Part shown: piece by piece, positions 1 through 42,838 of the stretch
Layout of the letters: every line of letters starts with the position of its first letter
How positions within the stretch are numbered: the stretch's first letter is position 1
Source of the DNA: Treponema sp.
GTDB lineage: Bacteria; Spirochaetota; Spirochaetia; Treponematales; Breznakiellaceae
Length of the DNA stretch: 42,838 bases
Assembly: GCA_031279205.1 (NCBI GenBank)
Contig: JAITIX010000136.1
Location: 1 to 42,838, forward strand
Direction of reading: 5' to 3'
Position numbers and translations under genes: made by a program
The notes under the pieces: generated by a model
Database searches by the model: none
Seen by the model: only the letters and a program-made list of their open reading frames with translations
What the model was told of the DNA's origin: nothing

Positions 1-1
1 G

Positions 2-298
2 TTATCCGAGATTATGCAGTGGATCAAGTGCAATTTCGCGAAGAAGTGGAACAAAATGCACGACACTCATGGGCATGTATGGGGAGAGCGCTTTTTCTCG
101 AAGATTATCTGGAATAAAACCCAGTTTGAAGAGGCATCCGCATATATTGATAATAATCCAGTGAAAGCATGTTTGGTAGCGGATGCGAAAGCATGGGTGT
201 TTGGAGGATTGTTTCACAAACTATGGAGGATAGTGAGGCTTATTGATGTTCCCTTGGCAGGCACGCTGTTTTTCCCAGCAAGTACCGGTGTACCCTAA
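2..298 (+). CDS. REP-associated tyrosine transposase (Y1_Tnp, IS200-like), C-terminal part
   Basis: The reading frame is open to the left edge, so the gene is cut by the window; the ATG at 14 is internal. The visible part carries strings typical of the RAYT/Y1 transposase C-terminus: MQWIK...FAKKWNK, GHVWGERFFSKII, YIDNNPVKACLV and FGGLFHK. Family knowledge: these single-domain HUH enzymes act on single-stranded palindromic (REP-like) DNA. The HUH motif would lie upstream, outside the window. The gene is followed at once by a G14 tract and a palindrome-rich 100-bp duplication, and related short palindromes recur across the window. This suggests, but does not show, that it mobilises them. The family call is firm; activity cannot be judged from the fragment. 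Confidence 0.85.
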   Translation, partial: LSEIMQWIKCNFAKKWNKMHDTHGHVWGERFFSKIIWNKTQFEEASAYIDNNPVKACLVADAKAWVFGGLFHKLWRIVRLIDVPLAGTLFFPASTGVP

Positions 299-313
299 CC
301 GCTTGTCACGACA

Positions 314-327
314 GGGGGGGGGGGGGG
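314..327. repeat. G14 homopolymer tract
   Basis: An uninterrupted run of 14 G lies just after the transposase stop, between TTGTCACGACA and ACAAGG. Such a tract is prone to slippage and its length may be a sequencing or assembly artefact. It lies outside any convincing gene, so phase variation of a protein is not supported here. Confidence 0.8.
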
Positions 328-352
328 ACAAGGTAGTAACGGTGTCAGACAC

Positions 353-552
353 AACGACAGGTGCCTTGCCTGAACAGTGTCATAACGGTGTCAGACGACA
401 AACACGACAGGTGCCTTGCCTGTAACAGTGTCAGACACGGAACGTAGAACCCAACGACAGGTGCCTTGCCTGAACAGTGTCATAACGGTGTCAGACGACA
501 AACACGACAGGTGCCTTGCCTGTAACAGTGTCAGACACGGAACGTAGAACCC
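353..552. repeat. Perfect 100-bp tandem duplication built of short palindromes
   Basis: Bases 353-452 and 453-552 are identical. Each unit holds two copies of CAGGTGCCTTGCCTG, whose CAGG/CCTG ends can pair, one GGTGTCAGACGAC and one AGTGTCAGACACG. A further GGTGTCAGACACA lies just before, at 341-353. No coding sequence is convincing here. Its position directly behind a RAYT gene makes a REP-like array the natural reading. Two short direct repeats (TGACCTACAGA) follow at about 554-584, before the rfbB stop. Confidence 0.85.
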
Positions 553-595
553 AATGACCTACAGACATCACTCATTGACCTACAGATTGATGTCC

Positions 596-1666
596 TCAGC
601 GCTCAGTGTAGTTTTGCGTTATCCAGTTCTGGTATTCGCCACTGCGAATCTGAGCGATCCAGTCAGGGTGCGAAAGATACCAGTCTACGGTCTGTTCCAA
701 ACCTTCCTCAAAGCCGACGCTCTGCCGCCAGCTCAGTTCGCGCTTTAGCTTGGAGCAGTCAATGGCATAGCGCCGGTCGTGACCAGGGCGGTCTTTTACA
801 TAGGTAATGGTTACTTCAATTGTTTGGCGATTGAGGCTTGCCTTGTTCGCCACAATGCCAATGAGCGTATTGAGCAGGCGTATGTTTTCCCACTCGTTCT
901 CCCCGCCAGCGTTGTACTTTTCGCCCTCACGACCATGTGTCAGGATGCGCCAGATCGCGGAAACGTGATCAAGCACATAGAGCCAGTCGCGGATGTTCTT
1001 CCCGTCGCCATAAATAGGCAGGGGTTTACCCTCAATCATGTTAAGAATCATGAGCGGGAGGAACTTTTCAGGGAACTGATAGGGACCATAGTTGTTCGAG
1101 CAGTTCGAGAGGGTTATGGGCAAGCCGTAGGTGTGATGATACGCCATCGCCAGGTGATCGCTTGATGCCTTGCTCGCGGAATAGGGCGAGCGGGGATCAT
1201 AGGGTGTGTGTTCGTTAAATGCGCCGGTTTCCCCAAGCGAACCGTACACCTCGTCCGTGCTGACGTGGTGAAAGAGAACGCCGTCTCTGTCTCTCCATGC
1301 GTTTCGCGCCACGTCGAGTAGGGTGAACGTACCTATCACGTTGGTTTTGATAAAAGCTTCTGGTCCCTGTATTGAACGGTCAACATGGCTTTCAGCGGCA
1401 AAGTGTACCACTGTATCAATCGCGTATTTGTAGAAGGTTTCTTCGATAAAGGCGCGGTCGCAGATGGAGCCGCGCTCAAAGAAGTAGCGTTTGCCGCCAA
1501 AGGCTTTATCGATGTCGCTCAGGCTGGCGGGGTTTCCCGCGTAGGTGAGGGCGTCGAGGTTTATGATTCTGCCATCAAAATCGGGCATGGCCAGGAGCGC
1601 ACGGATAAAGTTAGAGCCGATGAAGCCCATGCCGCCGGTTACCAGAAGGTTGTTTAGCTTCCTCAT
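596..1666 (-). CDS. rfbB: dTDP-glucose 4,6-dehydratase
   Basis: Second enzyme of dTDP-L-rhamnose synthesis: it converts dTDP-glucose to dTDP-4-keto-6-deoxyglucose with bound NAD. The 356-residue protein has the Rossmann motif GGMGFIG near residues 11-17, the HFAAESHVDRS segment, the SDR catalytic YSASK, and the family block SNNYGPYQFPEKFLP. Length is normal. The ATG overlaps the rfbD stop by four bases (ATGA) and is preceded by AAGGAG, so it is translationally coupled as the last gene of rfbA-C-D-B. No clear terminator was seen downstream; the palindromic array at 353-552 follows. The product is cytoplasmic and feeds surface glycan or glycoprotein synthesis. Confidence 0.96.
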   Translation of the reverse strand: MRKLNNLLVTGGMGFIGSNFIRALLAMPDFDGRIINLDALTYAGNPASLSDIDKAFGGKRYFFERGSICDRAFIEETFYKYAIDTVVHFAAESHVDRSIQGPEAFIKTNVIGTFTLLDVARNAWRDRDGVLFHHVSTDEVYGSLGETGAFNEHTPYDPRSPYSASKASSDHLAMAYHHTYGLPITLSNCSNNYGPYQFPEKFLPLMILNMIEGKPLPIYGDGKNIRDWLYVLDHVSAIWRILTHGREGEKYNAGGENEWENIRLLNTLIGIVANKASLNRQTIEVTITYVKDRPGHDRRYAIDCSKLKRELSWRQSVGFEEGLEQTVDWYLSHPDWIAQIRSGEYQNWITQNYTER

Positions 1667-2592
1667 TGTTTTAACTCCTTGAGGAATCGCTCAAGACTCT
1701 CTTCCCATGTCGGAATAAGGATGCCTAGCTCATTTCTGATGCGGTCATTATCCAGCACCGAGTAGTCTGGGCGCGTAACCTTTGAGGGATACTCCTCGCT
1801 GCTGCACGGCTTCACTTCGCAGTCCTTGGTGAGAAGCCCCAGTTCCCGTGCTTTGTGGTAAATGGCGCGGACAAAGTCGAACCAGGTGGTGTCGCCATCG
1901 TTGGTGTAATGGTATATGCCGAAGAATGGGACATTATGCGGCGGCGGCGCTAGGCATGTCGGATGCTTAACCGCGTCGATCATCTTGCAGATGGTGTCCG
2001 CGAGGTCATGTGTCCAGGTGGGACTACCGCGCTGGTCGTTGACCACGGAAATCGTGTCCCGTTCCCGCATGAGCCGCAACATGGTGGTTACGAAGTTATT
2101 GCCGTATTTGCCGTAGAGCCACGCGGTTCTGATGATATAAGCGCATGGTGTGTTTTCCATGACACGGACTTCCCCGTCGCGCTTGCTTGTGGCATAGACG
2201 CCGATGGGATTGGTAACGTCGTCTTCAAGGTAGGGACGCTTCTCACCGGTTCTGTTGTATGTGCCGAAGACATAGTCGGTTGAGAGGTGGATGAAGCGCG
2301 CGTGCAGTTTGTACGCAAGCGCGGCGGTGTTTCCTGGCCCGTCAACGTTGAGGCGGCGACAGGTTTCAGCGTCGTCCTCAGCCTTATCAACGGCTGTGTA
2401 GCCGGCGCAGTTCACGAGCCAGTTGATGCGCTTGCCTTCCTCCGCCTCTTTAGCGTTAGCAAAGGCTTCGAGGGCAGCTGGGTCGGTGATGTCTATTTCG
2501 CGGTCAGTGCCGGCAAAGTCGAGTCCGCGCTCGGCAAAGAGTAGGGATAGCTCGGTGCCAAGCATACCTTTGTTACCAATAAGCCAAATCAT
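1663..2592 (-). CDS. rfbD: dTDP-4-dehydrorhamnose reductase
   Basis: Last step of dTDP-L-rhamnose synthesis: NAD(P)H-dependent reduction of dTDP-4-keto-L-rhamnose. The 309-residue protein begins MIWLIGNKGMLGTEL, a one-residue variant of the family's G-x-x-G-x-L-G nucleotide-binding loop. It carries VNCAGYTAVDKAE, the LSTDYVFG block and the catalytic YATSK. The PTWTHDLA segment is also typical of RmlD. The start lies one base after the rfbC stop and the stop overlaps the rfbB start, so the gene sits in a tight operon. Nothing odd was noticed in the sequence. Confidence 0.95.
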   Translation of the reverse strand: MIWLIGNKGMLGTELSLLFAERGLDFAGTDREIDITDPAALEAFANAKEAEEGKRINWLVNCAGYTAVDKAEDDAETCRRLNVDGPGNTAALAYKLHARFIHLSTDYVFGTYNRTGEKRPYLEDDVTNPIGVYATSKRDGEVRVMENTPCAYIIRTAWLYGKYGNNFVTTMLRLMRERDTISVVNDQRGSPTWTHDLADTICKMIDAVKHPTCLAPPPHNVPFFGIYHYTNDGDTTWFDFVRAIYHKARELGLLTKDCEVKPCSSEEYPSKVTRPDYSVLDNDRIRNELGILIPTWEESLERFLKELKQ

Positions 2593-2593
2593 G

Positions 2594-3133
2594 TTAAAGC
2601 TCCGTAAAAGCGCTCAGGCGCTTGTCTTTTTCGGACAGGATATAGTCCATGCCAATATCAAGCCAGTTAATTGCCAGCGTGGGATCATTCCAGATAATGC
2701 CGGCTTCGTCTTCGGCGTGATAGAATTCGGTACACTTGTACGCAAACAGGGTTGTGGGGCTTAAGACCAGAAAGCCGTGGGCAAAGCCAGGGGGTATATA
2801 GAACTGGTTCTGCTTTTCCCCGCTTAAAACGACCCCGTGCCACTGCCCCCGTGTGGGCGAATCCGGGCGTATGTCCACGGCTACATCAAACACCGCGCCC
2901 GCAAGCACGCGCACGAGCTTGCCCTGGGGATACTTCCGCTGGAAGTGCAAGCCACGCAACACGCCCTTCACGGAACAGGATTCGTTATCCTGCACAAAAC
3001 GCATTGACAATCCAGCGTTCTGAAAGTCGCGTTCAGAATACGTCTCCAGAAAGTAGCCCCGACCGTCTTTGAAAACACGCGGTTGAAGCTCGTACAGTCC
3101 TTTGATAGGACAGGGGGTAAAGGTAAATGGAAT
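2594..3133 (-). CDS. rfbC: dTDP-4-dehydrorhamnose 3,5-epimerase, probable AUU start
   Basis: Third enzyme of the pathway, a cupin that epimerises C3 and C5 of the keto sugar. It shows GLYELQPRVFKDGRGYFLETY, the histidine-bearing block VLRGLHFQ, and the family segments FYIPPGFAHGFLVLS and FAYKCTEFY. The ORF track extends 22 codons upstream to a GTG at 3199, but that extension (SLSNLWLNAHS...) does not look like RmlC. The family usually begins MPFTFTP-like. Here the matching codons read ATT-CCA-TTT-ACC, with AAGGAGGA ending seven bases before the ATT. I therefore place the start at ATT 3133, giving 179 residues, the usual length. A sequencing error or a mutated ATG cannot be excluded. Confidence 0.9.
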   Translation of the reverse strand: MPFTFTPCPIKGLYELQPRVFKDGRGYFLETYSERDFQNAGLSMRFVQDNESCSVKGVLRGLHFQRKYPQGKLVRVLAGAVFDVAVDIRPDSPTRGQWHGVVLSGEKQNQFYIPPGFAHGFLVLSPTTLFAYKCTEFYHAEDEAGIIWNDPTLAINWLDIGMDYILSEKDKRLSAFTEL

Positions 3134-3148
3134 CTTTTGTTCCTCCTT
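3131..3148 (-). promoter_or_regulatory. Perfect Shine-Dalgarno placed for an ATT start codon of rfbC
   Basis: On the minus strand AAGGAGGA is followed by ACAAAAG and then ATT. The spacing is right for initiation at ATT, and no ATG, GTG or TTG occurs at that place. AUU initiation is known from E. coli infC, where it makes expression sensitive to IF3. Confidence 0.6.
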
Positions 3149-3176
3149 GTTTAGGTATCTGACGCTATGAGCGTTT

Positions 3177-3235
3177 AACCACAGATTACTCAGACTCACG
3201 GACGAACGCGGATTGCTGGTTACTCATCTGTGGTT
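3177..3235. repeat. 10-bp inverted repeat between rfbA and rfbC
   Basis: AACCACAGAT (3177-3186) and ATCTGTGGTT (3226-3235) are perfect inverted repeats around a 39-base loop. It contains short CAGATT/ACTCA words and sits inside the operon, separating rfbA from the rfbC start by 111 bases, whereas the other rfb junctions overlap or abut. It could be a small inserted intergenic element or an mRNA stem-loop. I loosely recall ACCACAGATTA-type words from intergenic elements in other bacteria, without certainty. Confidence 0.6.
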
Positions 3236-3244
3236 TTGGCACCA

Positions 3245-4129
3245 CTAATGCACTGGTTGTTCCAAGGCGATGTATCTGAGGTATTTACCATACTCGGTCT
3301 TATAGCTGGCGGCAAGTTCGAGTATGGCGTTCTGTGAAATCCAGCCATTGGTAAAGGCGATTTCCTCAATGCAGGAAACATACATGCCCTGCCACTTCTG
3401 AATGGTAGCGATGAAGTTGCCAGCTTCAAGCAAGCCATCGTAGGTGCCGGTATCGAGCCACGCCATGCCTCGTCCAAGGATATCCACTGAGAGTCGCCCC
3501 CTGGCAAGGTAGGCGTTATTCACCGCCGTGATCTCGATTTCGCCGCGTGCCGAGGGCTGTATACTCTTGGCTATGCTCACCACCTCGTTATCGTAGAAGT
3601 AGAGACCCGGAACCGCGTAATGCGACTTGGGCTGTTTCGGCTTCTCTTCAATTGAAAGCGCCTTGCCGTCCGCGTCAAACTCAACCACACCATAAGCAGT
3701 GGGGTCTTTCACATAATAGCCGAAAATTGCGCCGCCGCCATTCCGCGTGATCCGCGTGCCCGCGTCCCGAAGCGTATCGCTGAACCCCCGACCATAGAAC
3801 ACGTTGTCCCCAAGCACTAGGGCACACGAATCCACCCCGATAAATGATTCCCCGATAATGAATGCGTCGGCAAGTCCACGCGGCTTTTCCTGTACCGCGT
3901 ACTCAAAGTGCATCCCCAGCCAGTCCCCATGACCCAGAAGTTCCTTAAACAGGTGAATGTCCCGCAGTGTAGAAATAAATAACACCTCCCTGATCCCCGC
4001 CAGCATCAACACTGATAGGGGATAGTAGACCATTGGCTTGTCGTAGAGGGGCAGGATTTGCTTAGAGACCACCTTGGTAATCGGATACAGACGTGTACCA
4101 GACCCGCCGGCAAGAATAATACCTTTCAT
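3245..4129 (-). CDS. rfbA: Glucose-1-phosphate thymidylyltransferase
   Basis: First committed step of dTDP-rhamnose synthesis: it couples dTTP and glucose-1-phosphate to dTDP-glucose. The 294-residue protein starts [18 protein letters not shown], the nucleotidyltransferase signature, and continues with [39 protein letters not shown] and EIEITAVNN, all classic for RmlA. Length is standard. It is the first gene of the operon. A strong sigma70-type promoter lies so close that the transcript should begin at or near the ATG. It diverges from flgF across 133 bases. The AAAGG three bases before the ATG is too close to be a good ribosome-binding site. Confidence 0.97.
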
Positions 4130-4137
4130 TAGCCTTT

Positions 4138-4166
4138 ACTATATCCCTTTGGCGTGCTGTTATCAA
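4138..4166 (-). promoter_or_regulatory. Promoter of the rfb operon
   Basis: TTGATA (4166-4161) and TATAGT (4143-4138) are separated by exactly 17 bases on the minus strand. Only eight bases lie between the -10 box and the rfbA ATG, so initiation would give a leaderless or nearly leaderless message. Confidence 0.7.
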
Positions 4167-4262
4167 GCAAAGCCATTGGATATTACTGCTATTTGCTTAT
4201 GAAGCGCCTCTTTTTACCGATATAGAACTCAGTACAGTAAATATCGGGAGGGAAACTATACT

Positions 4263-5084
4263 ATGATACGAAGTTGGTACACTGGCGCAAGTGGAATGAG
4301 GGCGCAACAGTATCGGTTGGACGCGATTGCCAATAACCTGGCTAATGTGGACGCTGACGCTTATAAGAAAGACGTGGTCTCGTTCAAGTCATTCCCTGAA
4401 ATGCTCATGCGGCGCATGAATGACGATGGAGTGCATACCAACCCTATGGGTTCGGTTGATTCAGCCCCCATCATCGGTAAGCTGGGAACAGGCGTTGAGC
4501 TGAACGAGTTGTTCACCAATTTTGAGCAGGGCGGACTCAAGCAAACAGACAGCGACCTCGACCTTGCCCTTGACGGCGAGGGCTTTTTCGTTGTCTCAAC
4601 CCCCTGGGGCGAGCGCTATACGCGGAACGGGTCCTTCCAGCTTGGCAAAGAGGGCTATCTCGAAACCAAAGAAGGCTATCCGGTGCAGGGTGAAAATGGT
4701 TCCATGAGGATTGGCAATAACGAGTTTCAGGTTGATAAGCTCGGCAGGGTGTGGATAAACATGCTTAATGAGCAGGGTGCAAGTGAAAACACGCTTGTTG
4801 ATACCCTGAAACTCGTGGAGTTCGACATTGACCGGTATCTGCAAAAACAAGGCTCCAGCCTCTACCGTTCCACCGATGTATCGGGCGACGCTCAGGTTCT
4901 TGGAATTGAGGACCGTCCGCGGGTAATACAGGGCTTCACTGAGGCTTCCAACGTAGACCCGGTTATTGAGATGGTTCAGATGATCGAGGTGAACCGCGCG
5001 TATGAAGCCAACCAGAAGGTGATTCAGAGCGGCGACACCATGCTCGGAACGCTCATCAATCAAGTAGCCAGAGTGAGTGGCTAA
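4263..5084 (+). CDS. flgF: Flagellar basal-body rod protein, FlgF/FlhO-like
   Basis: Structural rod component of the periplasmic flagellum. The N-terminus SWYTGASGMRAQQ followed by LDAIANNLANVDADAYKKD is the flagellar rod/hook signature. The C-terminus EASNVDPVIEMVQMIEVNRAYEANQKVIQ is the matching coiled-coil element. The middle carries LDLALDGEGFFVV and RYTRNGSF, shared by FlgF and FlgG. At 273 residues and placed just before flgG, it fits the first of the two FlgG-like genes seen in spirochaetes (flhO in Borrelia). GGGAGGG lies ten bases before the ATG. An ACCGATAT at 4216-4223 resembles a sigma28 -10 box, but no good -35 partner was seen. Confidence 0.9.
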   Translation: MIRSWYTGASGMRAQQYRLDAIANNLANVDADAYKKDVVSFKSFPEMLMRRMNDDGVHTNPMGSVDSAPIIGKLGTGVELNELFTNFEQGGLKQTDSDLDLALDGEGFFVVSTPWGERYTRNGSFQLGKEGYLETKEGYPVQGENGSMRIGNNEFQVDKLGRVWINMLNEQGASENTLVDTLKLVEFDIDRYLQKQGSSLYRSTDVSGDAQVLGIEDRPRVIQGFTEASNVDPVIEMVQMIEVNRAYEANQKVIQSGDTMLGTLINQVARVSG

Positions 5085-5097
5085 AGGAATAGTATTT

Positions 5098-5898
5098 ATG
5101 GTACGAAGTTTATATACTGGCGCGTCCGGTATGCTGGGTCAGCAGGCGAACATTGACACGATCTCGAACAATCTCGCCAACGTAAACACCACTGGCTATA
5201 AAAAGATGCGGGCTGATTTTGAGGACCTGCTTTACCAGACTGTTAAAACCGCTGGAACACCGGCTACTGAAGATACCACTGTGCCGGTTGGCATACAGAT
5301 GGGGCATGGCGTCAGGCTTGCGACAACCCAGCGCATGTTCTCACAGGGTTCGCCGCAAAGTACGGAAAATCCGACTGACATGGCGATCATAGGTGATGGA
5401 TTCTTCCGTATCCAAATGTACGATGGAAGCTATGCCTATACCCGCAACGGGGCGTTTCAGGTGGACTCAAACGGGCGTATGGTTACGGCGTATGGTTACT
5501 GGCTTTTGCCGGACATCGTGATGCCGGAGGGCTTTCTGCCGGAAACGATCTCGGTTGCCAAAGACGGGCGGGTTTCGGTAGTTGTGCCGCAGATCAATGA
5601 CAATGAAGCCATTGATGTGGGACAGATTGACCTGTACCGTTTCCCCAATCCTGTGGGGCTGACGGCGGTTGGAGAAAACCTCTTCAAGATAACCGAAGCC
5701 TCTGGCGATCCCATTGCGGGGCGACCTGGTTATGAGGGCATGGGGCAGATTCAGCACAAGTTCCTTGAAATGTCTAATGTATCGGTTGCCAAAGAGATGG
5801 TTGACCTTATCGTTGCCCAGCGGGCTTATGAGTTCAACTCCAAGACTATCCAGACCAGCGATTCCATGCTCGGTATCGCTGCAGGTCTAAAGCGCTAA
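5098..5898 (+). CDS. flgG: Flagellar basal-body distal rod protein FlgG
   Basis: Distal rod subunit joining rod to hook. The sequence starts MVRSLYTGASGMLGQQANIDTISNNLANVNTTGYKK and ends with MSNVSVAKEMVDLIVAQRAYEFNSKTIQTSDSML, the strongest FlgG signature. VPVGIQMGHGVRLATTQRMFSQGSPQSTENPTD is also typical. The ORF track begins at a GTG at 5077 inside flgF; the ATG at 5098, with AAGGA upstream, gives the canonical N-terminus and 266 residues. It sits 13 bases after flgF and four bases before flgJ, in one operon. Confidence 0.96.
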   Translation: MVRSLYTGASGMLGQQANIDTISNNLANVNTTGYKKMRADFEDLLYQTVKTAGTPATEDTTVPVGIQMGHGVRLATTQRMFSQGSPQSTENPTDMAIIGDGFFRIQMYDGSYAYTRNGAFQVDSNGRMVTAYGYWLLPDIVMPEGFLPETISVAKDGRVSVVVPQINDNEAIDVGQIDLYRFPNPVGLTAVGENLFKITEASGDPIAGRPGYEGMGQIQHKFLEMSNVSVAKEMVDLIVAQRAYEFNSKTIQTSDSMLGIAAGLKR

Positions 5899-5902
5899 GA
5901 TC

Positions 5903-6301
5903 ATGGGCATAGACAGTATTGGATCCTTATACCTTAATGAATCGCGTTTCTCACTTTCGACCGGCGTTTCGAGCGAGACGCCGTCTACTGGAACCAGCTT
6001 TGCGTCTATGCTAGACAAGGCGGTGAACCAGTCTGCTATTTCCAGCAAAAGCGCGAAGCCGCATATCGACAAGACAGACACGCTCTACGAGCAGTGCGAG
6101 GCGCTTGAAACCTTTCTTATCAAGAACCTGATCAGTGGAATGCGTTCCACTGTGCTGAAATCGGGCTTCATTGACAACAGTTTCGCCGGCAAGATGTACG
6201 AGGATATGCTCTACGACGAGTATGCCAAAGACTACAGCAAGAACGCGAACTTCGGCTTGGCGGAACTGGCTTACCTTGAACTCACTGGTCAGCGCGGCTG
6301 A
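5903..6301 (+). CDS. flgJ: Rod-binding protein, FlgJ N-terminal domain only
   Basis: The 132-residue protein has the rod-binding domain: YEQCEALETFLIKNLISGMRST, then SFAGKMYEDMLYDEYAKDYSK and GLAELAYLEL. In enteric bacteria FlgJ carries a C-terminal muramidase; here that half is absent, as is usual in spirochaetes. It acts as a scaffold for rod assembly in the periplasm. The ATG lies four bases after flgG with no clear ribosome-binding site, which suggests coupling. Its last 20 bases overlap the end of the convergent capA-like gene, so no separate terminator fits between them. Confidence 0.88.
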   Translation: MGIDSIGSLYLNESRFSLSTGVSSETPSTGTSFASMLDKAVNQSAISSKSAKPHIDKTDTLYEQCEALETFLIKNLISGMRSTVLKSGFIDNSFAGKMYEDMLYDEYAKDYSKNANFGLAELAYLELTGQRG

Positions 6302-7823
6302 TCCGGGTGCGTAAGTTGCGAGAGAGGGTGTAAAAGCGCGAGAGGTTTTCGCGGGGGGCTATGCTTGTTCGTATGTCGGAGAGGCTGACGGGGTATGGTT
6401 CAAAATAGAGCAGGCGGTTTCCCCAGAAGCCAAGCATGATGAAAAGCCCGTCCTCGCCACCCAGTTGATGGGTGTCCCACATATCGCCGAATACATAATC
6501 GCCCAGTGACCAAAAAACCGGCTTGTCCTGTATCCACTCAAAGCCTTGCACAACGTGAGGATGCGAGCCAATGAGCAAGTCGGCCCCACTGTCAATGAGG
6601 CCGGTATAGATCGCTCTGGTCGCTTCGTCCGGCTCATCCGTCCATTCTTCCCCGCCGTGAAACAGCACGATGTCAAGAACCGTATCATCTGTTGAAAACT
6701 GAGCCTTGAGCTTCGCTGCTCCATCCTTCCCCGTGTGAAGCAGTCCGGCCTTGTCCTCAGTGGCGGCGACGCTCAATCCGTCCCAGCCATTTTTTTCCTG
6801 TGGAAACGATGCGATGCCAAAGACCCGCGCCACGCCCTCAAACACAAATGGCGTTGCCGCCTCCGCCTCATTCAGCCCCACGCCTAGAATCCCGATTCCA
6901 GCCTCTTTGAGATATCTGAGCGAATCAAGCAGCCCCTCGTCCCCATAATCAAAGGTATGATTATTGGCGAGTAGCACTGCGTCTACACCAGAGGCACGTA
7001 GAGCCGGCATTGACAACGGCGTACAGCGGAAGTTATACGTCTTTGGAACCGCCGTCCCCCGATCCGTTACCGCGCACTCAAGGTTGATGAGCGCGAGATC
7101 CGCTGCAGCAAGGAATTCAGCAGTTCCACCGAAAATGCTCTGTGGCCCCTCAGCCATAAGCAACTTATCCGCGCCGCGATCCAGCAGTACATCGCCGCCG
7201 GACGCAACCCAGAACAATGTCGGACGCTCTGCCCTTGGCGCGTTGTCGCCCAACACCACTGCGTTTAACGCCGCTTGAAGCGCCGCATCAAGCTCACTGA
7301 TGAGCGCCGGGGGCTCTTTGCCCTGCGTGTTCTGTATTGTAACGCCGACCTTCCTGACAAGTGGGTAATCCTCATCCGCGACGCTGAAATCATCCACCCG
7401 CAGAGCAACAAAGGGAGGCTGTAGTTCTGTGATGGGAACAAGGTCTTCCTGACCGGCCAGGCAACGGATGTAGCTCGTATTAGTACGGCCATTCAGCGGA
7501 TCTTCACGCGGCACAAACCATGTGCGCGAAAGAACGATGCCCTCCTCAATCCGCTCATGTTCCCATGCTGAAAAAAAGCTAATGTGAATATCAGCGGTCT
7601 CGTGAGACGCGGTGTCTGACACCGCTACTTCAAACAGCCGGATACCCAGCGCCTCAAGCCGTTCCACCTCATTCAGAAAATCGCGCACAAAGACTTCCTC
7701 AGCCTCATAGCGGTTCGGGTAATCAACAGTCAGATACCATATGGTATCAGCCGTATTCGCGTTTTTGGCGCAAGCAGCCATCAACATCATCATGCCGAGT
7801 AGCAACAGGTATACTTTTTTCAT
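6282..7823 (-). CDS. CapA-like (PGA_cap) metallophosphatase-fold lipoprotein
   Basis: The protein starts MKKVYLLLLGMMMLMAACAKN, a lipoprotein signal with lipobox MAAC; the upstream in-frame start in the ORF track is dropped. From about residue 200 it follows the CapA/PgsA family: VASGGDVLLDRGAD, LALINLECAVTDRG, LANNHTFDYGDEGLLDSL, VLFHGGEEW, LLIGSHPHVVQGFEW and FWSLGDYVFGD, with the Asp, Asn and His residues of the metallophosphoesterase-like centre. The first 200 residues I do not recognise. Family members work in poly-gamma-glutamate capsule systems, but many are solitary and of unknown role; this one has no cap neighbours. The segment VAVSDTASHE comes from a GCGGTGTCAGACACCGC palindrome, and 94 bp starting there are repeated upstream of the gene. 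A TATAAT lies nine bases before the ATG with no ribosome-binding site. Confidence 0.88.
   Translation of the reverse strand: MKKVYLLLLGMMMLMAACAKNANTADTIWYLTVDYPNRYEAEEVFVRDFLNEVERLEALGIRLFEVAVSDTASHETADIHISFFSAWEHERIEEGIVLSRTWFVPREDPLNGRTNTSYIRCLAGQEDLVPITELQPPFVALRVDDFSVADEDYPLVRKVGVTIQNTQGKEPPALISELDAALQAALNAVVLGDNAPRAERPTLFWVASGGDVLLDRGADKLLMAEGPQSIFGGTAEFLAAADLALINLECAVTDRGTAVPKTYNFRCTPLSMPALRASGVDAVLLANNHTFDYGDEGLLDSLRYLKEAGIGILGVGLNEAEAATPFVFEGVARVFGIASFPQEKNGWDGLSVAATEDKAGLLHTGKDGAAKLKAQFSTDDTVLDIVLFHGGEEWTDEPDEATRAIYTGLIDSGADLLIGSHPHVVQGFEWIQDKPVFWSLGDYVFGDMWDTHQLGGEDGLFIMLGFWGNRLLYFEPYPVSLSDIRTSIAPRENLSRFYTLSRNLRTRISRADQ
7606..7699. repeat. 94-bp direct repeat, copy 1 (inside the capA-like gene)
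   Basis: Identical to 7868-7961. One end falls three bases outside the 17-bp palindrome GCGGTGTCTGACACCGC. This copy is coding. Confidence 0.95.
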
Positions 7824-7832
7824 AATAAGCTG

Positions 7833-7838
7833 ATTATA
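7833..7838 (-). promoter_or_regulatory. -10 box of the capA-like gene
   Basis: TATAAT on the minus strand, nine bases before the ATG at 7823. No clear -35 box and no Shine-Dalgarno were seen, so the message may be leaderless. Confidence 0.5.
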
Positions 7839-7867
7839 GCTACTCGCGCGCATTAGCGCGACGCTCG

Positions 7868-7961
7868 GACGCGGTGTCTGACACCGCTACTTCAAACAGC
7901 CGGATACCCAGCGCCTCAAGCCGTTCCACCTCATTCAGAAAATCGCGCACAAAGACTTCCT
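7868..7961. repeat. 94-bp direct repeat, copy 2 (upstream of the capA-like gene)
   Basis: A perfect copy of 7606-7699 placed 262 bp away, in the gene-free stretch 7854-8112. It starts with the GTGTC-T-GACAC palindrome and ends at AAAGACTTCCT; the next bases (GTCTGGCA) look like half of a related palindrome. Beyond it, 8019-8054 holds a 7-bp inverted repeat CGCTCTA/TAGAGCG with a 22-base loop. I see no gene here. Confidence 0.95.
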
Positions 7962-8112
7962 GTCTGGCAGCGTACCTATCGGCGAAGTTTCCGCAAACAT
8001 GCTATGCGCCATATTATTCGCTCTAGAGCTCTTGGCTTTTTAGGGAATAGAGCGTAAACGAGTGAATTCTGTGGGTCAAGTTTAGCTTCTCACGGGCGTC
8101 TTATAGTTTTAC

Positions 8113-8141
8113 TTGATTAAAGCCTTCCACTGCCGGATAAT
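8113..8141 (+). promoter_or_regulatory. Promoter of the PilZ gene
   Basis: TTGATT and GATAAT with 17-bp spacing. The -10 box ends ten bases before the ATG and no ribosome-binding site is present, which points to a leaderless message. Confidence 0.6.
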
Positions 8142-8151
8142 ATACTTCATT

Positions 8152-8484
8152 ATGGAAAAACAACGAAAATATGACCGCTATAAAACGATGGCGCAGGCCA
8201 GAGTCCCCGCGCTTTTTGAGGGAGAGTCCTTGCTCAAGGATATCAGCGTTACTGGTTGTTGCATTGAATGTACAATGCAGGTTGAGGTACACCCCGATAC
8301 CAAGTATGCTATCGTGGTTGAACCCGAAGCTACTTCCCAAATCGAGCCATTTGAGCTAACAGCTGAATACCGCTGGAACCGTTCCAGCTTAGACGCTTGT
8401 ACCATCGGGTTCTTCATCGTGGAATCTCCCAAGGGCAAGCAGTTCCAGCGGTATGTTGATTACCTCGCCTATCACTCTAGCTAA
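8152..8484 (+). CDS. PilZ-domain protein
   Basis: A 110-residue single-domain protein. MEKQRKYDRYKTM resembles the arginine-containing N-terminal switch of PilZ domains, and LLKDISVTGCCIEC matches the D-x-S-x-x-G c-di-GMP motif. It would act as a small cytoplasmic c-di-GMP receptor; in spirochaetes such proteins affect motility. The first PilZ motif is weak (RKYDRYK rather than RxxxR), so ligand binding is inferred. The start at 8152 is chosen over the 8113 start because of the family N-terminus and because the promoter overlaps the longer frame. Its end overlaps the next gene by 32 bases. Confidence 0.8.
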   Translation: MEKQRKYDRYKTMAQARVPALFEGESLLKDISVTGCCIECTMQVEVHPDTKYAIVVEPEATSQIEPFELTAEYRWNRSSLDACTIGFFIVESPKGKQFQRYVDYLAYHSS

Positions 8485-9439
8485 GACAGGTCTGCTTCCT
8501 GGGCGCGTGTACGAGGCAGCATCTACCGGTGTTTACGCTGACAAGTATGCGGAAACGTGTCTGCGGGTGGAACTGGGACTTGCTGACTCTGGTAACACAT
8601 GGGGACCGCTTTTTTACAGTGAGACGCGGGAACCAGTCTTCTGGGCGCGGAATATCTGGCTCAGTCCCTTCCTGCTTGAGTTTGATTCGATAGGGTCCGT
8701 TGCTACTGCGTTGCGAGGCATACAGCGTAACTGGCATCCCACCTTGTTTACCCACTGGCGCAGAGCCGCGCTTATCCAAAGTCGTTTGCCACCGATGTCG
8801 CTCAAGCCGCGTCCATTTCCGTGGCTGCTTCCTGATGCTTCTGTTGGCGCGTGGACTTTGCTGGATGAACATACCCTGCTCGCCTCGGCGAACTGTTCCA
8901 GTCCCTTCCCTGGCGGTGTTATTCAATTCGAGGAAGACAAGAACGGCCCGCCAAGTCGCGCCTATCTCAAGCTCTGGGAGGCGCTTGTCCGCTGTCGCGT
9001 ATGGCCTCATACCGGAGATCGTTGCCTTGACGCAGGCGCGAGTCCGGGCGGCTGGACATGGACGCTTGCCCGCTTGAAGGCCAATGTGATCGCGGTGGAT
9101 CGCGCACCGCTTGCCGAGCAGGTGGCGCGTATGCCCGGCGTGAGTTTCACGCGACATGACGCTTTCAGCCTACAGCCTGAAGACATTGGCCCCATTGACT
9201 GGCTTTTCTGCGACGTGATCTGCTATCCCGACCGCTTGTACGAATGGATAGAAAAGTGGCTCGCCGCCGATCTCTGCCAGAACTTTGTTTGCACGATAAA
9301 AACCCAGGGCGCGAACACAAGGCGGAACTTAAGCGATACACTCCGCCGTTTCACCACTCTCGGCGGGCAAGTGATACACCTCTATCATAACAAGCATGAG
9401 CTAACCTGGTTAAAAGTGAGTCGGCGTCCCGATGAATGA
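8453..9439 (+). CDS. RlmM-like SAM-dependent 2'-O-ribose methyltransferase
   Basis: The C-terminal half is a Rossmann methyltransferase of the FtsJ/RlmM group. [16 protein letters not shown] (about residues 191-206) is the SAM motif, followed by [22 protein letters not shown] and FVCTIKTQ, with [11 protein letters not shown] near the end. Residues in SRAYLKLWE (K173), D254, K283 and the Glu of KHELTW match the K-D-K-E catalytic tetrad of 2'-O-methyltransferases. RlmM modifies C2498 of 23S rRNA; that target is inferred. The N-terminal 150 residues are less familiar. The start is uncertain because the ATG lies inside pilZ with only a weak ribosome-binding site. The stop overlaps oppF by eight bases. 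Confidence 0.82.
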
Positions 9440-10427
9440 ACTCTTATCGCTTGAAAACGTAAGCGTCTCGTATCCCGCACGCAGAGGCGCGTATGGCGGT
9501 GTATTTTCCCGAAATATGGGTGAGCTACGGGCTGTTGACGGCGTGTCCTTTGCCATTGCCCCGCGAGAAACTCTGGGGCTGGTGGGGGAATCAGGTTGCG
9601 GGAAGTCGTCGCTGGCCAGGGCAATCGTTGGGCTAGAACCAACGGCGGGCGGGCGGATCGTGTTTGAAGGCGTGGACTGCGCGTTGCAGCCCGGCTCGTT
9701 AAAACGTGGTGGGCAGCGCTATGGGGCATATAAACGGATTCAGTTGGTGTTTCAAGACGCGGGTTCGTCGCTGAACCCGCGTCTGAGTGTGGAAGCCATG
9801 ATGAAAGAAGTGCTATGGGTACACCGCGTTGTGGCGCGTAACGAAATCAGCGACGAGATTGACCGCTTGCTGGCGCTGGTCGGGCTTACGCCGGCTGTGC
9901 GCCGGCGTTTTCCTCGCGAGTTTTCCGGAGGTCAGCGGCAGCGCCTCAGTATAGCGCGAGCGCTTGCCATACGCCCGTCCCTGCTCATCTGTGATGAGGC
10001 TACCTCGTCGCTGGACGCCTCGACGCAGGCGCAGATACTCAGCCTTCTGTGCGAGCTGCGCGACACGCTTGGCTTGAGCTATCTTTTTATATCGCACGGG
10101 CTTGGCGCGGTAAGGCATATAAGCGACCGCGTTGCTGTGATGTATCTGGGCAAGCTGGTGGAGCTTGCGTCGAGCGCCGCGCTTTTCACCGCGCCCCGCC
10201 ATCCCTACACGCAAGCGATCATTGCCGCAAGCCCCGTGCCTGACCCGCGACAGCGGCGCGTGCGACGGCTTCTTGACGGTGTTGCGCCCAGTCCCCTTGA
10301 CGCGCCCATTGCTTGCCGCTTTCATCCCCGTTGTCCCTTTGCACGGGAACTCTGCCGTGCCGTCGCGCCCCTGTTCCGCAACCAGGCCGGCCATGCGACT
10401 GCCTGCCATTTCAGTACACTGGAGTAA
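9432..10427 (+). CDS. Oligopeptide/dipeptide ABC transporter ATPase (OppF/DppF type)
   Basis: ATP-binding subunit of a peptide importer. It has Walker [13 protein letters not shown]-loop [12 protein letters not shown], signature [16 protein letters not shown], Walker [13 protein letters not shown] and the switch histidine in ISHGLGAV. The Opp/Dpp-specific C-terminus [16 protein letters not shown] and the cysteine segment [14 protein letters not shown] are present and complete. At 331 residues the length is normal. It overlaps the methyltransferase gene and precedes a DppB-like permease by four bases. The companion DppC and DppD subunits and the substrate-binding protein are not in the window. 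Confidence 0.93.
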
Positions 10428-10431
10428 CCCT

Positions 10432-11382
10432 ATGAAAAACTTTCTTATAGGCAGAATCTTCGTTATGTTGCCCCTCCTTTTCGGGGTTTCCATCGTGAAC
10501 TTCGCGCTGATTCGGCTTGCGCCTGGCAGTCCACTCGACCTGATGGTGAGCCCTACCATGACGCCGGCGGCGCGCATCGCCATGGAACGCAACATGGGAC
10601 TGGATGCGCCGCTGTTCCGGCAGTACACAACGTGGCTGCTAAACGCGCTCAAGGGCAACTGGGGCTATTCATACGTTTCTTACCGACCTGTAGGCGCACT
10701 GATCACGGAGCGTATTCCGGCTACGGTGCTGCTCATGGGAAGTGCGCTTGCGCTCGGCCTCCTCGTGGCCGTGCCGCTGGGGGTTTTGAGCGCAGTTAAG
10801 CGGGACACGCTCGTTGATCGCGCTGTTGCCTTGAGCGGCTTTGTGGGTGTTTCGGCTCCGAACTTTTTTCTGGGACTGGGGCTTGTGTATGTGTTCAGCG
10901 TGAAACTCAAACTGTTCCCCTCAAGCGGTATGTTCACGTTGGGCGCTGAACGCGCTCCTCTTGACGTGATCCGCCACCTCGCGCTTCCCTGCGTAACACT
11001 GACGATACACATTGCCGGACGCTTTACCCGCTACGTCCGCTCGGCCATGCTGGACGTGTTGCGGGAAGAGTACCTGCTGACAGCGACGGCCAAAGGTGCG
11101 TCGTTGTTCCGGCGGGTCAGTGTTCATGCCTTTCGTAACGCGCTGATCCCGCTTATCACCCTCGTGGGTCTTGAACTTCCTGGACTCTTTGGCGGCGCCA
11201 TCGTTACTGAACAAATCTTTTCATGGCCTGGCATTGGCCGGCTCACGATTGACTCCATCCTCAGCCGCGACTATCCGGTGCTGATGGGCATCACCCTCAT
11301 GGCCGCACTGCTTACGCTCCTCGCCAGCCTCCTCACGGACATACTCTACGCCGTCGCTGATCCGCGAATTACTTACCGGTAA
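10432..11382 (+). CDS. Peptide ABC transporter permease (DppB/OppB type)
   Basis: Inner-membrane channel subunit. MKNFLIGRIFVMLPLLFGVSIVNFALIRLAPGSP is the usual N-terminus of DppB with its first membrane helix. Further helices follow, and the EAA loop reads EYLLTATAKGASLFRRVSVHAFRNALIPLI. The C-terminus (SRDYPVLMGITLMAALLTLLASLLTDILYAVADPRI) is complete. The ATG at 10432 with GGAG eight bases upstream replaces the longer ORF-track start. It normally pairs with DppC encoded directly downstream, but here the next 750 bases hold only hairpins and repeats. Confidence 0.92.
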   Translation: MKNFLIGRIFVMLPLLFGVSIVNFALIRLAPGSPLDLMVSPTMTPAARIAMERNMGLDAPLFRQYTTWLLNALKGNWGYSYVSYRPVGALITERIPATVLLMGSALALGLLVAVPLGVLSAVKRDTLVDRAVALSGFVGVSAPNFFLGLGLVYVFSVKLKLFPSSGMFTLGAERAPLDVIRHLALPCVTLTIHIAGRFTRYVRSAMLDVLREEYLLTATAKGASLFRRVSVHAFRNALIPLITLVGLELPGLFGGAIVTEQIFSWPGIGRLTIDSILSRDYPVLMGITLMAALLTLLASLLTDILYAVADPRITYR

Positions 11383-11448
11383 GCATGACAAGCCTATATA
11401 CCCCCAAGCTCTTGAACCGACCGGTTAAGCCACCCGAAACCGGTCGGT
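11372..11448. repeat. Palindrome and 11-bp stem-loop after dppB
   Basis: CTTACCGGTAAG (11372-11383) is a perfect 12-bp palindrome covering the dppB stop codon. ACCGACCGGTT (11416-11426) and AACCGGTCGGT (11438-11448) form a perfect 11-bp stem with an 11-base loop. No T-run follows, so it is not a standard intrinsic terminator, though it may protect the 3' end of the message. Confidence 0.8.
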
Positions 11449-11480
11449 ACACACCGAGCAGTCTCGTGAGACGCAATATC

Positions 11481-11569
11481 TTGTGTCTGACACCTCGTGT
11501 ACGTTCGTGTCGTTGTGTCTTGTGTCTGACACCTCGTGTACGCCCACGTGTTGTTACCAGTTGTGGGCG
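11481..11569. repeat. Paired palindrome repeats and hairpin in the dppB downstream region
   Basis: TTGTGTCTGACACCTCGTG occurs twice, at 11481 and 11520, 39 bp apart, each centred on the GTGTC-T-GACAC palindrome. Next, CGCCCAC (11541-11547) pairs with GTGGGCG (11563-11569). From 11570 to 11980 I see no convincing gene; a 78-codon frame at 11536-11772 has no recognisable features. Confidence 0.75.
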
Positions 11570-11980
11570 TTGCTGGGGCAACAATGACCCCATTCTCCCG
11601 AATAACAACCGACAGCCGCGTTTGCTTACTGGGGGCTTATCCTGATCCGAGCCGCACCCCGAATAGACGCATGGCTCGTTATACCGGGACGAGGCGGATG
11701 GGGAAGCGCTCAAGGGGCAAGTTCTGCTTCATGCTGAGTCGGCGGGAACGTTCTTCTTCCCTGTTGACCTAATCGTTGAATCATGTCTTACACGCCAGTA
11801 TGAAACTCAGGAACTGGTATGACCGATTGTCAGCATACAAGAAAGCCGGACTGGGGAGGACGAGAAAAAATGAGGGAAATTTGAAAAAACCTGCTTGACA
11901 TTTATCATAGACGCAACGCCCCGCCGTAGGTTTAAGGCGAACCTTATGGATTCACCCATCCCCAAACCCTTCCACCCGAT

Positions 11981-12127
11981 TTCCCAACCAGTCGGCAAAA
12001 TTTCCCGACATGTCGGCGGAACTTCCCGACATGTCGGCATAACACGCCTACGTGTCGGCATAACTTCCCGACATGTCGGTGGAATGCGCCTACGTGTCGG
12101 CGGAACTTCCCGACCTATAGACAAAGG
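11981..12127. repeat. 21-bp tandem array with two unit types
   Basis: Five good units (12002-12106) are flanked by degenerate ones at 11981 and 12107. Units are of two kinds: TTCCCGACATGTCGG..., which holds the perfect palindrome CCGACATGTCGG, and RCGCCTACGTGTCGG.... Order: A A B A B. Because 21 is a multiple of three, both strands stay open and read as heptad repeats (SRHVGG-like on plus, PTCREV-like on minus; ORFs 11895-12137 plus and 11807-12124 minus). I do not accept either as a gene without further evidence. A TTGACA at 11896 lacks a matching -10 box. Confidence 0.75.
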
Positions 12128-12143
12128 CTTTCCTTGAGGGGTA

Positions 12144-13394
12144 TTTACATTCCACTGCCAACACGTTTGAGGCGGTGGGTAAACACCGCGTACATCGCCT
12201 CACATTCCACCGGAGTATTTACCACAATCATCTCAGCGGTACAGCTGACTTGCCGTCCATGGTAGTTGTCATAATGGCAGAGCCAGTTGGCGTAACGTAA
12301 AGCTGCTTCGGGATTCTTGGAACTTTTGGGTACAAAGAGGATGAGTCCTCCCGCTGCCGATCCGCCGTGCTTGGGGTAAGCCCGGCGGAGTTTGTGAAGG
12401 GGTCTATGGGGATGTACTTTGCGCCGGGGATATTTTTTTCAAGTCTGGTCTGGATTTCCAGGTTCTGGCGGTAGGGTTGGTCTCAGTTGTGCTGGAAGGC
12501 TCCGACGATGCCTCTCTTCATAAGATTGCTGGGTGTCGTATCATCGTTGTAAAGGGGAAAGTCAGGATCAATTAACCCGGCGTTATACATCCCATTCAGG
12601 AAGCGGAGAGCGTCTTTAACGCTGGGTACCATAAGCTGCCGCTCGGCTACCGTGTTTATCCAGCGTTCTCTGGAAGAGAGGTTGGGGTCCATAAAAGAAA
12701 GGAAAATATTATAAACCTGCCGTCTGAAAACCTGCCGCCTGACATCGTTGGTCATGAGAAAGGGAATCACCTGGTTAACCCCCAGCTTGGACGCACTGTT
12801 TTTAAACACTGTCATGGTGTCATAGAACTCCTGGGTCGTTTTGGGAACGGGCAGACCGAGCTTATCGAGCCAGTCCTTGCGGATAAAGGTGTTGTGGGAG
12901 GCTGTATACATATACTTGTTGCTGATGCCGTAGAGAATTCCCGTATCTACGTCCTTGCTGTACCAGATCAGATTCTGGCCGGGGATTTCGGGATATTCCT
13001 TCATGTCCTTGATCACGGTATCCACATAGGGCGCGAGGTCATACACGCTGTCCTGCATACCCCAGTTCCGTACGTTGTCCACATGCTGTAGGCAGCAAAG
13101 CTCCGGCGCATCCTGGGCCGCCATCCGGGCGGTGATGTTCTGTTCTTCGGTCCAGCGGCTTATAGGAATAAAGGTAACCGCTATGTTTTCATCCGGCAGA
13201 ACCTTTTGCTTGATCCAGTCGGTCTATCCGTTGTTGGTAGGGTCGGTCTTGCCGCCGTCGGTACCGCGGTCAAAAACTTCCACCGTGATGGCAACAGTCC
13301 CCGATGCCCCTGTGCCGGAACCCGGTTGCTGACCACTGGCAAAAGCCATTACTGCAGACAGGACAAACACTAAAAACAAACCCGATTTTTTCAT
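12144..13394 (-). pseudogene. Broken LplA-type extracellular solute-binding lipoprotein
   Basis: The minus strand starts MKKSGLFLVFVLSAVMAFASGQQ (signal peptide) and reads as a sugar ABC-transporter binding protein of the type common in host-associated treponemes: TDWIKQKVLPDENIAVTFIP, VYDLAPYVD, NLIWYSKDVDTGILYGI, FIRKDWLDKLGLPVPKT, YNAGLIDPDFPLY, RGIVGAF. Three lesions are visible. A TAG at 13224-13226 stands where a Trp is expected before TDWI. A TGA at 12483-12485 follows QHN, again at a Trp position before DQPYR. A frameshift near 12370 leads into LILFVPKSSKNPEAALRYANWL. The last 35 codons do not match the family. ORF 12483-13124 is only the middle piece. No transporter genes accompany it. 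Confidence 0.88.
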
Positions 13395-13464
13395 CCTTCT
13401 CGATATTCAACGCTTTATTTTCTGCCAGTGTATGCCTGAGTGGTGGGTAAATCCACTGATTGCA

Positions 13465-14301
13465 TTAATAGTAGTTGATGCGGTAATCGTCGAGTACACG
13501 GAAGCCGATGCGCTCGTAGACAGCGCGGGCGATGGCGTTGCGTTTCTTCACAAAAAGCGTGATGTCTTTCCCTTCCTCGCGGAGGAGGCGGGTAAACACC
13601 GCCGCCATATAGGAAGCAATACCCTGTTGCCGGTAATCGGGATGCACAAAAACGCCGCCTATCTGATAACGGGAAAAAGACGTGGCTGTGGTGTTGATCT
13701 TGCCTACAACGCGGGAGCCTATGCAGGCGATGATGATTTTCTCATGAGCCACAATGTGTTCCAGTATCTGGCGGCATGCGGCGGGGTTGAAGTCCACGCC
13801 ATGAGGAAGCACTTCCTCCTGCTCATACGCAGCTTGCAACCGGTAGAGCCGGTCCATGTCCTCGGCGAGCGGGCGGCGCAGTATGAGCGAGGGTTGCACC
13901 GCGCTGGGAATAGCGGGCATTCCTTCCAGAGTCATCAGGTCATAATCAATGATTTGCTGCGGTCGGATGCCGAAACAGGCGATGAAGTTCTGTAAAATCT
14001 CCACATCAACGCTCAACCCCTGGCTCGCATGGATGACGGTCTTTTTGAGAAACTGTTCCATAAAAAGCGGGAAAGGAATGTTCTCATTCCTGTTAAAGAT
14101 GGGAAAGAGGGAACGCTGACTATGGAAGAACAGGGCTGAAATTGCGCCGCGCTCGTGGAACGTCCACATATCGTCCAGAAGCCAGTTGCGCTTCATAATA
14201 CGGGCGCAGGCGGAAACGCAGTACGGCTCCCGTTCCTGCAAGAAAGCACGGAGTGGCGCGTTGTAAGCTGTTTTATACCAGCCATTACGCTTGTCAGCCA
14301 T
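13465..14301 (-). CDS. GNAT-family N-acetyltransferase
   Basis: The C-terminal part (from about residue 140) is a GNAT domain. LILRRPLAEDMDRLYRLQAAYEQEE starts the fold, IGGVFVHPDYRQQGIASYM is motif A with the acetyl-CoA-binding Q/R-x-x-G-x-A, and FVKKRNAIARAVYERIGF is motif B. The N-terminal 135 residues are unassigned but lie in the same frame, so this is a two-part protein of 278 residues. The substrate is unknown. The ATG at 14301 shares one base with the upstream glycosidase stop (TGATG); the ORF-track start is a TTG one codon earlier. Translation is probably coupled to the glycosidase. Confidence 0.82.
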   Translation of the reverse strand: MADKRNGWYKTAYNAPLRAFLQEREPYCVSACARIMKRNWLLDDMWTFHERGAISALFFHSQRSLFPIFNRNENIPFPLFMEQFLKKTVIHASQGLSVDVEILQNFIACFGIRPQQIIDYDLMTLEGMPAIPSAVQPSLILRRPLAEDMDRLYRLQAAYEQEEVLPHGVDFNPAACRQILEHIVAHEKIIIACIGSRVVGKINTTATSFSRYQIGGVFVHPDYRQQGIASYMAAVFTRLLREEGKDITLFVKKRNAIARAVYERIGFRVLDDYRINYY

Positions 14302-16022
14302 CAAGGGGCTGTCCAGCGGGGCGCATCAAGGGGGAAAGGAAGGCGTCCCTCAGCCGGAATGTGTCCTAACAAGGCGGAGAAGCCCGCGGTAAACGACACC
14401 GACGCGTAACTGTACACCGCGATAGCCCCGTCAACCCAGGAAACCGCGTCGAGATACACCGGACTCAGTACCGAAAACACGATTACGCGCTTGCCAGAGG
14501 CGCGGAGGCTTTGCAGATAGGGCAAGCCGTCTGCATCGGCAAGACAGAAAATAATGGTGTCAGAGACGCGGATAAGCGAAGACGACATGGCCTTATACCG
14601 GCAGGTGAGGGCGTTAGGGTAGGCGCGACGACCAGCGCGGAGAAACTCGCCATACTCGCCGACCAGCAGTACCCGACCGGCGCTTGAAGGACTGAGCGGC
14701 AGTTCGCCCTTCACAAGGGTAACGCTCCGCGCCGCGAGGTCAAGGAAGAACGCGGCGCCTTCAGTGTCTGGCACCCGTTCCTTGATACGTTCCGTGTCTG
14801 GCACCGGCAGCACGGCGTTTTCGCCCCGCAAGTAGCGCAGTTTCAGGGCAAGTACCCGTTGCGCCGCATCCCGCACCCGCGCCTGAAACGTGGTTTCGTT
14901 CTTCATTGCCGTTAGCAGCGTTGTCCAGACCGAGGCGTTCAACAAAGGCGTTGACGAAAACATAAGGATATCGTTACCAGCCATGAGCGCCTGTTTTGCT
15001 GCCTGAGCGAGACTGCCCGCGCCTGAAAGCGCCCCGATCATCATTAGGTCGTCGGTGATTACTACGCCGTCAAAGCCGATGCGTTGCCGCAAGACCTCTC
15101 CCAGAAACCACGGCGACAACGATGCCGCGCCATCGCCAGCTTCGGTCTTCGGGAACGCGAGATGACCGCTCATCACTGCGGGTAAGCCGTTTTGCGCCAA
15201 AAACCGGTACGGCAGCAACTCCCGTTCCCACAAGGTTTCAAATGGCGCGTCAATGCGCGGCAGTATCCCGTGTGAATCCAGCCGCGTGTCCCCATGCCCT
15301 GGGTAATGCTTCGCCGTAGCAATGATGCCGGCGGCGCTCTGTCCCTTCACAAACGCTGTCGCCAGCACCGCGACTGCCGTTGGATCAGCGCCAAACGAGC
15401 GCGGTCCAATAATGACTGAATCACGGTTTGTGTATACATCAACATCAGGCGCGAAGTTCATGTTAATGCCGAGCGCCGCTAGTTCCCGACCAATGTAATA
15501 GCCCGACCAATAGGCGTCAGCCGGTCTACCCGACGCTCCAATCGCCATATTTCCCGGCGTCTCACTCGTCAGCCCCTTGACGTGCCGTATCCAGCCACCC
15601 TCCTGATCCGTTGCCACCAAAAGTGGTATATGAAAGCCATTGTCGACGCTATCGGCAAGCGCCGTGTTTTGCATTTCGCCAATGCTTCTCGCCAGCGCCA
15701 GCGTATCATCGGTATTCCAGCCGAACACCTTAACGCCACCGACGCGCCGCTGCCGTATCCAATCCAGAATCAGTGGCGATGGTGCTGTACCGATCCAGCC
15801 GAGCATGAAGGTTTGTGCCAGCGCCTCCTCATCGCTCATTGCCGACACGATGGCTACGGCAAGTTCATCAGGTGCAACCGCGTCTGTGAAGTCGAGCGCG
15901 TGGAGCTGACTGAGTGAAAAGAGCGCGATAAGGATGAGGCCGATCAAGTGCGAAGACAAGCTGCGTTCTGGGGTTTTAATCAGCGCCTTCAACTTTTTTG
16001 TTCCAGTTACACAATGAGCCAC
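14301..16022 (-). CDS. GH3 beta-N-acetylhexosaminidase (NagZ-like), secreted
   Basis: A glycoside hydrolase family 3 enzyme. After a signal-like segment (HLIGLILIALFSLSQLHA) come GGVKVFG, LLVATDQEGGWIRHV, MNFAPDVDVYT, the NagZ catalytic dyad loop AKHYPGHGDTRLDSHG and the nucleophile motif GVVITDDLMM. A C-terminal domain of about 200 residues follows. It would cleave N-acetylglucosamine from peptidoglycan fragments or chitin-type glycans outside the cytoplasm; the signal peptide argues against cytosolic recycling. The start is uncertain: GTG at 16022 or TTG at 15992. Two PDTE strings, VPDTERIKERVPDTEG, come from GTGCCAGACAC palindrome copies 30 bp apart at the domain boundary. Confidence 0.86.
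   Translation of the reverse strand: MAHCVTGTKKLKALIKTPERSLSSHLIGLILIALFSLSQLHALDFTDAVAPDELAVAIVSAMSDEEALAQTFMLGWIGTAPSPLILDWIRQRRVGGVKVFGWNTDDTLALARSIGEMQNTALADSVDNGFHIPLLVATDQEGGWIRHVKGLTSETPGNMAIGASGRPADAYWSGYYIGRELAALGINMNFAPDVDVYTNRDSVIIGPRSFGADPTAVAVLATAFVKGQSAAGIIATAKHYPGHGDTRLDSHGILPRIDAPFETLWERELLPYRFLAQNGLPAVMSGHLAFPKTEAGDGAASLSPWFLGEVLRQRIGFDGVVITDDLMMIGALSGAGSLAQAAKQALMAGNDILMFSSTPLLNASVWTTLLTAMKNETTFQARVRDAAQRVLALKLRYLRGENAVLPVPDTERIKERVPDTEGAAFFLDLAARSVTLVKGELPLSPSSAGRVLLVGEYGEFLRAGRRAYPNALTCRYKAMSSSLIRVSDTIIFCLADADGLPYLQSLRASGKRVIVFSVLSPVYLDAVSWVDGAIAVYSYASVSFTAGFSALLGHIPAEGRLPFPLDAPRWTAP
14763..14805. repeat. Two GTGTCTGGCAC palindromes inside the GH3 gene
   Basis: AGTGTCTGGCACC (14763) and CGTGTCTGGCACC (14793) lie 30 bp apart and each encodes VPDTE at the boundary between catalytic and C-terminal domains. 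A third related motif, GGTGTCAGAGACG at 14556, encodes VSDT. An inserted origin is inference. Confidence 0.55.
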
Positions 16023-16118
16023 AAGCCAAGAATCCCCCGCTTTTAGGGGCTATACAATGGGATAGTGGCGCTATTCGGTCGGGCAAAAACGAGCACCCAG
16101 TGGCGAACAGGCTCATGT

Positions 16119-17057
16119 TTATCGTTCCAACTCGTCGATATACGCAGCCGCGCTGTGCGCTGCTATCGCGCCTTCCGCCGCCGCGACCACCACTTGGCGG
16201 AATGGTGTGGCGCGGACATCGCCGGCGGCGAAGATGCCGGGAACAGAGGTCTCCATTGACTGATTGGTGATGATGTAGCCATGAGCGTCGTTTGTCAGTA
16301 ACGGCGGCAAGGCTGGAACCTGTGGTACACTGCCAACGAAAATAAACACCGCGTCCGCCGGTTCCTCATGGGTTGCGCCGTTAGTTTCAAGCACTACTGA
16401 CGAAACCTTGTCGCTACCACGTATTTCCAGCATACAGGTATTAAGGCGAACCTCAATGCGGGGGTCATTCATCACCCGCTGTACCAGCGCCTTTTGCGCC
16501 CGAAACTCAGCACGGCGGTGGATGAGAACGATGTGGGGCGACAGGCGGGCGAGATACCGCGCCTCGTCGCACGCCGCGTCGCCGCCACCTACCACGAAGA
16601 TTTTTCCATCCTTGAAGAAGGGGCCGTCGCAGGTGGCGCAGTACGACACGCCCATGCCCACAAGTTCACGCTCACCGGGGATCTCCAGCAAACGATGTCT
16701 GGCACCAGTGGCGACAAGCACTGCTGGCGTGGTGAGTTTCTTGCCATCATCAAGCATTACCGTGAAGGGAACCGGGTGTCTGGTACCAGCCGTGCTAACG
16801 GAGAGGGCGGCGGCAGTGATGAAGCGTGCGCCAAAGTCTTCGGCTTGCCGACGCATGGCATCGGCAAGGTCAAAGCCGGAACGGGCGGGGATGATGCCGG
16901 GGTAGTTCTCAAGGGCATCGATGAGCAGGGCTTGGCCACCCGGGGCAAGTTGTTCAAGCGCCAGTACACGCAGAGCGGCGCGTGCGCCATACTGGGCGGC
17001 GCTCAGGCCTGCGGGACCGGCGCCGAGGATCAGTAAATCAGCATCGTAGTTTGTCAT
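16119..17057 (-). CDS. trxB: Thioredoxin reductase
   Basis: Flavoenzyme that reduces thioredoxin with NADPH. FAD motif LLILGAGPAGLSAAQYGARA is at the N-terminus, LEQLAPGGQ and ENYPGI follow, the redox centre is CATC in SYCATCDGPFF, the NADPH loop is VVGGGDAACDEARYLA with HRR behind it, and SVPGIFAAGDVR is the C-terminal FAD motif. Length (312) is normal. It lies six bases after ptsH, so it is probably cotranscribed with hprK and ptsH. A short segment STAGTRHPVPF contains a GGTACCAGACACC palindrome. Confidence 0.96.
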   Translation of the reverse strand: MTNYDADLLILGAGPAGLSAAQYGARAALRVLALEQLAPGGQALLIDALENYPGIIPARSGFDLADAMRRQAEDFGARFITAAALSVSTAGTRHPVPFTVMLDDGKKLTTPAVLVATGARHRLLEIPGERELVGMGVSYCATCDGPFFKDGKIFVVGGGDAACDEARYLARLSPHIVLIHRRAEFRAQKALVQRVMNDPRIEVRLNTCMLEIRGSDKVSSVVLETNGATHEEPADAVFIFVGSVPQVPALPPLLTNDAHGYIITNQSMETSVPGIFAAGDVRATPFRQVVVAAAEGAIAAHSAAAYIDELER

Positions 17058-17063
17058 AGACCC

Positions 17064-17330
17064 CTAATCTTCCTCAAACTTTGACTCAAAAAGCCGAACT
17101 ATAGTATCAACCGCGTCCTGTTCATCAGCGCCGTCGGCCTTAATCGTGATCTGTGTGCCATAGGCCGCGCCCAACGTGATAACACTCATAATAGATTTCG
17201 CATTGACCGTATAGGTATTCCGTGTAAGGTGAACGGTACAGGCAAAAGCATTGACAGCGCGTACTAACATGGCGGCAGGGCGGGCGTGAATACCTGCGCG
17301 GTTGGATACCGTTATAACTTTTTCTATCAT
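17064..17330 (-). CDS. ptsH: Phosphocarrier protein HPr
   Basis: An 88-residue HPr. GIHARPA carries the active-site His-15 phosphorylated by enzyme I, and NAKSIMSVITLGA carries Ser-46, the HPr kinase target. Both sites are intact. It follows hprK by 58 bases and has AAAAGGA before its ATG. With HprK next door and no EII genes in the window, a regulatory role is likely, as described for Treponema species that lack a full sugar PTS. Confidence 0.97.
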   Translation of the reverse strand: MIEKVITVSNRAGIHARPAAMLVRAVNAFACTVHLTRNTYTVNAKSIMSVITLGAAYGTQITIKADGADEQDAVDTIVRLFESKFEED

Positions 17331-17388
17331 ATTAGACTTCCTTTTATGAAATTATTTTTTTATAAGAACTGACCATATTGGACATGGC

Positions 17389-18378
17389 CTAAATGATGTC
17401 TTCACTTCCAAAGTATACTGAACGCACAGGATCGCTTTCTATCCACTTGAGAATATTCTGGTTGAATTCCTTTGCCGCGTTATATCCCATCTGCTTGAGG
17501 CGTTCGTTCATGGCTGCGGTTTCTATGATGATAGGCACGTTTCTGCCGGGTCGCACTGGAATATCCACTTTGGGAATGTTGACTCCCAGCAGTTCCATGT
17601 ATTGCTCGTCCTCGCCAAAGCGATCGTAGTTTTTTTTTGCGTCCCATTCCTCAAGGTTAGCAACGAGTTGTATCTGCTTGCGCTCGCGGATCGCACCAAC
17701 ACCAAAGAGGTGAGTAACGTTGATGATGCCAATGCCCCGTATCTCCATGTGATGGCCAATAATCTTGTTTGCCCCTGAGCCTAAGAGTATGTTCCCATTG
17801 ACGCAGTGTATGTTTACCACATCGTCGGCAACCAGCCGGTGCCCTCGTTTGATGAGGTCTAGCGCTGTTTCACTCTTCCCCACGCCTGAATCGCCGAGCA
17901 ACAGTATGCCCAAACCATACACTTCCACTAGATTGCCGTGTATGTCCTGCGTTGGCGCAAATATATCGGAGAGCAGCCGCATAAGCCGTACGTGGATTTC
18001 TGTTGAGCTGAGTTCCGTTTGCAGTATCGGACACTGCGCCTTTTCCGCCATCTCGAAAAACCTGCATTCCGGCAACAGTCCGTGGGAAAAGATACAGCAG
18101 GGAATGGGGTAGGTGAATAGCTGTTGAATCGACTCAAGGTTACCCTCCACCGCCAGTTTTTCAAGGTAACGCGATTCTCCCTTGCCAAAGAGCTGTATCC
18201 GCTCAAAGGCAAAGGAATCGAAGAAACCGGACAGCGTCAGACCCGGGCGGTTCAGGTCCATAACGCGGATCTCTCGGCCAAGCCCCTTACGTCCGCCAAG
18301 ACAGCGAAGGTTAAGCGCGTTGTAATTGTTCAGGTCTATATTGATGAGGTCTAATACGGTAAAACGCTTCTCATTCAT
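17389..18378 (-). CDS. hprK: HPr kinase/phosphorylase
   Basis: Phosphorylates and dephosphorylates Ser-46 of HPr. LLLGDSGVGKSE (about residues 160-170) is the Walker A loop. IHGNLVEVYG precedes it with the catalytic His, RLVADDVV contains the key Asp, and HHMEIRGIGIINV is the HprK signature. The N-terminal domain has LGGRKGLGREIRVMDLNRPG. Length is 329 residues from MNEKRFTVLDLIN; the ORF-track start five codons earlier is not used. A TATGAT lies six bases before the ATG directly behind the hsp20 terminator, with no ribosome-binding site. Confidence 0.97.
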   Translation of the reverse strand: MNEKRFTVLDLINIDLNNYNALNLRCLGGRKGLGREIRVMDLNRPGLTLSGFFDSFAFERIQLFGKGESRYLEKLAVEGNLESIQQLFTYPIPCCIFSHGLLPECRFFEMAEKAQCPILQTELSSTEIHVRLMRLLSDIFAPTQDIHGNLVEVYGLGILLLGDSGVGKSETALDLIKRGHRLVADDVVNIHCVNGNILLGSGANKIIGHHMEIRGIGIINVTHLFGVGAIRERKQIQLVANLEEWDAKKNYDRFGEDEQYMELLGVNIPKVDIPVRPGRNVPIIIETAAMNERLKQMGYNAAKEFNQNILKWIESDPVRSVYFGSEDII

Positions 18379-18384
18379 AGCCCT

Positions 18385-18390
18385 ATCATA
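18385..18390 (-). promoter_or_regulatory. Candidate -10 box of hprK
   Basis: TATGAT on the minus strand, six bases before the chosen ATG and abutting the T-run of the upstream terminator. No -35 box is convincing because the terminator stem fills that position. Confidence 0.4.
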
Positions 18391-18420
18391 CAAAAAGCGG
18401 CCTTCATGGGAAAGGCCGCT
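18391..18420 (-). terminator. Intrinsic terminator of hsp20
   Basis: On the minus strand AGCGGCCTT and AAGGCCGCT form a 9-bp stem with a 7-base loop, followed by TTTT. It separates hsp20 from hprK. Confidence 0.88.
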
Positions 18421-18444
18421 TTACGGAAACGTTACATGGAGACG

Positions 18445-18999
18445 CTATTCGTCGTCCCTGATGATCTCGATCTTGATACCGTCGTTCTGATCCGGCTCTT
18501 CTTTAGGCGGTATCGTTACCTTGAGGATACCGTTTTTGAAGACCGCCTTGACCTGATCCTGCGCGTACTTGTCCAGCGGCGCGAAGTACTTCTGCTTCTC
18601 GATGTCCTTCATCTTCAGCCGACGCTTGAAGTAGCGGACGTTTTCGTCGTTATCCTGGGCGGTGTTCTGATCCTCGCCCAGCTTGGCGGAGAAGACCATG
18701 TAGTCGCCCTGGAACGAAAGGTTTATGTCCTTTTCGTCAAAGCCAGCAAGGGCGAACTCAAAGATGAGACTGCGATCTGCGGTCATGTACGCATTCATCG
18801 GCGGGTAGGAATAGTTGGGATAGTAGTCAACATGCTCCCCAAACGGTTCCTTTTCGCCTCCAAACGGCCCTTTGGCACGAAAATGCCCTCCGGGTCGAAA
18901 ATCGAAGTTGCGATGCAATTCGTCACTGAAATCTCGGGTAGCCTCAAATATCTCATCAAAGAGTGTACCCAAATCCATGTAAGGTCGAGCGCCTTTCAT
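18445..18999 (-). CDS. Small heat-shock protein, Hsp20/alpha-crystallin family
   Basis: ATP-independent holdase chaperone. The central domain (about residues 70-180) shows the alpha-crystallin pattern: MTADRSLIFEFALAGFDEKDINLSFQGDYMVFSAKL, then YFKRRLKMKDIEKQKYFAPLDKYAQDQVKAVFKNGILKVTIPPKEE, where FKNGILKVTIP is the family's A-x-x-x-n-G-v-L motif. The N-terminus is rich in Phe, Tyr and Gly, as usual. The start at 18999 is fixed by AAAGGAG six bases upstream; the longer ORF-track frame is rejected. Length is 184 residues. It is monocistronic, with a strong terminator directly after. Confidence 0.92.
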   Translation of the reverse strand: MKGARPYMDLGTLFDEIFEATRDFSDELHRNFDFRPGGHFRAKGPFGGEKEPFGEHVDYYPNYSYPPMNAYMTADRSLIFEFALAGFDEKDINLSFQGDYMVFSAKLGEDQNTAQDNDENVRYFKRRLKMKDIEKQKYFAPLDKYAQDQVKAVFKNGILKVTIPPKEEPDQNDGIKIEIIRDDE

Positions 19000-19164
19000 A
19001 AAAGCTCCTTTGCGCGTAGCAGCACGGTACCGGCCATAATGCCCGGTGAAATTAACCCTCATACGAGCGGCTTAAATCAAGTATACGCATAAGCTGTATA
19101 AATTGGCAATACTTCAACTAAACTTTAGATTATTGCGTTAGGGTTCTATATATTTAACAAGACT

Positions 19165-19355
19165 ATGATTGGTGCGGGCTTTTTCGCGGCGTTACTTTTG
19201 CTTATCTTCTTCTCCAAAACCATCTACGCAAAGACAGTCTCGCCATGCGCCGGAAAGAACTGCTCAGAATCATAGCCCTGAGCATATTCTTGCTTGCCAG
19301 TATGGAGTTCTGTTTCACCCTGCTTTCACAGGTACACGCCGCTTTCCTGTACTAG
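19165..19355 (+). pseudogene. Possible remnant of a small membrane protein
   Basis: The stretch 19063-19490 between divergent hsp20 and galE has no intact gene over 40 codons, but two overlapping frames are hydrophobic. MIGAGFFAALLLLIFFSKTIYAK starts at 19165. MRRKELLRIIALSIFLLASMEFCFTLLSQVHAAFLY runs 19245-19355 in another frame; that frame reads on past its TAG as HALPWNNEDFHNAILKAAPSL. This could be a decayed membrane protein, two tiny overlapping genes, or chance. I do not recognise a family. Confidence 0.3.
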
Positions 19356-19474
19356 CACGCGCTTCCTTGGAACAATGAAGACTTCCACAACGCCATACTG
19401 AAAGCTGCGCCTAGTCTAATCTATCATTTGTAGCAATTTGGCACAGTGTTGCCCTATCCACGCTTATCAGTTCT

Positions 19475-19483
19475 TGCTATACT
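19475..19483 (+). promoter_or_regulatory. Extended -10 promoter of galE
   Basis: TGCTATACT is an extended -10 box (TGn plus TATACT), seven bases before the galE ATG, with no ribosome-binding site. This points to a leaderless message. Confidence 0.55.
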
Positions 19484-19490
19484 CCCAGCC

Positions 19491-20465
19491 ATGAACATAC
19501 TTATCATTGGCGGCGCGGGTTATATCGGCAGTCATGTGGTGCGGGACTTCCTTGATCAGGGATACGCGGTTACGGTATTCGATAACCTTTCAAGCGGACT
19601 TCGGGAAAACCTTTTCCCCGAAGCGTCATTCATCTATGGCGATATCATGGACTATACCGGACTGCTTCGGGCAGCGTTGAGTAAACGCTTTGATGGCCTC
19701 ATCCACCTTGCGGCGTTCAAGGCTGCTGGTGAATCTATGATTAAGCCTGAAAAATACTCGGTAAACAACATCAGTGGTACGATCAACATCCTCAACATGG
19801 CGACTGAGACAGGTATCAACAAGATTGTCTTTTCCTCAAGCGCGGCGGTATACGGCGAGCCAAAGTATCTTCCTATTGATGAGCAACACCCGACTAAACC
19901 TGAAAACTACTACGGCTTCACTAAGCGCGAAATTGAGCGCTTTCTGGGTTGGTACGACAAGCTCAAAGGTATCCGTTTTGTCGCGCTTCGTTACTTCAAC
20001 GCCGCCGGCTACGACGTGAGGGGCCGTATCAGCGGCCTTGAACAGAATCCGGCAAATCTTCTGCCTGTGGTTATGGAAGTGGCGGCGGGTATACGCACGG
20101 AAATGCAGGTCTTTGGCAATGACTACGACACGCCTGACGGAACCTGCATCCGCGACTATATCCATGTGAGCGACCTCGCCATCGGCCACGTGGCTGCCAT
20201 GAACTATCTAGTGGCAAAGGACAAGAGTCTCATAGTCAATCTGGGCAGCGAGAAGGGCCTGTCTGTGCTGGAGGTACTGGAGACTGCCCGCCGCATCACC
20301 GGCAAGCCTATTCCAGCCAAAATCGTGGGCCGCCGTCCAGGCGATCCAGCTAAACTCACTGCTTCAGCTAAGTACGCCCGCGAAACACTCGGCTGGGGCG
20401 CGCAACATTCGGACTTGGACACGCTTATCAGCACAACCTGGGAAGCGTACCGCAGACATATATAA
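19491..20465 (+). CDS. galE: UDP-glucose 4-epimerase
   Basis: Interconverts UDP-glucose and UDP-galactose. MNILIIGGAGYIGSHVV is the NAD-binding motif; LIHLAAFKAAGESMIKPEKYSVNN and FSSSAAVYGEP follow, with the catalytic YYGFTK and RYFNAAGYD. TCIRDYIHVSDLA is the GalE signature. Length is 324 residues from the ATG at 19491; the ORF-track start 15 codons earlier runs through the promoter. Fifteen bases separate it from the M20 peptidase gene, so the two are probably cotranscribed. Confidence 0.95.
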   Translation: MNILIIGGAGYIGSHVVRDFLDQGYAVTVFDNLSSGLRENLFPEASFIYGDIMDYTGLLRAALSKRFDGLIHLAAFKAAGESMIKPEKYSVNNISGTINILNMATETGINKIVFSSSAAVYGEPKYLPIDEQHPTKPENYYGFTKREIERFLGWYDKLKGIRFVALRYFNAAGYDVRGRISGLEQNPANLLPVVMEVAAGIRTEMQVFGNDYDTPDGTCIRDYIHVSDLAIGHVAAMNYLVAKDKSLIVNLGSEKGLSVLEVLETARRITGKPIPAKIVGRRPGDPAKLTASAKYARETLGWGAQHSDLDTLISTTWEAYRRHI

Positions 20466-20480
20466 GGACTCTATATTTTT

Positions 20481-21713
20481 ATGGAAGAAAAGAAAAAACT
20501 ATTTACTTACATTGATAACGCCGCCGCGCTTATCAAGGAACTAGAAACCGAACTCACCCGCCGTCCAGCAATAGCGCCAGACTCAGGCGGTGAGGGCGAG
20601 CTTGACAAGTGCGTGTTTCTGGTGGACTGGCTCATGCGCAAAGGCATCACCCGCCTTGAGCGCTATGACGCGCCGGATTCGCGGGCAAAGGGCGGCATAC
20701 GTCCCAACCTCGTGGCCACTATCCCAGGTAAAGATGATTCAAAACGAGTCTGGATTATGAGCCACCTTGACGTAGTGCCGCCCGGGGAGGCGTCTCTATG
20801 GGACAGTGACCCGTGGACAGTGATAGAGCGCGATGGCAAGCTCATCGGCCGTGGTGTTGAGGATAACCAGCAGGGGCTGTGTTCATCAGTAGTGGCGGCA
20901 CTGGCTCTGCTGAACACGGGTATCACCCCGCCACATACCGTGAAACTACTGTTCGTCGCTGATGAGGAAGTGGGCAGTCATTACGGGATTCACTGGCTTC
21001 TCAAACAGCACAATAATCTGTTTAACAAAGACGATATGGTACTTGTACCGGACGGCGGCGATGCAAAAGGTGAAACTATTGAGATAGCCGAAAAGAACCT
21101 CCTGTGGGCACGTTTTGTTACTAAAGGTGCTCAGACCCACGGTTCTCGACCTGATCAGGGAATCAACGCCTTTCTCGCCGGCGCGGAGCTTGTCGTTAGC
21201 CTGCATGAGGAACTCTCACGTGCCTTCCCGGACCATGACCCGCTGTTTGAGCCAGACTATTCCACGTTCCAGCCAACCAAGAAAGAAGCCAATGTTCCTA
21301 ACATCAACACTATTCCGGGCGAAGATGTATTTTGTATGGATATGCGTATTCTGCCCCGCTATCCGCTCAAAACCGTGCTTGCTGAAATTGACCGCATAAA
21401 GGCGCGGATTGAGGCCAAACATGGCGTAAGCATTGCTTATACCTCGCCACAAAGCATGGAATCTCAGCCTACGCCACCTGATGCGGACTTGGTTAGCCGA
21501 CTCTCCCGTGCTGTGAAGGTAGTTTACGATGTGGATATCCGTCCTATCGGTATTGGTGGTGGCACAGTTGCCGCGCCGCTACGCAACAAAGGTATCGCGG
21601 CAGTGGTCTGGGCACGTATCAACGAGAGCGCCCATCAACCCAACGAATACGCCCTTATCAGCAATATCCTGGGTGACGCTAAGGTTATGGCGCTTCTTAT
21701 GTGGGGCGTTTAA
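20481..21713 (+). CDS. M20-family metallopeptidase
   Basis: A 410-residue zinc hydrolase of the ArgE/DapE/peptidase-V group. Metal ligands appear in IMSHLDVVPPGE, GRGVEDNQQG and FVADEEVGSHYG (catalytic Glu followed by ligand Glu), then LVPDGGD and, near the end, the His of NESAHQPNEY. GGGTVAAPLRNKGIAAVVW is also typical. A dimerisation domain (FVTKGAQTHGSRPDQGINAF) interrupts the catalytic domain. The likely substrate is a dipeptide or N-acyl amino acid; the exact one cannot be read from sequence. It follows galE closely; AAGGA lies about 14 bases before the ATG, further than ideal. Confidence 0.9.
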   Translation: MEEKKKLFTYIDNAAALIKELETELTRRPAIAPDSGGEGELDKCVFLVDWLMRKGITRLERYDAPDSRAKGGIRPNLVATIPGKDDSKRVWIMSHLDVVPPGEASLWDSDPWTVIERDGKLIGRGVEDNQQGLCSSVVAALALLNTGITPPHTVKLLFVADEEVGSHYGIHWLLKQHNNLFNKDDMVLVPDGGDAKGETIEIAEKNLLWARFVTKGAQTHGSRPDQGINAFLAGAELVVSLHEELSRAFPDHDPLFEPDYSTFQPTKKEANVPNINTIPGEDVFCMDMRILPRYPLKTVLAEIDRIKARIEAKHGVSIAYTSPQSMESQPTPPDADLVSRLSRAVKVVYDVDIRPIGIGGGTVAAPLRNKGIAAVVWARINESAHQPNEYALISNILGDAKVMALLMWGV

Positions 21714-21716
21714 CAC

Positions 21717-21757
21717 GCGCCTTCACGGTGGGTACAATAACCCCGCCGTGAAAGCGC
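21717..21757. terminator. Hairpin between convergent M20 and DinB genes
   Basis: GCGC-C-TTCACGG pairs with CCGTGAA-A-GCGC across a short loop. No T-run follows on either strand, so it may be a bidirectional 3'-end hairpin rather than a classic intrinsic terminator. Confidence 0.5.
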
Positions 21758-21785
21758 ACTCCATGCGCCCTGCGGGGAGGAGGCT

Positions 21786-22292
21786 TTATTCGCCTTTGAT
21801 GCCTGAATAGTTATTGTCGATCTTGAGTTCGTCGAGGATCTGGGAAATCTGTCCGCGGTGATGGGTCCCGTGTACAATGAGGTTTTGAAGCATAAAGGTA
21901 AGCGATGAGTTGCCCCACGGCGCCTTGACCGTTACCTTAAAGTCCGCTTCGGACAGAGCCTCGACAAAGCTCACCAGTGCTGCATCAGTGAGTTCGCATG
22001 CTTTAACCACATCCTGCCACTGGGTCTCATTGAGCGCTTCCTTGGGAACACTAATAGCCACGAGTGGGGCAAGCGCCTTGAGTGCAACCCCATTGTTTAT
22101 TATGGCTGACTTGAACAGTCCGCAGAAGAAGCTGTCGCCACCAATGAGATGGCGAACCAGGCCAGAGAGACTATGGTAATAGCTGCCGCGCTCCTTTTCC
22201 CGCTCTTCATTTGACAGCTTGTTCAGGATAGATAACATAGCCGCGTCCGCGTCTCTGTTATACTTGGCGAAGGTAAGAAAAACGTCTTTCAT
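21786..22292 (-). CDS. DinB-like four-helix protein
   Basis: The protein matches the DinB/YfiT-like fold: SLSGLVRHLIGGDSFFCGLF holds the first histidine, and LTFMLQNLIVHGTHHRGQISQILDEL holds the H-x-x-x-H pair that completes the three-His metal site. Members include metal-dependent thiol S-transferases and many of unknown function; no specific role is claimed. The start MKDVFLTFAKYNRD at 22292 gives 168 residues; the extra N-terminal stretch in the ORF track looks untranslated. No good ribosome-binding site precedes it. Confidence 0.82.
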   Translation of the reverse strand: MKDVFLTFAKYNRDADAAMLSILNKLSNEEREKERGSYYHSLSGLVRHLIGGDSFFCGLFKSAIINNGVALKALAPLVAISVPKEALNETQWQDVVKACELTDAALVSFVEALSEADFKVTVKAPWGNSSLTFMLQNLIVHGTHHRGQISQILDELKIDNNYSGIKGE

Positions 22293-22447
22293 TATTTTTT
22301 CCCAGTTAGGTTTGCGCATCCGCAAAAGCAGACGCGACGGATTCATGTCCGTATATTGATAATACTAAAGTGCTGGGAAAACGTGCGTTGCATGAATCCT
22401 TCTCAATAAGGTGGAAAACATGCTAACGTAGTTTTTAAGAGGCTTTT

Positions 22448-22861
22448 ATGACTACTGAATGTACGCTTGTGGTTCGTACCTATGAATGTGACCACTATGA
22501 CCATGTCAACAACGCTAACTACCTTAACTACCTTGAGTTTGCACGTTACGAATACCTCCGGAGCATTGGTTTTGATTATCCGGCCCTACTCAAGGCTGGC
22601 TATGGCTTGTATGTGGCCCGCGTTGAGATTGACTACAAGAAATCAGCGGTTACAGATGACGCGCTGTATATCCGTACATGGCCGCTCAAGAAGGGAGCGG
22701 TGAGCGGCCTGCTTGCCCAAGAGATACGACGCGGCGATGACATCATCGCCACAGCGAAGGTTACTTGGGCCTGCGTGGATTCCACCGGTAAGCCTAGCCG
22801 CCTGCCGCCGCAGTGGGATGTGCCTGGCCTGAACCCAGAGCATTCAGCGGCTGGTTCGTAA
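22448..22861 (+). CDS. Hotdog-fold acyl-CoA thioesterase (YbgC/4HBT-like)
   Basis: A 137-residue single hotdog domain. YECDHYDHVNNANYLNYLEFARYEYLR carries the family's D-x-x-x-H-V-N-N-x-x-Y-L active-site pattern with its catalytic Asp, and ARVEIDYKKSAVTDDALYIRTW follows as in 4-hydroxybenzoyl-CoA thioesterase relatives. It would hydrolyse an acyl-CoA thioester in the cytoplasm. AAGAGG lies before the ATG. Its last 18 bases overlap the end of the convergent ddl gene. Confidence 0.88.
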   Translation: MTTECTLVVRTYECDHYDHVNNANYLNYLEFARYEYLRSIGFDYPALLKAGYGLYVARVEIDYKKSAVTDDALYIRTWPLKKGAVSGLLAQEIRRGDDIIATAKVTWACVDSTGKPSRLPPQWDVPGLNPEHSAAGS

Positions 22862-23977
22862 GCGTTTCTCTTTTTCAAAACGTGAGAATGCAAGCCTTAT
22901 AAGCCGGTCAATGAGTTCGGTATAAGAAACGCCGCTCGCTTCCCAGAGCTTTGGGTACATGCTGATCCGCGTGAATCCAGGCATGGTATTGATCTCATTG
23001 ATTAACAGTATGCCGTCGCTTTTGAGAAATAAATCAACGCGGGCAATGCCCTCGGCGCAAAGCGTTTTAAACGTCTGAAGCGCGAGGCTTTGAACAGCGC
23101 GTGTTGTGTCTTCCGGCAAGTTGGCCGGAATATCCAGAGCCGCGCCGTTTTCATCGAGATACTTCGCATCGTAGGAATAAAACTCGTGGGAAGACCGCAC
23201 CTCACCAGGAAGTGAGGCGATTGGTTCCTCATTACCCAAAACAGAACATTCAAGCTCACGTCCTTTGATGTATTCCTCAATTATGAGCTTGGTGTCGTAC
23301 TGGAACGCTTCGGCGATAGCAGCCTTATACTCAGCCTCATTATGTACTTTGTTCACCCCCACCGACGAACCCATGTTTGCGGGCTTCACAAACAGCGGCA
23401 TTCCCAGTTCCCCAACAAGATCATCATAAGCCGGAACTGGCTCATACAGGGTAAGCGCCCGAAAGCCGCCTATGGGCAGCCCCGCGTCGCGTAACAAACG
23501 CTTCATCACATCCTTGTCCATGCCTACTGCTGACGCCAGTACACTCGACCCCACGAAAGGTATACCCGCGAGTTTGAGCAGGCCCTGCACCGTACCGTCT
23601 TCCCCAAACGGGCCATGGAGTATGGGAAACACCACGTCGATCCTTTCCCCGGTATTGGCGATAAGCCCACCGCTTTCTGGTGTCAGAGACACTTCAACGC
23701 CACACTCATTGAGCGCGATTCGGCACGGGTTACCAGCGTTCAGGATAAAGCGCGATGCTTGTGTCTCTGGCGCCAGCGCATGTGTCTCTGACACCCGCGT
23801 TGCCTCTGGCGCCGGCACCGGTGCGAGCCACCTGCCGTTTTTATTGATACCAATGAGCAGCGGCTCATACTTCGTCTTGTCGATAGCGTCAAACACGTTT
23901 TTCGCCGACTGCAAGGATACCTCATGTTCTGCTGACTTGCCGCCAAACAGTATACCAACCGTGATTTTCTTACTCAT
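22844..23977 (-). CDS. ddl: D-alanine--D-alanine ligase
   Basis: ATP-grasp enzyme making the D-Ala-D-Ala of peptidoglycan. VGILFGGKSAEHEVSLQSA starts the N-domain; HGPFGEDGTVQGLLKLAGIPFVGSSVLASAVGMDK, PLFVKPANMGSSVGV, KLIIEEYIKGRELECSVLGN, ARVDLF and LLINEINTMPGFTRISMYPKLWEASGVSY are all intact. Length is 377. An unusual Pro/Thr/Glu-rich stretch at residues 53-73 (PVPAPEATRVSETHALAPET) is encoded by three near-repeats of a CCAGAGACA motif related to the dispersed palindrome. GGAGG lies nine bases before the ATG. It is the last gene of the minus cluster that starts at the riboswitch. Confidence 0.96.
   Translation of the reverse strand: MSKKITVGILFGGKSAEHEVSLQSAKNVFDAIDKTKYEPLLIGINKNGRWLAPVPAPEATRVSETHALAPETQASRFILNAGNPCRIALNECGVEVSLTPESGGLIANTGERIDVVFPILHGPFGEDGTVQGLLKLAGIPFVGSSVLASAVGMDKDVMKRLLRDAGLPIGGFRALTLYEPVPAYDDLVGELGMPLFVKPANMGSSVGVNKVHNEAEYKAAIAEAFQYDTKLIIEEYIKGRELECSVLGNEEPIASLPGEVRSSHEFYSYDAKYLDENGAALDIPANLPEDTTRAVQSLALQTFKTLCAEGIARVDLFLKSDGILLINEINTMPGFTRISMYPKLWEASGVSYTELIDRLIRLAFSRFEKEKRLRTSR
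23679..23813. repeat. Palindrome copies inside ddl
   Basis: GGTGTCAGAGACAC (23679) encodes VSLTP. TGTGTCTCTGGCGCC (23760), TGTGTCTCTGACACC (23781) and TGCCTCTGGCGCC (23801) lie 18-21 bp apart and encode APET, VSET and APEA. Confidence 0.6.
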
Positions 23978-24007
23978 GCAACGTTACCTCCGTGCGGTAG
24001 GGCTTCT

Positions 24008-24739
24008 TTATTGAAGCCCCGCATAATATCGGCATAATCCCCGCGCTATCGTCTTCTCCGCGTAGTTTACCGTCTCCGCCACCTCGCCATAATTCTCCGC
24101 AGGAGTGCAAGTTAGACCCTGCAGGAATGGCGCGAAATAGTCAGGAAGCGGCGCGCTGATGTCCAGCGCAAGGTCGCCGTCGTTCACTATGAGACGGGAG
24201 GCGTGGAGTAGAAGCCACTTGAGACCCGTCTTCCGCAGCGTTTTGTTCAAGGCAAAGTCCCCGTACTTGTCGTCGCCAAGAATGGGGTTACCGGTTTGTG
24301 CGAGGTGTCGCCGAATCTGATGCATACGGCCCGTGCCGAGTTCCAGTTCTAGCAAGGAAAAGTCCTGATTCCCGGCCAACTGTTTGTACCTCGTTTCAGC
24401 CTGTTTCACCACGCCACGCACCTCAAGCTCAAGCGTGATACTGCCACTTCCTGGGCGCGGACTGCCCGCACAAACCGCGAGATACTGTTTGCTGACACTG
24501 CGCTTTCCGGCAAGCAACGCGGAAAAGTGGGCTGCGGATGCGCGGGTCTTTGCCACGAGGATAAGGCCGGAGGTGTCCTTGTCCAGCCGGTGTACCAGCA
24601 ATGGACGAGGCGCCCGCAGTTCAGCCAGAATCGTGTCCAGTGAGGAAGCCACCCGCTCGCCGCCCTGCGTGGCAAGGCCTGCTGGTTTGTTGATTACAAG
24701 GCAGTCTTTGTTTTCAAACAGTATCTCAAGGTTTCGCAT
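24008..24739 (-). CDS. RluA-family pseudouridine synthase without S4 domain
   Basis: Isomerises uridine to pseudouridine in rRNA or tRNA. HRLDKDTSGLILVAKT contains the catalytic Asp, preceded by VINKPAGLATQGG. YLAVCAG and LELELGTGRMHQIRRHLAQTGNPILGDDKYG complete the RluA pattern. The N-terminal S4 RNA-binding domain seen in RluC and RluD is missing, so the 243-residue protein resembles the shorter RluA/TruC type; the target site is unknown. It lies seven bases after the JetD-like gene and 30 before ddl. Confidence 0.92.
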   Translation of the reverse strand: MRNLEILFENKDCLVINKPAGLATQGGERVASSLDTILAELRAPRPLLVHRLDKDTSGLILVAKTRASAAHFSALLAGKRSVSKQYLAVCAGSPRPGSGSITLELEVRGVVKQAETRYKQLAGNQDFSLLELELGTGRMHQIRRHLAQTGNPILGDDKYGDFALNKTLRKTGLKWLLLHASRLIVNDGDLALDISAPLPDYFAPFLQGLTCTPAENYGEVAETVNYAEKTIARGLCRYYAGLQ

Positions 24740-24746
24740 GGCGTTT

Positions 24747-26021
24747 TTATGGTTTCAGCTTTGAGAAAAGCTTATTAAAGATGCTCAAGTAGCTGAACGT
24801 CTGATACGCTTGTTTTTGGGGAGAACTGGATTCCGGCAAGAGTCTGGCGTAATCAATGATTTCCTGTTCGATTCCCATGCCAGTTTCCTCTATCCGCGCA
24901 ATAAGCTCCGTGATGCCTGACAGAGAACGGGTTGTTTCGTTGATACGGTGCGCGTAGTGCAGCATGTTTTTGTGCAGCTTCCTTCCATACTGAGCGTATT
25001 CATCAAAGGTTGCGCTATCCATGCGGAAGGGTGTTACTGTCTGCCCTGCGTAATGGCTCAATTCCTGAAGGATCAGGATGCCGTCAATGTCCAGGTCGCC
25101 GGCGTGATAAAGCGCGAAGCCTGAACTAGCGAGTATTGCCACCAGCGCCTGTACCGCCGCGTTGGGATAGCCGCCGGTATAGAACAGGCAGTCAAAGCCT
25201 GAGAGCCGTTCACTCAGGGCATAAAAGGTCTCTTTGTTTTCGATACTGAGCGCTGTTGGGGTTCTTGTCTTCAGCGGACGCGCCGCGTTTATCTTCTGAA
25301 TCGTGGAAAGCGGAAGGCCCAAAATACTGCCGCTTTCATTTACCATTTCATATCCCGCAACACGAAACGCTACGCGCCCTGCGATCATGGTATCAGGATA
25401 GGAGCGATTGAGCGACGAAAAATCAGGAATCGCCACTCCTTGAGCCTCAGCCTTGTTTAGCATCTTATGGAACAGGGTGAGCAGAGCTTCTAAGCGCTTG
25501 GAATCCGCATACAGGGCAACCGAAAGTGCGCGCGGAGTCATGCCCTGATCTGTATGTTGTATGGTATACCGAGTAAGACTTATGAAGTCTTCCACAGCGC
25601 GCTCGTCAATTCCCCGCGCCATGTCAGCCATGGTTAGGTTTTCCGCAAGGAAGGTAAAAAACGGCAGGGCGCAACGCATGGCCACCTCGCGTATCGGGGC
25701 TATGCGGGTCGAGGGAGGAACTAAGCCCACTCCGGCAAAGAGCGCATCACCCACAGCGCACACAATGCTAGAAAGCTCCGCCTGTTCCTCGCGTCTGGTC
25801 CACACCAAAGAAACCATGCCTGACTTTTCAAGCCGCGCCGCCGCTTTAATGAACAGGTTTCGTTCATTAGCGGACGCACTCTCAAAATCAGGAAAAAGCT
25901 TATTTGCTTTAAGCCTCAGCATCTTGCTGCCTCCCGCCGCAACAGATGCAGGATACTTTGCCAGAAAAGCGTCAACAATACGCCGTTCCCATGAACTCAT
26001 TTTTGAAATATGTAGTTTCAC
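24747..26021 (-). CDS. Orphan JetD-like (DUF2220) TOPRIM-type nuclease protein
   Basis: A 424-residue protein whose last third matches the C-terminal domain of Wadjet JetD. ENKETF (about 261-266) holds the TOPRIM glutamate, LFYTGGYPNAAVQAL follows, then YHAGDLDIDGILILQEL with the D-x-D at about 309-311, and FRMDSATFDEY. The first 240 residues would correspond to the arm and winged-helix part but are divergent. In Wadjet, JetD is the DNA-cleaving subunit working with the JetABC SMC-like complex; no jetA, B or C is present here. It starts at GTG 26021 with AAGGAG ten bases upstream, 14 bases after exbD. Membership in the JetD/topoVI-A-like fold is likely; a role in defence or DNA maintenance is inference. 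Confidence 0.72.
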   Translation of the reverse strand: MKLHISKMSSWERRIVDAFLAKYPASVAAGGSKMLRLKANKLFPDFESASANERNLFIKAAARLEKSGMVSLVWTRREEQAELSSIVCAVGDALFAGVGLVPPSTRIAPIREVAMRCALPFFTFLAENLTMADMARGIDERAVEDFISLTRYTIQHTDQGMTPRALSVALYADSKRLEALLTLFHKMLNKAEAQGVAIPDFSSLNRSYPDTMIAGRVAFRVAGYEMVNESGSILGLPLSTIQKINAARPLKTRTPTALSIENKETFYALSERLSGFDCLFYTGGYPNAAVQALVAILASSGFALYHAGDLDIDGILILQELSHYAGQTVTPFRMDSATFDEYAQYGRKLHKNMLHYAHRINETTRSLSGITELIARIEETGMGIEQEIIDYARLLPESSSPQKQAYQTFSYLSIFNKLFSKLKP

Positions 26022-26035
26022 TTACACTATACTCC

Positions 26036-26431
26036 TTAGTTTTTTACTACAAAACTTACTACACGGTATTGCAACATTTGTAAAAGTTCCAGCACACGGT
26101 TTACATACTCAAACGGTGTATCCCGATCCGCAATGATGTGGATGCGCGTATCTGGCGCTGTCTGGTAGGTGTCAATAATACCATTTTGGATGGCGACAAG
26201 CTCACTCGGAAGACCGTCAATGTAGAGCGCGCCTTCACGGTCAACCCAGATTTCCATGTTTTTCTCCGCACTCGTCTTTTTCGCAGTCTCAGCCTCAGGA
26301 TACTCGATCTTCACTTCCCGGCGGTAGTTAATCAACGAAACCAGCATGATGAAGATGAGGAGTAAAAAGGCCACATCAGACATGGAGTTAAGGGGAATGA
26401 TGAAGCGGTTTCGCTTCCGCGCAAGGTTCAC
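26036..26431 (-). CDS. exbD: ExbD/TolR-type biopolymer transport protein (second copy)
   Basis: A single-pass inner-membrane protein. NLARKRNRFIIPLNSMSDVAFLLLIFIMLVSLI is the short cytoplasmic tail and membrane helix with the essential Asp (MSDVAFLLLIF). The periplasmic part ends DTPFEYVNRVLELLQMLQYRVVSFVV. The start is GTG at 26431, overlapping the upstream exbD stop (GTGA) with GAGAGG seven bases ahead; the longer ORF-track frame is rejected. It forms the proton channel with ExbB. Confidence 0.92.
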   Translation of the reverse strand: MNLARKRNRFIIPLNSMSDVAFLLLIFIMLVSLINYRREVKIEYPEAETAKKTSAEKNMEIWVDREGALYIDGLPSELVAIQNGIIDTYQTAPDTRIHIIADRDTPFEYVNRVLELLQMLQYRVVSFVVKN

Positions 26432-26829
26432 GATTGCGCCTCTCGCATGGAAAACGAGAAAGACTCCACACGCAGTTTTTGGGCAAGTTCCACGAATGAA
26501 ACCACCTGCTGCCACGGGGCGACGGGTGCGATGCTCAGAACCACCGCAAGATTCGGGTGTATGCTGATGGCGGCGCGTATCTCAGCTTCGGCTGTGGCAA
26601 GACTGAGCGTCTCCCCCTCGTGCCAGAGTACGCCGCGCTCGTCCAGTTCAAGGCGCAGAAGCTCGTCTTTCAGGATGAGACGGGTCGAGTCCTTTGCCGG
26701 CAAGTTCATAATAAACCCGCGATTGACATTAAAGCCCGCGATCACGATGAAATAGATGATGAGCAAAAAGGCTATATCGCTTGAGGCGCTTGAATCCTCA
26801 AACGCGCTCCGGCGGCGGCGCAGCTTCAC
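26428..26829 (-). CDS. exbD: ExbD/TolR-type biopolymer transport protein (first copy)
   Basis: MKLRRRRSAFEDSSASSDIAFLLIIYFIVIAGFNV gives a basic tail and a membrane helix with the conserved Asp (SSDIAFLLIIYF). The 133-residue length is normal. It starts at GTG, overlapping the exbB stop by four bases (GTGA), and its own stop overlaps the next exbD. Tandem exbD genes behind one exbB occur in several TonB-type systems. Which receptor they serve is inferred from operon context. Confidence 0.92.
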   Translation of the reverse strand: MKLRRRRSAFEDSSASSDIAFLLIIYFIVIAGFNVNRGFIMNLPAKDSTRLILKDELLRLELDERGVLWHEGETLSLATAEAEIRAAISIHPNLAVVLSIAPVAPWQQVVSFVELAQKLRVESFSFSMREAQS

Positions 26830-27518
26830 GAGTATTCCCCCAGACTTATGAAGGGCGATTGAGCCATTCTTGAACGGCTGCTTTTGGCAAGCACAATCTC
26901 CATGATAAGGTCGGTGCAGGTCTTTTCCACATCAGCCGTGAACTTATCAACCACATGGCTGAGGAGCGAATGGGCGATCATAGCGATGATGGCAATGATG
27001 AGGCCAAACACAGTGGTGATAAGCGCCTCGTAGATACCGTTTGCCACAATCTGGGCGTTTACGTCAGTGGCTTCGGCAATGGACTTGAACGCCCCGATCA
27101 TGCCAGACACTGTACCCAGAAAGCCGGTGAGCGGGGAAAGGGAACCAAGGGCTGTTAAAAAGTTAAAGCCATCTTCCAGTGAGTTGATGCAACTTGCGGC
27201 TTCCGCCTCAGCCGCTCTCTCCATCTGATGCTCGGAAAGCTGGGACTTACTCACCAGCGCCAGCAGTATCCGCGCTCCAAGTCTGCGCTGGTCAAGGCTG
27301 TAGAGATAATCCCGCGCTCCTTCCATATCGTTTTTCCGAATATATGCCAACACAGCTTCTTTCAGGTCATCAAGATATAAATTGTGGTACAGCAAGAAGA
27401 CAAACCTTTCGAGGGCAATGCCTATCGTGGCCACGGAAAACAGGAGCAGAGGCCACATGAAGCCTCCGCCCATCCTGAAGAGTTCAAATAATGAAAAAGA
27501 GCTTGTTCCACTTCCCAT
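26826..27518 (-). CDS. exbB: ExbB/TolQ/MotA-family proton channel protein
   Basis: A 230-residue inner-membrane protein with three helices: FMWPLLLFSVATIGIALERFVFL, then LTALGSLSPLTGFLGTVSGMIGAF, and the third LITTVFGLIIAIIAMIAHSLLSHVV. The blocks LSPLTGFLGTVSGMI and ALITTVFGLIIAIIA are the MotA/TolQ/ExbB signature. GAGGAATT precedes the ATG. It sits seven bases after the lipoprotein gene and overlaps exbD. With the receptor upstream it most likely energises outer-membrane uptake rather than acting as TolQ. Confidence 0.94.
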   Translation of the reverse strand: MGSGTSSFSLFELFRMGGGFMWPLLLFSVATIGIALERFVFLLYHNLYLDDLKEAVLAYIRKNDMEGARDYLYSLDQRRLGARILLALVSKSQLSEHQMERAAEAEAASCINSLEDGFNFLTALGSLSPLTGFLGTVSGMIGAFKSIAEATDVNAQIVANGIYEALITTVFGLIIAIIAMIAHSLLSHVVDKFTADVEKTCTDLIMEIVLAKSSRSRMAQSPFISLGEYS

Positions 27519-27524
27519 AATTCC

Positions 27525-28358
27525 TCACTTTGTTCTGCTTAACAGATAATCTTTTGAAAATACTTCTGCTACATACGTTTCCTGGTAGACAAAATATATC
27601 CAGGTAACAGCTTCCTCCCAATCCCGCAGGAGCGCGCCTGAGTCGCGCAGAGTCCACAGGGGTTCTGGGAACATAGTCGCGGTGTAGGTGGCGTTCCACG
27701 CGACGTCCTCGGCGTGTATCCACACCGCGTTTTGCCGTGTCCATATAACCGGGCGCTCAGCGGCGGGCGTTAGTTCCGGCAGGAGCAGCCGCTTCCAGTA
27801 TGCCTCAAACGCGGACTGGGTTCTGAACGCCGGCGCGGTTATGCCGCGCATCCACGCAACCAGCGCCCTTATACGTTCAGCGCGGTTACGCAGATTGCTC
27901 AGCGCGGTTACGCCACTAAGCCGCACCCCGTTATGGAGTATCCCGCCGGCGGAAATTTCCACAGGGATAAGCGTGTCGATTCGCAGCCACGCCTCAGACT
28001 CCTTTATAGTTACCACGCCGGAACCCACGAGATCAAGCGTAAACTCATTCCAGCCATTGAGGTTACTCGATAAAAACTGAAACGCGACAAGCTGCAACTG
28101 ACCGCTTTCATCAGGGATAGCACGCAGCGTGATAAACGGGAAGGCGTCAAGGTTCATCAGCAGGTACTCAGTTCCGTCCCGCGTCATGGTCAGCCGCATC
28201 TCAATACCCGCGCCCTGATACACCGCCAGAGTCATTTCGGCAAACAGAGACCCGTCCACCACCCGCGCGCCTTGTTCAACCAGACTCACACACGCCATAC
28301 AGAGCAGAGCCAGCACTAAAGACGCAAGAGCCACAACGAAATTCTTCATCAGGGACAT
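27525..28358 (-). CDS. Uncharacterised lipoprotein in the btuB-exb cluster
   Basis: The N-terminus MKNFVVALASLVLALLCMACVSL has a lipobox (CMAC); the start is either 28358 or the ATG three codons later. The mature protein of about 255 residues has no motif I recognise. It contains beta-rich, Trp-containing stretches such as LNGWNEFTLDLVGSG and ends DWEEAVTWIYFVYQETYVAEVF. Its place between the receptor and exbB suggests a part in the same uptake system. No TonB gene is in the window, but nothing in this sequence (no Pro-rich spacer, no TonB C-terminal domain) shows that it replaces TonB. Confidence 0.8.
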   Translation of the reverse strand: MSLMKNFVVALASLVLALLCMACVSLVEQGARVVDGSLFAEMTLAVYQGAGIEMRLTMTRDGTEYLLMNLDAFPFITLRAIPDESGQLQLVAFQFLSSNLNGWNEFTLDLVGSGVVTIKESEAWLRIDTLIPVEISAGGILHNGVRLSGVTALSNLRNRAERIRALVAWMRGITAPAFRTQSAFEAYWKRLLLPELTPAAERPVIWTRQNAVWIHAEDVAWNATYTATMFPEPLWTLRDSGALLRDWEEAVTWIYFVYQETYVAEVFSKDYLLSRTK

Positions 28359-28359
28359 C

Positions 28360-28374
28360 CTAACAACTTGTTAG
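28360..28374. promoter_or_regulatory. 15-bp palindrome directly before the lipoprotein ATG
   Basis: CTAACAACTTGTTAG is a perfect palindrome around one central base, ending one base before the start codon. It could be an operator or an mRNA hairpin over the ribosome-binding site. Confidence 0.45.
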
Positions 28375-28420
28375 CAGCAGGGAAAGGTGAACGCTCGACT
28401 ACAGTATCTAACGTTGCGAG

Positions 28421-28440
28421 AAAACGCCCCATCGTTGGGG
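28421..28440 (-). terminator. Weak intrinsic terminator after btuB
   Basis: On the minus strand CCCCA-ACGA-TGGGG is followed by CGTTTT. The stem is only five pairs, so partial readthrough into the lipoprotein-exb genes is plausible. Confidence 0.55.
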
Positions 28441-28515
28441 TAGGTCGACCGAAACATTGAGAAGCAGCGGGGACAGAGACGCCGGCGTAATAGGCTTTGT
28501 CTGTAGCGACTCGAC

Positions 28516-30525
28516 TTATTCTTCCGTATCGCCGCGCTTCGGCGCGAAGTCTTTCGTGATCCGCATCCCAAGGGTTATGGAGAACCCAGGCATGGGGTAA
28601 TCAAGCATGGACTCGTAAGACCAGTCGAGTATGTTTCGCAGAACCATGAAGGCGCTGATGTTTTCGCCGATTGGCTGGTTCGCGGTGAAGTTAAGCAGAA
28701 AATATGGTTTTAACTTCGTGATATTCGCGGTTTCAGCATAGCGCAGGCTTTCGTAGTGGCCTGAAAGGATGAAAGAACCGCCCTCAGACCCAGTGAGTTC
28801 CAGCGACACGCCTATGGTGTGCATCGGCATATAGGGAATGCGACGGTTTGCGGCAAAGCCAAGCTCGCCATTCACGCTGCTCAGGAGGTAGCTTAATAGA
28901 AACTGGTACGACAGCGAGGCTCTCAGGTTCGTTATGGGAAAGCCCGTAACGCGGAGGCTGGAGTCAATGCCAAAGAAAGCCCCCTCGCTAATGTTGCGGG
29001 GCTTCCATACACCAGCGTCATTACTCCAGTGAATCGAGTCCGTTGTCCACTGGGCAAACACAGAGCTTTCCACGCCGAGAATGTCGGTTCTGTACGCCGC
29101 GGTGAAGTCCACGCCCCAGCCGTCTTCGCTGTTAAGCTCGCTGTTGCCTGAAAAGCCAGCGCCTTTCCAGTAAAGGTCATCAAAGTCAGGGAACTTGAAG
29201 CTGCGGAAGTAGTTGTTCTTCAGGCTGAAGGTGTCTGACACCTGCCACGCAAACCCCAGCTTTGGCACAGGTACGAACTCGGCGGGTTTTTCACTACTTT
29301 GGTTAAAAGCCAGTTTCATTGAAGGTATGATGAGGAAGCGTTTAAACGCCTCAATCTCCGCCGTGAGAGCAAGCCCACCGTCATGTCCATCGTGCCTGCC
29401 GCTATCGGTCGAGTCGAGATAGGTATACCGATAGTCACCGCTGGCGTTGAGCGTAAGTCCTTCCCAGGGATACCAGTTCCAGCGGTTTATGGCGAGGAGG
29501 CTCTGCTCATTGTGGCTTGAGGCGCGAGTGCCAGCGCGCTCGTAGCCTATGCGAGACCAGTTGTGGGTGAGCGACGCCTCGGTCGCCAAGTCATCGCGGA
29601 AGGCGCGCGGCGCGTCGATCACGAGGCTTTGGCGCGTGGAGAAATCAGTCTGATCCCCGGCGATGCTTGATGAGCCGGAGGTCGGGATGTTCTTGTCGCC
29701 ATAGTACACGCTCCCCGTTGCAATGAGCGTTGCCCACTGAGGCAGGTCCTGGATAAATGAAAGCGACGCGCCCATGTCCCAGACTTCGTTGTGATCCTTC
29801 CGCCGGGCAATGTCGTAGTAATCCCAATAGCGAAAGTGATTGGCGGCGCGATTGGTGAACAGACTCCCGCTCAGGGAATACTGCTCAGCGCCAAAACCAG
29901 CGCTTACGCTGAGGTTCTGGCTGTCGAACAGGTCTTCTGGATGAAACGCACCCGCCGCGCCACTGCGTTCTTTATAATCGCTCGGTATGAACGACGTATT
30001 TGAGGCGTTTAGCGAAAGACGCAACCCCTCGTCCTGTTTCCTTGCGGTGATGATATTGATTACCCCGCCTAATGCACCAGTAACATTGTACTTGCTATCA
30101 GACCCGCCGTAGACAAGCTCAATCCGGTCAATGGCGTTTACATCAATGGCGCCGAGGTTAAAGTCCCCGCTCTGCCTTGAATTGACTGGCACGCCATCAA
30201 CCATGATTGCCACACGCTCGGTGTCAAAGCCGCGCATAGTTACCGACACATCGTTTCCATAGCCGCCGTAGCGCACGAGCGGCATATCCAGCGCCGCCCC
30301 CAGCAAGTCCGCCGCGTCCAGCGGGTGAAGTCGCTCGATGTCTTCCCGCGTGATGGTTTTCATCTGCTGGGTCGTCTCAGGACTCGCCGTTACGGTGATG
30401 CCTTCCTCGTCCTCCATAAACAGAAACTCGTCGTCATAATAGTCATCGGTCTCTTCAACCGCTTCTTCGGCGAACAGGGGACAGAGAATGGCAAAGCTGA
30501 GGAGGAACGCAAGGAGGGGACGCAT
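28516..30525 (-). CDS. btuB: TonB-dependent outer-membrane receptor, probably for cobalamin
   Basis: A 669-residue protein. A signal peptide (MRPLLAFLLSFAILCPLFA) and an acidic linker are followed by the TonB-box-like EEGITVTA (about 41-48). The plug domain reads RLHPLDAADLLGAALDMPLVRYGGYGNDVSVTMRGFDTERVAIMVDGVPVN...IDRIELVYGG...GALGGVINII. The rest is a 22-strand-type barrel ending NFTANQPIGENISAFMVLRNILDWSYE...PMPGFSITLGMRI. The substrate is inferred from the cobalamin riboswitch at the head of this operon; the protein alone supports only TonB-dependent receptor. It follows the small lipoprotein gene by six bases without its own ribosome-binding site. Confidence 0.88.
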   Translation of the reverse strand: MRPLLAFLLSFAILCPLFAEEAVEETDDYYDDEFLFMEDEEGITVTASPETTQQMKTITREDIERLHPLDAADLLGAALDMPLVRYGGYGNDVSVTMRGFDTERVAIMVDGVPVNSRQSGDFNLGAIDVNAIDRIELVYGGSDSKYNVTGALGGVINIITARKQDEGLRLSLNASNTSFIPSDYKERSGAAGAFHPEDLFDSQNLSVSAGFGAEQYSLSGSLFTNRAANHFRYWDYYDIARRKDHNEVWDMGASLSFIQDLPQWATLIATGSVYYGDKNIPTSGSSSIAGDQTDFSTRQSLVIDAPRAFRDDLATEASLTHNWSRIGYERAGTRASSHNEQSLLAINRWNWYPWEGLTLNASGDYRYTYLDSTDSGRHDGHDGGLALTAEIEAFKRFLIIPSMKLAFNQSSEKPAEFVPVPKLGFAWQVSDTFSLKNNYFRSFKFPDFDDLYWKGAGFSGNSELNSEDGWGVDFTAAYRTDILGVESSVFAQWTTDSIHWSNDAGVWKPRNISEGAFFGIDSSLRVTGFPITNLRASLSYQFLLSYLLSSVNGELGFAANRRIPYMPMHTIGVSLELTGSEGGSFILSGHYESLRYAETANITKLKPYFLLNFTANQPIGENISAFMVLRNILDWSYESMLDYPMPGFSITLGMRITKDFAPKRGDTEE
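29230..29242. repeat. GGTGTCTGACACC palindrome inside the receptor gene
   Basis: A perfect copy encoding VSDT in the barrel segment WQVSDTFSLKNN. That segment is plausible for a normal barrel strand, so insertion is not certain. Confidence 0.5.
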
Positions 30526-30531
30526 GCTTAG

Positions 30532-31065
30532 TTACTGTCTGGTTTGCGGTTGGACATTCGTCCAATTAACAAGTGTACCCTCATTATCCTGCGTGAACTT
30601 TTTTTCCGCATCATCAAGCGATTCTGCTTCTGTTTCCGTTTCCGTATCCGTGGAATCATAGGAATTTGCCAGTCGGACAGAACTAGTTGTCAGCTCTTGC
30701 CAATATATACCCATAAAACTATTAGTCGGCGCTTCGCCGCCTGTCAGTTTCCAGTCATCGTTGTACTTCCCATAGATGGGCTTTTTCGTGTATTCAACGA
30801 TAATAACACCAGCCTTTTGAGTGAAATCGGGATTGTTTTTTATCGTTCCCGTAAAGTTGTAATCACTCCACTCCGGGTGTTCTAAGTCCTTAAATCCTTC
30901 ATACGTTAGGGTATTTTTACTAATTAGATACCCATCGGAACCGCTTGACCATACCCCAACCAAGCTATAGTTTTCCTCATCCCCGCCGGTCTCACACCCC
31001 ACGAACCCCAATGCGCCCAACACCAGGCACACGCCTAAAAGGAGAAACCCGAATTTCCGCGCCAT
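30532..31065 (-). CDS. Small lipoprotein, first gene of the B12-regulated operon
   Basis: MARKFGFLLLGVCLVLGALGFVGCETGG is a lipoprotein signal with lipobox FVGC. The mature part of about 150 residues (ENYSLVGVWSSGSDGYLISKNTLTYEGF, later VIIVEYTKKPIYGKYNDDW and GIYWQELTTSSVRLANSYDS) looks like a small beta-barrel or lipocalin-like repeat type seen among spirochaete lipoproteins; I know no function. The start at 31065 is fixed by AAAGGAG six bases upstream. It lies downstream of the riboswitch terminator and six bases before btuB, so it is B12-controlled and may be a cell-surface partner of the receptor. Confidence 0.82.
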   Translation of the reverse strand: MARKFGFLLLGVCLVLGALGFVGCETGGDEENYSLVGVWSSGSDGYLISKNTLTYEGFKDLEHPEWSDYNFTGTIKNNPDFTQKAGVIIVEYTKKPIYGKYNDDWKLTGGEAPTNSFMGIYWQELTTSSVRLANSYDSTDTETETEAESLDDAEKKFTQDNEGTLVNWTNVQPQTRQ

Positions 31066-31133
31066 AAAGCACTCCTTTAGCAACGAGAAAAACATGAGAC
31101 AATCTTTCAAAGCTCAATCCTCGAAGCTTGAAA

Positions 31134-31160
31134 CAAAAATAGGAAGTCATACAACTTCCT
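31134..31160 (-). terminator. Riboswitch-linked intrinsic terminator
   Basis: AGGAAGT-TGTAT-GACTTCCT followed by ATTTTTG on the minus strand: a 7-8 bp stem and a U-run directly after the aptamer, as in transcriptional-attenuation riboswitches. Confidence 0.82.
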
Positions 31161-31355
31161 TGCGTACCAACGTCTTCTGGCTTACGGGCTGGAACGTCCC
31201 TTTCAAGACGCTCCTACGTTTCCGTCGGCCTTCCCAGCCTTTTGTAAAAGCCAGTGGCCGTATTGACGGAACCGTTTGAACGTACCGCTTCATGCCCGAT
31301 CACAGCTACGGGATAGTGGAGGCATCGCACCTCTCTTCCGTTTGTAATACACGAA
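31161..31355 (-). promoter_or_regulatory. Cobalamin (B12) riboswitch
   Basis: Read on the minus strand the leader shows the conserved cobalamin aptamer order. AAACGGAAGAGAGGTGCGATG corresponds to the GGGAA..GGTGaaAatCC part. CCCGTAGCTGTGATCGGG is the CCCGCAACTGTAAGCGGG hairpin. GCCACTGGC and GGGAAGGCC follow. AGCCCGTAAGCCAGAAGACG is the 3' B12 box (AGCCaGgAGACC). A promoter stands just before it and a terminator hairpin just after, so the OFF state in the presence of B12 would be premature termination. Downstream genes are a lipoprotein and a TonB-dependent receptor, the usual regulon. Exact ends are approximate, because I could not place the P1 stem confidently. Confidence 0.85.
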
Positions 31356-31359
31356 TACT

Positions 31360-31388
31360 ATCGTAAGAGGTTCTAGGACAGACGTCAA
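31360..31388 (-). promoter_or_regulatory. Promoter of the riboswitch operon
   Basis: TTGACG and TACGAT on the minus strand with exactly 17 bases between them. Transcription would start about at the first bases of the aptamer. Confidence 0.65.
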
Positions 31389-31468
31389 CAAAATATTTAC
31401 AATCAGGTGTTACTATGCTTACTCGTGAAGCGCGCCTGTGTTACGCCACTGTTAGAGGAAATCATCAA

Positions 31469-31510
31469 GGTATCAGACACGTAGGTGTGAGGGTGTTGAT
31501 GCCAGACACC
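31469..31510. repeat. Two palindrome copies upstream of valS
   Basis: GGTATCAGACACG (31469-31481) and GATGCCAGACACC (31498-31510) are degenerate copies of the dispersed palindrome. The rest of 31389-31593 has no gene. No T-box or other leader motif for valS is convincing. Confidence 0.55.
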
Positions 31511-31593
31511 GCGAGTGCCGCACACCCGCGTGAGTCCGTGCCAAGCACTAGAAACAAGAGGCCACTTGCCTTTGTCAGGCTATCCAGTTCATT

Positions 31594-34251
31594 ATGAACC
31601 CCATGAAGGCAATTGAACTTGAAAAAGCATTCAATCCCAAAGAGTTTGAGGATAGAATCTACGCCCAGTGGAAAGCAAGCGGCGCGTTTAAGCCGGAGGC
31701 AGCGCTGGTAACAGCGGCTCCTTACGTCATCGTTATCCCGCCGCCTAATGTTACGGGCATACTGCACCTAGGGCATGGGCTGAACATCAGTCTGCAAGAC
31801 ATCATCATCCGCTTCCACCGTATGCGGGGAGAACCAACGCTATGGGTGCCTGGCACGGATCACGCGGGCATTGCTACACAGAACGTGGTTGAGAAGCGGC
31901 TGCGGGCAAAGGGGCAAAGCCGCCGCGATCTGGGGCGGGAACGGTTTGTTGAGGAAACCTGGAAAGTGAAGGCGGAACACCACGCCATCATCACGCGCCA
32001 GCTTGAACGCATGGGCGCAAGCGTGGATTGGGACCGCGAGCGCTTCACCTTCGACGAAGGCTTGTCAAAGGCAGTGCGCGAGGTCTTTGTCTCCCTCTAC
32101 GAGCGCGACCTGCTCTATAAGGGTAACTATCTGGTGAACTGGTGTTCATCCTGCGGAACCGCGCTTTCCGATGACGAGGTGGAACACGAGGAAGTTGCCG
32201 GCACGATGTATCATCTGCGCTACCCGTGTTCTGAGGGCGGCTTTATTGAGCTGGCAACCACGCGGCCTGAAACCATGCTGGGCGATACAGCTGTGGCGGT
32301 GCATCCTGACGACGAGCGTTACCACGACCTCATCGGCAAAACCGTGCAACTGCCCCTCTGCAACCGCGCCATACCGGTTGTGGCTGACACATACGTTGAC
32401 CGCACCTTTGGCACTGGTGTTGTCAAAATCACGCCCGCACATGATCCCAATGACTGGGAAGTGGCAAAGCGCCACAACCTGCCCCTCATCAACATACTCA
32501 CGACAGATGGGCGGCTGAACGACGCGGCGCCGGAAAAGTACCGAGGCTTGACCGTGCAAGATGCGCGAGTGGCTGTGCTTGCAGACCTCAAAGTTGAGGG
32601 TTTCTATATTAAAGAAGAAAACATCAAACACGCGGTGGGGCATTGTTACCGCTGCCACACGGTGATTGAGCCGTTTCTCTCCGAGCAGTGGTTCGTGCGA
32701 ATGAAGCCGCTGGCGGAAAAGGCGCTGGCTGCATGGCAGCACGGCGACGTCATCTTTTACCCACGCAAGTGGGAGAACACCTACCGGCGCTGGCTGGAGA
32801 ACATGCGCGACTGGTGTATCAGCCGCCAACTCTGGTGGGGACATCGCATCCCGGCCTGGTACTGCGCAGACTGCGGCAAAACCATCGTGTCCCGCGACAA
32901 CGTAAGTGTCTGTCCCCACTGCGCCTCCGCCAATGTCGCGCAAGACCCCGACGTGCTGGATACCTGGTTCTCAAGCTGGCTCTGGCCCTTCTCAACCCTG
33001 GGCTGGCCTGAAGAAACAGCTGACCTTGCCGCCTTTTACCCGAACACCGCGCTCATCACTGGCTATGACATACTCTTCTTCTGGGTATCGCGCATGATCA
33101 TGGCTGGGCTGGAGTTCACCGGCAAAGCGCCGTTCCGCGACATCTTCCTCACAGGTCTCATCCGCGACAAGCAGGGACGCAAGATGAGTAAGAGCCTGGG
33201 CAATGGTCTTGACCCACTCGATCTGGTGGATGAGTTCGGCGCAGACGCCCTCCGCTTCACACTGGCGTTTATGTGCGCACAGGGTCAGGACATACTCATT
33301 GATAAGGAGGCGTTTAAGCTGGGGTCCAAGTTCGCCAACAAGGTCTGGAACGCCAGCCGCTATATCCTGATGAACCTTGAGGGGCGCACGCTGGTTGCTG
33401 TCAATGCCCTTTCACCCGCTGACCGCTGGATATACGCCCGCCTCAACACTGCGGCAAAGGCCATGAGCGAGGCCTTTCTGTCATACCGTTACAACGACGC
33501 TGCCAGCACTGCCTACGAGTTCTTCTGGAACGACTTTTGCGACTGGTACGTTGAGGCAACAAAGCTGTCGCTGCGCGCCGGAGACGACGCGGAGAAAGAC
33601 CGCGTTAGCACCGTGCTTCTGGACGTGCTTGCCCAATCCCTTCGCTTACTCCACCCGCTCCTTCCCTTTGTTACCGAGGCGATTCACGAAAAGCTGCCGA
33701 ACAGCGCCGGCTTGCTCATCAGCGCCCCGTATCCAGCATACGACGAGGCGCGCACTGACATTGTGGCTGAACAGAACTTTGGTTTCTTGCAGGAACTGGT
33801 GCGTATGATACGCACACTCAAGAGCGAGTGTGCGATTCCTGCCGATAAGAAAATACCGGCGCTTGTGCGTTTCAATGCTGGGGACTTGCGGGCAGCGTTT
33901 CTGTGGGAACAGGCCGAGCTTTGCAAGCTGCTCGCCGGCATTGTCGACCTGCGTATCGAAGAAGCCATGGGTCAAGGCAATGCAAAGGCGGGTGCTATCA
34001 CGCTGCTGGGTTCGGGCTTTGAGGCATTTGTGTTCGTGGCTGAGGCGGTTGACCTTGGCTTTCTCAAGCAGAAGTTCAGCAAGGCGCTTGATAAGGACAA
34101 GAAGTTTATCAAGGGCTTGGAAGCCAAACTGAACAACGACAGCTTTGTTACAAACGCGCCGCCAGAACTGGTTATCGCTGAGAAAGCAAAGTTGGACGAA
34201 GCTTTGAAGCGGACAGGTAAGTTGGCGGCTTACATTGCTAATATGGCTTGA
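31594..34251 (+). CDS. valS: Valyl-tRNA synthetase
   Basis: Class I aminoacyl-tRNA synthetase charging tRNA-Val. PPPNVTGILHLGHGLN contains the HIGH-type motif, GRKMSKSLGNGLDPL the KMSKS loop. The editing domain has LATTRPETMLGDTAVAVHPDDERY, and zinc-type cysteine pairs appear in NWCSSCGTALSDDEVE and CADCGKTIVSRDNVSVCPHC. The C-terminal coiled coil is KKFIKGLEAKLNNDSFVTNAPPELVIAEK. Length is 885, within the usual range. A 7-bp hairpin (AAAGTCT/AGACTTT, 34251-34269) covers the stop codon but has no T-run. Confidence 0.97.
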   Translation: MNPMKAIELEKAFNPKEFEDRIYAQWKASGAFKPEAALVTAAPYVIVIPPPNVTGILHLGHGLNISLQDIIIRFHRMRGEPTLWVPGTDHAGIATQNVVEKRLRAKGQSRRDLGRERFVEETWKVKAEHHAIITRQLERMGASVDWDRERFTFDEGLSKAVREVFVSLYERDLLYKGNYLVNWCSSCGTALSDDEVEHEEVAGTMYHLRYPCSEGGFIELATTRPETMLGDTAVAVHPDDERYHDLIGKTVQLPLCNRAIPVVADTYVDRTFGTGVVKITPAHDPNDWEVAKRHNLPLINILTTDGRLNDAAPEKYRGLTVQDARVAVLADLKVEGFYIKEENIKHAVGHCYRCHTVIEPFLSEQWFVRMKPLAEKALAAWQHGDVIFYPRKWENTYRRWLENMRDWCISRQLWWGHRIPAWYCADCGKTIVSRDNVSVCPHCASANVAQDPDVLDTWFSSWLWPFSTLGWPEETADLAAFYPNTALITGYDILFFWVSRMIMAGLEFTGKAPFRDIFLTGLIRDKQGRKMSKSLGNGLDPLDLVDEFGADALRFTLAFMCAQGQDILIDKEAFKLGSKFANKVWNASRYILMNLEGRTLVAVNALSPADRWIYARLNTAAKAMSEAFLSYRYNDAASTAYEFFWNDFCDWYVEATKLSLRAGDDAEKDRVSTVLLDVLAQSLRLLHPLLPFVTEAIHEKLPNSAGLLISAPYPAYDEARTDIVAEQNFGFLQELVRMIRTLKSECAIPADKKIPALVRFNAGDLRAAFLWEQAELCKLLAGIVDLRIEEAMGQGNAKAGAITLLGSGFEAFVFVAEAVDLGFLKQKFSKALDKDKKFIKGLEAKLNNDSFVTNAPPELVIAEKAKLDEALKRTGKLAAYIANMA

Positions 34252-34322
34252 AAGTCTGCGGAAGACTTTGTCAGCACCGCGATTCACGGACTTTTTAGTG
34301 ACGCCTTAATATCGGAGGAAGT

Positions 34323-34874
34323 ATGACATCAGAGGAAATGTTTCGTTTAAGCGGCACCCATCTTGCGCCTTACATCCAGCTTGCCTCAGCCCTTATTGGC
34401 AAAGTGAGGGAAGGCGGCGGCAATATGTTCAGGCATCAGATCGATACCATGAGCATACTCATCGACTATGGCTACGTTGATTCGGTGCTGCTCAAGGCGT
34501 CGCTGGTGCATGACCTCATTGAGGACGTGGCCGGATTTAACCATAACCTACTCATGTCTGTTGACTATGAAGGCCCCTCAGTCTACGACCTGGTGCTTGA
34601 GGTAACGCGCTTCCCCGGCGAGACCAAGCCTGAATTTCTCACGCGGATTCTCAAAACCGGCTCGCATCACGCCAAAATCCTCAAGGTTGCAGACCGTATC
34701 TCCAACATGATCGCGCTTGGCTTTGTAGTGAAGACTGAGTTCATCGACCGCTATACCAAAGAAACCATGAAATACATCTATCCCATCGCAGCGGAAGTAG
34801 ACAAAGCCATGTTGTCCGAGCTGGAAGCCCTGGTTGAGTCCCGAAAGAAGTACGTCGAGGCCCTGACAAAATAG
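34323..34874 (+). CDS. HD-domain hydrolase resembling the SpoT/SAH hydrolase domain
   Basis: A 183-residue stand-alone HD protein. FRHQIDTMSILIDYGYVDSVLLKASLVHDLIEDV gives the first His, then the HD pair with the E-D that follows it in RelA/SpoT hydrolase domains (HDxxED). ILKVADRISNM carries the later conserved Asp. This pattern is that of small alarmone hydrolases acting on (p)ppGpp, but no synthetase domain is attached and the substrate is inferred. GGAGG lies before the ATG, and it follows valS by 71 bases in the same direction. Confidence 0.8.
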   Translation: MTSEEMFRLSGTHLAPYIQLASALIGKVREGGGNMFRHQIDTMSILIDYGYVDSVLLKASLVHDLIEDVAGFNHNLLMSVDYEGPSVYDLVLEVTRFPGETKPEFLTRILKTGSHHAKILKVADRISNMIALGFVVKTEFIDRYTKETMKYIYPIAAEVDKAMLSELEALVESRKKYVEALTK

Positions 34875-35019
34875 ACTGATTGTCGCTGCGTTGCATCACC
34901 GTTCTCACCCGATAGCAAAAATGACGAGCAAATCCTACCGACCCAGGCACTGTGCCAGAGGCTTTATGGCGCATGACTATTGCGTGCTACTCGTGTATGA
35001 TTCCGGCAAGGAGGCTGCG

Positions 35020-36003
35020 ATGATTACGATTTATGTTCAGGGTAAGCGGGTACTTATCGAAGCTAAAGAAGTAAGCAAGGACTGCTGGATTGACTCACGG
35101 AATGTTGACGCGAAGGACCTTGATCTGCTTGAACGGGAATATGGTATTGCCAGTGAACTGCTAGTTGACATCATGGACATGGACGAACAGGCGCGTGTCG
35201 AGAAGGAGGATGAGTATACCGCCTTTATCGTGCGGATACCGGTGTACGACGTGGAGGCTGATCCGATGTTCTTCACGCTGCCTTTGGGAATCGTGCTGTT
35301 CAGCGATAAGATCATCACCATCTGCCAGAAATCAAGCGAGGCGCTGGACGATATTGCGCGGAGTAAGGTGCGGGGACTGAACCTTGCCAACAAAAGCGCC
35401 TTTGTGCTTAACCTGCTGGGACGCTCCGCCTTCACCTTCCTGCGTTTCCTCAAAGACATCAACCGCCGAAGTACCCGAATAGAACATGACCTCCAGAAGT
35501 CCATCAAGAACAACGAGCTTATCCAGCTTCTTTCGCTCCAGAAGTCGCTCGTGTACTTTACCACGAGCATCAAAACCAATGAACTTCTGCTGGAGAAACT
35601 GCGGAAGTCGCCGCTCATCCGGTTTAAGGAGGATGAAAAGGACCTGCTTGAGGATGTGGTAACCGAAAATAAGCAGGCGATTGAGATGGCGAACATCTAT
35701 TCCGCGACCCTCTCCGGCACTATGGACGCCTTTGCCAGCGTCATCTCCAATAACCTCAGTATCGTGATGAAGCGCCTAACCATTGTGTCCATCGTGATGA
35801 TGATCCCGACGCTCATCTACAGCTTCTTCGGCATGAATGTGCCGATTCCTTTCAGCGAACTTCCCTTCGCGTTTGTGGGCATCACCGGCGGGAGTCTGCT
35901 TATCTCAGTACTGGGAGCCATATTTCTTAACACCAAACCCAGCATAGAAAGCGGGAAGAGTCAACAAAAGCGAACGGGGGTTGGCTTAACGCGAAAACGT
36001 TAA
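35020..36003 (+). CDS. corA: CorA-family divalent cation transporter
   Basis: Pentameric Mg2+ (or Co2+/Ni2+) channel of the inner membrane. The N-terminal cytoplasmic domain includes DIMDMDEQARVEKEDEYTAFIVRIP, and the long stalk helix follows. The C-terminus has two membrane helices: RLTIVSIVMMIPTLIYSFFGMNVPIPF, with the signature Y/F-GMN, and FAFVGITGGSLLISVLGAIFL. The start at 35020 has AAGGAGG five bases upstream; the ORF-track extension of 43 codons is dropped. Length is 327 residues. It is nine bases from the ABC-F gene. Confidence 0.93.
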   Translation: MITIYVQGKRVLIEAKEVSKDCWIDSRNVDAKDLDLLEREYGIASELLVDIMDMDEQARVEKEDEYTAFIVRIPVYDVEADPMFFTLPLGIVLFSDKIITICQKSSEALDDIARSKVRGLNLANKSAFVLNLLGRSAFTFLRFLKDINRRSTRIEHDLQKSIKNNELIQLLSLQKSLVYFTTSIKTNELLLEKLRKSPLIRFKEDEKDLLEDVVTENKQAIEMANIYSATLSGTMDAFASVISNNLSIVMKRLTIVSIVMMIPTLIYSFFGMNVPIPFSELPFAFVGITGGSLLISVLGAIFLNTKPSIESGKSQQKRTGVGLTRKR

Positions 36004-36012
36004 AGAAAACTT

Positions 36013-37542
36013 ATGGCGAACTTTTTATCATTTAACCATGTTGAGTTTTCCTACCCCGCGTCGGTCTTTCCGGTATTACAGAACCTGCGCTTTGAGCTGC
36101 GCGGAGGCTGGACTGGCGTTACCGGCGAAAACGGCGCGGGGAAGACTACGCTGTTACTGCTTGCGGCTGACCTGCTCAAGCCCACAGGCGGCGTGATACA
36201 AGGGCCTGAAAGCCGGCTCTACTGCCCCCAGAGAACAGACCAGCTTTGGGAAGATGAGCGGTTCAGGACTGCTGTTGATGGCTTTTTCTTTTCCGGGGAT
36301 AACGAGGCCGGGCGGCTCATGAATACGCTCCACGTTGAGTGGGATTGGACTGAGCGCTGGGACAGCCTCAGTCACGGCGAGCGCAAGCGTTTACAGCTTG
36401 CCGTGGCGCTCTTCCATAAGCCGCATATATTGGCGCTTGATGAGCCGACCAACCACCTTGACCGCAAGGCGCGGACGCTGGTGATCGAGGCGCTTGAGGC
36501 TTACGACGGAATCGGTCTACTGGTAAGCCACGATCGGGCGCTTCTTGATCAGTTCTGCAAGAATTGCCTCTTTCTGGAAGCTGGTAACGCAGTTCTGCGG
36601 CCTGGGGGCGTTTCAGCCGGACTTGAGGAGGATGCGCGGGAGCAGCTCAGTAAGCAGCGTGAGCGTAAGAACCTGCAAACCAAGCGCAAGCGGCTTGCTA
36701 CGGAAGCTGATAAGCGGCGGCGGACCGTCGAGGGCAGTCGCAATCGCCTGTCTCAGAGCCGTGTTGATCCCAAAGACCACGATACGCGGCGTAAGATACG
36801 CCTCGCTGTCCTGTCCGGCAAGGACAAGATAGGTGCTGATCTCTATAAGCGCATGGAAAACCGGCTTGAAAAGGCTGATGAGGCGCTGGATGAGGCGCGT
36901 TTCCGTCCAGAGCGTCCAACGGGACTCACTCTCCACGTAGCAGCTTCCAAAGCCGACCGGCTTTTCTTTCTTGAGGCGGGCGAGATTCCTCTGGGTGAGG
37001 AACGCTGGCTCGCGTTTCCTGAGCTGACCATTGCCCCGCTTGACCGTGTTGCCCTCATTGGTCCCAATGGGGCGGGCAAGTCTACGCTGATTCGGCATAT
37101 CCTGGCTAATATGCCAGAGCGAGTTTCGCTGCTCTACGTTCCGCAGGAACTGAGTGTGGAGGAAAGCAACGTTTTATTTGCAAAGCTGATGAGCATTGAC
37201 GAAAAGAGCCGGGGTGAGATTTTGTCGCGCTTCTCCAGACTTGGTTCTGACCCGCGTGGTCTACTTCAGTCCACGTCGTCTGGCAGAGGCGCTCCCAGCC
37301 CAGGCGAAACGCGCAAGTTGCTTGTGGCGCATGGCGTGTTCCAGAATCCGGCACTCATCATCATGGACGAACCTACCAATCACCTCGACCTGAAATCCAT
37401 ACAACTCTTGGAGGCAATGTTAAGCGAAGCTGTTTGCGCTCTGCTTCTGGTGAGCCACGATGAGGTCTTTTTATCAAGGTTGACGAATCGCTCCTGGGTC
37501 ATTACTGATGGCCGTGTTTCCATACATGAGAAGGAGTTATAA
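36013..37542 (+). CDS. ABC-F family ATPase
   Basis: Two ABC domains without membrane segments, 509 residues. Domain 1 has GENGAGKTT, LSHGERKRLQLA and LALDEPTNHLD; domain 2 has GPNGAGKSTL, SPGETRKLLVA and IIMDEPTNHLD. The domain-2 signature is SPGE rather than the usual LSGG/LSHGE. The linker (about residues 205-290) is long, very rich in Lys and Arg and predicted helical (KQRERKNLQTKRKRLATEADKRRR). Family knowledge: ABC-F proteins bind the ribosomal E site and act in translation or antibiotic protection; which of these applies is not readable here. The 23-bp minisatellite begins within its stop codon. Confidence 0.9.
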   Translation: MANFLSFNHVEFSYPASVFPVLQNLRFELRGGWTGVTGENGAGKTTLLLLAADLLKPTGGVIQGPESRLYCPQRTDQLWEDERFRTAVDGFFFSGDNEAGRLMNTLHVEWDWTERWDSLSHGERKRLQLAVALFHKPHILALDEPTNHLDRKARTLVIEALEAYDGIGLLVSHDRALLDQFCKNCLFLEAGNAVLRPGGVSAGLEEDAREQLSKQRERKNLQTKRKRLATEADKRRRTVEGSRNRLSQSRVDPKDHDTRRKIRLAVLSGKDKIGADLYKRMENRLEKADEALDEARFRPERPTGLTLHVAASKADRLFFLEAGEIPLGEERWLAFPELTIAPLDRVALIGPNGAGKSTLIRHILANMPERVSLLYVPQELSVEESNVLFAKLMSIDEKSRGEILSRFSRLGSDPRGLLQSTSSGRGAPSPGETRKLLVAHGVFQNPALIIMDEPTNHLDLKSIQLLEAMLSEAVCALLLVSHDEVFLSRLTNRSWVITDGRVSIHEKEL

Positions 37543-38047
37543 GCCTCGGTGTGTCATCACACCTAAGCTCGGTGTGTCTGTCCACCTAAGCTCGGTGTGT
37601 CTGTCCACCTAAGCTTGGTGTGTCATCACACCTAAGCTTGGTGTGTCTGTCCACCTAAGCTTGGTGTGTCTGTCCACCTAAGCTTGGTGTGTCTGTCCAC
37701 CTAAGCTTGGTGTGTCTGTCCACCTAAGCTTGGTGTGTCATCACACCTAAGCTCGGTGTGTCATCACACCTAGGCTCGGTGTGTCATCACACCTAAGCTT
37801 GGTGTGTCATCACACCTAGGCTGAGTGTGTCATCACACCTAAGCTTGGTGTGTCATCACACCTAAGCTTGGTGTGTCTGTCCACCTAAGCTTGGTGTGTC
37901 TGTCCACCTAAGCTTGGTGTGTCATCACACCTAAGCTTGGTGTGTCATCACACCTAAGCTCGGTGTGTCTGTCCACCTAAGCTTAGTGTGTCATCACACC
38001 TAAGCTCGGTGTGTCTGTCCACATAGGCTACGTGTGTACTTCCACAA
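37541..38047. repeat. Minisatellite: 22 units of 23 bp in two interleaved types
   Basis: Units begin AAGCTT/AAGCTC and share GGTGTGTC....CACCT. Two cassettes fill the four-base gap: ATCA (type H, giving the palindrome GGTGTGTCATCACACC) or TGTC (type S, GGTGTGTCTGTCCACC). Order from 37541: H S S H S S S S H H H H H H S S H H S H S and one degenerate last unit. No intermediate cassettes occur. Because 23 is not a multiple of three it cannot encode a peptide repeat. It starts inside the ABC-F stop codon and could form many hairpins in that transcript. Confidence 0.95.
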
Positions 38048-38639
38048 GAAGATATTAAGGTAAGATGTATGGTATTGCTGGTGATACTCTGATGTGGAGG
38101 CAGACGCTGGTGTCAGAGTCGTGAGTGTAGCTAGACCCCTAAAGGGCTGACAGTCCCATTGACTCCCAACGCGATGAGTTCGTCGGTTACTTCGGCATTT
38201 TCAAAATGCCTTGGCGTGGAATGTGTCTGGGGTGGATTCCGGTACCGGGAACCGCATACGCCACGTCTGTCCGCACCGCAGCCTGCAATGACAAAAAAGA
38301 CGGAAATGCTGTTTAACGGCATCCACTGCCGGTTCCTGCTCTGTGGATAATGGCGTTGAATTGCTGACTACGAAGGTCTGGAGCGGTCATGCCGGTTTGA
38401 GAGAAAACGCTTTGCCTTGTTCTTCGCTCACCCGTATCGAGCAAGCGGGGACCAACGAAAACGCCAATAGCATGGTCTGCCGGTTCTTCCTCAAGGGTGC
38501 CGACGTCTGATTCCAATGAACAAGAGCGCCGCAACGCAAGGTTGGAAGAACCGAACATACCGGGTGGTTCTTTCGCCGACAAAGTCTTCCCCGGCTTACC
38601 ACCTCCTTGCTAATCTGTCATGCTCGGTCTGAGCTTCGC
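38048..38639. other. Region without a convincing gene
   Basis: Between the minisatellite and clpA several frames of 60-90 codons are open on the minus strand (38131-38322, 38313-38582, 38387-38602). None has a good start, a ribosome-binding site or a recognisable motif, and they overlap one another. A palindrome copy, GGTGTCAGAGTCG, is at 38109-38121. It may be decayed coding sequence. Confidence 0.5.
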
Positions 38640-41075
38640 CTACATCATTTGTCCTATCTCGTCGGGGATTTCTAAACTGTTGGTAATTTCTTCAAGCTGA
38701 AGAGGCTCAAGTATCTCAATATGGTACTCGCCGTCGCGGAAGTCGGCCTGCGCCGCGCCGCCTTCCGCGAGACGGCCAAACAAAACCTCGTCGACAAAGA
38801 AGGTTTTTATCTTTTCTTCTATAACACGGCCTACATTACGCGCCCCGAACTCGCGACTGTAGCCATCGTTAACGAGCTGTTCCACGCAGACGTCGGTAAT
38901 TTCCAGGGACACGTTTTTCTCAGTAAGCTGGTTCTTAAACAGATCGAGTTCCTTGCGGACGATGGAGTCCATGATCTCCTTAGACAAATGGCCAAAGCGC
39001 ACCACTGCGTCCAGACGATTGCGGAACTCCGGCGTAAAGATTTTCTCCACAGCACTGTCCACGACTGATTCGTCGATGTTGCGCTCGCCAAAGCCGATGA
39101 GACTCTTGCCAATGTCCCGCGCTCCGGCATTACTCGTCATAATGAATACCACGTTACGGAAGTCTGACTTCCTCCCGTTGTTGTCGGTGAGGGTGGCGTA
39201 GTCCATGATTTGCAGGAGTATGTTGTAGATGTCAGGATGCGCCTTCTCGATTTCGTCAAGCAAAACCACACTGTGCGGCTGTTTGCGGATTGCGTCGGTG
39301 AGCAGTCCGCCTTCCTCATAACCCACATACCCAGGCGGCGAACCAATGAGGCGCGACACGGTGTGCTTTTCCTGATACTCACTCATATCAAAACGGTGCA
39401 TGGAAACGCCCATGATGTCGGCCAGACTGCGGGCAAGCTCGGTTTTGCCTACGCCGGTGGGACCAACAAAGAGGAAGTTCGCTATGGGCTTGCCTTCGGC
39501 GCGGAAACCTGCGCGTGAGCGCTTCACAGCCTTAACCACCGCGGTCAGCGCCTCGTCCTGGCCGAAGATACGCGCCCGCAGTTTGTTTTCAAGGGTGCGC
39601 AGCCTGTCCTTTTCGCTCTCGCCAACCGAGCGTTCAGGAATACGCGCGATACGGGAAACTACTGATTCAACCAAAGATAGGTCAATAGTGATGCGTGCCG
39701 CATGTTCCGGTGTTTTCTGTGGCGGAAGCCCCCGCGCCATGCGGATAAACGCCTCCTCATTGAAGACCTCTTTCCCTGTCTCCACGTCCTGACCATCGAG
39801 GCTCTGTTCGCACTTAAACGCCTCGATACGGGCAAAAGCGCCAGCCTCGTCAATCACATCAATGGCTTTGTCCGGCAAACGCCGTTCAGTGATGTACTGG
39901 GCGGCGAGCCTCACCGCGCCTTCAATGGACTCGTCAGTGTAGCACACATTGTGGAATTCCTCGTATTTAGACCTGAGTCCCTTGAGAATGGCAATAGCAT
40001 CAGTCTCACTCGGCTCATTAACGTCGATTTTCTGAAAACGGCGGGACAGCGCCCGATCTTTGTCAAAGTATTTACTGTATTCCTCGTGGGTAGTTGAACC
40101 AATACAGCGTATCTTGCCGGAAGTCAGCACAGGTTTAAGGAGATTCGAGGCGTCAAGCGCCCCGCCCGATACTGCCCCCGCGCCAACAAGCGTATGAATC
40201 TCATCAATGAAAAGAATAGCCCGCTCTTTTTTGAGCATCTCATCAATAACCCGTTTCACCCGCTCCTCAAAATCGCCCCGATACTTGGTTCCAGCCACCA
40301 AAGCCCCTATATCAAGGGAAAATATAGAAACATCCTTGAGTGTAGGCGGCACGTTTCCAGCCACAATACGCTGGGCAAGCCCCTCGGTGATGGCGGTCTT
40401 GCCCACGCCAGAATCGCCCACATGCACCGGATTGTTTTTCAGTCTGCGGCAAAGTACCTGCACAGTTCGGTCAAGCTCAGCCTCGCGGCCTATCATCGGC
40501 TCCAGCTTGTGTTCCCGCGCCAGAGCAGTCAGCTCGGTCGCGTAGCGATCCAAAGCACCTTTCTTTCCACTCTTAACTTTATGCACCCCTTCCATACCCT
40601 CTTCTTCCCCATTCTCCCGGCCCATTTCATAGTCAGAGCGTGGGAAGAACCCGCCATCAGTGCCGTGGGAAAGCACCTTAACCAGGTCAAAACGCTTAAC
40701 ACCCATCTTCCGCAGGTAGTAAGAGCAATAGTTCCGTTCTTCATCGTAGATGGACACCAGTATATCGGCGATATCTAGAGTCTGCTTCTGGGAAGAACGA
40801 CTCTGAATCACAGCCCGCTCGATCACGCTCTGGAAACCCACAGTCTGAGTTGGCTCTATGTCCTCCATCATTGGAACCTTTTGATCAAAGTAGTTTTCTA
40901 TACCATGTTTAAGCTGATCCAGATTAACACCGCAGGCGGAAAGAATATCCTGCACCTCATCAAAGGCTAGGGCGGCGTATAGTATATGTTCCGGCGTCAG
41001 GTACTCATGGTTCCGTATCCGCGCCTCGGTATAAGCGGCGTTTATAATGGCCTGCAAACGGCCGTTAACTTTCAT
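38640..41075 (-). CDS. clpA: ATP-dependent Clp protease ATP-binding subunit ClpA
   Basis: AAA+ unfoldase of 811 residues. The N-domain (ARIRNHEYLTPEHILYAALAF) is followed by AAA-1 with GDSGVGKTAITEGLAQRI and Walker B AILFIDEIHTLVGAGA, and AAA-2 with GPTGVGKTELARSLA and VVLLDEIEKAHPDIYN. KSLIGFGERN holds the IGF loop that docks ClpP, and no ClpB/ClpC middle domain is present, so ClpA is the best fit. ClpS is encoded just upstream on the same strand, 86 bases away. GGAG lies eight bases before the ATG, with TATAAT about 35 bases upstream. Confidence 0.96.
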   Translation of the reverse strand: MKVNGRLQAIINAAYTEARIRNHEYLTPEHILYAALAFDEVQDILSACGVNLDQLKHGIENYFDQKVPMMEDIEPTQTVGFQSVIERAVIQSRSSQKQTLDIADILVSIYDEERNYCSYYLRKMGVKRFDLVKVLSHGTDGGFFPRSDYEMGRENGEEEGMEGVHKVKSGKKGALDRYATELTALAREHKLEPMIGREAELDRTVQVLCRRLKNNPVHVGDSGVGKTAITEGLAQRIVAGNVPPTLKDVSIFSLDIGALVAGTKYRGDFEERVKRVIDEMLKKERAILFIDEIHTLVGAGAVSGGALDASNLLKPVLTSGKIRCIGSTTHEEYSKYFDKDRALSRRFQKIDVNEPSETDAIAILKGLRSKYEEFHNVCYTDESIEGAVRLAAQYITERRLPDKAIDVIDEAGAFARIEAFKCEQSLDGQDVETGKEVFNEEAFIRMARGLPPQKTPEHAARITIDLSLVESVVSRIARIPERSVGESEKDRLRTLENKLRARIFGQDEALTAVVKAVKRSRAGFRAEGKPIANFLFVGPTGVGKTELARSLADIMGVSMHRFDMSEYQEKHTVSRLIGSPPGYVGYEEGGLLTDAIRKQPHSVVLLDEIEKAHPDIYNILLQIMDYATLTDNNGRKSDFRNVVFIMTSNAGARDIGKSLIGFGERNIDESVVDSAVEKIFTPEFRNRLDAVVRFGHLSKEIMDSIVRKELDLFKNQLTEKNVSLEITDVCVEQLVNDGYSREFGARNVGRVIEEKIKTFFVDEVLFGRLAEGGAAQADFRDGEYHIEILEPLQLEEITNSLEIPDEIGQMM

Positions 41076-41109
41076 CTTTACTACTCCTTCAAGTTCAAAA
41101 ATTTATGTA

Positions 41110-41115
41110 ATTATA
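41110..41115 (-). promoter_or_regulatory. -10 box of clpA
   Basis: TATAAT on the minus strand, leaving about 28 bases of leader with a proper Shine-Dalgarno. The -35 region is not clear. Confidence 0.5.
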
Positions 41116-41161
41116 CTACAATATTGCATACTTTTATAGACAAGCTCTGGAGAGGCCCCTT

Positions 41162-41467
41162 CTATACTGGCTCCACAATGCAGCGCAGAGGAAACTCCTG
41201 TGCCTGCGCAAGGTTGTGTACTTGTTCAGCCTTAGTCTGGGCTATGTCCCACGGGTATTGCCCCACGATACCCCTTCCTTTGTGGTGTACGTCCAGCATG
41301 ATGCGACGCGCATCTTTCTCTCTCTTGTGAAAGACACTTATAAGAATGTCTATCACAAAGTCCATAGTGGTAAAATGATCGTTGAGGAGTATCACCCGGA
41401 ATTCCTCCGGCTCCTTGAGTTTCTCCAATTTTCTTGTAGCAAATCGGAGTCCATTCTGTACTGCCAT
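41162..41467 (-). CDS. clpS: ClpS adaptor protein
   Basis: Adaptor that hands N-degron substrates to ClpA. EEFRVILLNDHFTTMDFVIDILISVFHK contains the substrate-binding LNDxxTTMDFVxxxL motif; DARRIMLDVHHKGRGIVGQYPWDIAQTKAEQV and FPLRCIVEPV complete the fold. The start MAVQNGLRFATRKLEK at 41467 gives 101 residues. A TATATT lies eight bases upstream and there is no ribosome-binding site, so the message looks leaderless. Upstream of clpA in the same orientation. Confidence 0.94.
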   Translation of the reverse strand: MAVQNGLRFATRKLEKLKEPEEFRVILLNDHFTTMDFVIDILISVFHKREKDARRIMLDVHHKGRGIVGQYPWDIAQTKAEQVHNLAQAQEFPLRCIVEPV

Positions 41468-41475
41468 AAAAGAAG

Positions 41476-41481
41476 AATATA
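41476..41481 (-). promoter_or_regulatory. Candidate -10 box of clpS
   Basis: TATATT on the minus strand, eight bases from the ATG; TTGCGG lies upstream with a short 15-bp spacing. Confidence 0.45.
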
Positions 41482-41540
41482 CCAATAACGATGAGACCGC
41501 AATTCCCACGCAGGCTATGGTTACTTCTTTCGCTTTCTTT

Positions 41541-41546
41541 TAAGAT
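41541..41546 (+). promoter_or_regulatory. Candidate -10 box of the Eis-like gene
   Basis: TAAGAT, eight bases before the ATG at 41555, with no Shine-Dalgarno and no clear -35 box. Divergent from clpS within 87 bases. Confidence 0.35.
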
Positions 41547-41554
41547 TAACAACC

Positions 41555-42706
41555 ATGAACATTGAATATGTCAAAGCAAGCATTGACGACTGCGACGAAG
41601 TCATCGACTTGGCTAATTACGTTTTTAGCGCCGCTCACGGACCCACAGACTTCCCCACGCTGTTACCCAAGCTCTACAGTCGGGAATACTTTATGGACAG
41701 CATCCACTACATTGCAAAAGAGGATAGCAGGATTAAGGCCGTCGTTGGCGCGTACCCTCTGGAAATGAAGGTTATGGCAGAGACCCTGCCAGGACGGGGC
41801 ATCGGCATGGTTTCGGTACATCCCTACGCTCGTTCCCGCGGCTATATGAAGACCTTGATGAACATAGCTCTGGAGGATATGCGGCACGACGGCGTGGTTT
41901 TCAGTTGTCTCGCAGGGCAGCGCCAGCGCTACGAGTATTTTGGTTACACGCCCCTTGGCACTCTTCTGACTTTTGACTGTAACAAGCGCAACACCCGCCA
42001 TACTTTGGGACCAGACTTTGTTTCCAGCCTGAGCCTGAAGCGTCTTACGGAAAAGGATGACGCGCTGCTGGACGCTATCCACCAAATGCATGGAGCTAAA
42101 CCCTGCCGCGCCACACGACAACGCGACCGACTCTTCGCCCTGCTCAGTTCATGGCGCGCCAATGTGTACGCTATCAGCGGAAGCGCATTTCTGGGCTATC
42201 TGATACAGCGGGGGAATGATATAACCGAGCTTAACCTGAGCGAGTCAGAACGGTACCCAGAAGTCATCAAGCTGCTGCTCGACACTCTTGGAGAGGAGAG
42301 CGTTACGGTACGCGCCAGACCAGAAGAACAGCGGAAAATCGCCGTCCTATCTGGCTTTGCTGAATCCTGCAAGCTCCGTTCCGCCTATAGTTTTGCTTTT
42401 TTTGACTTTTACCGGACGCTCAAGGCTTTTGTTAAACTTACCTGCGCGACGCGGCGCGTCTCCGATGGCTCGGTAATCATAAAAATTGGCGATGATGTGC
42501 CCTTTACGCTCACAGTGTCGGGCGGAACCCCGTCGTTCACCCCGGCCACAGGCCACGCTGACATAAGTCTGCCATCAATGGCGGAGGCGGCGCGTTTCTT
42601 CTTTTCATGGATAACGCCCTTTGCGGACGAACAGACGAAGGCTTTGCTTTTTTTACAAAGCCTTCTGCCGCTGCCCCTGAGCTGGGAATCAGCCGACGAA
42701 GTATAA
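41555..42706 (+). CDS. Eis-like GNAT acetyltransferase with SCP2-type C-terminus
   Basis: A 383-residue protein with the Eis layout. An N-terminal GNAT domain (IGMVSVHPYARSRGYMKTLMNIAL with the R-x-x-G-x-M acetyl-CoA loop, then GQRQRYEYFGYTPLG) is followed by a second, degenerate GNAT-like part and a C-terminal sterol-carrier-like domain (DGSVIIKIGDDVPFTLTVSGG...ADISLPSMAEAARFFF). In mycobacteria Eis acetylates aminoglycosides and proteins; here the substrate is unknown. It diverges from clpS. A 42-bp tandem array begins 14 bases after its stop. Confidence 0.85.
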   Translation: MNIEYVKASIDDCDEVIDLANYVFSAAHGPTDFPTLLPKLYSREYFMDSIHYIAKEDSRIKAVVGAYPLEMKVMAETLPGRGIGMVSVHPYARSRGYMKTLMNIALEDMRHDGVVFSCLAGQRQRYEYFGYTPLGTLLTFDCNKRNTRHTLGPDFVSSLSLKRLTEKDDALLDAIHQMHGAKPCRATRQRDRLFALLSSWRANVYAISGSAFLGYLIQRGNDITELNLSESERYPEVIKLLLDTLGEESVTVRARPEEQRKIAVLSGFAESCKLRSAYSFAFFDFYRTLKAFVKLTCATRRVSDGSVIIKIGDDVPFTLTVSGGTPSFTPATGHADISLPSMAEAARFFFSWITPFADEQTKALLFLQSLLPLPLSWESADEV

Positions 42707-42720
42707 CCCGCAAGACTAAA

Positions 42721-42838
42721 TCTCACTGAGTTTTATTATAAACGCAGTGTGTTTCACCAACATCTCACTGAGTTTTATTATAAACGCAGTGTGTTTCACC
42801 AACATCTCACTGAGTTTTATTATAAACGCAGTGTGTTT
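42721..42838. repeat. 42-bp perfect tandem array, cut by the window edge
   Basis: Units start at 42721, 42763 and 42805; the third is cut after 34 bases. Each holds an imperfect inverted repeat, CACTG-A-GTTT...AAAC-G-CAGTG, followed by TGTGTTTC. Units are identical and there are no unique spacers, so this is not a CRISPR. The true copy number lies outside the window. Confidence 0.93.

What the first reader, a model, noticed from the sequence alone, without database searches (positions are those of the whole stretch)
24747..26021. Stand-alone JetD-like TOPRIM protein in a housekeeping cluster
ENKETF, GDLDIDG and the FRMDSATFDEY segment match the DNA-cleaving subunit JetD of the Wadjet plasmid-defence system, but no jetA, jetB or jetC is present. 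The gene is tied by 7-14 base gaps to exbD and a pseudouridine synthase gene. It may be a domesticated nuclease, for example in chromosome maintenance, or an accessory effector working with SMC proteins encoded elsewhere.
Basis: partly seen in the sequence, partly recalled or inferred. Interest (0 to 1): 0.65.

Follow-up and report, generated by a model that had tools for sequence, protein, structure and literature searches.

The report
Orphan Wadjet nuclease JetD, kept alone
In a group of Treponema-like gut bacteria, the DNA-cutting part of the plasmid-defence machine Wadjet has been kept, apparently working, after the rest of the machine was lost; this has happened repeatedly in the family, and most of the stranded copies have lost the same acidic surface, which suggests they no longer dock on the old machine.

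Summary
ORF 24747-26021 (-) is a full-length JetD: Pfam JetD_C, PADLOC JetD1 (1.6e-38), and a predicted fold matching solved MksG, JetD and Topo VI-A. Every metal-binding and proposed catalytic acid is present. It lies 14 bases after exbD and 7 before an rluA-type gene, and this order is the same in all four genus members that carry it. dN/dS (0.20-0.30) rules out a decaying relic.

JetA, JetB and JetC were not found in five genus genomes (incomplete MAGs); the only long SMC found is canonical Smc. The gene nests inside a tree of type I Wadjet JetD proteins, most of them next to jetC. Stand-alone JetD arose several times there.

New here: JetD proteins with jetABC keep an acidic face (D52, E55, E59, E62, E81). 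Most orphans, this one included, have lost it, while the active site never varies. Two 'unlinked' JetD whose genomes still hold jetABC elsewhere keep it. So this copy is probably a JetABC-independent nuclease, not a subunit waiting for distant SMC partners. JetD occupies the slot where relatives have tonB; an independent JetD sits there too.

Its cellular role is inferred, not shown.

The parts
24747..26021 (-). orphan jetD gene (424 aa, GTG start): N-terminal CAP-like arm (about residues 1-225), TOPRIM nuclease domain (about 226-391), unconserved C-terminal tail (392-424)
   Evidence: dN/dS by segment
25824..25871 (-). helix 51-66 of JetD: acidic face (D52, E55, E59, E62) of JetD proteins with jetABC, here replaced by N52, N55, K59, A62; the neighbouring E81 (codon 25779-25781) is A
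   Evidence: helix position from the model
25224..25241 (-). ENKETF motif, residues 261-266; E261 is the metal-binding glutamate equivalent of MksG E236 (equivalence by motif)
   Evidence: invariant in 65 aligned JetD proteins; MksG roles from PMC10123090
25080..25100 (-). GDLDIDG motif, residues 308-314; D309 and D311 invariant (D309 corresponds by motif to MksG D279)
   Evidence: PMC10123090
24861..24869 (-). EQE motif, residues 385-387, the conserved glutamate pair proposed as alternative nucleophiles in JetD (MksG E349/E351)
   Evidence: invariant in 65 sequences; PMC10123090
26032..26037 (-). AAGGAG, Shine-Dalgarno-like, overlapping the exbD stop codon, 10 bases before the jetD GTG
   Evidence: sequence
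26036..26515 (-). exbD (second copy), immediately upstream of jetD
   Evidence: PF02472 8.2e-19
26428..26829 (-). exbD (first copy)
   Evidence: PF02472 2.6e-13
26826..27518 (-). exbB
   Evidence: PF01618 3.2e-28
24008..24739 (-). RluA-type pseudouridine synthase gene, 7 bases downstream of jetD
   Evidence: PF00849 3e-28
22844..23977 (-). D-Ala-D-Ala-ligase-like gene following the rluA-type gene; named from its sequence, not scanned against a family library
   Evidence: same order in L031-L033

Best explanation
This is a JetD that descends from a type I Wadjet (JetABCD) nuclease subunit and has become independent of JetABC. SHOWN by computation: (1) it is a full-length JetD with the MksG/JetD/Topo VI-A fold and every metal-binding and proposed catalytic acid intact; (2) the gene is under purifying selection in four species at one fixed position, exbB-exbD-exbD-jetD-rluA; (3) no jetABC was found in any available genus genome; (4) stand-alone JetD arose several times in this family, and most orphan lineages, this one included, lost an acidic face of the arm domain that JetD proteins with jetABC keep, while the active site stayed invariant. 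INFERRED: the acidic face is the surface by which JetD docks on, or is controlled by, JetABC, and its loss marks decoupling. The protein then acts as a free homodimeric, Mg2+/Mn2+-dependent TOPRIM endonuclease, produced at housekeeping level from the exb operon and held inactive by closure of its own arms until it meets a suitable DNA substrate. The likeliest role is in DNA maintenance (cutting abnormal or entangled DNA); residual clearance of foreign DNA is second. Rough weights given decoupling: maintenance 45%, residual defence 30%, other 25%.
For: Family and fold: mean pLDDT 88.8; 8b7f MksG 3.0e-12, 1d3y Topo VI-A 1.7e-7, 7til JetD 3.4e-7, 8urq Spo11 2.2e-6. Invariant E261, D309, D311, E385, E387 in 65 sequences. 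Fixed order in G001, G002, G003. dN/dS: jetD 0.20-0.30; TOPRIM segment 0.16, arm 0.14-0.39, tail 0.81. No JetA, JetB, JetC or DUF3584 in G000-G004, while the JetA, JetB and JetC profiles find them in relatives. Long SMC proteins in the genus: canonical Smc only, with smaller RecN- and RecF-sized matches. Trees: window plus genus a 100/100 clade inside type I Wadjet JetD; strongly supported branches force 11 changes of the stand-alone label, a count that includes two in-trans rows and rows from incomplete MAGs. Charge loss, orphans against JetD with jetABC: E55 12/17 v 5/48, E59 9/17 v 0/48, E62 9/17 v 2/48, E81 10/17 v 2/48, D52 8/17 v 3/48; E65 on the same helix 0/17, and all five catalytic acids 0/17. 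Phylogenetically independent pairs: the two traits go together in 5-7 of 8 and never oppositely, sign test p 0.016-0.063. In-trans controls L111 and L126, whose genomes hold jetABC on other contigs without a linked jetD, keep the acidic face. MksG alone nicks and linearises plasmid DNA (PMC10123090).
Against: All genus genomes are MAGs 55-82% complete, so jetABC could be missed; with one jetABC locus the chance of missing it in all four JetD-bearing genomes is about 0.19 x 0.32 x 0.45 x 0.19 = 0.5%, higher if such genes bin poorly. The acidic positions were picked after looking at the orphans, and the columns chosen are about twice as variable as others even in JetD with jetABC. Exceptions exist: L119 and L121 keep all five acids with no JetC or JetA found, and L116 and L145 keep three. 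Loss of the face could reflect relaxed constraint rather than a new function. JetD alone cuts DNA only at artificially high concentration (review PMC10586767). No direct evidence for any cellular role.
Confidence: 0.6

Rival explanations
1. It is still a Wadjet subunit acting in trans: jetABC lies elsewhere in the genome and was missed because the MAGs are incomplete.
For: Unlinked arrangements occur in this family: G201 has jetC and jetB on a contig with no jetD beside them, and its JetD (L126) is elsewhere; G200 has jetABC on one contig and its JetD (L111) on another, though there the contig ends just after jetC. Split jetAB / jetCD operons also occur.
Against: JetA, JetB and JetC profiles and DUF3584 find nothing in five genus genomes. 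The two in-trans JetD proteins keep the acidic face; this lineage has lost it.
Confidence: 0.12
2. It is an evolutionary relic of a lost Wadjet operon, decaying in a permissive spot behind exbD.
For: It sits on a long stem branch (0.71-0.78), and the acidic face and C-terminal tail are not held (segment dN/dS 0.39 and 0.81).
Against: No stops or frameshifts in four species, overall dN/dS 0.20-0.30, similar to the neighbouring 277-codon gene (0.18-0.28) and somewhat above exbB and rluA; TOPRIM segment 0.16; catalytic residues invariant.
Confidence: 0.06
3. It is a stand-alone defence nuclease: still anti-plasmid or anti-phage, with a trigger of its own instead of JetABC.
For: Ancestry is a defence system; orphans appear repeatedly and patchily, as defence genes do; MksG alone can degrade plasmid in vitro (PMC10123090).
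Against: Fixed position in a housekeeping operon in four species; no relatives recovered in viral contigs; no mobile-element genes recognised beside it in the window.
Confidence: 0.2
4. It has been tied functionally to the exbBDD operon, because JetD sits where relatives have tonB and two separate JetD lineages moved there.
For: exbB-exbD-exbD is followed by tonB in L181, L182 and L183 but by jetD in the four genus members and independently in L119; one clade of the two rejected, AU p 1.4e-8. tonB is on another contig in G000 and G003.
Against: No known link between a TOPRIM nuclease and ExbBD energy transfer; the spot may simply be permissive, or JetD may have stayed at an ancestral location while jetC was lost. 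Noticed after the fact.
Confidence: 0.05

Closest known systems
JetD of type I Wadjet (JetABCD; EptD, MksG)
   Same: Full-length homology, same arm plus TOPRIM layout and fold, all metal-binding and proposed catalytic acids; nested in the JetD tree.
   Different: No jetABC in the genome found; acidic face D52/E55/E59/E62/E81 lost; gene in a housekeeping operon.
MksG of Corynebacterium glutamicum (PDB 8b7f)
   Same: Best solved-structure match; E236, D279, E349 and E351 correspond to E261, D309, E385 and E387 by motif.
   Different: MksG works with MksBEF through the kleisin MksF (PMC10123090); its Tyr258 nucleophile candidate is reported absent from JetD.
Topoisomerase VI A subunit / Spo11
   Same: TOPRIM fold match (1d3y, 8urq).
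   Different: Per the literature, JetD lacks the catalytic CAP-domain tyrosine; no Topo VI B-type partner gene was recognised beside it.

Membership tests
JetD / MksG protein family | JetD C-terminal TOPRIM domain above curated cut-off | tested here: met
   PF09983 53.2 bits against a cut-off of 22; PADLOC JetD1 130.8 bits
JetD / MksG protein family | N-terminal arm (DUF3322 / CAP) present | tested here: met
   DUF3322 sub-threshold, 17.1 bits against 22, but PADLOC JetD1 covers residues 10-390, relatives align end to end, and the fold match spans both domains
JetD / MksG protein family | Metal-binding and proposed catalytic acids | tested here: met
   E261, D309, D311, E385, E387 invariant in 65 sequences
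JetD / MksG protein family | Metal-dependent DNA cleavage | not testable with these tools
   needs purified protein
Wadjet (JetABCD) defence system | jetA, jetB, jetC and jetD clustered in one operon | tested here: not met
   neighbours are exbBDD and an rluA-type gene
Wadjet (JetABCD) defence system | JetA, JetB and JetC encoded anywhere in the genome | tested here: not met
   not found in G000-G004; genomes 55-82% complete, so not absolute
Wadjet (JetABCD) defence system | Restricts small circular plasmids | not testable with these tools
   experiment needed
Topoisomerase VI / Spo11 | CAP-domain catalytic tyrosine and a Topo VI B partner | not tested
   fold similarity only; the literature states JetD lacks the tyrosine

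The most novel reading that the evidence does not exclude
JetD has repeatedly escaped from Wadjet to found stand-alone, JetABC-independent TOPRIM nucleases with a chromosomal role; escape is marked by loss of one acidic docking face with full retention of the active site, which gives a sequence test separating true orphans from in-trans subunits.
Probability: 0.4. Interest if true: 0.75.

Novelty: new variant of a known kind. Interest (0 to 1): 0.52.

Why it matters
Wadjet's nuclease is thought to be harmless until its SMC motor activates it. Species that keep the nuclease without the motor would show that it can be tolerated and useful on its own, and would give a natural experiment on how JetABC controls it. 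The acidic face lost in most orphan lineages is a concrete, testable prediction of the JetABC docking or control surface. It also warns annotators that a JetD hit alone is not a Wadjet system.

Tried and rejected
Decaying relic: rejected by dN/dS and the intact active site. Loss in genus member G004 (no JetD): cannot be judged, since exbB is also absent and its best ddl match is only 44% identical, as if the whole region were missing from the assembly. One common move behind exbD for this genus and L119: rejected (AU p 1.4e-8). A large protein beside the orphan JetD in L161, suspected as a new SMC-like partner because it resembled a protein between jetAB and jetCD in G028, is a chemotaxis receptor and a chance neighbour. 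A sequence profile against the PDB found nothing at 0.01, although the fold search did. A viral-contig scan found no relatives. DUF3584 (PF12128) also misses the jetC of the positive control G032, so its negative result carries little weight alone; the family-built JetC profile is the real test. No paper on orphan JetD was found in the held library; PADLOC's authors note that searching for orphan defence genes was unproductive.

Full report
WHAT IS THERE. The ORF at 24747-26021 (minus strand, 424 codons) is real and starts at a GTG preceded by AAGGAG at a 10-base spacing. It matches Pfam JetD_C (2.9e-14), DUF2399 (1.8e-12) and PADLOC JetD1 (1.6e-38, residues 10-390). AlphaFold2 on 65 family sequences gives mean pLDDT 88.8. 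Foldseek puts MksG of C. glutamicum (8b7f, 3.0e-12), Topo VI-A (1d3y) and JetD of P. aeruginosa (7til) at the top, with Spo11 (8urq) also matching. Global TM-scores are only 0.3-0.4, as expected for two domains joined by a hinge. E261, D309, D311, E385 and E387 are invariant in all 65 proteins. By motif these are the metal ligands and proposed nucleophiles of MksG/JetD (E236, D279, E349, E351; PMC10123090).

WHERE IT SITS. The order is exbB-exbD-exbD-jetD-rluA-ddl (ddl named from sequence). It is the same in the three other genus genomes that carry jetD: G001, G002 and G003, which appear in GenBank as termite-gut-style 'Treponema sp.' MAGs (host inferred from isolate naming, not checked). The fifth genus genome, G004, lacks jetD, but also lacks exbB and a close ddl, so its region is probably missing from the assembly. 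In other genera exbB-exbD-exbD is followed by tonB (L181, L182, L183); here jetD occupies that slot, and tonB is elsewhere in G000 and G003.

IS THE REST OF WADJET PRESENT? In most relatives jetD directly follows jetC, within or near a type I jetABCD operon. Profiles built from those JetA, JetB and JetC proteins find nothing in G000-G004, although they find them readily in relatives. SMC_N finds in G000 and G003 a canonical-size Smc of about 990 aa, and across the genus RecN- and RecF-sized proteins, but no further long SMC. The MAGs are 55-82% complete; if one jetABC locus were general in the genus, missing it in all four JetD-bearing genomes has a chance of about 0.5%.

IS IT FUNCTIONAL? Pairwise dN/dS (NG86) among four species is 0.20-0.30, against 0.10-0.20 for rluA, 0.08-0.20 for exbB and 0.18-0.28 for the neighbouring 277-codon gene. 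By segment: TOPRIM 0.16, N-terminal 50 residues 0.14, residues 51-90 0.39, C-terminal tail 0.81. This is a kept protein, most tightly in its catalytic domain.

HOW IT AROSE. Trees of 51 and 72 JetD proteins place this genus as a 100/100 clade nested among JetD proteins next to jetC. Strongly supported branches force 6 and 11 changes of the stand-alone label respectively. That label includes two in-trans rows and rows from incomplete MAGs, so it overcounts true orphaning; the coding that treats the in-trans rows as having jetABC still needs 9 changes. A second stable orphan clade of six species (L125, L127, L139, L149, L165, L171) shares a conserved, unclassified neighbour of about 260 aa. Two intermediate states exist. 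G201 and G200 hold jetABC on contigs with no jetD beside them, and their JetD lie elsewhere; in G200 the contig ends right after jetC, so there the separation is not proven.

THE ACIDIC FACE. Among 48 JetD proteins whose genomes hold jetABC, helix 51-66 carries D52, E55, E59 and E62, with E81 on the next strand pair. On a 3.6-residue helix these four helix positions fall within about 80 degrees of arc. In 17 orphan sequences the charge is lost at E55 in 12 (5/48 with jetABC), E59 in 9 (0/48), E62 in 9 (2/48), E81 in 10 (2/48) and D52 in 8 (3/48). E65 on the same helix is never lost in orphans, nor are the catalytic acids. In a scan of 139 conserved columns, six were substituted in four of five chosen orphan lineages, and five of the six are exactly these acids. 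Over phylogenetically independent pairs the loss goes with orphan status in 5-7 of 8 and never against it (p 0.016-0.063). The in-trans JetD L111 and L126 keep the face. Limits: the positions were chosen after the fact; a hold-out test is significant, but the selected columns are also about twice as variable in JetD with jetABC; L119 and L121 keep the face, and L116 and L145 keep most of it. I read the face as a docking or control surface for JetABC. The literature shows the kleisin MksF binding MksG, but no interface residues could be checked here, and a role in self-inhibition is equally possible.

A SECOND JETD BEHIND EXBD. L119, from a different genus-level lineage, also has exbB-exbD-exbD-jetD. 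One clade with our genus is rejected (AU p 1.4e-8). Either the site was entered twice, or JetD stayed at an old location in both while jetC was lost. L119 keeps the acidic face, and its genome is only 1.5 Mb of assembly, so it may still have partners. I treat this as a lead.

MECHANISM. MksG alone nicks and linearises plasmid DNA with Mn2+; JetD is described as autoinhibited by arm closure and only weakly active alone. The best reading is a free dimeric metal-dependent endonuclease, kept at housekeeping level and controlled by its own arms or an unknown partner. Maintenance of the chromosome is the likelier role because of the fixed operon position; residual defence is the main alternative. 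Neither is shown.

VERDICT. Observation confirmed; interpretation partly supported, with 'domesticated' favoured over 'accessory to distant SMC'. New variant of a known kind.

Noticed in passing
L119:4451-7309: An independent JetD lineage also directly follows exbB-exbD-exbD (about 30-base gap); its acidic face is intact and no JetA or JetC was found in its incomplete genome.
   Followed up: partly
L179 (G201:C124) with L126; L178 (G200:C362) with L111: jetABC with no jetD beside it while jetD lies on another contig: apparently trans-acting, unlinked Wadjet. In L178 the contig ends right after jetC.
   Followed up: partly
L034, L065, L074, L075: Split or reordered Wadjet operons: jetAB separated from jetCD by several genes, or jetCD placed before jetAB.
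   Followed up: no
L125, L127, L139, L149, L165, L171: Second stable orphan jetD clade (six species) with a conserved neighbour of about 260 aa on the opposite strand; the copies tested (L037, L039, L165) have no Pfam match. L165 and L171 also have a relative of the window's 277-aa gene nearby.
   Followed up: partly
window 26036-27518; L181, L182, L183: In relatives tonB directly follows exbBDD; in this genus that slot holds jetD and tonB is on another contig.
   Followed up: partly
L153 and L067 (genome G011/G213): One genome holds both a complete type I Wadjet with its own JetD and a diverged orphan JetD lacking most of the acidic face.
   Followed up: partly
window 27525-28358: 277-aa putative lipoprotein upstream of exbB, no Pfam match; relatives next to exbB in L182 and L183.
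   Followed up: no
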